From Gammaproteobacteria bacterium (lineage in GTDB: Bacteria; Pseudomonadota; Gammaproteobacteria; DRLM01), in assembly GCA_023266095.1 (NCBI GenBank), contig JAHFRV010000027.1, positions 1 to 41,676 on the forward strand: a DNA stretch of 41,676 nucleotides, written 5' to 3'. The notes below the pieces were generated by a model. That model saw only the letters and a list, made by a program, of their open reading frames with translations. It was not told the origin of the DNA and searched no databases. Positions 1 to 41,676 of the stretch are shown one piece after another. The translations under genes were made by a program, and so were the position numbers. The stretch's first letter is position 1; each line of letters starts with the position of its first letter.

Positions 1-1297
1 ATTGGTTGAGCACTTGCATAGCGTGCTGCGGATTTGTCATCACCGCGCTCTCGGTAATTTCCAACTCCAGCCACTCGGCCTGGGCGCTGCAACCACTGAG
101 CACATCCAATAATTGATCGGGCAAATCTTCGTCCTGCAGATTGCACACCGAGAGGTTGATGGCGACGTTCAAGGGGTAACCGCTGACCCGCCATTTCGCG
201 CACTGTGCCATGGCGGTGCGGGTCACCCATAAACCCAAGGGTCGGATGAAGCCCGACTGTTCGGCGAGATGAATGAAACTGTCGGGCGACAATAAATCAT
301 AGTGGGGATGTTGCCAGCGCACCAAGGCCTCGACGCTGATCATCCGCCCGGATTTCATGTCCACTTTCGGCTGATAGTGCAGCACCAGTTCGTTGTTCTC
401 CAGGGCCTGGTGCAGCTCGCTCTTCAACTTGAGATTGTTGGAATTGCGGACCTGATCCGGTTGATAGGTCGCCTGCGCATCGTGGGAACCCTTGGCCGTG
501 CTCATAGCCAGGTCGGCATGCTGGATCAAAGCCTGCGCATCTTTGCCGTGGGCCGGATACAGCGCGATGCCGAGACTGGCGCTGAGTTGAATCCGCTGTC
601 CTTCCACTTCCAAAGGCTCGCGCACCACCTGCAATAACTTGGCGGCGACTTGTTTGGCCTGCTCGACGGATTGCGTGGTAGGCAGCAATACCGCGAATTC
701 ATCGCCGCCCAGCCGCGCCACCGTATCCGACTCGCGCAATTCGCCGGACAGCCGCGACGCCAATTGCTGCAACACCCAATCACCGGTGTAATGGCCATAT
801 TGAGCGTTGACGTCGTGAAAATCGTCGAGATCGATGATGAACAAGGTGAACGGACTGCCGAGACGTTTACCGGCGAGTATGCTTTGGTGCAATCGATCAT
901 AAAATAGAATGCGATTGGGCAGGCCGGTCAACGAATCGTAGACCACTTGATACTCCAAACCCGCGCGTTTGGTGACCCGCTCGCTGGCGTCGCGGATCAC
1001 CAAAATGAAAATACTGCCCTTATCGCATGAAAATTCGCTCAACAACACTTCCAGCGGAATGGTGGTGCCGTCGCGGCGATGGCCTTTGGCTTCGTAGCTG
1101 TTCTCCAAAGGCCGCGTGGACTGGCTGAGTTCGGCGGCCAGGTACAGCCCCGGAATCAGTAATTCGATATTGCGGCCTTTCACGTCGTTCAAGTCATAAC
1201 GGAAGACTTCTTGGGCAACGGCGTTTAGCCATTCGATGGCGCCCTGATCGTTAATGATGACGATACCATCGTAGCGAGATTTGAGGGCTTTTTTCAC
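1..1297 (-). CDS. PAS-GGDEF-EAL c-di-GMP signalling protein (3' end cut by window edge)
   Basis: Cytoplasmic c-di-GMP synthase/phosphodiesterase, incomplete because the frame is still open at base 1. Reading from a GTG at 1297, the first ~100 residues look like a PAS sensor domain (YDGIVIINDQGAIEWLN). The GGDEF domain follows, with an intact LGGDEF active-site motif near 690-705 and an RESD inhibitory-site motif exactly five residues before it, so cyclase activity with product inhibition is possible. The EAL domain begins near 345 (SVEALVRW) and continues with NVAINLSV and ELEITES signatures. No membrane segment is visible in the N-terminal part. The GTG start gives a PAS domain of sensible length; an upstream start cannot be excluded. 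It is separated from nasA by about 170 bases and has no evident functional link to it. Family assignment is secure; whether synthesis or hydrolysis dominates cannot be read from the sequence. Confidence 0.9.
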   Translation of the reverse strand, partial: MKKALKSRYDGIVIINDQGAIEWLNAVAQEVFRYDLNDVKGRNIELLIPGLYLAAELSQSTRPLENSYEAKGHRRDGTTIPLEVLLSEFSCDKGSIFILVIRDASERVTKRAGLEYQVVYDSLTGLPNRILFYDRLHQSILAGKRLGSPFTLFIIDLDDFHDVNAQYGHYTGDWVLQQLASRLSGELRESDTVARLGGDEFAVLLPTTQSVEQAKQVAAKLLQVVREPLEVEGQRIQLSASLGIALYPAHGKDAQALIQHADLAMSTAKGSHDAQATYQPDQVRNSNNLKLKSELHQALENNELVLHYQPKVDMKSGRMISVEALVRWQHPHYDLLSPDSFIHLAEQSGFIRPLGLWVTRTAMAQCAKWRVSGYPLNVAINLSVCNLQDEDLPDQLLDVLSGCSAQAEWLELEITESAVMTNPQHAMQVLNQ

Positions 1298-1468
1298 GAG
1301 CGTGGTCCTTTATCCGAGTAGCGCTAAGACGCTGAAGCGCCACATCCCGACATGGCGTATATAACCGTAAGTCATAAAACGGCGGGAGAGTGAAAATCTT
1401 TAGCTAGGGGCGGCTAGGACTTTTACTAAAACCGGCCGGGCGGGGAAAGCGGTGGTGGGCCGAACGGC

Positions 1469-4135
1469 TCAGGCCGTAGCCTGGGCCTGCTGGGCGATCA
1501 AGGCCTTGAGTTCGGGGATGCAGGAACCGCAATTGGTGCCGGCCTTGAGCGTCTGGCCGATGGCCTCGGTCGTCACCAGTCCCTGCTGGCGGATGGCGCG
1601 GGTGAGAGTGTTGACCCCCACCCCGAAACAACTGCACACGATGCGCCCGGCATCCGGGCGGTCCTTGGGCGGCACGCCGGTGAGCAGACTGGTACGATCC
1701 TGCGCGCTCAACGTCTCCTGCGCGAATAATTGTCCCAGCCAGCTCCGCGCCGGCAGATCGACACCGGGAGCGATGAAGACACAACTCTCCACCCGCTGTC
1801 CCACCAGGCGCACACCGCGATAACGGCCGGCGCCGGCGTCGAGATATTCCACCCATTCCTTGCTGGCCTGTTCCTCGCTGCACAGCATCGAGCGCGCCCA
1901 GCGGCCCCAGTCTTCAGCGACGAATTCGCCCGCCAATTCGTAACGCCAGAACTGTTGGCCTGGCACCATCACCCAATACTCTATAGCGGGCAGTTGCAGC
2001 CGGCGCCGTGACAAGATGAAACCGTGCCACTTGGGTTCATACACTTCCACCTGCACCGGCGTGTGTTTCAACTCGGGCTGACCGGACACGGGATCGGGCT
2101 CGGGATTGACCAGCGCATCCACCCGGCCGCGCGCGGCGAATTGGTCGGTCCAATGCATGGGTACGAACACGTGGCCGGCCTGCTGTCCGTCATTGAAGAC
2201 GGCGCGGGCGAACATCTCACCCCAGCGACTGCGCAGGCGGAGTAGCGTCCCCTCTTTCACCCGCAAACGCGCCGCGTCCCGCGGATGTAATTCCGCGTAA
2301 GGTTCCAGAGTGTGGGCCGACAGCCGCGGCGATTTACCGGTACGGGTCAGCGTGTGCCAGTGATCGCGCACCCGGCCGGTGTTGAGCACGAAAGGGTATT
2401 CGAGGTCGGTGGGGTTTACCGGCGCACGCGGCGTCACCGCCACCAAGCGGGCCTTACCGCTCGCCGTGAAGAAGCGGCCGTCGCCGAACAAACGCGGCGT
2501 GCCCGCCGGTTGTGCCGCGGTCACCGGCCACTGCACCGGTTGCAAATCGGCGTAGGCCGTGTCACTCAAATCGGCGAGACCGGAGAGATCGAAGTCGCGC
2601 GCGCCTTGGTTTTCAAAACCGCTCAAGGCGGCGTGTTCGCGGAACACCGCCGCGGCGCTGCCATAAGCGAATGCCGGACCGTAGCCCAAACGCCGCGCCA
2701 CTTCACTGACGATCCACCAATCGGCTTTAGCCTCGCCCGGCGCCGGCAGAAAGGCGCGCTGGCGCGAGATGCGTCGTTCCGAATTGGTGACCGTGCCTTC
2801 TTTCTCGCCCCAGGCCAAGGCGGGCAACACGACATGGGCGAGCGCGGTGGTGTCGGTGCGGGCGATGCAATCAGACACCACCACCAGCTCGCAGCGCCGC
2901 AAAGCGTCGCGCACCCGGTCGGCGTCGGGCATGCTCACCACCGGATTGGTGGCCATGATCCACACCGCCTTGATGCGGCCCTCGGCTATGGCTTGAAACA
3001 TGTCCACCGCTTTCAAGCCCGCTTGACGCGCGATGCGCCGCGCCTGCCAGTAGCGGCTCACCCGGTCGACATCCCGTTCGGCGAAATCCATGTGCGCGGC
3101 GAGTTGATTGGCGAGACCGCCCACTTCGCGCCCACCCATGGCATTGGGCTGGCCGGTCACCGAGAACGGTCCCATGCCGGGCCGGCCGATGCGGCCGCTG
3201 GCGAGGTGGCAGTTGATGATGGCGTTAACCTTGTCGGTGCCGCTGCTCGATTGATTGATGCCTTGTGAATACACCGTCACGGTCTTTTCGGTACGGGCAA
3301 ACAGGCCGTAAAACTCCGCCACGGCTTCTTCATTTAATCCGCAGGCCGCCGCCACCGCCGGAATGGTCGCCGCCCCGTCGCGCGCCGCTTGTAAAGCCTG
3401 CGCGTAGTTTTCGGTGTGGGCTTCGAGAAAATTGAAATCGGCGCGGCCGTTCTGAAACAGATAGGCGAGCAGGCCGTTGAATAACACCGCGTCGCTGCCG
3501 GAGTTCAGCGGCAAATGCAAATCGGCGATGTCGCAAGTCGCGGTGCGGCGCGGATCGATGACGATGATCTTGCGTTGGGGACTTTGCTCTTTGGCGGCGC
3601 GGATGCGCTGAAACAGCACCGGATGACACCAGGCGGTGTTGGAACCCGTCAGCACCAGCAGCTCGGCCTGTTCCAAGTCTTCATAATTACCCGGCACGGT
3701 GTCGCTGCCGAAGGCGCGTTTGTGGCCGGCGACGCTGGACGACATGCAGAGGCGCGAATTGGTGTCGATATTGGCCGAACCGATGAAACCCTTCATCAGC
3801 TTGTTGGCGACGTAATAGTCTTCGGTGAGCAATTGGCCGGAGACGTAAAAGGCCACGGCCTCGGGACCGTACTGATCGATGATGCGACGGAAGCCGGCGG
3901 CGACATGGGTTAGCGCCGCGTCCCAGCTGACCTGCTCACCATGAATCTGTGGCTGGAGCAAACGCCCGTCGAGATCGACGGTCTCGCCCAAAGCGGAACC
4001 TTTGGAACACAAACGGCCGAAGTTGGCGGGATGCTGCTCGTCGCCTTTGATGCCTACGGTATAACCTTCTCCCGGCGTCGCCAGCACACCGCAGCCGACA
4101 CCGCAATAAGGGCAGGTGGTGCGTACCGCTGCCAT
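1469..4135 (-). CDS. nasA: Assimilatory nitrate reductase catalytic subunit
   Basis: Cytoplasmic molybdopterin enzyme (888 aa) reducing nitrate to nitrite for assimilation. The N-terminus has a [4Fe-4S] motif (CPYCGVGC, then a fourth Cys in RLCSKG), followed by the molybdopterin oxidoreductase domain (YVSGQLLTEDYY, SRLCMSSSVAGHKRAFG) and the molydopterin-dinucleotide-binding domain (FVLNTGRVRDHWHTLTRTGK). The last ~60 residues form a BFD-like [2Fe-2S] domain (IVCSCFGVG and NCGSCIPE), as in NasA proteins that take electrons from a separate NADH-linked partner. The start was set at the ATG at 4135 because GAGGAG lies six bases upstream; an in-frame TTG two codons earlier is less likely. It is the last gene of nirB-nirD-nasA, ten bases after nirD, so it probably shares the sigma-54 promoter upstream of nirB. 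The Mo cofactor genes mobA and moaB lie nearby. Confidence 0.96.
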   Translation of the reverse strand: MAAVRTTCPYCGVGCGVLATPGEGYTVGIKGDEQHPANFGRLCSKGSALGETVDLDGRLLQPQIHGEQVSWDAALTHVAAGFRRIIDQYGPEAVAFYVSGQLLTEDYYVANKLMKGFIGSANIDTNSRLCMSSSVAGHKRAFGSDTVPGNYEDLEQAELLVLTGSNTAWCHPVLFQRIRAAKEQSPQRKIIVIDPRRTATCDIADLHLPLNSGSDAVLFNGLLAYLFQNGRADFNFLEAHTENYAQALQAARDGAATIPAVAAACGLNEEAVAEFYGLFARTEKTVTVYSQGINQSSSGTDKVNAIINCHLASGRIGRPGMGPFSVTGQPNAMGGREVGGLANQLAAHMDFAERDVDRVSRYWQARRIARQAGLKAVDMFQAIAEGRIKAVWIMATNPVVSMPDADRVRDALRRCELVVVSDCIARTDTTALAHVVLPALAWGEKEGTVTNSERRISRQRAFLPAPGEAKADWWIVSEVARRLGYGPAFAYGSAAAVFREHAALSGFENQGARDFDLSGLADLSDTAYADLQPVQWPVTAAQPAGTPRLFGDGRFFTASGKARLVAVTPRAPVNPTDLEYPFVLNTGRVRDHWHTLTRTGKSPRLSAHTLEPYAELHPRDAARLRVKEGTLLRLRSRWGEMFARAVFNDGQQAGHVFVPMHWTDQFAARGRVDALVNPEPDPVSGQPELKHTPVQVEVYEPKWHGFILSRRRLQLPAIEYWVMVPGQQFWRYELAGEFVAEDWGRWARSMLCSEEQASKEWVEYLDAGAGRYRGVRLVGQRVESCVFIAPGVDLPARSWLGQLFAQETLSAQDRTSLLTGVPPKDRPDAGRIVCSCFGVGVNTLTRAIRQQGLVTTEAIGQTLKAGTNCGSCIPELKALIAQQAQATA

Positions 4136-4145
4136 GTGCAACTCC

Positions 4146-4502
4146 TCAATGCGCGGCGCGCGCGCCGGCCAGTTGCAGATATACCACGCCGTCTTCCACC
4201 TTGACGGGATAGGAACGGGCTAGACCTTCGTCGGGCGCGACCGCGCAGCCGCTGTTCAATTCGATGCACCAGTTGTGCAGCGGACAGGCGACCTTGTGAT
4301 CGAAAACGATACCCTGCGACAACGGTCCGCCTTTGTGCGGGCAACGGTCGTCGAGGGCGAAGACATGATCGTCGCCGGCGCGAAACACCGCCACGTCGCC
4401 GTACAGCGTACGCACCACCCGTGCACCCAGGCGCGGGATGTCGTCCAACCTGCCCACTTCCAACCAATCGTCCATCGTCAACACCGTTGCTGCACTGCTC
4501 AC
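4146..4502 (-). CDS. nirD: Nitrite reductase small subunit, Rieske type
   Basis: Small subunit (118 aa) of the cytoplasmic NADH-dependent assimilatory nitrite reductase. It contains a Rieske fold with complete cluster ligands: Cys-Pro-His in DDRCPHKGGPLS and Cys-Pro-Leu-His in ACPLHNWCIE. NirD of enteric bacteria has lost these ligands, so this subunit probably binds a [2Fe-2S] cluster. The GTG start at 4502 is supported by an AAGG-type ribosome binding site about seven bases upstream; a later ATG (MDDWLEV) is an alternative. It lies between nirB and nasA in the same orientation, ten bases before nasA, which supports co-translation of the reductase proteins. Confidence 0.92.
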   Translation of the reverse strand: MSSAATVLTMDDWLEVGRLDDIPRLGARVVRTLYGDVAVFRAGDDHVFALDDRCPHKGGPLSQGIVFDHKVACPLHNWCIELNSGCAVAPDEGLARSYPVKVEDGVVYLQLAGARAAH

Positions 4503-4512
4503 ATCACACCTT

Positions 4513-4546
4513 TCATTACTATTAACTCGTCATTACTATTAACTCG
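4513..4546. repeat. Tandem 17-bp duplication in the nirB-nirD spacer
   Basis: Two exact head-to-tail copies of a 17-base AT-rich unit (TCATTACTATTAACTCG) at 4513-4529 and 4530-4546, just upstream of nirD in the 122-base spacer after nirB. It looks like a recent slippage duplication; no function is evident. Confidence 0.8.
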
Positions 4547-4624
4547 GCTGAGGAATATCTCCCACACCGATGACGGAGGGGACGTCACTATCGAAACTTA
4601 ATCCGTCAGCCGGTCGGCGCTTGC

Positions 4625-7066
4625 CTACTTCGCCACCTGCTTGAGCGGCACAAACTCATGACGATCGACACCGTGCTCCGCGCGTTCGGCCCAAGGATCG
4701 ACCTGCGCCTGTTGCTGCGATTCGAGAAAGCGACGATATAATTCCTTGCGGCCCGCCGCATCTTCCACCACACGCTGCTTAACATACGACAAACCGACAC
4801 GCTCTATCCACGGCGCTGTACGCTCCAGATACTGCGCTTCTTCGCGGTAGACCTGCATGAAGGCGCCACAGTACTCCATCACTTCTTCTTCGGTCGTCAC
4901 TTTGCAAAGCAAATCGGTGACGCGGACCTTGATACCGCCGTTGCCGCCGACGTGCAACTCGTAACCGGAATCGACGCACACCACGCCGTAATCCTTGATG
5001 GTCGCCTCGGCGCAGTTACGCGGACAACCGGACACCGCAATCTTAAACTTATGCGGCGTCCACGAACCCCAGGTCATTTTTTCGATCTTGATACCGAGGC
5101 CGGTGGAATCTTGCGTACCGAAACGGCACCACTCGGAACCGACGCAGGTCTTCACGGTGCGCAGCGATTTGCCGTAGGCGTGGCCCGACACGAAACCCGC
5201 CTTATTGAGATCGCCCCACATGCGCGGCAAATCTTCTTTTTTCACGCCCAATAAGTCGATGCGCTGACCGCCGGTGATTTTCACCGTCGGCACTTTATAT
5301 TTGTCCGCCACCTCGGCGATGGCGCGTAACTCCGCCGGCGTGGTCACACCGCCCCAGATGCGCGGCACCACTGAATAGGTGCCGTCCTTCTGAATATTGG
5401 CGTGGGCACGCTCGTTGATGAAACGCGATTGATAGTCGTCTCGCACTTCGTTCGGCCAGGCGGCGATCAAATAGTAGTTCAGCGCCGGACGACATTTGGC
5501 GCAGCCGTCGGCGGAACGCCATTCGCAGAAATCCATCACCGCGCGGATACTGGTGAGATGTTGCTCGCTGATGACTTTGCGCACCTTCTCATGGCTATGG
5601 TCGGTGCAGCCGCACATGGATTTTTCTTTCGACGAGGCAGAATAATCACCCACCGTGTTGGCGAGCAGCTGTTCGACCAGGCCGGTGCAGGAACCGCAGG
5701 ATGCGGAGGCTTTGGTATGGGCACGCACATCGTCGAGGGTGAACAAACCTTTTTCGGTGATGGCCTTGACGATGGTGCCCTTGCACACGCCGTTACAGCC
5801 GCAGATCTCGGCGCTGTCCGCCATCATCGCCACGGCGTTTTGACCACCATGGCCGGAATCGCCGAGATGGGCCTGGCCGAACAACAGACCGGCGCGGATG
5901 TCGGAAACGTCGGTGCCGTCGCGCATCAACTGGAAATACCAAGCGCCGTCGACGGTGTCGCCGTAGAGCACCGCGCCTTCGATCTTGTTGTCTTTGAGCA
6001 CCAGTTTTTTGTAGACACCGTGACCGGGGTCTTTATAGACGATATCCTCGCAGCCTTCGCCGCCGATGTAGTTGCCGGCGGAGAACAGGTCGATGCCGGT
6101 TACTTTGAGTTTGGTCGAGGTCACCGATCCCTGATAACGGGAATATCCGAAACCGGCGAGGTGATTGGCGCAGACTTTGGCCTGTTCGAACAGCGGCGCC
6201 ACCAAACCATACGACATGCCGCGATGCTGCACGCATTCGCCCACCGCGTAGACCCGTGGATCATAAGTCTGCATGGTGTCATTGACGATCACGCCGCGTT
6301 CGCAATGCAGGCCGATCTTTTTCGCCAAGTCGGCATTGGGACGGATACCCACCGCCATCACCACCAGATCGGCTGCGACTTCGCTGCCGTCTTTAAACCG
6401 CACGCCGCGCACGCGGTCTTCGCCGATGATGGCGGCGGTCTGCGCCCCCATTAAAAACTTCAAGCCGCGTTGTTCGAGCGAAAGCTTGAGCAGCGCCGCC
6501 GCAGGCTTGTCCAATTGCCTTTCCATCAAGGTATCGAGCAAGTGCACCACGATGACTTCCATGCCCTGCTTGAGCAAGCCGTTAGCCGCCTCGAGACCCA
6601 ATAAACCCCCGCCGATCACAACCGCGCGACGATAGTGCTGACTGGCCGCCAGCATGGCGTTCACATCATGGATGTCACGGAAACTCACCACGCCCGGCAG
6701 ATCGTTACCCGGCACGGGGATAATGAACGGATTGGAACCGGTGGCGAGCAGCAGGCGATCGTAAGGCGCCACGGTGCCGTCTTCGGCGATGACCTGACGC
6801 CGCGCGCGATTCACTTCCACAACCTTCTTGCCTGTGTATAAGGTGATCTGGTTATCGCGATACCATTGCTCATCGTTGAGTATGATGTCGTTGATGGTCT
6901 TCTCACCGGCCAGCACCGGCGACAATAAAATACGGTTGTAATTGCCGTAGGGCTCGGCGCCGAACACGGTTATTTCATAACGCTCAGGGGCCAACGTCAG
7001 CAGTTCCTCTAAGGTACGCACGCCGGCCATGCCGTTACCGATCAACACCAACTTCTCTTTCGACAT
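4625..7066 (-). CDS. nirB: NADH-dependent nitrite reductase large subunit
   Basis: Large subunit (813 aa) of assimilatory nitrite reductase, converting nitrite to ammonium in the cytoplasm. Order of domains: FAD/NAD-binding oxidoreductase (VLIGNGMAGVRTLEEL at the N-terminus, LATGSNPF, VVIGGGLLGLEAA), two BFD-like [2Fe-2S] modules (CGCNGVCKGT...CGSC, then CGCTDHSHE...CAKC), and the sulfite/nitrite reductase domain with the siroheme-[4Fe-4S] ligands CVGSEWC and CPRNC. Length and order match NirB. The start was set at the ATG at 7066, preceded by GGGGA at five bases; ATG 7078 is an in-frame alternative. It is the first gene of nirB-nirD-nasA, with a -24/-12 box about 45 bases upstream and a predicted leader of only ~33 bases. 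Confidence 0.96.
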   Translation of the reverse strand: MSKEKLVLIGNGMAGVRTLEELLTLAPERYEITVFGAEPYGNYNRILLSPVLAGEKTINDIILNDEQWYRDNQITLYTGKKVVEVNRARRQVIAEDGTVAPYDRLLLATGSNPFIIPVPGNDLPGVVSFRDIHDVNAMLAASQHYRRAVVIGGGLLGLEAANGLLKQGMEVIVVHLLDTLMERQLDKPAAALLKLSLEQRGLKFLMGAQTAAIIGEDRVRGVRFKDGSEVAADLVVMAVGIRPNADLAKKIGLHCERGVIVNDTMQTYDPRVYAVGECVQHRGMSYGLVAPLFEQAKVCANHLAGFGYSRYQGSVTSTKLKVTGIDLFSAGNYIGGEGCEDIVYKDPGHGVYKKLVLKDNKIEGAVLYGDTVDGAWYFQLMRDGTDVSDIRAGLLFGQAHLGDSGHGGQNAVAMMADSAEICGCNGVCKGTIVKAITEKGLFTLDDVRAHTKASASCGSCTGLVEQLLANTVGDYSASSKEKSMCGCTDHSHEKVRKVISEQHLTSIRAVMDFCEWRSADGCAKCRPALNYYLIAAWPNEVRDDYQSRFINERAHANIQKDGTYSVVPRIWGGVTTPAELRAIAEVADKYKVPTVKITGGQRIDLLGVKKEDLPRMWGDLNKAGFVSGHAYGKSLRTVKTCVGSEWCRFGTQDSTGLGIKIEKMTWGSWTPHKFKIAVSGCPRNCAEATIKDYGVVCVDSGYELHVGGNGGIKVRVTDLLCKVTTEEEVMEYCGAFMQVYREEAQYLERTAPWIERVGLSYVKQRVVEDAAGRKELYRRFLESQQQAQVDPWAERAEHGVDRHEFVPLKQVAK

Positions 7067-7110
7067 CGTGTTCCCCATTCGCAAAAAATACCGGCATCTG
7101 CCCTAATGGA

Positions 7111-7125
7111 GCAACATGTATGCCA
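7111..7125 (-). promoter_or_regulatory. Sigma-54 promoter of nirBD-nasA
   Basis: On the minus strand this reads TGGCATACATGTTGC: a -24 GG and -12 GC separated by exactly ten bases, with full TGGCA and TTGC halves. The predicted transcription start is near 7099, 33 bases before the nirB ATG. Nitrogen-regulated sigma-54 control fits the operon. Confidence 0.75.
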
Positions 7126-7211
7126 GCAAGTGGGGCAAGGTCCGCAAGCCGGCTAAGGTATTGATGGGTATTAGTGAGCCTATGTTAAACCAAGCCGATG
7201 CCTGCTGAGCA

Positions 7212-7282
7212 TGCACCAACATCGCATCGTCGGACGCACCAAATGACCCCCGTCAAGCCGGGGCAGGCCCAACTTTGGTGCG
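7212..7282. promoter_or_regulatory. Candidate NtrC sites and nested inverted repeat upstream of nirB
   Basis: TGCACCAACAT at 7212-7222 matches the left part of classical NtrC sites. A 9-bp inverted repeat (CGCACCAAA at 7235-7243, TTTGGTGCG at 7274-7282) encloses a second hairpin (CCCCG/CGGGG around 7248-7263). Relative to the predicted nirB start these lie at about -113, -136 and -175, suitable for an enhancer-binding protein. Binding by NtrC is inferred. The 306-base nirB to amidotransferase gap (7067-7372) holds no other evident feature. Confidence 0.45.
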
Positions 7283-7372
7283 CCTGTTTTAATGGCTATT
7301 TGTAGCCTGGACGTCACCCCGCGGCCTGTGGCATGGTGATGCGTTGGCCACTTCCTATCTTTAAAATGGAAT

Positions 7373-8089
7373 ATGAAACCGATTTACATCTTCCGTCACT
7401 TCGCCTGCGAAGGCCCAGGTTATTTCGCTGAATTCCTCGAACAGCGGCAGGTTCCCTACCGCATCGTCGCCATCGATCAGAGCGAACCCGTCCCGGCCAA
7501 TGTCGATGCGATGAGCGGATTGGTGTTGATGGGCGGCCCCATGAGCGTGAACGATCCGCTACCGTGGATCGCCGAGGAGCTCAAGTTGATTCGACAAGCG
7601 CGGGAAGATCAACTGCCGGTGCTGGGTCACTGTCTTGGCGGACAATTGATCGCCAAGTCCCTCGGCGCACAGGTACGCGTCAACGCCGTGCCCGAGATCG
7701 GCTGGCATCCGGTGGAAAAGGCCGACACCCATTCAGCGTGGCTTACCGCTCTGCCGTCACGCTTCGACGTCTTTCATTGGCACGGTGAGACCTTCGACAT
7801 CCCCGCCGGCGCCACCCATTTATTGCGCAGCGCCTGGTGCGAGAATCAGGCCTTCGTCCTCGACTCGCTGCTGGCTTTCCAGTGTCACGTGGAAATGACC
7901 GCGCCGATGGTGCGTGTATGGGCTGACCTCAATCGTGAAACCTTGGCGCAACCCAGCGCCAGCGTGCAGAGCCATGAGGCGATCGTCGCCGCGGTGGAAC
8001 AACGCGTGAAAAATTTGCAGACCGTCGCCGAGGCGTTTTATCGATCCTGGCTGGCTCGGGTCCGCGAACGCGCGGCGGGCCAAGTTTGA
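7373..8089 (+). CDS. Class I glutamine amidotransferase-like protein
   Basis: Protein of 238 aa with a class I glutamine amidotransferase fold. The nucleophile elbow is GHCLGGQ (Cys near residue 88), preceded by the oxyanion region VLMGGPMSVND, and the catalytic His lies in FQCHVEMT (near 173), in the place of the usual Q-F-H-x-E. It resembles stand-alone GMP-synthase-like GATases whose acceptor substrate is generally unknown. No synthetase domain is attached. A weak ribosome binding site (GGA) precedes the ATG. It is transcribed divergently from nirB and convergently with mobA. A role in nitrogen metabolism is suggested only by position. Confidence 0.85.
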   Translation: MKPIYIFRHFACEGPGYFAEFLEQRQVPYRIVAIDQSEPVPANVDAMSGLVLMGGPMSVNDPLPWIAEELKLIRQAREDQLPVLGHCLGGQLIAKSLGAQVRVNAVPEIGWHPVEKADTHSAWLTALPSRFDVFHWHGETFDIPAGATHLLRSAWCENQAFVLDSLLAFQCHVEMTAPMVRVWADLNRETLAQPSASVQSHEAIVAAVEQRVKNLQTVAEAFYRSWLARVRERAAGQV

Positions 8090-8122
8090 TTGCCGATCCG
8101 CGCGCCGCCAATAGCGCGCGAC

Positions 8123-8704
8123 TCAGCCGACCGCGGCCAAGTCCTGCGGGGTATTGATGTTGACGAACGCCTGGGTTTCATCACTGAAATCCACCAACAC
8201 ATGACGACACTGCCGTAACCAACCTATCGCCGACCCGTCACTATCCGCAAGATAGGCGCTCAAGTCGGATTCGAGGCCGCGACTCAATAATACACAGAGG
8301 GGTTGCAGCCGTCCCGCGCCGAAGGCCACCGCGGCGTGGGCTTGTTCCGTCTCCAGAGCAGCGGCGAGACGTGCCACCAAATGAGGGGGTAGAAACGGTG
8401 TATCACAAGGCGCCACCATTAAATAAGGCGTCTTCACTTGCGCAAACCCGCTGGCAATGCCGGCCAGCGGCCCGGAAAAATCAGCGCGCTGATCGGCTAC
8501 GACAGGCCGGCCCCAGCTCCGGTAGCGGGCGAGATGACGGTTGGCGCTGATCAACAGCGGTCCGACTTGCGGTGCCAGCGCCTCGATGACCTGCGCCACC
8601 AGCGGCCTGCCTTGGAACATCAGCAAGCCTTTGTCCGCGCCGTTCATACGCTGGCCGCGGCCGCCTGCGAGTATGAGGCCGGTGATATTATCGCGACGGA
8701 TCAT
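8123..8704 (-). CDS. mobA: Molybdenum cofactor guanylyltransferase
   Basis: Cytoplasmic enzyme (193 aa) that attaches GMP to molybdopterin to make the MGD cofactor used by reductases such as NasA. The nucleotidyltransferase signature LILAGGRGQRM with a following DKGL lies at the N-terminus, PLLISANR and VVAD follow, and the metal-binding APCDTPFLP is present. Length fits MobA. The start was placed at ATG 8704; an in-frame TTG four codons upstream lacks a better ribosome binding site. It lies 30 bases downstream of moaB in the same direction, so the two probably form a small cofactor operon serving the neighbouring nitrate reductase. Confidence 0.93.
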   Translation of the reverse strand: MIRRDNITGLILAGGRGQRMNGADKGLLMFQGRPLVAQVIEALAPQVGPLLISANRHLARYRSWGRPVVADQRADFSGPLAGIASGFAQVKTPYLMVAPCDTPFLPPHLVARLAAALETEQAHAAVAFGAGRLQPLCVLLSRGLESDLSAYLADSDGSAIGWLRQCRHVLVDFSDETQAFVNINTPQDLAAVG

Positions 8705-8734
8705 GCCGACTCTCAAACAAGGAGGTCACTCAGC

Positions 8735-9265
8735 TCACTCGCGTCGCAAGCGCGGCAACAGCTGCACGAAGTTGCAGGGCTTGTGACGGCTGTCCAATTG
8801 ATCTTTGAGGATGGCGTCCCACGCCACTTGGCAAGCGTGGGTGGAACCGGGCACGCAGAATATGAAGGTGGCATTGGCGATGCCCGCCATCACCCGCGAT
8901 TGCACGGTGGAGGAACCGATCTCTTGCTGTGAGGCGGCGCGGAATACCTCGCCGAAGCCGTCGATGATTTTATCCAATAATGGAGTGATCGCCTCCGGGG
9001 TGCGATCGCGGTCGGTCAAGCCGGTGCCGCCGGTGACGATCACCGCCTGCACCGCCGCATCGGCGATCCAACGCGAAACCAGGGCGCGAATCTGATAAAG
9101 ATTGTCCGGCAGTATCACCTTCTCCGCCAGCCGATGGCCCGCGGCACGGAGCTGCTCGGCCAACAACCGCCCCGACGTGTCGGTGTGCTCGGTGCGGGTA
9201 TCCGACACGGTGAGCACCGCAATATTGATAGGAATAAATTCAAGCGTTTCGCCGGCACTCGCCAT
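8735..9265 (-). CDS. moaB: Molybdenum cofactor biosynthesis protein B
   Basis: MoaB/MogA-family protein (176 aa) involved in molybdopterin adenylylation or metal insertion. Seen: IAVLTVSDTRT, the family motif VTGGTGLTDRDRTPEAI, and the C-terminal FCVPGSTHACQVAWD and LKDQLDSRHKPCNF typical of MoaB. The start is at ATG 9265, chosen because AGGTGG lies six bases upstream; an ATG five codons earlier has no comparable site. It precedes mobA with a short gap and the same orientation. MoaB and MogA cannot be separated with certainty, but length and the C-terminal motif favour MoaB. Confidence 0.92.
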   Translation of the reverse strand: MASAGETLEFIPINIAVLTVSDTRTEHTDTSGRLLAEQLRAAGHRLAEKVILPDNLYQIRALVSRWIADAAVQAVIVTGGTGLTDRDRTPEAITPLLDKIIDGFGEVFRAASQQEIGSSTVQSRVMAGIANATFIFCVPGSTHACQVAWDAILKDQLDSRHKPCNFVQLLPRLRRE

Positions 9266-9826
9266 GTCTGACCACCTCATTACACTGTGAAAACCACGCT
9301 CTCGCTACCGCACGCTACGCGGCACGGTCATTGTAGGATGTCCCGTGCCACACGGCTATATACCCGCGGATAACCGCAGCGAACGCGAACGAGGCCGGCC
9401 AGGGATACACTTGCGCCATGCGCCCTCAACATAAAACCATTTATGCCCCGAGCATGACGACAAAGCGTAACGGATGATAGGCGCACCACTCATCGTAAAA
9501 TGGTGCGCATTGAAGCCTCAGAGCGGACTTGCAATATGTGCAGTGTGTCCATGTTGGTCACTGACCTTATAGACGATTTTGTGAATAACTCTCGTCGCGG
9601 TATTCTCTGCGCGATAGACATGTTCTCAGGAGTCACCACTCCCCAGCGCAGCAATGACACCTCCCTTGTCGGGTAAGTCTTGCCTAGCGCGCCGCCTGCT
9701 GAAACCCCGCAGCCTGGATTGAAGCCATCTTAAAGAAACTTCCGGTGTCACGTATATTGATTTGGTAACATCATAGGTGTTATTTTAATAATTATTATGT
9801 CACGACTTATCCGAGAAGGAGCATAT
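9266..9826. other. Intergenic stretch without a convincing gene
   Basis: About 560 bases between moaB and the next start. The only clear structure is an 8-bp perfect inverted repeat, GCGCACCA at 9481-9488 and TGGTGCGC at 9501-9508, related in its half-sites to repeats upstream of nirB and narK. AT content rises toward 9780, which may hold the promoter of the following gene. No acceptable reading frame was found. Confidence 0.6.
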
Positions 9827-10335
9827 ATGGCATGCGATACCACCCAAAACTATCGCAACCTACGAGTTAAAGCAGCATTTGAGCGCATGGTTCAAAATAT
9901 GCTGGAACGTAAAGAAGCGCGTCTAAATTGTCCCCACCAATGGACAGACCCCCAATTTAACCGGGGCGAGCGTCGACCAAGGAAGGTCGTTCTTTTTATG
10001 CTGGCACGCCGCCGGGAAGGCACAATAAAACTGCCGATGGCGAATTCTACCCGTCCTCGGAAAGATGGGAATTCTATGACTTCCAATTCACGTCGTCCCC
10101 ACCGTGGCAGCCGATAGCAGTCGCACAACATGGCTCAATCAAACCAGCCGTCTGGCCTCAGCTTTTTGCCAATACGGAATGCACGATAACTTATCAAATA
10201 GTACCAAGAATGATAGAGTGGTCGTCTGCTGCGCTTTATTCAGAAAATGAGTACAGATTCAGCAAGATATTCACTCAAAAATACCACCAGCAAGGGAGGC
10301 AGCATGAACCGCAGAAATACCTATCTTATGGTTAA
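9827..10335 (+). pseudogene. Unrecognised gene, apparently frameshifted
   Basis: A strong ribosome binding site (AAGGAG, five bases) precedes ATG 9827, whose frame begins convincingly (TQNYRNLRVKAAFERMVQ) but turns into an Arg-rich stretch and stops at 10117. From about 9962 a different frame is open to the stop at 10333-10335 and reads like protein, rich in Trp, Tyr and Phe (EFYPSSERWEFYDFQFTSS, ITYQIVPRMIEWSSAALYS). The simplest reading is one gene of about 165 codons broken by an indel near 9950-9990. The second frame has no start of its own and overlaps the porin start by 32 bases. The region is AT-richer than its neighbours, which fits foreign origin. I do not recognise the product. Alternatively only a short protein (9827-10117) is made. 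Confidence 0.4.
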
Positions 10336-11404
10336 ACAACTTCTCGGAGGAACACTAAGCTTAGGCTTGGCCCTGCAACCCGCGCTGGTCGGCGCCCACG
10401 AAGGCGAGCCGGATCAACCCGTCGGGCATGCGGCAAAAGTTCTGCAACTCTCCGGCGACAATCCCATTACCTTCGGCGCCGGTTTGACCATGGTAGGCCA
10501 GGGTATGAGCGGCAACAGCGATGATTCCGGTTTCACCTACTCGGCTGATCTGGCCTTTACCGGCGATTTCGGCCCCCGCGGCACGGCTTTCATCTACATC
10601 AACACCGCGCAAGGCACCGGCATCGACACCGGTGCGGCCACCGGTCCCAATGCCGACAATGAAACCGGCGACCTGAGCGCGGGAGGTTACAGTGAAACCC
10701 GCATCGCCGAGGCCTGGTATGAACTCCCGCTCAACCAGATGACCAACGTGCGTTTCGGCAAAATCGATCCCACCGGCATCTACGATGGGAATCTGGTCGC
10801 CAATGATGAAACCAGCCAGTTTCTCGCCGACACTTTCGTCAATAACGCCGCCATCGCCTTCCCCGGCTACACGGGCGGCATCAACCTCGCGGTCAACCCC
10901 AATGAAGCCTGGTCGATCAACGTCGGCATATTCGAATCCAGCGGCGATTTCGATGGCTCATTGAGCAACTCTTTTATCATCGGCGAAGTCGGGTTTGCCG
11001 GTGAACTCGCCGGCCGGCCGGGGCACTTGCGCCTTACCGGCTGGTCGGAAGACTCCACCAAGAATAAAGGCTACGCCCTCAGCGTCGATCAAACTGTCAA
11101 CGACAGCATCACCCTGTTCGCCCGCTACGGCAACCAAGACGATGCGCAGAATTTCGACAACGCCTTTAGCCTCGGTGGACAACTGGTCCTGGGTGACAAC
11201 ACCGTCGGCGCCGCTTATTCGCTGCTCACCACCACCGACCTCGCCGGACCGGACGACGAATCGCAAATTGAACTCTATTACAACCATGCCGTGAATGAAA
11301 ATCTGCACGTGACCCTGGACCTGCAATCGATCAGCAATCCGGGCTTCGACAGCAGTAACGATGACGTGTTTGTGTACGGTGCGCGCGGCCAAATCGATTT
11401 CTAG
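10304..11404 (+). CDS. OprB-like outer-membrane porin
   Basis: Outer-membrane beta-barrel of 366 aa. A signal peptide ends in LVGA, leaving a mature protein that starts HEGEPD. Alternating amphipathic strands run throughout and the chain ends in an aromatic residue (ARGQIDF), the usual barrel-insertion signal. Patches such as RFGKIDPTGIYDGN and ETSQFLADTFVNN resemble carbohydrate-selective OprB porins. ATG 10304 has GGGAGG four bases upstream; an earlier start at 10247 is less likely. It is followed by the DUF4198, copC and copD genes on the same strand, so the natural solute may be a metal complex rather than a sugar; that is inference. Confidence 0.8.
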   Translation: MNRRNTYLMVKQLLGGTLSLGLALQPALVGAHEGEPDQPVGHAAKVLQLSGDNPITFGAGLTMVGQGMSGNSDDSGFTYSADLAFTGDFGPRGTAFIYINTAQGTGIDTGAATGPNADNETGDLSAGGYSETRIAEAWYELPLNQMTNVRFGKIDPTGIYDGNLVANDETSQFLADTFVNNAAIAFPGYTGGINLAVNPNEAWSINVGIFESSGDFDGSLSNSFIIGEVGFAGELAGRPGHLRLTGWSEDSTKNKGYALSVDQTVNDSITLFARYGNQDDAQNFDNAFSLGGQLVLGDNTVGAAYSLLTTTDLAGPDDESQIELYYNHAVNENLHVTLDLQSISNPGFDSSNDDVFVYGARGQIDF

Positions 11405-11450
11405 GCTTAAATCAACTTTGACTTAGATTATTTCAGCAAGGACTGTAATC

Positions 11451-12239
11451 ATGAATAGAGTCGCTGCGGCAAAAGCGCTGTCCGGTCTTGTCGGCATGGC
11501 AATGGTAGGTAGCGCCAACGCGCATTTTCAAATGCTGATTCCCTCCAACGACATGGTAAGCAGCCCGGCCGAACGGAAGCTCAACCTTGACGTGAAATTC
11601 TGGCATCCCTTCGAAGGGCACGGTATGGACATGGAATCACCCGCCAAATTCGGCGTACGGCTGGGCGACGAAACCGTGGATTTGCGCAATAGCCTAAAGC
11701 CCGTCACTTACACTGATGTGGAAGGCAAGCCGCATAAGGGCTTCCAAACCAGCTACAGCCTGAAAAAGCCGGGGGATCACATTTTTTTCATCGAACCCAA
11801 GCCCTACTGGGAACCCTCGGAAGAAAGCTTCATCGTCCACTACACCAAAGTCATTGTTAACGGCTTGGGCCTGGAAGACAGTTGGGACACTGAACTCGGC
11901 CTCAAAACCGAAATCGTACCGCTCACCCGTCCGTATGGTCTGTATGCCGGCAATATCTTTCAGGGGATAGTGAAGGTTAATGGCAAACCCGTGCCCTTTA
12001 CCGAGGTGGAAGTGGAGTACTACAACGAAGACGGCAAGCTCAAGGCGCCCGCGGCGCCTTTGATCACCCAAGCGATCAAGGCCGACGCCAACGGTGTCTT
12101 CACCTACGCCATGCCCAAAGCCGGTTGGTGGGGTTTCGCCGCGCTGAATCAAGATAAAAAGAAAATGAAACACGAGGGCAAAGACTACCCGGTGGAAATC
12201 GGCGCCTTGCTGTGGGTCAAGACCTACACTATGAAGTAG
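11451..12239 (+). CDS. Periplasmic DUF4198-family protein
   Basis: Exported protein of 262 aa. The signal peptide ends at SANA, so the mature N-terminus is predicted to be HFQMLIPS, the conserved start of DUF4198 proteins, some of which are linked to nickel or cobalt uptake. Later patches typical of the family are [16 protein letters not shown], a central [15 protein letters not shown] linking to an Ig-like half with [16 protein letters not shown], and [14 protein letters not shown]. His residues cluster near the N-terminus. It lies between a porin and copC/copD, pointing to handling of copper or another divalent metal in the periplasm. The family call is firm; the metal is not known. Confidence 0.85.
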
Positions 12240-12255
12240 GCCGTACTACGCGACG

Positions 12256-12289
12256 GGGCGTTTAGAAACACCCTGTCGGCCAAACGCCC
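12256..12289. repeat. Inverted repeat after the DUF4198 gene
   Basis: GGGCGTTT at 12256-12263 and AAACGCCC at 12282-12289 form a perfect 8-bp stem with an 18-base loop, 17 bases after the stop codon. No T-run follows on either strand, so it is a processing or weak termination structure at most. Confidence 0.4.
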
Positions 12290-12401
12290 TAAACTAACCG
12301 TCCCACAGTTCTCTATACTAAACTAGCCTCAAGATAACCCGGCGGTGAACCGACAATCTGATCCACAAGCTTTGCAAGCGCCAATCCACAGGAGAATCAC
12401 C

Positions 12402-12767
12402 ATGATCAAACGCTGTTTGCTCGCCACATTCTGGAGTGCGGTCCTGCTCCTCGGCTGGTCGGGTTATGCCGCCGCCCATTCCAATCTGCATCATTCGGAT
12501 CCGGCCGCGAATTCCACGGTCACCCCGCCGCCCGTGGTCCAACTTTGGTTCAACAAACCTTTAGAAGCGTCTTTCAGCAAAGTGAGCGTCGTCGACGGGC
12601 AAGGCCAGGCGGTGGATAAAGGCGATGGCGCGGTCAAAGGCGCTAACGCCAAACTGCTGGAAGTGAGCCTGCCTACCCTGGCGGCCGGCACGTATAAAGT
12701 CCTTTGGAGCATTGTGGCGACGGACGGCCACAAAGGCAAAGGTGAATACAGCTTCACCGTCAAGTAA
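12402..12767 (+). CDS. copC: Periplasmic copper-binding protein CopC
   Basis: Small (121 aa) periplasmic Cu(II)-binding beta-sandwich. The signal peptide ends at GYAAA and the mature chain begins HSNLHHSDPAANS, matching the CopC N-terminus in which His1 is a copper ligand. The C-terminal TDGHKGKGEYSFTV supplies the conserved Asp and His ligands. Met-rich Cu(I) loops are absent, so a Cu(II)-only site is likely. ATG 12402 has AGGAGA six bases upstream. The copD start lies 12 bases after the stop, so the two are almost surely co-transcribed and deliver or import copper together. Confidence 0.93.
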   Translation: MIKRCLLATFWSAVLLLGWSGYAAAHSNLHHSDPAANSTVTPPPVVQLWFNKPLEASFSKVSVVDGQGQAVDKGDGAVKGANAKLLEVSLPTLAAGTYKVLWSIVATDGHKGKGEYSFTVK

Positions 12768-12779
12768 AAGCCACCCGCG

Positions 12780-14270
12780 GTGATCGACGATCCCTTCACC
12801 GTCGTCGTCATAGCGTGTGAGCTGCTCATCCTCTGCGTGGCCATGGGCGCCGTGGCCGGCGCATTGTGGATACTGCCGGCCGGCGGCAGCGCCGCATCGA
12901 AACAAGATGTGCTGCAGCTGCGTCACCGACTAGGCACGCTGTTGGGACCGTGCCTGATCGCCCTCACCTTCACCAGCCTCGCCGGCTTATTGCTGCGCAC
13001 CGCGAGCATGAGCGAGCTGCCGGTGTGGAGTGTCTTTCCCGTGCTGGGTACCGTGCTCGTCAAAACCCATTTTGGACAACTGTGGTTATGGCGGGCCGCG
13101 GCACTGCTGGCGCTATGGATCCTCTGGGCGCTGCAAAGACGTCATCCGTCAGCGCGCAGTCTGTCAGCGGGCGGATTCATCGCCCTGGCCATCATCATCT
13201 TCACGCTCAGCGGTTCGGGACACCCCGGCGACGACGGCTTGTTGTCCCTCACCAATCTCGCCAACACCCTGCACATCATCGGGGCCTTTTTGTGGGGCGG
13301 CGGCATCATCGCGATGATGGTGATCATCCTGCCCGCCCTGCTGCGCAGCCGCGCGGCCGCACGTGAACTCATCGCGCTGACCAGCCTGCGCCTATCCACG
13401 TTGGCGAGTATCGCCCTGGCCCTGGTGCTGGTGCCGGGCCTTTACAACGCCTGGCTGTTGGTCGGCAGTTGGCGGGGACTGTGGGAAAACCTGTACGGGC
13501 AATTATTGCTGGCGAAGATCGCGCTGGCCGGCATTATGGCCGCCTTGGGCGCGTTCAATCGTTACGTGTATGTCCCCGCCATTCAGCGCCACGCCGGACT
13601 CCCCGAACCGCGCATACTACTGCCTCTACCGCGTTTCATGCATACCCATAACGATGCCGACTCTCCAACACACTTTCTCCGCAATCTCTATGTGGAAGCG
13701 GCACTGCTGATCGGGATACTCGCCTTGGCCGCCGCGCTCTCGCAACAAACACCGGCGGCTCACGCCGAGCATGAAATGGCCGAACATGCCGACCCCGCCT
13801 CGTTATCAGAATCACCAAACCGGCGGTGCGATCAATTAGCTTCCGTCGAGCAGCTCCACCCAATGCCGCACCTGCACCGCGGCGCCGCTTTGCAGATGCA
13901 GCTGACAACCGATATTGGCGGTGACGATGAAGTCGGGCACGCCGGCTTGCAGTGCGGTGAGTTTATTGGTGAGCAGTTGCCGGGAGAGTTCCGGCTGCAG
14001 GAGCGAATAAGTGCCGGCCGAGCCGCAGCACAGATGTCCATCGGCCACGGCCGTCAACTGATAGCCGCAGCGGCGCAACAAACCTTCGACCACGCCATTG
14101 ACCTGTTGCCCATGCTGCAAAGTACATGGCGCATGAAACGCGACTTTGCGGCCGCGGCCATTGACGGCCAAGGTTTCCACTTCCTCCGCGGAGAGAATCT
14201 CGCCGAGGTCTTTGGTCAAGCCACTGATGTGCGCCGCCTTGACGGCATAGGCGGGATCGTCGTGCAGTAA
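12780..14270 (+). CDS. copD: CopD-family copper-resistance membrane protein with antisense-encoded tail
   Basis: Inner-membrane protein of the CopD family. The first ~340 residues contain about eight hydrophobic segments, with family features LVKTHFGQLWLWRAAALL, SGSGHPGDDG, NTLHIIGAFLWGGGI and LYGQLLLAKIALAG. CopD proteins normally end near here. Instead this frame has no stop until 14270, giving ~155 extra residues read antisense to glcF. A stop in the neighbouring frame (TAG at 13837-13839) would end the gene exactly at the glcF stop codon, so a one-base indel near the 3' end is the simplest explanation. The GTG start at 12780 follows copC by 12 bases with a weak ribosome binding site. The core call is firm; the C-terminus is doubtful. 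Confidence 0.8.
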   Translation: MIDDPFTVVVIACELLILCVAMGAVAGALWILPAGGSAASKQDVLQLRHRLGTLLGPCLIALTFTSLAGLLLRTASMSELPVWSVFPVLGTVLVKTHFGQLWLWRAAALLALWILWALQRRHPSARSLSAGGFIALAIIIFTLSGSGHPGDDGLLSLTNLANTLHIIGAFLWGGGIIAMMVIILPALLRSRAAARELIALTSLRLSTLASIALALVLVPGLYNAWLLVGSWRGLWENLYGQLLLAKIALAGIMAALGAFNRYVYVPAIQRHAGLPEPRILLPLPRFMHTHNDADSPTHFLRNLYVEAALLIGILALAAALSQQTPAAHAEHEMAEHADPASLSESPNRRCDQLASVEQLHPMPHLHRGAALQMQLTTDIGGDDEVGHAGLQCGEFIGEQLPGEFRLQERISAGRAAAQMSIGHGRQLIAAAAQQTFDHAIDLLPMLQSTWRMKRDFAAAAIDGQGFHFLRGENLAEVFGQATDVRRLDGIGGIVVQ

Positions 14271-15047
14271 CGCACCGTAATCCTTCACCACCACGCCGCA
14301 ACCGCTCGCGGTCATCACGATGGCCTCCGCGCCCGCCTCGATATGCGGCCACCAAGCGTCGATATTGCGGCGCATGAAATTGCGTGCCTCGTCGTGCGCC
14401 GAGAGATGATGACTGAGCGCGCCGCAACAGCCCGCGTCCTCGGCGCGGATCAGACTGACGCCGAGCCTGTCCAAGACCCGCGCCGCCACCGCGTTGGTGG
14501 CGGGTGCGGCGGCGGGTTGCACGCAGCCGTCGAGCACCAGCATCTTGCGCGGATGACGGACGACGGGCCACGCCGTCGCAGGCTGCACCGCCGGTATTTT
14601 TTTGCGCACCACGGCCGGCAACAACGGCCGCAACGCGCGGCCGATACGCAGCAGCACGGCGAAGCGCCGTGGATACGGAATCAGCGCACGCAACACGCCT
14701 CGCTGCATGCGTTCAGCCAAAGAGCGCGGCACTTTTTCCTCCACCACCGCCCGGCCGATATCCACCAGCCGGCCGTAACGCACCCCCGACGGACAAGTGG
14801 TTTCACAGGAACGGCAGGTGAGACAGCGGTCGAGATGCAGCTGGGTCTTCGCGGTGACCGGGCCGCCCTCCAACACCTGTTTGATGAGATAAATGCGGCC
14901 GCGCGGACCGTCGAGCTCATCGCCGAGCAATTGATAGGTGGGACAAGTGGCGGTGCAAAAACCGCAGTGCACGCAAGAGCGCAGGATGGCATCCGCCTCC
15001 CGACCTTCGGGCGTGTCTTTCAGCGCATCGCTGAGTGAAGTCTGCAT
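13836..15047 (-). CDS. glcF: Glycolate oxidase iron-sulfur subunit
   Basis: Iron-sulfur subunit (403 aa) of glycolate oxidase, passing electrons from the flavin subunits to the quinone pool at the membrane. Two [4Fe-4S] motifs lie near residues 26-40 (CVHCGFCTATCP) and 75-90 (CLTCRSCETTCPSG). Two CCG domains follow (CCGALSHHLSAH; PCTLQHGQ and CCGSAGTYSLLQPELS), as in GlcF and the related lactate-oxidation subunits. It is complete, ending HWVELLDGS. It is the last gene of the minus-strand cluster, 41 bases after glcE, and converges on copD, whose frame overlaps its 3' third. Confidence 0.95.
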   Translation of the reverse strand: MQTSLSDALKDTPEGREADAILRSCVHCGFCTATCPTYQLLGDELDGPRGRIYLIKQVLEGGPVTAKTQLHLDRCLTCRSCETTCPSGVRYGRLVDIGRAVVEEKVPRSLAERMQRGVLRALIPYPRRFAVLLRIGRALRPLLPAVVRKKIPAVQPATAWPVVRHPRKMLVLDGCVQPAAAPATNAVAARVLDRLGVSLIRAEDAGCCGALSHHLSAHDEARNFMRRNIDAWWPHIEAGAEAIVMTASGCGVVVKDYGALLHDDPAYAVKAAHISGLTKDLGEILSAEEVETLAVNGRGRKVAFHAPCTLQHGQQVNGVVEGLLRRCGYQLTAVADGHLCCGSAGTYSLLQPELSRQLLTNKLTALQAGVPDFIVTANIGCQLHLQSGAAVQVRHWVELLDGS

Positions 15048-15088
15048 GATGTCCGCCTTATAACGCCGCCGCTACCAATGACTCGTGC

Positions 15089-16198
15089 TCACAACTCCGC
15101 ATACATCCGCCCGCGATTGAATATCCCCTTGGGGTCGAAAGCCTGTTTCACCCGTTGCTGCACAACCAACAGCGCAGGGGACAAGGGATGGAAAGGTTCA
15201 TTACTCGCATCGCCGCGCCACACTGAGGCATGACCGCCGGCCTGCTCAGCGAGCTTGCGCACCGTGGCGGCGTCAGCCGCGGTGTTCAACCAGCGCAGCG
15301 CAGCGCCCCACTCCAACAGACAATCACCGGCCAGCGCCAGCGACGGCGTAGCGGGCGGCACCGACACACGCCACAGGACGGTAGCCTCCGCGAAAAACCG
15401 ATGGCGCTGCTCGCGCACCCGCGCCCAGAAGTCCGCCGCGTCATCGACGATCTCGCCGCCGAGTTGCCGGTGCGCACTCGCCACCGCAGACGCGGCACCG
15501 GACAGGCGCACGTACAACACGCCATCGACGAAACAGGTGGCGGACACCGGCAACGGCCGTCCCGCCCACTGATTCATCTGCGCAATCGCCGCCGTAGCAG
15601 TGGAGACCTGCGCGAGCGTCAACTCATGACTCGGCCGCGGCAACACCTTGAGGCTCACCTCCAACATCACACCCAGCGTCCCCATCGCCCCGCTCATCAG
15701 CCGCGACACGTCATAACCGGCGACGTTCTTCATCACCTCGCCGCCGAAATGCAGCACCTCGCCACGGCCGTTGATGAGCGTCGTACCCAATACGAAATCG
15801 CGCGCCGCACCCGCATAGGCGCGGCGCGGCCCCGATAAACCACAGGCGATGGTACCGCCGAGCGTCGCACCGCCGCCGAAATGCGGGGGTTCGAAGGCGA
15901 GAATCTGCTGGTGTTCATCCAAAACCGCCTCGATCTCACTCAGCGGCGTACCCGCGCGCGCCGTGATCACCAGCTCGGTAGGTTGATAATGGACGATACC
16001 GCGATGCGTCGTGATATCGAGCGGCTCACCTTTCGTCGACCGGCCGAGAAATGTCTTCGTCCCGCCACCGACGATACAGAGCGGCGCCGCACGCGCGAAG
16101 GCATCGCCCACCTGCGCTTGAAGTTGTTGCGTCTGATCAGCAAGCATGCGGACAAACCGATCGTTCGCGAATTCCCCGTAAACGGAGGCAGGCGTCAT
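15089..16198 (-). CDS. glcE: Glycolate oxidase FAD-binding subunit
   Basis: FAD-binding subunit (369 aa) of glycolate oxidase. The PCMH/FAD_binding_4 fold shows as PLCIVGGGTKTFLG, ITARAGTPLSEIEAVL, FGGGATLGGTIACGLSGPRR and GEVMKNVAGYDVSRL, the last being the distinctive GlcE segment. The short C-terminal half ends in FDPKGIFNRGRMYAEL. ATG 16198 was chosen; the ribosome binding site is poor. glcF follows after 41 bases, but 300 bases separate it from glcD, and that gap contains a repeat-like element. Confidence 0.94.
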   Translation of the reverse strand: MTPASVYGEFANDRFVRMLADQTQQLQAQVGDAFARAAPLCIVGGGTKTFLGRSTKGEPLDITTHRGIVHYQPTELVITARAGTPLSEIEAVLDEHQQILAFEPPHFGGGATLGGTIACGLSGPRRAYAGAARDFVLGTTLINGRGEVLHFGGEVMKNVAGYDVSRLMSGAMGTLGVMLEVSLKVLPRPSHELTLAQVSTATAAIAQMNQWAGRPLPVSATCFVDGVLYVRLSGAASAVASAHRQLGGEIVDDAADFWARVREQRHRFFAEATVLWRVSVPPATPSLALAGDCLLEWGAALRWLNTAADAATVRKLAEQAGGHASVWRGDASNEPFHPLSPALLVVQQRVKQAFDPKGIFNRGRMYAEL

Positions 16199-16214
16199 CA
16201 AGCGGATGAGGCAT

Positions 16215-16480
16215 GCAGCATGAGCTTACGATCCAGCATCGCCGTAGACGAAACCGAGCACCGCCGGCCAGCAGAGACCAGGCCCGCAGGGGTACGGCAG
16301 AGATACCGCACGTTTTCCGGCAAACCAGTGACGTCCAGTCGGAAAACGCCTCTCCTGATGGTGGAGCGCAGGGGACCCGCAGGGCGAGTCTCCGGGCGGC
16401 CTTGCTTTTGATTGCTTCTCTTTGACCGCGCAAAGAAAAGTAACTCGCCCGCGGTGCGAGAACCGCATTCAAAAAAACAT
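16215..16480. repeat. Intergenic repeat-like element between glcD and glcE
   Basis: The 300-base glcD-glcE spacer has no credible gene. It contains a TCTTTG/CAAAGA hairpin (around 16421-16438) inside a segment reading on the minus strand as a TTACTTTTCTTTGCGCGG core, followed by GC-rich CTGCGGGTCCCCTGCGC. I recall very similar blocks scattered through intergenic DNA of many gammaproteobacteria, so I call it a dispersed repeat. No second copy was seen in this window. Confidence 0.45.
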
Positions 16481-16498
16481 CTGCACACATCACTGCCA

Positions 16499-17995
16499 TC
16501 AAAACCGCTCCAACTCGGGAAACGGCAGCTGTCCGCGATGCACATGCATCGCCCCGAACTCCGCGCAGCGACGCAGCGTCGGCACCGCCTTGCCTGGATT
16601 CAACAGACCCGCCGGATCGAACGCCGCCTTGAGCGCGTGAAACTGCTGTAACTCCGCCGGCGCGAACTGAACGCACATCTGATCGATCTTCTCCATGCCG
16701 ACCCCGTGCTCACCGGTGATGGTGCCGCCCACCGCCACGCAGAGTTCGAGGATCTTGCCGCCGAATTCCTCGGTGCGTTTCAATTCGCCGGGCTGGTTGG
16801 CGTCGTACAAAATCAGCGGATGAAGATTGCCGTCGCCGGCATGAAACACGTTGGCGACCGGCAGCGCGTATTCGCGGGACAACTCGCCGATACGCTGCAA
16901 CACGGCCGGCAAGTGCCGGCGCGGAATGGTGCCGTCCATGCAATAGTAGTCCGGCGCCAAGCGCCCGACCGCGGGAAACGCCGCCTTGCGGCCCTTCCAC
17001 AACATCATGCGTTCGTGTTCGTCGCGTGCCGTACGCACTTCGACCGCACCGCATGATTGCAGGATGTCGTGTATCCGCAAGATGTGCTCCGACACCTCTT
17101 CGTTGGTACCGTCCACCTCGCAGAGCAGTATCGCCTCGGCATCGAGCGGATACCCCGCGTGCACGAAATCTTCGGCGGCTTTGATCGCGAGCCGGTCCAT
17201 CATTTCGAGGCCGGCGGGAATGATGCCCGCGGCGATGATCTCGCCCACCGCCGCGCCGGCCTTCACCACATCGTCGAAAGCCGCAAGCACCACTTGCGCG
17301 CGTTCGGGTAGCGGCAGCAGCTTCACCGTGACTTCGATGATAACACCGAGCATACCCTCCGAGCCGTGAAACAACGCCAGTAAATCGTAACCCGGTGCGT
17401 CCAACGCCTCGCTGCCGAGCGTAAGCAGCTCGCCCTCGGCGGTGAGGATTTTGAGTTTGAGCACGTTGTGCACGGTGAGTCCGTATTTCAGGCAATGCAC
17501 GCCGCCCGAGTTCTCGGCGACATTGCCGCCGATGGTGCAGGCGATCTGCGACGAAGGATCGGGCGCGTAATAAAGTCCGTGCGGCGCCACCGCCTGCGAG
17601 ATGGCGAGATTACGCACGCCGGGCTGCACCCGCGCCGTGCGGTTCATGACATCGATGGCGAGTATGGAGTTGAATTTGGCGAGACTCAGCAACACGCCGT
17701 GTTCATGCGGCAGCGCGCCGCCGGAAAGGCCGGTGCCGGCACCGCGCGCCACCACGGGCACGTGGCGGTCATGACACAGCCGCATCACCGCCTGCACCTG
17801 TTCGATGGTACTGGGCAACACCACCAGCCACGGTAAACGGCGATAGGCGGACAGACCGTCGCACTCGTAGGGGCGCAGGTCCTCTTCTTCCCACAGTACG
17901 GCCTCATTCGGCAGGAGTGCGCGCAGCGCCGCCAGCAGTGCGTCTTTGTCGGCGCTGCCGGCGTTCTCTACCATAGGCTGTTCAAACAGGCTCAT
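16499..17995 (-). CDS. glcD: Glycolate oxidase FAD-linked subunit
   Basis: Catalytic FAD subunit (498 aa) oxidising glycolate to glyoxylate. The FAD_binding_4 domain (~55-235) shows VVARGAGTGLSGGALP, VQPGVRNLAISQAV, DPSSQIACTIGGNVAENSGG and PGYDLLALFHGSEGMLGVI. The FAD-oxidase C-domain contains NVFHAGDGNLHPLILYD and GTITGEHGVGMEK, conserved in GlcD and D-lactate dehydrogenases. ATG 17995 has AAGGTG ten bases upstream. It lies 97 bases downstream of the DUF1537 kinase. Together with glcE and glcF it forms a full three-subunit enzyme, although the true 2-hydroxy-acid substrate in this setting could differ from glycolate. Confidence 0.95.
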   Translation of the reverse strand: MSLFEQPMVENAGSADKDALLAALRALLPNEAVLWEEEDLRPYECDGLSAYRRLPWLVVLPSTIEQVQAVMRLCHDRHVPVVARGAGTGLSGGALPHEHGVLLSLAKFNSILAIDVMNRTARVQPGVRNLAISQAVAPHGLYYAPDPSSQIACTIGGNVAENSGGVHCLKYGLTVHNVLKLKILTAEGELLTLGSEALDAPGYDLLALFHGSEGMLGVIIEVTVKLLPLPERAQVVLAAFDDVVKAGAAVGEIIAAGIIPAGLEMMDRLAIKAAEDFVHAGYPLDAEAILLCEVDGTNEEVSEHILRIHDILQSCGAVEVRTARDEHERMMLWKGRKAAFPAVGRLAPDYYCMDGTIPRRHLPAVLQRIGELSREYALPVANVFHAGDGNLHPLILYDANQPGELKRTEEFGGKILELCVAVGGTITGEHGVGMEKIDQMCVQFAPAELQQFHALKAAFDPAGLLNPGKAVPTLRRCAEFGAMHVHRGQLPFPELERF

Positions 17996-18092
17996 CTATC
18001 CGCACACCTTGAGTTGGCGTTGGGCGCATTATGCATCAGCCGCGACATCGGCGCAGCGCTCGGCAGGACCGCAGCGGTCGGGGCGCGACGAT

Positions 18093-19418
18093 TCACCGCA
18101 GCGGCCGCAGCCGCCGCAACACCGTGGCCAGCGCACGCTCGTCGCCGACGTTGCCCGGAAAAATCACCACCGGCATATCGGGAAAACGCGGATGGTCCGC
18201 CGGACAGCGCACCACCGAACAGCCCGCCAATATCTGACCCAATACCCGTGCGCTGCGCAGAGCGAGGCCGCTGCTCAGCACGTCGTTGGAAGTAATGCCG
18301 CCCTTGCTGATGAGAAAGCCGAGATCGGCCGGCAGATTGCGCACCACCTCCATCAAAAAGGCCGAGACCTGTTCGCCGAAGGCGAGACGGCTCTCGGTAT
18401 CGGGGAAAGTGAGTTCGGTACGGCTGGTGAAAATCACCGTAGTTTTCTCCGCGCGATGGGCCCGCGCGGTCTCTTGTTCGATGTCATGCAGCAGGTTGGC
18501 GCCGCCAGTCGTGATGCGCGCCACATCCACTTCGATGGGCACCACATCCGGCTCCTTCAGCAGTTGTTCGAGTTGCAGCGTGCTCTTGCGCACATGCGAG
18601 CCAACCACGACCGCGCCCGCGCGACCGCCGCGCACGTAATTGGCCATCGCCTCGGCCGCCACCGCTTGCGGCGGCAAGGCCGCGAGCGCGGTGAGTAGGC
18701 TGGCGGCACTGCGGAACAAAAAGCGCTTGCCCTCTGCTGCGGCGCGTTTGACCTCGGCGGCGAAGTGATCGAGGTCGCTCTGGCGTTCGCTATCGACCAC
18801 GCAGCAGCGGTTGCCCTGTAATTGCAGGAGACGCGGCAGCACATCGCCGCGCACTTCATCCAGCAAAAAGCGCTCGACCTCGCCCGCGACGATACGGCCT
18901 TGGGTCTTCTCTTCCACATAGGCCGGAAGATAACTGGTGGAATAACCGAACACCGAATCGCGGGCAAACTCGGTCTCATGCGTCGGCACCGGTCGGCCGT
19001 CGACGATCAGATAATGAACGCTGTCGCGGGTGTAGCGCCCGCCCTCGAAAAACGCCGGCACCAAAAAATGGGCGTCGAAGGGACCCAGCTCCTCGGCGAT
19101 GACATCGGTCTCGACCGGATAGTGGCCGCGCAAGGTCGAATCGGAACGGCTCACCAGTAGCGGATTTATCGGGCTGCCCTCATCCCGTAAGGCAGCGAGC
19201 GCGGTCTTGAGATGGCGGCAGACCTCGCGTGTCACCGCCGCCGCACGCCGTGCATCCATGCCGCGGGTATTGGTGAGCAGGAAAAACAGCGGCGCGGCGT
19301 CGAGCAGCGCGGCGCGCAGGGTCTCGACGTCCCAGCGCGTCAGCAGCAGACAGCCGTGCACGGTCTGCGAGCCGGTGGGGTCGTCGTCGAGCACGATGAT
19401 CTTGGTCTGTTCGTTCAT
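18093..19418 (-). CDS. Four-carbon acid sugar kinase family protein (DUF1537)
   Basis: Cytoplasmic kinase (441 aa) of the OtnK/DtnK type, which phosphorylates threonate, erythronate or 3-oxo-tetronate. The N-terminal substrate domain begins IIVLDDDPTGSQTVHG and contains LVSRSDSTLRGHYP and FLVPAFFEGGRYT. The C-terminal nucleotide domain has FLISKGGITSNDVL and VRCPADHPRFPDMPVVIFPGN in family positions. Start ATG 19418 has AGGTAA just upstream. Known pathways of this family carry an adjacent dehydrogenase and aldolase-type decarboxylase; here the partners are a phosphoketolase-like enzyme and glcDEF. The substrate is therefore uncertain. Confidence 0.88.
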   Translation of the reverse strand: MNEQTKIIVLDDDPTGSQTVHGCLLLTRWDVETLRAALLDAAPLFFLLTNTRGMDARRAAAVTREVCRHLKTALAALRDEGSPINPLLVSRSDSTLRGHYPVETDVIAEELGPFDAHFLVPAFFEGGRYTRDSVHYLIVDGRPVPTHETEFARDSVFGYSTSYLPAYVEEKTQGRIVAGEVERFLLDEVRGDVLPRLLQLQGNRCCVVDSERQSDLDHFAAEVKRAAAEGKRFLFRSAASLLTALAALPPQAVAAEAMANYVRGGRAGAVVVGSHVRKSTLQLEQLLKEPDVVPIEVDVARITTGGANLLHDIEQETARAHRAEKTTVIFTSRTELTFPDTESRLAFGEQVSAFLMEVVRNLPADLGFLISKGGITSNDVLSSGLALRSARVLGQILAGCSVVRCPADHPRFPDMPVVIFPGNVGDERALATVLRRLRPLR

Positions 19419-19587
19419 GGGTTACCTGTGATGATGATGATCGCCACTACTCAGATGTCATTCATCGATACGATAAAAATCTATTCTCTCTCCCGCCAGC
19501 GAGGAGGGATACATCTCACATCCACCTTCCGTATTCCCTCCCCTTTGAGGGGGAAGGCGTTACAGGCGGCGGTTATTTCAGTGGCCG

Positions 19588-21819
19588 TCAACTACGCCCC
19601 ATCAAGCCCTGCACCCGCGCCAGCATGCCCTCGGCGGTGATACCGTTGAAGGCCATGATCTCGGTGGGCGTGGCCGTGGTCTCGCCGCGTTGCCAGCACA
19701 CCACGTCACGGCGCGGCGCGCGCGTGCGCAGCAACACCGGCTCGAGCGATGCGCTGGGACCACCGCTCACCGCCAACAGCGCGTCGCCGTCGAACAGGGC
19801 GTTGAAGTGAACGTCGTCCATGAATTGATGATCGGGCTCGGACACCGTGCTCCAGGCGACGTCAGTAGGACGATACAAACGACGCGGATTCACTACCGCG
19901 ACGATGCGCACACTATAACCGGCCTGCTCCAATTGGGTCTTGGCCTCGAACACCGGTAGCAGCACCATGTCGCCGGTCACGGCCAGCACCACCGTACCGC
20001 GCGTGCCGCCGGTGCTTTCGTAGAGCGTGACGGCGCCGCACTCGACAGCCTCTTGTCCCTGCACGAGCGTGGTGTACACCGGCAGCGGACTCTTGGAGGC
20101 GATGATGACCACACCTTTGTTGTAGCTGTTGGTGCCCCATTCAAACGCGGCCTGAATCATATTCGCGTCGACCGGGAACAGCGGATAGACGTTGCCGTTG
20201 CGCATCATCGCCGCGAAATAGTTTTCGATCTCCGGGCGCTGATGAGTCCAACCGTTGCGACCCTGCTCCAACGCGCCGGCGGTGAACATGCAGACAATGG
20301 ACGGCGTCTTGCGGCGCAGCTCGGCCATGGCCTGCGTCACGGTCTGGATGATGGGCCAGCCGTTGATTGCGAAGCTCTCGTACGACAGCCACAAGGCGCG
20401 CGAACCGAACAGCGCGAGACCCGCGGCGAGACCGGCGCAGGCATCTTCGTTGAGCGGCTCGTAAACCTGACCGGTGGGCGTCTGGTTGTAGAGTTCGTCC
20501 GCCGTCGGATGGCGTATCTTGAGCGCGTCGTTGATGTTTTTCATACCCGAGGCCTCATTGCCGTCGGCGTTGGTGACGAGGTAGCGCGGATCGCGCTTGC
20601 CCACTTCGGCCACCAGCACGCCCATCGCGGTCGAGGGCACGGCCTTGTCGCCGAGCGCATAGTCGGTCGCCGGCAGCTTGCCGAGCGGCGCGAGTTCCAA
20701 TACTTTTTCCGTCACCGAAGTCTTGACCGCGGGACCGCCGCCGGCGCGGCGGAAATTGTCACGCACGATACTCCAGGCCTGCGGCGGCATGGCGCGGCGT
20801 TGCAGACCCTCGATGATGTGTTGCTTGTCGAGGGTGTCGGCCGGATAAAGGTTGTGCGACTTGGCACCCAATGCATGCACGCCCGCGCCCTTGAGCTGCT
20901 TGACGATGAAACAGGTGAGCGTGCCGCTGAGCGCCGATTTCGCGGCGCGGTCCATGCCCTGCAGCACGGCCGCCGTGAAGGCCAGACGTTGTTGCAGTGA
21001 GAAGCGCGTGCTGTCGACATAGGCGCCCTGCTGGCCGCTGTCGTCGAAAGTTTTGGCGTCAACCAATACCACCTCCTTGAAACCATGGCCGCGCCAGTAG
21101 GCGATCATCTCGTCGTCGCGCATGGTCGAGACCATGGAGTGATGTTCCTGGCTGTAACCGTTCCAGATCAGCGTCGGCAGGAAATTGGTGACCCGCGGAT
21201 AAGCGGTATTGAAGTGCATCATCGCCGACAAAATATAGGGCTCGCCCATGCCGCCGTCGCCGAGCGTGAACGGAAACAAGGTGCCGGGATGCAACAGCGC
21301 GCCGGCCATCGCGAAGTGCTGACCCTGTCCCAAGGGACCGGCAGGCGCGAGGATGCCCGGAATCGCGCCCGAAAGATGACCGAGCAAACCATGCTTCTCG
21401 CGGAAGCGCTCGCGCAACTGCTGCACGGTGTGGATGCCCATCGCCTCCAATGAGGTATCGAGGAACATCGCACTGTAGAAACCGGGCGCGTGATGGCCGA
21501 CCTCGGTGACGATATTGGTGTGGCCGAGCATGACCAACGAGGCATAGGCCTCGGCGCTGCTGGCGAAACCGCCCGGATGACCCGAGGCTTTGGCACCGCA
21601 GACCTGCAGGGTGAGATAACGCAGTGCATCGGCGCCGAGCAAGGTCTGATAGACGGCGCGCGCATCGGCGGGGTCGGCGACCGCGGTCGCGTCCTCGCCG
21701 ATCACGGCCTTAGCGGCGTGCTCGGCATAATCCGCCCAGGTTGCGCCGAAATACTGGATACCCGCGCAAAACTCGGGGGCAGCGGTGGTGGCTGGAATCT
21801 CGCTAATGGCGCGGCTCAT
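19588..21819 (-). CDS. Phosphoketolase/transketolase-like TPP enzyme
   Basis: Thiamine-diphosphate enzyme of 743 aa. The N-terminal half shows KASGHPGGFASSAEAY, a histidine pair in VGHHAPGF, a TPP motif starting GDGGMGEPY and ending LIWNGY. The C-terminal half follows phosphoketolase order: YEPLNEDACAGLAAGLALFG (with the conserved Glu), LSYESFAI, GRNGWTHQRPEI (with the conserved His), FPVDANMIQAAFEW, ASKSPLPVYTT. This fits the phosphoketolase lineage better than ordinary transketolase, but the N-terminal third differs from classical Xfp, so the sugar phosphate or aldehyde cleaved cannot be stated. Start ATG 21819 is preceded by GAGGAG at eight bases. It is the first gene of the minus-strand cluster, divergent from an IclR regulator. 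Confidence 0.75.
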   Translation of the reverse strand: MSRAISEIPATTAAPEFCAGIQYFGATWADYAEHAAKAVIGEDATAVADPADARAVYQTLLGADALRYLTLQVCGAKASGHPGGFASSAEAYASLVMLGHTNIVTEVGHHAPGFYSAMFLDTSLEAMGIHTVQQLRERFREKHGLLGHLSGAIPGILAPAGPLGQGQHFAMAGALLHPGTLFPFTLGDGGMGEPYILSAMMHFNTAYPRVTNFLPTLIWNGYSQEHHSMVSTMRDDEMIAYWRGHGFKEVVLVDAKTFDDSGQQGAYVDSTRFSLQQRLAFTAAVLQGMDRAAKSALSGTLTCFIVKQLKGAGVHALGAKSHNLYPADTLDKQHIIEGLQRRAMPPQAWSIVRDNFRRAGGGPAVKTSVTEKVLELAPLGKLPATDYALGDKAVPSTAMGVLVAEVGKRDPRYLVTNADGNEASGMKNINDALKIRHPTADELYNQTPTGQVYEPLNEDACAGLAAGLALFGSRALWLSYESFAINGWPIIQTVTQAMAELRRKTPSIVCMFTAGALEQGRNGWTHQRPEIENYFAAMMRNGNVYPLFPVDANMIQAAFEWGTNSYNKGVVIIASKSPLPVYTTLVQGQEAVECGAVTLYESTGGTRGTVVLAVTGDMVLLPVFEAKTQLEQAGYSVRIVAVVNPRRLYRPTDVAWSTVSEPDHQFMDDVHFNALFDGDALLAVSGGPSASLEPVLLRTRAPRRDVVCWQRGETTATPTEIMAFNGITAEGMLARVQGLMGRS

Positions 21820-21910
21820 GACTACATCTCCTCGGAAATCGCTCTTACCCCGGGCTGGGGTAGACACACCATACCCGGCCGCCGCCAATATCACAATACA
21901 GAATTGTTTT

Positions 21911-21933
21911 CATAATGCGAAAAATGCATTATG
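21911..21933. promoter_or_regulatory. Palindromic operator between iclR-type gene and TPP enzyme
   Basis: CATAATGC (21911-21918) and GCATTATG (21926-21933) form a perfect 8-bp inverted repeat with a 7-base centre, ending ten bases before the regulator's start codon. A second shorter repeat, ACAAT/ATTGT, lies just to its left. The position in the divergent intergenic region suggests the IclR protein binds here and controls both directions. Confidence 0.65.
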
Positions 21934-21943
21934 CTACCAGCCC

Positions 21944-22693
21944 ATGAACACCAAAACGTCCTCAGGTATACAAGTCATAGACCGCGCCGCGCAGTTGCTG
22001 GAGGCCATCGCCGCCGCCGGCGGGCCGATTTCCCTCAAATACCTGTCGGCGGACACCGGTCTGCACCCCTCCACCACGTTCCGGATCCTGGCGGCTTTGC
22101 AGCAGCATGAGCTGGTGGAAAAAACCCCCGACGGCAATTACGCCCTGGGCCGCGGCCTCGCCCGCCTCGCGCAAAGGCTGCCCGCCCGCCCTGACCTGCG
22201 GGAACTGGCCAAACCGATCATGAATGAACTGCGCGACCGCACCGGTGAAACCGTGAACCTCACCGTGCGCGAAGGCGACGAAGTGGTATACGTGGAGCGG
22301 GTGTTACCCAATCGCATGATGCGGGTCGAACAAGTCATCGGCAGTCGCGCGCCGCTCCACGTCACCGCCGTGGGCAAACTCCTGCTCGGTGAAGACAGCG
22401 AAGAGGCCTGCCGTGACTACGCCCGCCGCACCGGTCTGCCTAAATACACCGCCAATACCCTGGTCAGCCAGAAGAGCTTGCTGGCTGATATCAAACAGTG
22501 CGTAACGCGGGGCTATGCCCTGGATAATGAAGAGGCGGAGCTCGGTGTGGGGTGCGTCGGCGTGCTGGTGCGCGACAGCCGGGGCGAAGCGGTCGCCGGC
22601 TTATCCATTTCCGCGCCCCGGGAACGTTTAAAAGAAGACTGGATACCCTTGTTGCAGACCGCCGGCAAACAGCTGTCCCGCCGCCTCGGTTAG
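21944..22693 (+). CDS. IclR-family transcriptional regulator
   Basis: DNA-binding regulator of 249 aa. An N-terminal winged helix-turn-helix (GIQVIDRAAQLLEAIAA, then TGLHPSTTFRILAALQQHEL) is followed by the IclR effector domain (NLTVREGDEVVYVERV, LHVTAVGKLLL, GYALDNEEAELGVGCVGVLV). Length is typical. Start ATG 21944 gives the standard N-terminus; longer starts would run into the operator. It is divergent from the phosphoketolase-like/kinase/glcDEF cluster and probably its specific regulator, sensing a 2-hydroxy-acid or related intermediate; the effector is not known. Confidence 0.92.
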   Translation: MNTKTSSGIQVIDRAAQLLEAIAAAGGPISLKYLSADTGLHPSTTFRILAALQQHELVEKTPDGNYALGRGLARLAQRLPARPDLRELAKPIMNELRDRTGETVNLTVREGDEVVYVERVLPNRMMRVEQVIGSRAPLHVTAVGKLLLGEDSEEACRDYARRTGLPKYTANTLVSQKSLLADIKQCVTRGYALDNEEAELGVGCVGVLVRDSRGEAVAGLSISAPRERLKEDWIPLLQTAGKQLSRRLG

Positions 22694-22770
22694 CCAGCCC
22701 AAGCGATCCGGCCTCGGGCAGCAGATACGATGCAGACAGCCGGCTGGAAGGGCCTCGTTTAAATTTTCCA

Positions 22771-22797
22771 TTAACACAGCGTGATTTTTATTATAAT
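22771..22797 (+). promoter_or_regulatory. Possible sigma-70 promoter of cysH
   Basis: A perfect TATAAT at 22792-22797 is preceded by TTAACA at 22771-22776 with 15-base spacing. The cysH ATG is 83 bases further on. The spacing is shorter than optimal, so a different -35 or an activator is possible. Confidence 0.4.
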
Positions 22798-22879
22798 CGC
22801 GAGCTCATCGAAATCATGGGCGGCGCCATCACGGCGCGGCCCCGACCCGACTGATCTCAAGCCCGGAATTCGATACACC

Positions 22880-23575
22880 ATGTCATACCAACCGCAGCCC
22901 GTGTCCCCAGCCCTCTCCGTTGTGGACATTCAGTCCCTCAACGAAAAATACGCGCCGCTCAACTTCGAAGCCCGGATTCGCGCCCTCTATGAGGATTTCG
23001 ATCCCGCACAGGTGATGGTGACCTCCTCCTTCGCCGCCACCTCGGCCTATTTTCTGCACATCATCGCGCGCATCCGTCCGGAGCAGACCGTCTTTTTCAT
23101 CAACACCGGTTATCATTTTCCGGAAACCCTCGCTTATAAAGACGCACTGATCGAGCAGTATCACCTCAAGGTCATCGACGTCACGCCGGAAGACTGGAAA
23201 CACGCGTTCACCGCCAAGGAAAAGACCTACTCGACCGACCCCGACTTCTGTTGCTCGATAAACAAAGTGGAACCGCTGGAAGAGGTGAAAAAGAATTTCA
23301 AGATTTGGGTTTCCAGCCTGATGCGCTGGCAGACCGAACACCGCGCCGGCCTCAATGTGTTCGAGGAGCGCGGCGGCACCATCAAGTTTTATCCCATGAT
23401 CGACGTCGGCAAAGCGGAACGGGACGCCTACATCCGCGACCACCAGCTACCCCTCCACCCGCTGGTGGCCCACGGTTACTCCTCCATCGGTTGCTCTCAC
23501 TGCACCAAACCGGGCGACGACCGCGGCGGTCGTTGGGTGGACACCGCCAAAACCGAATGCGGTCTCCATCTTTGA
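22880..23575 (+). CDS. cysH: Assimilatory adenylylsulfate (APS/PAPS) reductase
   Basis: Thioredoxin-dependent reductase (231 aa) that makes sulfite from activated sulfate. It has the PAPS-reductase fold (VMVTSSFAATSAYFLHI, FFINTGYHFPET) and ends in ECGLHL, which carries the catalytic cysteine. A Cys-Cys pair (DFCCSINK) and a Cys-x2-Cys pair (GCSHCTKPGD) provide the ligands of the [4Fe-4S] cluster found in APS-using enzymes, so APS is the more likely substrate. Start ATG 22880 gives the normal N-terminus. No other sulfate-assimilation gene is in the window; it lies alone between iclR and the TRAP genes. Confidence 0.93.
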   Translation: MSYQPQPVSPALSVVDIQSLNEKYAPLNFEARIRALYEDFDPAQVMVTSSFAATSAYFLHIIARIRPEQTVFFINTGYHFPETLAYKDALIEQYHLKVIDVTPEDWKHAFTAKEKTYSTDPDFCCSINKVEPLEEVKKNFKIWVSSLMRWQTEHRAGLNVFEERGGTIKFYPMIDVGKAERDAYIRDHQLPLHPLVAHGYSSIGCSHCTKPGDDRGGRWVDTAKTECGLHL

Positions 23576-23744
23576 CCTCAGTGGGCCGGCCGCCAAGGCT
23601 GGGCCGTGTCGCGCATTGCATTTCACTTTGCCCCACCCCGTTCCCACCTTAAGCAGGGGGCGGAAACGTACAAGAAACATCGTCTTGATAAGCAAGTTAT
23701 GAGTGACGTATGCTGACCCCTCAATCCACCATGCTGGTTTAACC

Positions 23745-24596
23745 TTGTCTGTTCAGTACCGCGTTTTTATCGTTGCCTTCGCTCTGATCCTGACCGCATG
23801 TTCCGGGATGGTGACCCATCGCCTCGGCGCCAGCCTCGGCAACGCAATAATCAATCAGGACGACCCCGCCACGGTCCGCGACGGCGCCCCGGCCTATCTG
23901 CTGCTGGTGGATGGACTGATCGCCGACCAGCCCGACGACCGCGACTTATTGATCGCGGCCGCGCAACTCTATAGCTCCTACGCCATGGTGTTTGTCGAAG
24001 ACCCGCCGCGGGCGCGGGTGATGACCACCAAAGCCCGCGGCTATGCGCGACGCGCCTTCTGCGCCGCGCAGCCGCGACTTTGCGAACTGGATAGCGGCCC
24101 GCAGCCCCCCTTCGCCGCCGAACTGCAAGACATCACGCCATCACAGCTGCCGGCCTTATACGCCTACGCTACCAGTTGGGCCGCCTGGATCAAGGCGCGC
24201 GGCGGCGAACCGCTGGCTTTGGCCGATGTACCCAAGGTCGAGGCCATGTTGACGCGCGTAGTGGAACTGGATGAGGTTTTTGCGCGCGGCGAGGCGCAAC
24301 TTTATCTAGGCGTATTGCGCAGCCAAATTCCGCCGGCCCTGGGCGGCCACCCAGAACTCGGCCAGACCCATTTTGAAAAGGCCATTGCCGTTTCCGAGGG
24401 GCGCAATCTGTTCGCCAAGCTAGAATACGCGCGCAATTACGCGCGACTGGTCTTCGACCGCGAACTGCACGACCGTTTGCTGCATGAAGTCTTGACCGCC
24501 GATCCCGTCGCGCCGGGGTACACCCTCGGCAATGTGCTGGCGCAACAACAGGCACAAGTACTGCTGGAAAGCTCCGCCGATTATTTTGGAGAATAA
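23745..24596 (+). CDS. TRAP-transporter-associated lipoprotein TatT
   Basis: Periplasmic lipoprotein (283 aa from TTG 23745). A hydrophobic signal segment ends in the lipobox LTAC near residue 19. The body is helical with TPR-like repeats (AQLYSSYAMVFVEDPPRA, EAQLYLGVLRSQIP, KLEYARNYARLVF), the arrangement of TatT proteins such as Treponema TP0956, which oligomerise with a TRAP binding protein. A GTG at 23703 would add 14 residues before the signal; neither start has a good ribosome binding site. It ends three bases before dctP, so translational coupling is likely. Confidence 0.85.
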   Translation: MSVQYRVFIVAFALILTACSGMVTHRLGASLGNAIINQDDPATVRDGAPAYLLLVDGLIADQPDDRDLLIAAAQLYSSYAMVFVEDPPRARVMTTKARGYARRAFCAAQPRLCELDSGPQPPFAAELQDITPSQLPALYAYATSWAAWIKARGGEPLALADVPKVEAMLTRVVELDEVFARGEAQLYLGVLRSQIPPALGGHPELGQTHFEKAIAVSEGRNLFAKLEYARNYARLVFDRELHDRLLHEVLTADPVAPGYTLGNVLAQQQAQVLLESSADYFGE

Positions 24597-24599
24597 AAA

Positions 24600-25604
24600 A
24601 TGTTGAAAAGGATTTTCACCGCTACGCTGTTCCTGGTCTTCCTCAGCCAACCCAGCGGGGCGGCAACCACTTTAAAAATCGCCACCATCGCCCCCGACGG
24701 CACCAGCTGGATGCAGGCCTTGCGCAAAGGCGGCGACGATATCGCCAAACGCACCGAAGGCCGGGTGAAATTACGGTTCTTTCCCGGCGGGGTGATGGGC
24801 AACGATAAAAGCGTGCTGCGCAAGATCCGCATCGGCCAATTGCACGGCGGGGTGATCGTCAGCGGCGGCCTCACCGAGGTCTATCCCGATATCGCGCTGT
24901 ACAATATTCCCTTCCTGTTCCGTTCCTATCAGGAAGTCGATTACGTGCGCGAACGCATGGACGCGCAGTTGTTAAAAGGCCTGGCGGAGCGCGGCTTCAT
25001 CAGCTTCGGTTTCAGCGAAGGCGGCTTCGCCTATCTGATGTCCAATCAACCGGTGCGCAGCCTCGACGATTTGAAGGGCAAAAAGGTCTGGGTGCCGGAT
25101 GATGACCGCATCAGCCGCATCGCCATCGAATCGCTAGGCGTCACACCCATCCCCTTACCCCTCACTGACGTCTTGCCCAGTCTGCAGACCGGACTCATCG
25201 ACACCATCGCCGGCTCGGCGATCGGCGTGGTCGCCCTGCAATGGCAGCCGCAGGTGAAGTACCTGGTGGACGAGCCGCTGGTCTATCTCTACGCCACCAT
25301 GGCGATCGACCGCAAAGCCTTCGAGGCCATCAGTGCCGCCGATCAAGCCATCGTGCAAGAGGTCATGGGCGGCGTGTTCCGCAAACTCAATAAGCAAAAC
25401 CGCAGTGACGACGCCAGCGCCCATCAAGCCCTGAAAGCACAGGGTATAAAATACGTGACACCCACGCCGGAGTCCCTGCAAAACGAGACGAAGATCCGCG
25501 CCGAAGTGGAACGTCGCCTGTTGCAACAGCACATCCTCTCCCCCGAACTGATGGAGAGCTTGAAGACGCATCTCAACAAGCAGCGGCAGACGGCCGCGCC
25601 CTGA
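24600..25604 (+). CDS. dctP: TRAP transporter substrate-binding protein
   Basis: Periplasmic solute-binding subunit (334 aa) of a TRAP transporter. The signal peptide ends near PSGAA, followed by LKIATIAPDGTSWMQAL. The DctP signatures NIPFLFRSYQEVD, LDDLKGKKVWVPDDD, LPLTDVLPSLQTGLIDTIAG and the C-terminal helix are all present. Partnership with TatT places it in the TatT-associated branch whose ligands are poorly known. The glycolate-type cluster nearby makes a hydroxy-acid an attractive but unproven ligand. Confidence 0.93.
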   Translation: MLKRIFTATLFLVFLSQPSGAATTLKIATIAPDGTSWMQALRKGGDDIAKRTEGRVKLRFFPGGVMGNDKSVLRKIRIGQLHGGVIVSGGLTEVYPDIALYNIPFLFRSYQEVDYVRERMDAQLLKGLAERGFISFGFSEGGFAYLMSNQPVRSLDDLKGKKVWVPDDDRISRIAIESLGVTPIPLPLTDVLPSLQTGLIDTIAGSAIGVVALQWQPQVKYLVDEPLVYLYATMAIDRKAFEAISAADQAIVQEVMGGVFRKLNKQNRSDDASAHQALKAQGIKYVTPTPESLQNETKIRAEVERRLLQQHILSPELMESLKTHLNKQRQTAAP

Positions 25605-25623
25605 GTCGGCACCGTCACCCCTC

Positions 25624-26139
25624 ATGACCGGCACTCATACCTCCAGCGGCTGGTTACAACGCGGTAAAAAAATCATCACCCGGATCGAAGACGGCGTGTT
25701 GGCCGGTCTGCTGGTGGTGATGATAGTCATGGCGACCGCGCAGATCGTGCTGCGCAATGTCTGGGACAGCGGCCTGGTGTGGGGCGACCCGCTCACCAAG
25801 GTCCTGGTGTTGTGGATCGGTCTGCTGGGGGCGATGGTCGCCAGCCGCCAGAACAACCATATTCATATCGACGTGTTGTCGCGTTTCCTGCCGGCCCGCG
25901 CCAAGGCGGCGAGCGAAGCGCTCAATTCCCTGTTCGCTGCCGCGGTCTGCGGCGTGGTCGCCTATCACGCCGTGCGCCTGGTACTGCTCGACAAAGACGC
26001 GGCGACCGTCGCCTTCGGCGCCGTGCCGACCTGGGTATGCGAATTGATCATCCCCTTCGGTTTCGGCGTGATCGGTTTACGTTACGCCTTACTGGCGCTG
26101 AGCGATGCCATTAGCTTGATGGGCGCTAAAAAATCATGA
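25624..26139 (+). CDS. dctQ: TRAP transporter small permease subunit
   Basis: Inner-membrane protein of 171 aa with four hydrophobic segments, typical of DctQ: VLAGLLVVMIVMATAQIVLR, WGDPLTKVLVLWIGLLGAM, a short hydrophilic link with NHIHIDVLSRFLP, and a C-terminal pair ending in VIGLRYALLAL. It lies 20 bases after dctP and overlaps dctM by four bases (ATGA), so the three are translated together. There is no visible ribosome binding site at ATG 25624. Confidence 0.92.
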   Translation: MTGTHTSSGWLQRGKKIITRIEDGVLAGLLVVMIVMATAQIVLRNVWDSGLVWGDPLTKVLVLWIGLLGAMVASRQNNHIHIDVLSRFLPARAKAASEALNSLFAAAVCGVVAYHAVRLVLLDKDAATVAFGAVPTWVCELIIPFGFGVIGLRYALLALSDAISLMGAKKS

Positions 26140-27416
26140 CCATCGCCGCCGGTCTGATCCTCGTCCTGCTCGCCCTACTCGGGGCGCCGCTGTTCGCGGT
26201 GATCGCCGGCGGGGCGCTGCTGGCGTTTTATCAGGCCGACACCGATCTCGCGGTGATCGCCGCGGAATTCTACCGGCTCGCCGAAATGCCCATGCTGGTC
26301 GCCATTCCGCTGTTCACCTTCGCCGGCTATTTGTTGAGCGAAAGCCAGGCGCCGGCGCGCCTGGTGAAACTCAGCCAGGCGCTGCTGGGTTGGCTACCCG
26401 GCGGCCTCGCCGTGGTATCGCTCATTACCTGCGCGTTTTTCACCGCCTTCACCGGCGCCTCGGGCGTCACCATCGTTGCGCTCGGCGCCTTGCTGTTTCC
26501 GGCGCTGGTGCAAGCCGGTTACCCCGAGCGTTTCAGTCTCGGACTCATTACCACCTCGGGCAGCCTCGGCATGTTGTTCGCGCCGGCGGTACCGCTGATC
26601 CTCTATGCGGTGATCGCGCAACAACTCAACGTCGGCCGCAGCTTCACCATCGATGAGATGTTCATCGCCGGACTCTTGCCGGGCCTGCTCATGTTAAGCC
26701 TGCTCGCCGCCTGGAGTTTGTGGACCAACCGTCACCTGCCGCGCCACCCCGTATCCTGGCGCGAGACCGGCGCCGCGCTCTACGCCGCGCGCTGGGAACT
26801 GCCGTTGCCGCTCATCGTGATGGGCGGCATCTACAGCGGTTATTTCGCCGTGTCGGAAGCGGCGGCGGTCACCGCGCTTTATGTACTGATCGTGGAAGTG
26901 GTGTTGTACCGTGAGATCACGCTGCGGCAACTGCCGCGCATCATGCGCGACGCCATGGTGCTGGTCGGCGCCCTGCTGATCATCCTCGGCGTCTCGCTGG
27001 CGCTCACCAATTATTTTATCGACGCCGACATACCGGCGCGGATCTTCGCCACGGTGAATCGCTATGTGAGCGATCCCCTGACCTTTCTGCTGCTGTTGAA
27101 TCTGCTGCTGCTGGGATTGGGCATCCTGCACGACATTTCGGCGCTGGTGATCGTCGTGCCTTTGCTGTTGCCGGTGGCGGTGGCCTACGGCATCGACCCC
27201 GTGCACTTCGGCATCATTTTCATCGCCAATATGCAAATCGGTTATTTCTTCCCGCCGCTGGGACTCAATTTGTTCATCGCCAGCTACCGCTTCAAAAAAC
27301 CGGTGATGGAACTGGTCCGCGCCACCTTGCCGTTCCTGGTGATCCTGCTCGGCAGCGTACTCATCATCACCTATTGGCCGGCCTTGTCACTGGCACTGAC
27401 CAGTAAAGGGTCTTGA
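26136..27416 (+). CDS. dctM: TRAP transporter large permease subunit
   Basis: Inner-membrane transport subunit (426 aa), about twelve membrane segments. Family features include FTGASGVTIVALGALLFPAL, SGSLGMLFAPAVPLILYAV, VSEAAAVTALYVLIVEV and IANMQIGYFFPPLGLNLF. Probably sodium-coupled, as in other TRAP systems. It is the last gene of tatT-dctP-dctQ-dctM; no clear terminator was seen in the 455 bases that follow. Confidence 0.94.
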   Translation: MTIAAGLILVLLALLGAPLFAVIAGGALLAFYQADTDLAVIAAEFYRLAEMPMLVAIPLFTFAGYLLSESQAPARLVKLSQALLGWLPGGLAVVSLITCAFFTAFTGASGVTIVALGALLFPALVQAGYPERFSLGLITTSGSLGMLFAPAVPLILYAVIAQQLNVGRSFTIDEMFIAGLLPGLLMLSLLAAWSLWTNRHLPRHPVSWRETGAALYAARWELPLPLIVMGGIYSGYFAVSEAAAVTALYVLIVEVVLYREITLRQLPRIMRDAMVLVGALLIILGVSLALTNYFIDADIPARIFATVNRYVSDPLTFLLLLNLLLLGLGILHDISALVIVVPLLLPVAVAYGIDPVHFGIIFIANMQIGYFFPPLGLNLFIASYRFKKPVMELVRATLPFLVILLGSVLIITYWPALSLALTSKGS

Positions 27417-27583
27417 TTGATCTCCTGCTTCCCTCTCCCGCGATGACGGCGCTGAAGTGGAAAAGATCAACAAATCGACTGGCTTGCTTCAACCCTCTCT
27501 TCTCCAACTCGCTCTCGCCAACGGAGCGGGCACATTAAAAAAAGACGGATTTTCAAGTCCAAATCTTCTTTAACAAATGACAA

Positions 27584-27702
27584 TTACCCCGCCGTCTCGG
27601 ACCAGCACTGATGCTGAAAAAGAAACTTGAGCGCGGCAGTAGGATGCTGACGTAACCGGCATCATCAACCAGCTCTACCCGTTTAATCGGCCGCGGCAGC
27701 TG
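27584..27702 (-). pseudogene. Decayed 3' fragment of an nrtD-like ATPase gene
   Basis: On the minus strand this piece reads LPRPIKRVELVDDAGY, then after a one-base deletion LKFLFQHQ and a stop at 27584-27586. It matches the C-terminus of intact nrtD at 31537-31655 (LPRPRKRVELADDAAY, LKFLYQRQ). About 36 of 45 bases agree over the best part. Similarity stops at the LPRP position; nothing upstream matches. The rest of the dctM-to-protease gap (27417-27871) holds no gene. A -35/-10-like pair near 27771-27800 could start the protease transcript, but is weak. Confidence 0.75.
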
Positions 27703-27871
27703 GCTATTGCGGGAAGACTTCCTATACTTTTTATTCACATCATTTAAAAGCCAGCACCGCGGGGATAGAGCTTGAGCCTTGCCGGAAACTGACCTTATAC
27801 GGATCGCAAAACGAGACGCGGCCAGGACAGGGTTCATATAAACGAAGTTCAGCCAAGAAAAGGTGACGCAG

Positions 27872-30800
27872 ATGACAGGCACTGGGTTTAGGCGAGTTTA
27901 TTATTGGGGGAGGCTCGCCAGTCTCTGGCTATTCAACATCAGCGTGTTTGCGTGCATGTCCTACGCGCAGGCGGCTCAGTTCCCTCCAGGCTCCTATAAC
28001 CCGGGCATCGTCCTGGTGAGTTTCAAACCGGAGGTGCCGAAGAGTGTGATTAACGCAACCGTGTCTGGATACGGCACCGCGGTACGGCATTTAGCCAACT
28101 ACATCAACGAAGACAGTAACGATAACGGTGTCTTGGATCCTGGTGAAGACGGTAACGGCAATAATACCTTGGACAAGGTGGAGATCTACGTGTTGGAGAT
28201 CACCACCACCGACCCGGAGGAAATGGTCCTGGGGCGTTTCACGACGGATCCGCAGGTGGCCTTTGCATCGCTGGACTTCATCGATGTACCCAGAAATCAT
28301 CTGCGCGAACCCAATGACCCACTGTATCGGCCCTGGCAGTGGGCCTTGAGTAATACCGGGCAACTGATTCCCCGGGTGGCGCCCCAGCGCCCCGGCCTGA
28401 TCAACGCCGATATCGATGCCCGCCAGGGCTGGGAGCTGAGTACGGGCAGTCGCAAGGTCGTGGTCGCGGTCATCGACTCGGGGGTGGACACGGCCCACCC
28501 CGATCTCGCCGCCAATATCTTCGCCAACGGCGCCGAAACCGGGGGAGTCGCCGGCATCGATGAGGATGGTTGTGGCATCGTTGACGACCTTAACGGAGCC
28601 GCCTTTGGTAGTGACTTGGATTTGCCACCTCTCGGAAATTTCCCTGGGCCCGAAGACGTCGACAATAACCACAATGGCGTATTCAATCCCGTGGTGGCTA
28701 CGGCGGACCCCCGCCCGGCGGATGTGGATATCGCACCGCTCAATGATATCGACAAGCCGCGATTGCAGGGGGCCGGTAACGCGCCGGGCCCCGAAGACAT
28801 CGACCGTAACGGCAACGGCACCTTGGATCCGCCCCTGTGGCCCGGGGTGGAGGACATCGATTTTAATGAGGACGGTCTGTTCAATACGGGAGGTTCGTCC
28901 CATGGCACTCACGTTGCCGGGATCATAGGCGCCGTGGGCAACAACGGGATCGGCGTCACCGGTGTCAATTGGCAGGTGACGCTCCTGCCGATCCGCGCCA
29001 ACTCGATGGCCGGACTGGCCTCCGCCGGCGCCTATCTCGCCTGCCTTAAAAAACGATCGGGACGCAATATCCGCGTCGTGAACTACAGCGCCGGGATGTC
29101 ACCCCGTGACCTCAGCGGCACCGCCTTTCAAATCTGGAATGAATTGAACACAGAGAACCGCGTATGGTCCGTGATACTCGCCGGCTTGCAGGCGGCGGAT
29201 GTCCTGTTCGTGACCGCCGCCGGCTACGACGGCGTCAATATGGATACCACGGCGCCGGAGGATCTGGACGGCGATGGGCGGCTCGATCCCGGCGAGGATC
29301 TGGATAACGATGGGCGTCTGGATGTTAATGAAGATGCCAATGGCAACGGCTTGCTCGATCCCGGCGAGGATATAGACGGCGATGGGCGGCTCGATCCCGA
29401 CGAGGATCGGGACGGCGACGGACGCCTGGACATCGCCGAAGATATCAACGGCAACAATGTGCTCGATCCCGCGGGGGCGGATCATCTCGGCAATGGAGTT
29501 CTCGATGCCGGTGAGGACGCGAATGGCGATTCTGTACTCGACCCCGGTGAGGATCGGCCTGATGGCGTCAACGACCGTTATCTGGACATGCCCTGCGGGA
29601 ATACCGCCCCCAATCTCATTTGCGTCGCCGCCTCGGATAATCGAGATAAGCCCGCAAGTTTCCGCCAAAATACCGGGGCCACCTCGGTGGACGTGTACGC
29701 CCCGGGGGTAGCCATCCTGTCCACTGTTATTCGCGGTGGTCCCGACATCCCCGCGAGCGACCGCGTGGATGCCGATTACGGCTTTATGAGTGGCACCTCC
29801 ATGGCGACGCCACAGGTCGCCGGTGCGGCTGCCCACTGCCTCGCGGTATTTCCCAGCTTGAATACCCTGGCGCTGAAAGACAAGCTGCTCACGGAGGTCG
29901 ATCCGCGTCCTGATCTGAATTCCGTGGTCTCCGGCAAAGCCAACAATGGCCGGATCGGCCTGTGCAAAAAAGACGATTTTGGCGATGCGCCGGATCCCCG
30001 CTATCCCTCGTTGGCGGTGATCAAGGCCAACGGCGCCCGCATCGGCGCGGCCAATGGCGCACGCCATGAGGAATTCGAAGAAGAGTGGTTAGAGCTCAAC
30101 CATAACTTCGGGGCGCTGCGCGATCCCGGTGTCGATGGTGAAGACAATTCGCGCCAAGTGGATGTGGACTGGTATGACGATGGCGTCGTCCTGCATCCAC
30201 CCTATGTTGCCGGGACGATCGGTCAAATCGATTTCGAAGTGAACGCCGAACATGCTCATCTGCCGGACGCCAGTGAAGCGGCCGGTCGCTACGATATCAA
30301 CGATCCCAAAAAACGACTTTACGTGAATGTCTACTTCGACTGGAATCACGATGGAGATTGGGATGATGCCGGCGAGCACATCGTCACGCCTGGCTGCGCC
30401 GGCGCCACGTGGTACGGCGCCCCCGGTTCTCCTGATTGTTTAGGCAATCCTTGGCTGGCGCCCGCGAAAAACAAATTGGTTAACATATCATTCCAAGTAC
30501 CGCCGTTGACGCCGACCGGGATCGCCTTTTCGCGCGTGAGGCTGGACTACGGTGAAAATGTCGGCATGCCGCCCGCCTTTCCTTTACCGGAGTCCGTCCC
30601 GGATCAGATCAGCTTCAGCGGCGGCAATCCCGACGGCGGCCGGCACGACCTGGGTCCCCTGCTGCAGTCACGGGGACTCGCCCAGTTTGGGGAGGTAGAG
30701 GATTACAAGTTCTTACAGGCTGCTTCCGCCGACATCTGTGATGTCGATAACAATGGGCAGATGGACCGCAACGATATTAGTGCGATATTCCTCGCACGCA

Positions 30801-30913
30801 ACACCTTTGTTCCGGCGGGCGATCCTCGTGATGCGGACGGTGACGGCGTGATAACCGTCGGCGATGCGCGGATCTGTACTTCTGCATGCAGCAAGCCACA
30901 GTGTGCGCCCTGA
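27872..30913 (+). CDS. Secreted subtilase with calcium-loop insertions, GEVED domain and dockerin
   Basis: Large exported serine protease (1013 aa). A signal segment (LASLWLFNISVFACM...AQA) is followed by an I9-like propeptide, then the S8 domain with Asp202 (VIDSGVD), His344 (SHGTHVAG) and Ser643 (SGTSMATPQVAGAAA). EF-hand-type loops of 12 residues are inserted in the propeptide, between Asp and His, and massively between His and Ser. Downstream are DFGDAPDPRY and FGEVEDYKFL, marking a GEVED domain (~700-950), and a C-terminal dockerin with two canonical loops (DVDNNGQMDRND at 957-968 and DADGDGVITVGD). ATG 27872 is favoured over GTG 27863 because AGGTG lies six bases upstream. The cohesin PEP-CTERM gene follows after 43 bases. 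It is probably active outside the cell and calcium-dependent; its target is unknown. Confidence 0.9.
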   Translation: MTGTGFRRVYYWGRLASLWLFNISVFACMSYAQAAQFPPGSYNPGIVLVSFKPEVPKSVINATVSGYGTAVRHLANYINEDSNDNGVLDPGEDGNGNNTLDKVEIYVLEITTTDPEEMVLGRFTTDPQVAFASLDFIDVPRNHLREPNDPLYRPWQWALSNTGQLIPRVAPQRPGLINADIDARQGWELSTGSRKVVVAVIDSGVDTAHPDLAANIFANGAETGGVAGIDEDGCGIVDDLNGAAFGSDLDLPPLGNFPGPEDVDNNHNGVFNPVVATADPRPADVDIAPLNDIDKPRLQGAGNAPGPEDIDRNGNGTLDPPLWPGVEDIDFNEDGLFNTGGSSHGTHVAGIIGAVGNNGIGVTGVNWQVTLLPIRANSMAGLASAGAYLACLKKRSGRNIRVVNYSAGMSPRDLSGTAFQIWNELNTENRVWSVILAGLQAADVLFVTAAGYDGVNMDTTAPEDLDGDGRLDPGEDLDNDGRLDVNEDANGNGLLDPGEDIDGDGRLDPDEDRDGDGRLDIAEDINGNNVLDPAGADHLGNGVLDAGEDANGDSVLDPGEDRPDGVNDRYLDMPCGNTAPNLICVAASDNRDKPASFRQNTGATSVDVYAPGVAILSTVIRGGPDIPASDRVDADYGFMSGTSMATPQVAGAAAHCLAVFPSLNTLALKDKLLTEVDPRPDLNSVVSGKANNGRIGLCKKDDFGDAPDPRYPSLAVIKANGARIGAANGARHEEFEEEWLELNHNFGALRDPGVDGEDNSRQVDVDWYDDGVVLHPPYVAGTIGQIDFEVNAEHAHLPDASEAAGRYDINDPKKRLYVNVYFDWNHDGDWDDAGEHIVTPGCAGATWYGAPGSPDCLGNPWLAPAKNKLVNISFQVPPLTPTGIAFSRVRLDYGENVGMPPAFPLPESVPDQISFSGGNPDGGRHDLGPLLQSRGLAQFGEVEDYKFLQAASADICDVDNNGQMDRNDISAIFLARNTFVPAGDPRDADGDGVITVGDARICTSACSKPQCAP
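29258..29557 (+). repeat. 36-bp tandem repeats encoding EF-hand loops
   Basis: Eight consecutive copies of a 36-base unit (one lengthened by six bases), each encoding a variant of EDLDGDGRLDPG. The register places Asp at loop positions 1, 3, 5 and Glu at 12, so each copy is a complete calcium loop without the flanking helices. They lie inside the subtilase domain between the catalytic His and Ser. Two more copies occur at about 28109-28180 in the propeptide. Confidence 0.85.
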
Positions 30914-30956
30914 ATCCAAGAGAACCCCCTGAACAATGAATAGGACAGGAACGGCG

Positions 30957-31583
30957 ATGAAACGATTAGCAACACTGATGTTATTGGCAGGTCTACTGGT
31001 ATGTATTGGACAACGACAAGCATCGGCCATCTCCATAAGTCTGGAACCCGTCATTCCGACGGTGACGGCCGGCGACAGCCTGGATGTGGCTGTCGTTATC
31101 AGCGGTCTGTCCGCCGGTGGTCCACCCTCCATCGGCGGCTTCGATATCGAAGTCTCTTTTGATGACACCATCGTGACCCCGGTCGCGGTGGTTTTCGGCC
31201 CGTTCCTCGGTGATCCGTTATTGTTCGAGGCTTTCACCGATGCCGTGTTTTTGGCGGACATCGTCAAGCTGGCGGAGGTGTCCTTGTTGTCGCCCACAGG
31301 GCTGGATGCCTTACAACCGGGCAGCTTCGTCTTGGCCACCCTGTCCTTTGATGCCATAGCCACGGGCGCGCCCGCCTTGTCACTCAGCCAAGCGGCGGTG
31401 TTCGACGCCTTCGGTAACCCCATACCCGAACCTAATGCACTGTTGATCTTTAGTATCGGTCTGCTTGGGCTACAGCTGGCGCGGCGCAAAAGGCAGGTGA
31501 ACCCAAGTGAGCGCGACCAAACTCAGCCCATAAGCATCACGCCGCCTCTTCCGGCCGGCGCTGACGCTGATAAAGGAACTTGA
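30957..31583 (+). CDS. Cohesin-domain protein with PEP-CTERM sorting signal
   Basis: Exported surface protein (208 aa). A signal peptide ends QRQASA, then one cohesin-type beta-sandwich spans about residues 25-150 (PTVTAGDSLDVAVVISGL, IGGFDIEVSFDDTIV, VKLAEVSLL, LATLSFDAIATG). The PEP-CTERM signal follows: PIPEP, a hydrophobic stretch LLIFSIGLLGLQLA, and RRKR, which is recognised by exosortase. About 28 further residues after RRKR run antisense into the end of nrtD, an unusual tail. ATG 30957 has AGGA seven bases upstream; ATG 30936 is also possible. It is probably co-transcribed with the dockerin protease 43 bases upstream and is its likely anchoring partner. Confidence 0.85.
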   Translation: MKRLATLMLLAGLLVCIGQRQASAISISLEPVIPTVTAGDSLDVAVVISGLSAGGPPSIGGFDIEVSFDDTIVTPVAVVFGPFLGDPLLFEAFTDAVFLADIVKLAEVSLLSPTGLDALQPGSFVLATLSFDAIATGAPALSLSQAAVFDAFGNPIPEPNALLIFSIGLLGLQLARRKRQVNPSERDQTQPISITPPLPAGADADKGT

Positions 31584-32331
31584 GCACCGCGGCGCGATGA
31601 TGGTTGTAGGCGGCGTCATCGGCCAGCTCGACCCGTTTACGCGGACGCGGCAGTTTGATGTCGAGTATCTCGCCGATGGTGGCGGCCGGGCCGTTGGTCA
31701 TCATGATGATGCGGTCGGAGAGCAGCACCGCCTCGTCCACATCGTGCGTCACCATCAGCACGGTGTTCTTGAGACGGCCATGGATTTCCATCACCGAGTC
31801 CTGCAAGCTGGCGCGGGTCAAGGCGTCGAGCGCACCGAAGGGCTCGTCCATCAGCAGCAGTTTGGGTTCCATGGCCAGCGCGCGGGCGATGCCCACCCGC
31901 TGCTTCATGCCGCCGGAAATCTCGGTGGGACGTTTGTTCAAGGCGTGTTCCATATGCACCAGCGCCAGATTCTCCCGCGTCCATTCATCGCGTTGCTGTT
32001 TATTCTTGGTCGCGCCGAACACCTTGTCGACGCCCAGCCGCACGTTTTCATACACCGTCAGCCACGGCAGCAGCGAATGATTTTGAAACACCATCGCCCG
32101 CTCCGGACCCGGTCCGGCGATCTCTCTCCCCGCGCACAACATGGCGCCGCTGCTCGGCAAAATCAGCCCTGCGACCAGATTGAGCAGGGTGGATTTGCCG
32201 CAGCCCGAGTGGCCGATGATGGAGACGAATTCCCCTTGCTCGACCGACAGGTTGATATCGCGCAGGGCATGAAAGCGTCCGCGCTTGGTGTCGAAGATCA
32301 TTTCCACCTTTTCCAGTTGCAGATATTTCAC
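31537..32331 (-). CDS. nrtD: Nitrate ABC transporter ATP-binding protein
   Basis: Cytoplasmic ATPase (264 aa) of the nitrate importer. It has Walker A GHSGCGKST, Q-loop FQNHSLLPW, signature EISGGMKQR, Walker B LLLMDEPFGALD and the H-loop VTHDVDEA, all intact. The NrtA-like C-terminal domain of cyanobacterial NrtC is absent, so it is NrtD/NasD-like. The GTG start at 32331 has GAGG upstream. It is the last gene of nrtA-nrtB-nrtD and overlaps the convergent cohesin gene by 47 bases. A decayed fragment of a second copy lies at 27584-27702. Confidence 0.94.
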   Translation of the reverse strand: MKYLQLEKVEMIFDTKRGRFHALRDINLSVEQGEFVSIIGHSGCGKSTLLNLVAGLILPSSGAMLCAGREIAGPGPERAMVFQNHSLLPWLTVYENVRLGVDKVFGATKNKQQRDEWTRENLALVHMEHALNKRPTEISGGMKQRVGIARALAMEPKLLLMDEPFGALDALTRASLQDSVMEIHGRLKNTVLMVTHDVDEAVLLSDRIIMMTNGPAATIGEILDIKLPRPRKRVELADDAAYNHHRAAVLKFLYQRQRRPEEAA

Positions 32332-32403
32332 AGTGAGGTCCTCTATAATTTAAATTATCAAAGCGAACCGCTGACCTGGTTGCAAGCATCGGTCCCTGCT
32401 CGA

Positions 32404-33300
32404 TCATTCGTAATTAAAACGGCGCGCCATCAGCAGCAGTAGTTGTTCCAGCAGCAGGCCGATGATGCCGACCACGAAGATGGCGATGATGATGTGGGCG
32501 ACGTTGAGGTTGTTCCACTCGTACCACACCCAGAAGCCGATCCCCACGCCACCGGTGAGCATCTCGGCGGCCACGATCACCAACCAGGCTACGCCGAGAC
32601 CGAGACGCACACCGGTCAGCGTATAAGGCAGCACCGCCGGGAAGAGGATCTTGGTGAAGATCTTCCACTCGGACAAATTGAGCACCCGCGCCACGTTCAT
32701 ATAATCCTGCGGCACCTTGGTTACGCCCACCGCGGTATTGATGATGATGGGCCAGATGCTGGAGATGAAGATCACCCACACCGCCGCCGGCTGCGCCTCC
32801 TTGAACACCAGTAGGCCGATGGGCAGCCAGGCCAGCGGCGACACCGGACGCAGCAGCGAAATGATGGGCGCGGTCATGCCGTTGAAAAAGGCGAAGCGGC
32901 CGATCATGAAGCCCAAGGGAATGCCGATCAGCGCCGCCATGCCGAAGCCCAGCCCCACCCGTTCCAGCGAGTGCAGAATATTCCAGCCGATGCCTTGGTC
33001 GTTGGGACCGTTGACATAGAAGGGATCGCTGAACAACTCCACCGCCGACAGCCAGGTTTCGTGCGGTCCGGGCAGCCCCTCGCTGCCCTTACTGATCAAG
33101 GCCCACAGCAGCACGAACAATACCAATCCCAACACCGGCGGCACGAGTATGCGCACCACCCACCGGCCGGTGTCGGCAAAGCGTGACGCCGCAGGCGGTG
33201 GCACCGCTATTACGGGCGGAATAATCACCACGGCCTTTTCAGACTTGGGCTCGGTCTGCTGCGGGCTATCCAGGGTCTTTTTCATTGCAAGCACCGTCAT
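32404..33300 (-). CDS. nrtB: Nitrate ABC transporter permease
   Basis: Inner-membrane permease (298 aa) of the nitrate importer, with about six to seven membrane segments. The N-terminal ~55 residues are polar and proline-rich (VIIPPVIAVPPPAA). The binding-protein-dependent permease domain shows RVGLGFGMAALIGIPLGFMI, LRPVSPLAWLPIGLLVF and the EAA-like loop MNVARVLNLSEWKIFTKIL. ATG 33300 was chosen over longer starts since AAGGAG lies six bases upstream. It is 11 bases from nrtA and 72 from nrtD. Confidence 0.94.
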   Translation of the reverse strand: MTVLAMKKTLDSPQQTEPKSEKAVVIIPPVIAVPPPAASRFADTGRWVVRILVPPVLGLVLFVLLWALISKGSEGLPGPHETWLSAVELFSDPFYVNGPNDQGIGWNILHSLERVGLGFGMAALIGIPLGFMIGRFAFFNGMTAPIISLLRPVSPLAWLPIGLLVFKEAQPAAVWVIFISSIWPIIINTAVGVTKVPQDYMNVARVLNLSEWKIFTKILFPAVLPYTLTGVRLGLGVAWLVIVAAEMLTGGVGIGFWVWYEWNNLNVAHIIIAIFVVGIIGLLLEQLLLLMARRFNYE

Positions 33301-33311
33301 GTTCCGCTCCT

Positions 33312-34580
33312 TTACACCTTGATCTTGAAACTTGCCGCGTATTGCGCGGGATTCTTGCCATCCCAGGTCACGCCGTCGATGAGCTTGGCGGAACGCATCG
33401 CGTCTTTGGGTACCGGGACCTTGAGCTGGGCCGCGGCCTGCTTGTACAAATCGATCTGATTCACCTGCTTCGCCACCGCGAGATAATCCGGCTCGGCGAT
33501 GAGCAGGCCCCAGCGCCGGTGCTGGGTGAGGAACCACATCGCGTCGGACAGATAAGGGAAGTTCACCGCGCCGTCGTTATAGAACTTCATATAGTTGGGG
33601 TCTTCCCACTTCTTGCCGATGCCGTTGTCGTAATGACCGAGAAAACGGCCCTCGATCACCTCTTCCGGCGCATTGACGTAGGATTTGCTGGCGATGATCT
33701 TCGCCACCTTGGGCCGGTTGACGGTGGCATCGATGTGCATCGACGCTTCCATCACCGCCATTAGCATGGCGCGAGTGGTGTTGGGATATTTCTGTACGAA
33801 CTCCGCGGTGGTACCCAACACTTTTTCGGGATGATCTTTCCATATTTCCTGGGTAGTGACGGCAGTGAAACCGATCTTGTCGAAAATGGCGCGCGCGTTC
33901 CACGGTTCGCCGACGCAGAAGCCGTCCATGTTGCCGATGCGCATATTCGCCACCATCTGCGGCGGCGGGACCACGATGGTCTTCACGTCATTGAAGGGAT
34001 GAATGCCGTTGGCCGCCAACCAGTAATAAAGCCACATGGCGTGGGTGCCGGTGGGAAAGGTCTGGGCGAAGGTGTATTCGCGTTTCTCACCGTCCACCAG
34101 CTTTTTCAGCGAGGCGCCGTCGGTCACGCCTTTGTCCTTGAGCTGATTGGCGAGGGTGATGGCCTGGCCGTTTTGATTGAGGCTCATCAGGATGGCCATG
34201 TCCTTCTGCGGTCCACTCAAGCCGAGATGCACGCCGTAGACGAGGCCGTACAGCACATGCGCCGCATCGAGTTCACCGTGGACCAATTTATCGCGCACCG
34301 CCGCCCAGCTCGCTTCTTTAGACACGGTGACGTTGAGGCCGTATTTCTTGTACAGGCCCAGTTCATGGGCCATCACCACGCTGGCGCAATCGGTAAGCGG
34401 GATAAAGCCAATGGTGAGATCGGTCTTCTCCGGTTTGTCGGAGCCGGCCGCCCAGGCGCTGGAACGCAACCACGACGGCACCGCGCCCAGCATCGCCGCG
34501 CCACCCACCGCGAGGCCCACCCCTTTCAAAAAACCGCGCCGTGATAATCCCGGCTTGTTTTGATCGCGCTTGTCACTCAC
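33312..34580 (-). CDS. nrtA: Nitrate ABC transporter periplasmic binding protein, Tat-exported
   Basis: Periplasmic nitrate-binding protein (422 aa). The N-terminus carries a twin-arginine signal (LSRRGFLKGVGLAVGGAAM), then the NrtA/NasF fold (LTIGFIPLTDCASVVMAHEL, SWAAVRDKLVHGELDAAHVL, NGQAITLANQLKDKGV, GFCVGEPWNARAIFDKIGF). The GTG start at 34580 has AAGGAG six bases upstream; the frame stays open further upstream, but that part coincides with a leader terminator and is not coding. The Tat signal separates it from the cytoplasmic sensor NasS, which is related but unexported and not present in this window. First gene of nrtA-nrtB-nrtD. Confidence 0.95.
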   Translation of the reverse strand: MSDKRDQNKPGLSRRGFLKGVGLAVGGAAMLGAVPSWLRSSAWAAGSDKPEKTDLTIGFIPLTDCASVVMAHELGLYKKYGLNVTVSKEASWAAVRDKLVHGELDAAHVLYGLVYGVHLGLSGPQKDMAILMSLNQNGQAITLANQLKDKGVTDGASLKKLVDGEKREYTFAQTFPTGTHAMWLYYWLAANGIHPFNDVKTIVVPPPQMVANMRIGNMDGFCVGEPWNARAIFDKIGFTAVTTQEIWKDHPEKVLGTTAEFVQKYPNTTRAMLMAVMEASMHIDATVNRPKVAKIIASKSYVNAPEEVIEGRFLGHYDNGIGKKWEDPNYMKFYNDGAVNFPYLSDAMWFLTQHRRWGLLIAEPDYLAVAKQVNQIDLYKQAAAQLKVPVPKDAMRSAKLIDGVTWDGKNPAQYAASFKIKV

Positions 34581-34610
34581 AGTTTTCTCCTTATTGACGT
34601 TCACTAAAAA

Positions 34611-34674
34611 AGGCAAATAAAAAAGGCGCCGATCCGCACATGGATGAAACATATCCATGCCGATAGACGCCTTT
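34611..34674 (-). terminator. Intrinsic terminator in the nrtA leader
   Basis: On the minus strand AAAGGCGTC (from 34674) pairs with GGCGCCTTT (to 34622) around a second stem GCATGGAT/ATCCATG, followed by a U-run (TTTTTTATTT, 34615-34624). It sits between the predicted start of transcription and the nrtA GTG, so it must be bypassed for expression: a classic attenuator. Confidence 0.75.
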
Positions 34675-34680
34675 GTCGGT

Positions 34681-34741
34681 GAAGCGGACCGCCGTTGGTC
34701 CACTTCAGTATTCGCTGATCGCGGCGTCGCACACCGCGTCA
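34681..34741 (-). promoter_or_regulatory. NasT/ANTAR-type antiterminator hairpins in the nrtA leader
   Basis: The predicted RNA begins near 34741. Hairpin 1 (34720-34738) has a stem GCGGTG/CGCCGC with a five-base loop. Hairpin 2 (34681-34706) has a ten-base-pair stem, GAAGTGGACC/GGTCCGCTTC, closing the six-base loop AACGGC. A at loop position 1 and G at position 4 are the residues ANTAR proteins require. The terminator follows directly. Hairpin 1 is not canonical, so the match is to one full module plus context. nasT is encoded about 4 kb away. Confidence 0.6.
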
Positions 34742-34752
34742 TCGATACTAAG

Positions 34753-34767
34753 GCAAGAGCCGTACCA
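34753..34767 (-). promoter_or_regulatory. Sigma-54 promoter of nrtABD
   Basis: Minus strand TGGTACGGCTCTTGC: GG and GC are ten bases apart, and only one base differs from the TGGCACG-N4-TTGC consensus. Predicted start near 34741, exactly before the antiterminator hairpins. A GCGCCA-N5-TGGCGC repeat at 34857-34873 (about -116 to -132) may be an enhancer site. Confidence 0.7.
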
Positions 34768-35164
34768 ACGTTCCGTACGTCGTTCAAAAAGTCTGAATAA
34801 CAGGGGTTTTAAGCTGATCGGCACTGCGAATGGCACGCAAGGCTCACACGGAACTTGCGCCAAATGATGGCGCTGCTTGCCCATCACGGTGCTTTTGGGT
34901 GCGCCCATTGAATTGATACAGAGCAGCAAGCGTGCTTTACCGCCCTATAAACCGCCATAATGAAAATACGCCAGCCAGTGGCGCTGATATGCATTTAAAG
35001 TGTGTTCGCATCCGGCAGCAAACACCAGCTGTTGGTGATACCGACCAAACGAGGCAAAGGCAATCCTATTGCGCGTCCTTTTTAAGCGTGCACTACGACT
35101 ACAGCACACTGTCATCAGCCAAGGTACGATAGCGTGCATCATTTCGAGTCTTGAAAAAATATAT

Positions 35165-35253
35165 GCACCATTGTTGGGTTTTACGATGGTGCGTGCGTTA
35201 GGACGGTGCATCGGCGACGAGCCGGGCTGGCCAGCATAAGCTGGCCTTTATAT
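35165..35253 (+). promoter_or_regulatory. Inverted repeats upstream of narK
   Basis: A ten-base-pair hairpin (GCACCATTGT/ACGATGGTGC, 35165-35192, including one G-T pair) carries TGCACCA and TGGTGC half-sites. A perfect GGCCAGC/GCTGGCC hairpin at 35229-35246 is followed by TTTATATTT and looks like a terminator on the plus strand. Both lie upstream of the candidate narK promoter, so the second may insulate the gene from upstream transcription. The rest of the 764-base nrtA-narK spacer holds no gene. Confidence 0.5.
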
Positions 35254-35276
35254 TTATAAATAAGGAGTTAGTTTGT

Positions 35277-35291
35277 TGGCATGATAGCTGC
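35277..35291 (+). promoter_or_regulatory. Candidate sigma-54 promoter of narK
   Basis: TGGCATGATAGCTGC has GG and GC ten bases apart and a good -24 half (TGGCATG), but CTGC instead of TTGC at -12. The predicted start near 35303 leaves a 42-base leader before the GTG at 35345. It is weaker than the nirB and nasT promoters. Confidence 0.5.
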
Positions 35292-35344
35292 TCTACAAAC
35301 GCGCAGGCCGGACAGATTCTGTGCAGTTTATCGGAGACATTATC

Positions 35345-36622
35345 GTGATCAATTTAAAAGAGTTCAGGCAGGCCGGACACTGGCCGACATTGCTGGCCGC
35401 ATTTCTGTATTTCGATGTGAGCTTCATGGTGTGGGTCGTGCTCGGCCCGCTGTCGCTCTACCTGAGTCAAGACTTGGGTCTCAGCATCGAAGAAAAATTT
35501 AGCATTGTGGCTTTGCCGATTCTGGCGGGTGCCTTATTGCGTATCCCGCTCGGCATGCTGGCCGATCATCTCGGCCCCAAGCTTACCGGCAGCTTCGCGC
35601 AACTTATCGTGATCGCCGGCATGGCTTATGCCTGGTTATTCGGTCTGCACTCCAAGCTTGAAGTCGAATTGCTGGGCATCGTGTTGGGCCTGGCCGGCGC
35701 GAGCTTCGCGGTGGCGCTACCGCAGGCCTCGCGCTGGTATCCGCCCAAGTTTCAGGGCGTCGTGTTGGGCATCGCCGGCGCCGGCAATATGGGGGTGGTA
35801 CTGGATTCCATGTTCGTGCCGTGGATGGCGGAGCATTGGGGTTGGCAGGCGGTGTTCGGCGTGCTGCTGATCCCGTTGACCATCGTGCTAGTCTTGTATC
35901 TGATCTTGGCCAAGGATGCCCCGGCGCAGCGTAAGCCCGTCACCTTGACCAACTATGCCCTGGTGCTGCGCGACCGCGACACCTGGTGGTTCATGTTCTT
36001 CTACTCCATCACCTTCGGCGGCTTCGTGGGTCTCGGTAACGCGCTACCGCTGTATTTCACCAATTGGTATCACGCCTCCGGCGTTGCCGCGGGTCTGATG
36101 GCGGCCTTGGTGGTGCTCGCCGGTTCGATGGCGCGACCCATGGGCGGCGTGCTCGCCGATCGTTTCGGTGGGATACGCACCTTGCAATTATTGTTCGTCG
36201 TGGTGGCGCTCACCTACCTGACCGTGGCCCTGCTGCCGCAGGGTCCGGCCCCGCAAACGGTCGCGGATGCCAAGGTGGCCGGTTGGGCGCTCAGCGAACT
36301 GCCTGGCATTGCCTGGTTCGCCGTCGCTGCGTTCTTTGTCGGCGCGACCGCGCTGGGCATGGGCAACGGCTCGGTGTTTCAGCTGGTGCCGCTGCGCTTC
36401 CGCAACGAGATCGGCGTCATGACCGGACTGGTCGGCGCAGCCGGCGGCTTGGGCGGATTCTTCCTGGCCAAGACCATGGGCATTTCCAAAGCGATGACCG
36501 GCGGCTTCATGGCCGGCTTTTCACTATTCGCCGCCTTGGCGGTAGTGGGTCTAGTGGGGCTGATGATGGTAAAAACGCGGTGGCGTACCACCTGGGGGGC
36601 GGTATCGGGTGCCCACGTCTAG
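35345..36622 (+). CDS. narK: MFS nitrate/nitrite transporter (NNP family)
   Basis: Inner-membrane nitrate transporter of the NarK/NasA family (425 aa, ~12 membrane segments). The two glycine-rich nitrate signatures are GIAGAGNMGVV in TM5 and GLVGAAGGLGGFFLAK in TM11. Arginines at the substrate-binding positions are present in ALLRIPLGMLADHLG (TM2) and SMARPMGGVLADRFG (TM8). The GTG start at 35345 has GGAG eight bases upstream. It is divergent from nrtABD and followed by the phosphatase/kinase gene. Because the neighbours are assimilatory, nitrate uptake for assimilation is the probable role, alongside the ABC importer. Confidence 0.92.
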   Translation: MINLKEFRQAGHWPTLLAAFLYFDVSFMVWVVLGPLSLYLSQDLGLSIEEKFSIVALPILAGALLRIPLGMLADHLGPKLTGSFAQLIVIAGMAYAWLFGLHSKLEVELLGIVLGLAGASFAVALPQASRWYPPKFQGVVLGIAGAGNMGVVLDSMFVPWMAEHWGWQAVFGVLLIPLTIVLVLYLILAKDAPAQRKPVTLTNYALVLRDRDTWWFMFFYSITFGGFVGLGNALPLYFTNWYHASGVAAGLMAALVVLAGSMARPMGGVLADRFGGIRTLQLLFVVVALTYLTVALLPQGPAPQTVADAKVAGWALSELPGIAWFAVAAFFVGATALGMGNGSVFQLVPLRFRNEIGVMTGLVGAAGGLGGFFLAKTMGISKAMTGGFMAGFSLFAALAVVGLVGLMMVKTRWRTTWGAVSGAHV

Positions 36623-36667
36623 CTTCTAACGCTTGTTGATCTATACCTACGTGACTATGCTGTCGCG

Positions 36668-38359
36668 ATGAGTGTCGACAGGCTTGAGGTACGGCTGGGA
36701 ATCGCTAGCGAGTGTGGTCATCGCGAGTCGAACGACGACTACGCGGCGATGATCGAGTTGGACGATGCCAGCGCGCCGCGTACCGTCATTGCCGCCATCG
36801 CCGACGGGGTGAGCGGCGCCGGCGGGCGTGTCGCCTCGGAGACGGTGGTGCGGGGTTTTCTCGACGGCTTCCGTAGTGCGGCGGCGACACTCGCGGTGGA
36901 GCGCGCCGCGTTCCGGGTGCTGGGCGCGCTCAATCGCTGGGTGCATGCCCAGGGACAACACTATGCCGTCACTCGCGGCATGGCCACGACCTTTACCGCC
37001 GCCATTCTGTGCGGCCGGCGTTTGCATATCGTGCATGTCGGCGACACCCGGCTCTATCGCCTGCGCGAAGGTGGCGTATCACTGCTCACGCGCGACCACA
37101 CTCACAATCATCCGGACATGCGGCATGTGCTGATCCGCGCGGTCGGTCTTGAGGAAACGGTGCACGCCGATTATGAGGCGCACAGTCTGATGGCACATGA
37201 CCGGCTGCTGCTGTGCAGCGACGGCGTGCACGCGAGTCTGCAACCGGCGGCGCTGCGCAAATTACTCGCCGAGCGCGCCGCGCCCGAGGAAACCGCCGCG
37301 CGTATCGTGCAATCGGCGCTGGAGCGCGGCAGCCAGGACAATGTCACCGCGTTGGTGCTCGACGTGTTGGCCATACCCGCGGCCGAACGTCTGGATCTCG
37401 AGGCCGCGGTCGCGGACTTGCCGATACTCGATCTGCCCAAGGCCGGGGATACCGTCGATGATTTTCTCCTGAAAGAGCTGATCTCGGACGGCCGCTACAG
37501 CCGCTTGTTCCGGGCCGAAGACACGCGCGAGCCGCGCGAGGTGGCCATCAAATTTCCGCATCCGCGCGTGGCCAGCGCGGCGGCCTACCGCCGCGCGTTC
37601 GTGCGCGAGGCCTGGGTGGCGGCGCAGGTGCGCAGCCCCTACCTCTGCGAAGTGATTGAATTGCCCGCCGGCTGCCAGACACGGCTGTACTCCGTCATGC
37701 CTTACTACGCGGGAGAAACGCTGGAGCAACGCCTGCGCCGTGCGCCGCCGGTCAAGTTTGAGGAAGGGGTACAAATCGGCATCCAACTCGCCAAGGCGGT
37801 GTATGGCCTCAATCGCCGCGACATCATCCACCGCGACGTCAAGCCTGACAATGTCTTGCTGCCGGCCGCGGGCGGCTTGCGGCTGGTGGATCTCGGCGTG
37901 GCGCGCTTGCCGCGGCTTGAGGTGATGAATGATGAGGACATTCCCGGCACGCCCAGTTACATGGCGCCGGAATTGTTCGAGGGGCGGCCCGGCGACGCGC
38001 AATCGGATGTCTATGCCCTCGGCGTGACGCTCTACCGGCTGTTCACCAATCACTATCCCTATGGCGAGGTCGAGGCTTTCTCGCGCCCGCGGTTTAGCAA
38101 ACGGGTTCCGCTCAATCATCATCGCGGTGATTTACCGGCGTGGCTGGATGCGGTGCTGGCGCGCGCCACCGCGATCGATCCGGCGGCGCGTTATGCGGAT
38201 GCGATGGAACTGGCCTTCGATCTCGAACACAACCTGGCGCATGGGCCGCGGCTGGTGATACGGCGCCAATCGCTCTACGAACGCAATCCCTTACGCTTCT
38301 GGCAAGTCGTGGCGCTGTTACTGCTAGTGATGCTGATCCTGTCGCTCACCAACCGCTGA
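36668..38359 (+). CDS. Bifunctional PP2C phosphatase / Ser-Thr protein kinase
   Basis: Two opposing enzymes on one chain (563 aa). Residues ~1-235 form a PP2C phosphatase: ESNDDYAAM, AAIADGVSG, MATTFTAAIL, HVGDTRLYRL, LLCSDGVH and SQDNVTALVL. Residues ~265-530 form a Hanks kinase: VAIKFPHP (ATP Lys), IIHRDVKPDNVLL (catalytic loop), DLGVAR in place of DFG, GTPSYMAPELF and SDVYALGVTLYRLF. The glycine loop is degenerate (SDGRYSRLF). One C-terminal membrane helix (FWQVVALLLLVMLILSL) anchors it, with both enzymes facing the cytoplasm. It lies 45 bases after narK on the same strand, so it probably modulates nitrate transport or its control; the target is unknown. Confidence 0.92.
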   Translation: MSVDRLEVRLGIASECGHRESNDDYAAMIELDDASAPRTVIAAIADGVSGAGGRVASETVVRGFLDGFRSAAATLAVERAAFRVLGALNRWVHAQGQHYAVTRGMATTFTAAILCGRRLHIVHVGDTRLYRLREGGVSLLTRDHTHNHPDMRHVLIRAVGLEETVHADYEAHSLMAHDRLLLCSDGVHASLQPAALRKLLAERAAPEETAARIVQSALERGSQDNVTALVLDVLAIPAAERLDLEAAVADLPILDLPKAGDTVDDFLLKELISDGRYSRLFRAEDTREPREVAIKFPHPRVASAAAYRRAFVREAWVAAQVRSPYLCEVIELPAGCQTRLYSVMPYYAGETLEQRLRRAPPVKFEEGVQIGIQLAKAVYGLNRRDIIHRDVKPDNVLLPAAGGLRLVDLGVARLPRLEVMNDEDIPGTPSYMAPELFEGRPGDAQSDVYALGVTLYRLFTNHYPYGEVEAFSRPRFSKRVPLNHHRGDLPAWLDAVLARATAIDPAARYADAMELAFDLEHNLAHGPRLVIRRQSLYERNPLRFWQVVALLLLVMLILSLTNR

Positions 38360-38517
38360 ATCCGTCCGACGCGCCGCGGCCCTGGTCCTTCGCGCTTACG
38401 GGTTGAGCCGGCAGCGACTGAAAATGAAAATTCGCTTCTCTTCTGGTGCATACCAGCATTGGTCCGCTATTTTTACTTTATTTCTCCATGGCCGCGGAGA
38501 AAACTCAATGATCGGTG

Positions 38518-39093
38518 TCAGCCCAGCAATTCCTCAGCCTCGATGACGCTTTCCGCCACCTCGATGAGACGCTTATTGCGGTTCATCGCCAGTTTACGCA
38601 GAGCGTGATAGGCTTCGTCTTCACGGTAACCTCGCCGCTTCATCAAAATGCCTTTGGCGCGCTCCAGCAGCTTGCGTTCGGCGAGACTGCTTTTGGCCTT
38701 AGCCAATTCCCCGCGCAATTCTTGGAACGCGGCGAAGCGCGCCACCGCAGTCTGCAGGATCGGCTTGATGCGATGCGGCTGCAAACCGTCCACCACATAG
38801 GCGCTCACCCCGGCTTTCACCGCCGCGGAGATGGTTTCCTTGGCGTCGTCCTGGCAAAACATCACGATCGCACGAGGATCATTACGGCTGATCACATGCA
38901 GATGCTCGAGCATGTCGCGGTCGGGCGATTCCATGTCGATGATGATGACGTCCGGCTGCGCCTCGCGCACCTTGGTATAGAGATCGGTGCCGGACTCCAA
39001 TACCGCGGTCACGTGATAACCGGCCGTCGTCAAGGCGCCCACCACTTCAGACGAACGCTTCCCGTCTTCGTCCACCACCAATACGCGCAACAT
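38518..39093 (-). CDS. nasT: ANTAR-domain response regulator, nitrate antiterminator
   Basis: RNA-binding regulator of 191 aa. The N-terminal receiver domain (LRVLVVDEDGKRS, VIIIDMESPDRDM) is followed by a coiled segment and the ANTAR domain (LAERKLLERAKGILMKRRG, EDEAYHALRKLAMNRNKR). Size and sequence match NasT, which binds leader RNA to allow read-through of terminators in nitrate-assimilation genes and is normally held inactive by NasS. The start ATG 39093 has AGGGG upstream. It is convergent with the kinase gene and has its own sigma-54 promoter. Its likely target is the leader of nrtA in this window. Confidence 0.92.
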   Translation of the reverse strand: MLRVLVVDEDGKRSSEVVGALTTAGYHVTAVLESGTDLYTKVREAQPDVIIIDMESPDRDMLEHLHVISRNDPRAIVMFCQDDAKETISAAVKAGVSAYVVDGLQPHRIKPILQTAVARFAAFQELRGELAKAKSSLAERKLLERAKGILMKRRGYREDEAYHALRKLAMNRNKRLIEVAESVIEAEELLG

Positions 39094-39129
39094 TCAAGCA
39101 CCCCTGCAGCATCGTCACACAGTGAAATA

Positions 39130-39144
39130 GCAAGGCTTATGCCA
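39130..39144 (-). promoter_or_regulatory. Sigma-54 promoter of nasT
   Basis: Minus strand TGGCATAAGCCTTGC: complete TGGCA and TTGC with ten bases between GG and GC. Predicted start near 39118, 25 bases before the nasT ATG. A TGCACT half-site near 39230 lies at about -112. Confidence 0.72.
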
Positions 39145-39445
39145 TAATCCTTAGTTCGAGTCAGCTACATTTAATATCAATGAGTTAAATTAAAATTAAG
39201 GACTCGTCGTCATCACCGGGCTGAGGCTTTGCACTCGTTTCACTCGGCATATGGCGCATGACGCTCCGAGACGGCACATACGGCCTCTAACACGCCGTGT
39301 GCGTGTCGCGGCATGACCGTCGACAGTCTTCGCGCCTCTACGTCCTCAAGTACTGTCCCGCGGTGACGTCACATTACATGTCGTAGTTGACGCGCGTAAA
39401 AATTTCCGACGATTCACTAGATGATTCTAATGGTGATGCCAATAA

Positions 39446-39488
39446 TGCCATATGGCAGAGATAGATAAAGTTTTGGCATTTAATTTGC
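39446..39488 (+). promoter_or_regulatory. Sigma-54 promoter and palindrome upstream of PEP-CTERM gene
   Basis: TGGCATTTAATTTGC at 39474-39488 has perfect -24/-12 halves and spacing; the predicted start is near 39500, about 90 bases before the ATG. A perfect 12-bp palindrome, TGCCATATGGCA, lies at 39446-39457. PEP-CTERM genes are known to be commonly linked with sigma-54-dependent regulators. The 496-base nasT to PEP-CTERM spacer holds no gene. Confidence 0.7.
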
Positions 39489-39589
39489 TTAAGTTAGGGA
39501 TATTTGGCCAGTGACGGCGCTAAATGATTTGGCTTAATGACCCCGGTTGGAAGTTGGCGGGGGCAAGCCATGAATTGAGGTTGGCACCG

Positions 39590-40303
39590 ATGTTAAGTTC
39601 TAAATCACTGGCCTGCTGCATGACAGCCGGTTTGGCTTTATTCATGGGCAGCGCGCAAGCTATTCCCTTTCAAATCACCAATCAACTCACCGGCGATCCG
39701 CGCGTGGAAAACCCGGATGGAATCGTGGTGGATATCACCATCGATTCGGATACCAGTTCGAATCAAGCCACCTGGACCGTGGATCTCAATTCAGTTGCGG
39801 TTCATCCCAACATGAAATTGCATGAACTCTATTTCAATATGCTGGGTTCAGCCGGCGACTATGTTTTCAGCGACTTCTCACCGGCATCTTGGAGCATACA
39901 GCTCAACGACCTGGTGAAAGGCGCCGGCAGCGGCGGCTCGACTTTTTTATTTGAAGCGACCAGCAGCAAACCCGCGACCAATATTACCAACAGCGTATTA
40001 CTCACGTTCACGATGACAAAAGTGGCCGGCAACTTTAACCCGCTTGACTTCATCAACGCGCCTAAAACCACCACCAGCGCCGGCTTTAATTCACAAGCGG
40101 GCGCACATCTGCAAAATCTGACTCAAAGCGGTAGCTTGACCACCACAGACAGTGGCTTTGCCACCGGCAACTTTTCATACGATCCACCCGTACCGCCCCT
40201 CTCCGTGCCCGAACCCAACATCGCGCTGCTGATCGGTGGCGGCCTGGTGGGAATGGCCTTTATTCGCCGCCGCAAATCATCGACGCGGCAAAAACACGAC
40301 TGA
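39590..40303 (+). CDS. PEP-CTERM sorting-domain surface protein
   Basis: Exported protein of 237 aa. The signal peptide ends at GSAQA, and the mature chain starts IPFQITNQLTGDPRVEN. The body is Ser/Thr/Asn-rich and beta-like with no domain I recognise. The C-terminus is a complete PEP-CTERM signal: VPEPN, hydrophobic IALLIGGGLVGMAFI, then RRRK, for exosortase processing. ATG 39590 was chosen over the upstream start at 39524 because GAGG lies nine bases before it and the signal peptide begins there. It is a single gene with its own sigma-54 promoter and a strong terminator downstream. No exosortase gene lies in the window. Confidence 0.88.
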   Translation: MLSSKSLACCMTAGLALFMGSAQAIPFQITNQLTGDPRVENPDGIVVDITIDSDTSSNQATWTVDLNSVAVHPNMKLHELYFNMLGSAGDYVFSDFSPASWSIQLNDLVKGAGSGGSTFLFEATSSKPATNITNSVLLTFTMTKVAGNFNPLDFINAPKTTTSAGFNSQAGAHLQNLTQSGSLTTTDSGFATGNFSYDPPVPPLSVPEPNIALLIGGGLVGMAFIRRRKSSTRQKHD

Positions 40304-40352
40304 CTCACAGCGGGACCCCGCACCCCGCTGGCGGAGCCACTGCCAGCCGGAC

Positions 40353-40387
40353 AAAAAAAAGCCTCGCTAAACAGCGAGGCTTTTTTT
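40353..40387. terminator. Bidirectional intrinsic terminator
   Basis: GCCTCGCT (40361-40368), loop AAAC, AGCGAGGC (40373-40380): a perfect 8-bp stem flanked by eight A on the left and seven T on the right. It serves both the PEP-CTERM gene and the convergent cold-shock gene. Confidence 0.95.
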
Positions 40388-40402
40388 GAGACTAGGTCGG
40401 AT

Positions 40403-40606
40403 TTATTGGGGAACGACGTTCACCGCGCTCGGGCCCTTGGCGCCGCGCTCGGTTTCAAAACTCACCGTCTGTCCTTCCGCCAGGGATTTGAAGCCGCTGG
40501 CTTGGATCGCGGAGTGATGGACGAATACGTCGGCACTACCGTCGGAAGGGGCGATGAATCCAAAACCTTTGCTGTCGTTAAACCACTTAACTGTACCTGT
40601 AGCCAT
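40403..40606 (-). CDS. Cold-shock domain protein
   Basis: Small nucleic-acid-binding protein (67 aa) of the CspA family, an RNA chaperone. It begins [11 protein letters not shown] and has RNP1 KGFGFI and RNP2 VFVHHSAI, ending [11 protein letters not shown] 40606 was chosen over earlier in-frame starts because it gives the standard length and has AGAGG upstream. It is monocistronic, ending just before the shared terminator. Cold induction cannot be judged from the sequence. Confidence 0.95.
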
Positions 40607-40644
40607 TCTGATTACCTCTGTATAAATAAACAAACAATGTATTA

Positions 40645-40851
40645 GTGTGCAGATTGCTGCTGAGAAATTACGGAAGGAATTACACTCTACACTGCGAGGA
40701 ACTACCGGAACTGCTACAAGACAAAAAGCTGCAACTGGGCCGATCTTATACCCTTCTCAGCGACAATGCCAGCTATTTAACGCTCAGCAGCGGTTTTGAT
40801 GGACATACCATCCCCGGCACAGAGACGATCCGTTACAGTAGCCGTGTTTAG
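40645..40851 (+). other. Spacer with doubtful 68-codon reading frame
   Basis: The 241-base gap between the cold-shock gene start and the methyltransferase stop contains an open frame ([10 protein letters not shown]..., ending YSSRV) that overlaps the methyltransferase stop by four bases. It has no ribosome binding site and no recognised domain. It may be a gene remnant or chance. Confidence 0.25.
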
Positions 40852-41513
40852 CCGAGCTTGCGCGCCAGGGTCACCCCATCCCCGATCGGCACCATGCAGA
40901 AATCGATGCGGGTATCGCCGAATATAAACTCATTGAACCGGCGTATCGCCACGGTCGCCTCGCGCCGGTCATCCGGGTTGGCGACGCTGCCGCCCCACAA
41001 TACGTTATCGACGGCGATGAGACCACCCGGCCGCAGCAAACTCAGGCAGCGCTCGTAGTAGTCACGCAGATTAAGTTTATCTGCGTCGATAAAGGCAAAA
41101 TCAAACGTCCCGGCACCTCCGCCAGCGATCAGTTCATTCAAGGTATCGAGCGCCGGTGCCAACCGCAGCTCGATCTTCCGCTCGACCCCGGCCTGCCGCC
41201 AATAACGCCGCGCCATCGTGGTCCACTCCACACTGACATCACAGGCGATTAAACGTCCATCGTCGGGCAACGCCTCCGCCATCAGCAATGCGCTGTAGCC
41301 GGTGAAGGTCCCGACTTCGATAACACGTTTGGCGCCGATGAGTTTGACCAGCAGGGCCATGAACTGACCTTGGTCGGGAGAGACTTGCATCATCCCCATC
41401 TCCAACCGGTTGGTTTCCTCGCGCAAGGCTCGGTGCAAAGGTGTATCGCGCAAGGAAACCGACAACAGGTATTTATAGAGAGCGTCATTCAGATTCAGCG
41501 TTTGTTTTCCCAT
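40848..41513 (-). CDS. SAM-dependent O-methyltransferase (CCoAOMT-like)
   Basis: Cytoplasmic class I methyltransferase of 221 aa in the Methyltransf_3 (catechol/caffeoyl-CoA O-methyltransferase) family. The SAM-binding motif is VIEVGTFTGYSALLMAEAL. Metal-binding acidic residues lie in FAFIDADKLN and AVDNVLWGGSV, so it should be Mg-dependent. The length is complete and typical. The ATG at 41513 is followed by GKQTLNLND. The bacterial members act on varied catechol-like substrates; none can be inferred here. No operon partner is seen. Confidence 0.92.
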   Translation of the reverse strand: MGKQTLNLNDALYKYLLSVSLRDTPLHRALREETNRLEMGMMQVSPDQGQFMALLVKLIGAKRVIEVGTFTGYSALLMAEALPDDGRLIACDVSVEWTTMARRYWRQAGVERKIELRLAPALDTLNELIAGGGAGTFDFAFIDADKLNLRDYYERCLSLLRPGGLIAVDNVLWGGSVANPDDRREATVAIRRFNEFIFGDTRIDFCMVPIGDGVTLARKLG

Positions 41514-41621
41514 GGTGTCAGTCCTGTCGCTCAGAAAAAATTAAGATGCGTATCGCTAGACAGTGTCGTCGCGAGATGTCGTAAACTATGGCTTCATGAC
41601 ATTCTGGCGAGGCTAAGACCA

Positions 41622-41676
41622 ATGACTGAAAGCGCAAGGCGACACGACCTGTCGGATGCCGCATGGCGGCTTCTTG
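41622..41676 (+). mobile_element. 5' end of an IS5-like transposase (cut by window edge)
   Basis: The last 18 codons read MTESARRHDLSDAAWRLL, the usual opening of IS5-family (DUF4096-type) transposases. The preceding segment from about 41559 (AGACAGTGTCGTCGCG) may be the left terminal repeat, but the right end lies outside the window, so this cannot be confirmed. Confidence 0.6.

Follow-up and report, generated by a model that had tools for sequence, protein, structure and literature searches.

A sigma-54 box and a probable ANTAR-type transcription attenuator upstream of the nrtABD nitrate-uptake operon of a gammaproteobacterium

The nasF operon of Klebsiella, devoted to nitrate assimilation, is transcribed from a nitrogen-controlled sigma-54 promoter. 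Its leader presents two hairpins, P1 and P2, whose hexaloops begin with A and have G as their fourth base, with P2 lying over the terminator (PMC3369936). Its regulator, NasR, has a nitrate-binding NIT domain. In published ANTAR leaders the recognition pair is P1 plus P2, with P2 within the terminator, A1 and G4 in the loops and no stem shorter than 3 bp (PMC3369931, PMC3369936, PMC8934654), and a C:G pair closes the loops (PMC7496416). In eut leaders the linker between P1 and P2 is 5-12 nt. In Paracoccus denitrificans, nasA is served by leader hairpins, a NasT-type regulator and control at two levels, and nasT itself is under NtrC control (PMC5424462, PMC3795266). Known NasT proteins are kept inactive under NasS until nitrate or nitrite binds, and in Paracoccus the system becomes constitutive without NasS (PMC3795266).

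I consider here the leader of nrtA in a 41,676-nt stretch of DNA (the window) from a gammaproteobacterial genome assembly. The nrtABD nitrate-uptake operon is very probably under the control of a transcription attenuator that is initiated by sigma-54 and regulated by an ANTAR protein. The locus resembles Klebsiella nasF in its P1 and P2 hexaloops with A1 and G4, in the placing of P2 over the terminator and in its position before a nitrate-assimilation operon. It differs in that the regulator is NasT, with a receiver-like and an ANTAR domain, and in an extra 5' hairpin, P0. With Paracoccus nasA it shares the type of regulator, the leader hairpins and two-level control, but NasS was not found in this genome assembly and the target is a transporter operon; here nirB-nasA has a sigma-54 box and no attenuator. 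The dual-hexaloop antiterminator logic is also that of the Enterococcus eutP leader and EutV, the protein that NasT most resembles among solved structures, although signal, genes and promoter type differ. Finally, positions 31-70 of the Rfam narK RNA model RF03032 match P1 and P2, including CGACAAAGRCGUC, while its first 30 positions are unmatched; this partial match, at 32.2 bits, does not reach the curated cut-off of 43.2. The next-best RF03032 matches in the genome, considered as other NasT targets, were rejected, as they lie within the coding sequences of recN-like and ilvH-like genes.

The leader and how it would act

The features of the leader and operon are as follows.

34856..34874, minus strand: palindrome AGCGCCATCATTTGGCGCA, candidate NtrC-like enhancer site, some 115-133 bp ahead of the start
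34767-34752, minus strand: sigma-54 -24/-12 box TGGTACGGCTCTTGCC, from sequence and conservation
34741, minus strand: predicted transcription start (+1), 12 nt past the C of the -12 GC
34741-34716, minus strand: P0, accessory hairpin UGA CGCGGUG UGCGA CGCCGCG A UCA, with no AnnGnn hexaloop
34707-34680, minus strand: P1, 11-bp stem, TGAAGTGGACC[AACGGC]GGTCCGCTTCA, with A1, G4 and a C:G closing pair
34677-34666, minus strand: P2, GAC[AAAGGC]GUC (GTC in DNA), second ANTAR hexaloop, with A1, G4 and a C:G closing pair
34674-34619, minus strand: intrinsic terminator AAAGGCGTC...GGCGCCTTTTTT (arms also given as AAAGGCGUC...GGCGCCUUUUUU), fold -25.1 kcal/mol
34587..34592, minus strand: Shine-Dalgarno sequence AAGGAG of nrtA
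33312..34580, minus strand: nrtA, GTG start, NMT1_2 substrate-binding protein with Tat signal
32404..33300, minus strand: nrtB, permease, same operon, predicted start
31537..32331, minus strand: nrtD-like ATPase, same operon

Along the minus strand, sigma-54 box, start, P0, P1, P2, terminator, AAGGAG and the GTG of nrtA follow one another in turn, and the leader is a canonical ANTAR attenuator of the NasT/NasR/EutV type. The box has GG at -25/-24 and GC at -13/-12, within the context TGGCACG-N4-TTGCW. This placement puts the start of the RNA near 34741, as a sequence-only reading of the locus had proposed, and gives a leader of 161 nt up to the nrtA GTG. That reading also had the sigma-54 start feeding an ANTAR attenuator before nrtA, and this is supported. 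Both hexaloops, AACGGC in P1 and AAAGGC in P2, follow the A1/G4 rule, on stems (11 bp and 3 bp) that reach the published minimum of 3 bp.

The reading had proposed folding the leader, and the fold is strong: -65.9 kcal/mol, with a z of -5.1 and none of 200 shuffles as low. The intrinsic terminator that it placed before nrtA is there, at 34674-34619, ahead of the GTG at 34580. It had also described a second hairpin with loop AACGGC and a ten-base-pair stem. This hairpin exists and is P1, but its stem has 11 bp, or ten when the outermost pair is left out. What did not survive is the choice of pair. P0 and P1 had been taken together and the true P2 missed, because the minimum-energy fold displays only the terminator, which shares the loop and 3' strand of P2.

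Those two elements serve as the 5' arm of the terminator; P2 and terminator are mutually exclusive, and it is this double use that makes antitermination possible. The whole leader folds at -59.5 kcal/mol with the terminator and at -48.8 with P2 forced. By this calculation P2 costs 10.7 kcal/mol, which would be the gap for a bound protein to bridge.

In the scheme I propose, a sigma-54 activator, probably NtrC, would launch transcription at 34741 when nitrogen is limiting. The nascent RNA would fold into P0 and then P1. If nothing is bound, the next stretch would form the terminator and the RNA would end near 34619. NasT, when present and active, would instead be recruited at P1 and stabilize P2, consuming the 5' arm of the terminator, and the polymerase would read through into nrtA. 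In this scheme NasT binding, read-through and the role of NtrC are drawn by analogy from related systems. An NtrC gene is present in the genome (758.8 bits), together with seven related activators (eight NtrC-like in all). The palindrome AGCGCCATCATTTGGCGCA may be an NtrC site: its two arms are kept in a congener, where change is confined to the centre. A strict scan for the NtrC consensus did not list the palindrome and gave no match in the nrtA leader.

Some points tell against the model. P2 of the window is the weakest in the set, its stem having just 3 bp and a C.U mismatch, and its spacer from P1 is 2 nt, against 5-12 nt in eut leaders. That spacer is counted beside the full 11-bp P1 and would be longer if P1 frays; in relatives it runs from 0 to more than 40 nt. 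In addition, rpoN was not found in the assembly, which is 96% complete, although it is present in both congeners and in three other genomes of the family that were searched. Its absence is likely to be an assembly gap.

Conservation of the box and the hairpins

A single box proves little: matches of the quality of TGGTACGGCTCTTGCC number 11, against 10.2 expected by chance. The significance of the nrtA box comes instead from its conservation. The congener L090, whose NrtA is 95% identical, has the same 15 bases of the box, TGGTACGGCTCTTGC. Upstream regions were taken from 80 NrtA relatives and three loci of the same family, of which 82 were long enough for counting boxes; a strong -24/-12 box is found in 75, where shuffled sequence gives 2.7 and the reverse strand 3.

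For the hairpins, a covariance model was built from the P1-P2 segments of 33 relatives, with the window and the congener left out. Its sole significant match in the window is the nrtA leader (36 bits, E 9.9e-7; the second-best has 10.1 bits). Over the 3.3 Mb genome the same site has E 8e-5, and the model finds no second significant leader, the runner-up (18.1 bits at E 1) being noise. Among 84 relatives' loci, 56 of the 57 matches lie just upstream of nrtA.

Covariation in the ungapped alignment of the 33 segments scores 0.677, against 0.209 after shuffling and no more than 0.156 after sliding, and 124 cells are changed on both sides of a pair (39 in shuffles), figures in which the inner pairs are biased by the choice of relatives having 5 bp or more in P1 and 3 bp or more in P2. 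The outer pairs of P1 (columns 1-4) were under no such selection and still pair in 67-88% of sequences. The A, A and G positions of the P2 loop are invariant in the 33 relatives, and the C:G closing pair is found in all 33 for P2 and in 31 for P1. When hexaloop hairpins between box and P2 were collected by stem alone, ignoring the letters of the loop, A1 and G4 were present in 63 of 77. About 5 would be expected from the letters alone, and resampled sequence is expected to give 0.97 hairpins of this kind.

Closer to home, nothing has changed in the congener L090 in the core of the box, the P1 loop or P2, and almost nothing from P2 to the T run, while the flanks drift. Its P1 stem has an A-T to G-C change. 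One G.A mismatch also falls in the middle of the congener's P1, where the loop and flanking pairs are kept. In two more distant members of the family, L091 and L092, the loops of P1 and P2 read AACGGC and the P2 stem is 5 bp long. Thus far sequence and comparison establish the box, P1, P2, the terminator, their order, the overlap of P2 with the terminator, and their conservation. In the Methylophilus leaders (L024, L026, L027) about 70-90 nt, with other hairpins among them, separate the first hexaloop from P2, much more than eut leaders tolerate as a linker.

The 5'-terminal hairpin

P0 is a stable hairpin (-14.1 kcal/mol) with the loop UGCGA, or a GCG triloop in the minimum-energy fold. In the congener its stem is kept through U.G to C-G and G-C to G-U changes, with the loop CGCGA. 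L091 and L092 have other non-hexaloop hairpins in its place, and in other members of the family the slot holds an AAAGUAC loop or a GNRA tetraloop. Farther afield, the slot is a third AnnGnn hexaloop in L002, L021, L033, L042, L051 and L078, plus weaker cases, and a tetraloop, pentaloop or other hairpin in Herbaspirillum and Rhodoferax. Some relatives lack the extra hairpin altogether, P1 itself adjoining the start, and several leaders have a hexaloop in the upstream slot and none in the middle hairpin. From this variety it follows that P0 occupies a 5' slot in which some leaders have a hexaloop and others do not. Pairing of the 3' arm of P0 (GACGCC) with P2 (GGCGUC) was also considered; it is possible and kept in the congener, yet P0 is stable and forms first.

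Two other readings of the leader have to be weighed. The sequence-only reading saw in the first hairpin a possible variant recognition element, and the canonical third hexaloop that several relatives carry in that very slot speaks for the idea. It is too much, however, to expect recognition by NasT of a hairpin with no hexaloop, no A1, no G4 and no C:G closing pair, in the window as in three same-family leaders, when P1 and P2, both downstream, already supply the full dual motif; the loops UGCGA, CGCGA and AAAGUAC and the GNRA tetraloop make such a role for P0 very unlikely. Most likely P0 is a structural or spacer hairpin at the 5' end, in a slot that holds a third hexaloop in some relatives. 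The leader as a whole might also be a terminated small RNA with a function of its own, akin to ncS35 of Burkholderia, given that Rfam ncS035 matches it with 25.9 bits (E 1.5e-4). That score is far under the curated cut-off of 79 bits, the likeness amounts to three GC-rich hairpins and a terminator, and the ncS35 paper never mentions nitrate. Attenuation is favoured by the position before nrtA and by the overlap of P2 with the terminator, and I regard an independent small RNA as extremely improbable.

NasT and its input

The remaining features of the window bear on the supply of NasT and on its possible targets.

38518-39093, minus strand: nasT, receiver-like and ANTAR domains (Pfam)
39144-39129, minus strand: sigma-54 box TGGCATAAGCCTTGCT before nasT
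7125-7110, minus strand: sigma-54-like box directly before nirB
35277-35292, plus strand: sigma-54-like box directly before narK, encoding a NarK-type transporter

That nasT lies in the same window had been noticed before; it is moreover the only ANTAR gene in the genome. The closest solved structure to its product is EutV 6WSH (E 1.8e-21), aligned over its length. Residues of EutV have been tested for RNA binding (PMC8934654), and NasT keeps the positions aligned to E158, Y162, M170, N171 and R175, but not that of N173.

Attenuators were sought behind the nirB and narK boxes and rejected. The leader at nirB is only about 30 nt and that at narK less than 60 nt, and neither shows a hexaloop or terminator. 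The narK box, like that of nasT, is conserved in the congener. A PP2C phosphatase fused to a Ser/Thr kinase (36668-38359, plus strand) adjoins the NarK-type nitrate transporter, a pair that recurs in L003, L024, L026, L041, L043, L058 and L081. The window also holds an Rfam cspA thermoregulator match (40354-40739, minus strand, 110.6 bits).

What tells NasT to act? The sequence-only reading assigned nitrate presence to the second layer of control. No NasS homologue was found in the assembly, 96% complete, by the NMT1_2 profile or by a NasS query, which returns NrtA alone. The genome's NMT1_2 proteins are NrtA, with 368 bits, and an unrelated one with 29, whereas two real NasS proteins score 190 and 244 on the same Pfam model. 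The 29-bit protein (C40) was rejected as NasS, since its N-terminus is signal-like and it has an SsuC-like permease as its neighbour. Among relatives, nasT is usually directly upstream of nrtA; two that were checked have no nasS-like neighbour, and a second strong NMT1_2 protein occurs in only 2 of 12 genomes. With NasS missing from the assembly and a second strong NMT1_2 protein from most of these relatives, the nitrate layer is an assumption.

An alternative is that the attenuator works as proposed but NasT carries no report of nitrate, being active whenever it is made or subject to another protein. The lack of NasS and the scarcity of NMT1_2 proteins fit this, as does the constitutive state of Paracoccus on loss of NasS (PMC3795266). 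In one version the dose of NasT is what counts. The box before nasT, 50 nt upstream of the gene, is identical in the congener, and another genus of the family has TGGCATGTAGGTTGCT in that place. Since nasT has a sigma-54 box of its own, its supply also looks nitrogen-controlled, and with both nasT and nrtA behind such boxes the terminator would be a feed-forward gate by which nitrogen limitation is read twice. On the other side, the assembly already lacks rpoN, probably through a gap, and nasS could have been lost from it likewise; a different nitrate sensor could exist; and the logic of an operon for nitrate uptake favours nitrate as the input. On balance, NasT acting without word of nitrate is a serious possibility that falls somewhat short of even chances. 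I put forward more tentatively, as a conjecture that probably claims too much, that NasT of this lineage works without NasS, through its dose from the second sigma-54 promoter or through another sensor, and that the leaders gain and lose a third hexaloop, having two to three tandem recognition hairpins.

A sigma-54 promoter followed by an ANTAR leader is ordinary and of a known kind; what is unusual here is the absence of NasS and the variable slot for a third hairpin. The sigma-54-initiated attenuator offers a clean, conserved case of control of start and control of elongation placed in series on one nitrate-uptake operon, and it raises the question of what turns NasT on and off when there is no NasS. 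Leaders of this one operon differ in how many ANTAR hexaloops they have, a point of interest for the published debate over whether one hexaloop or two are needed.
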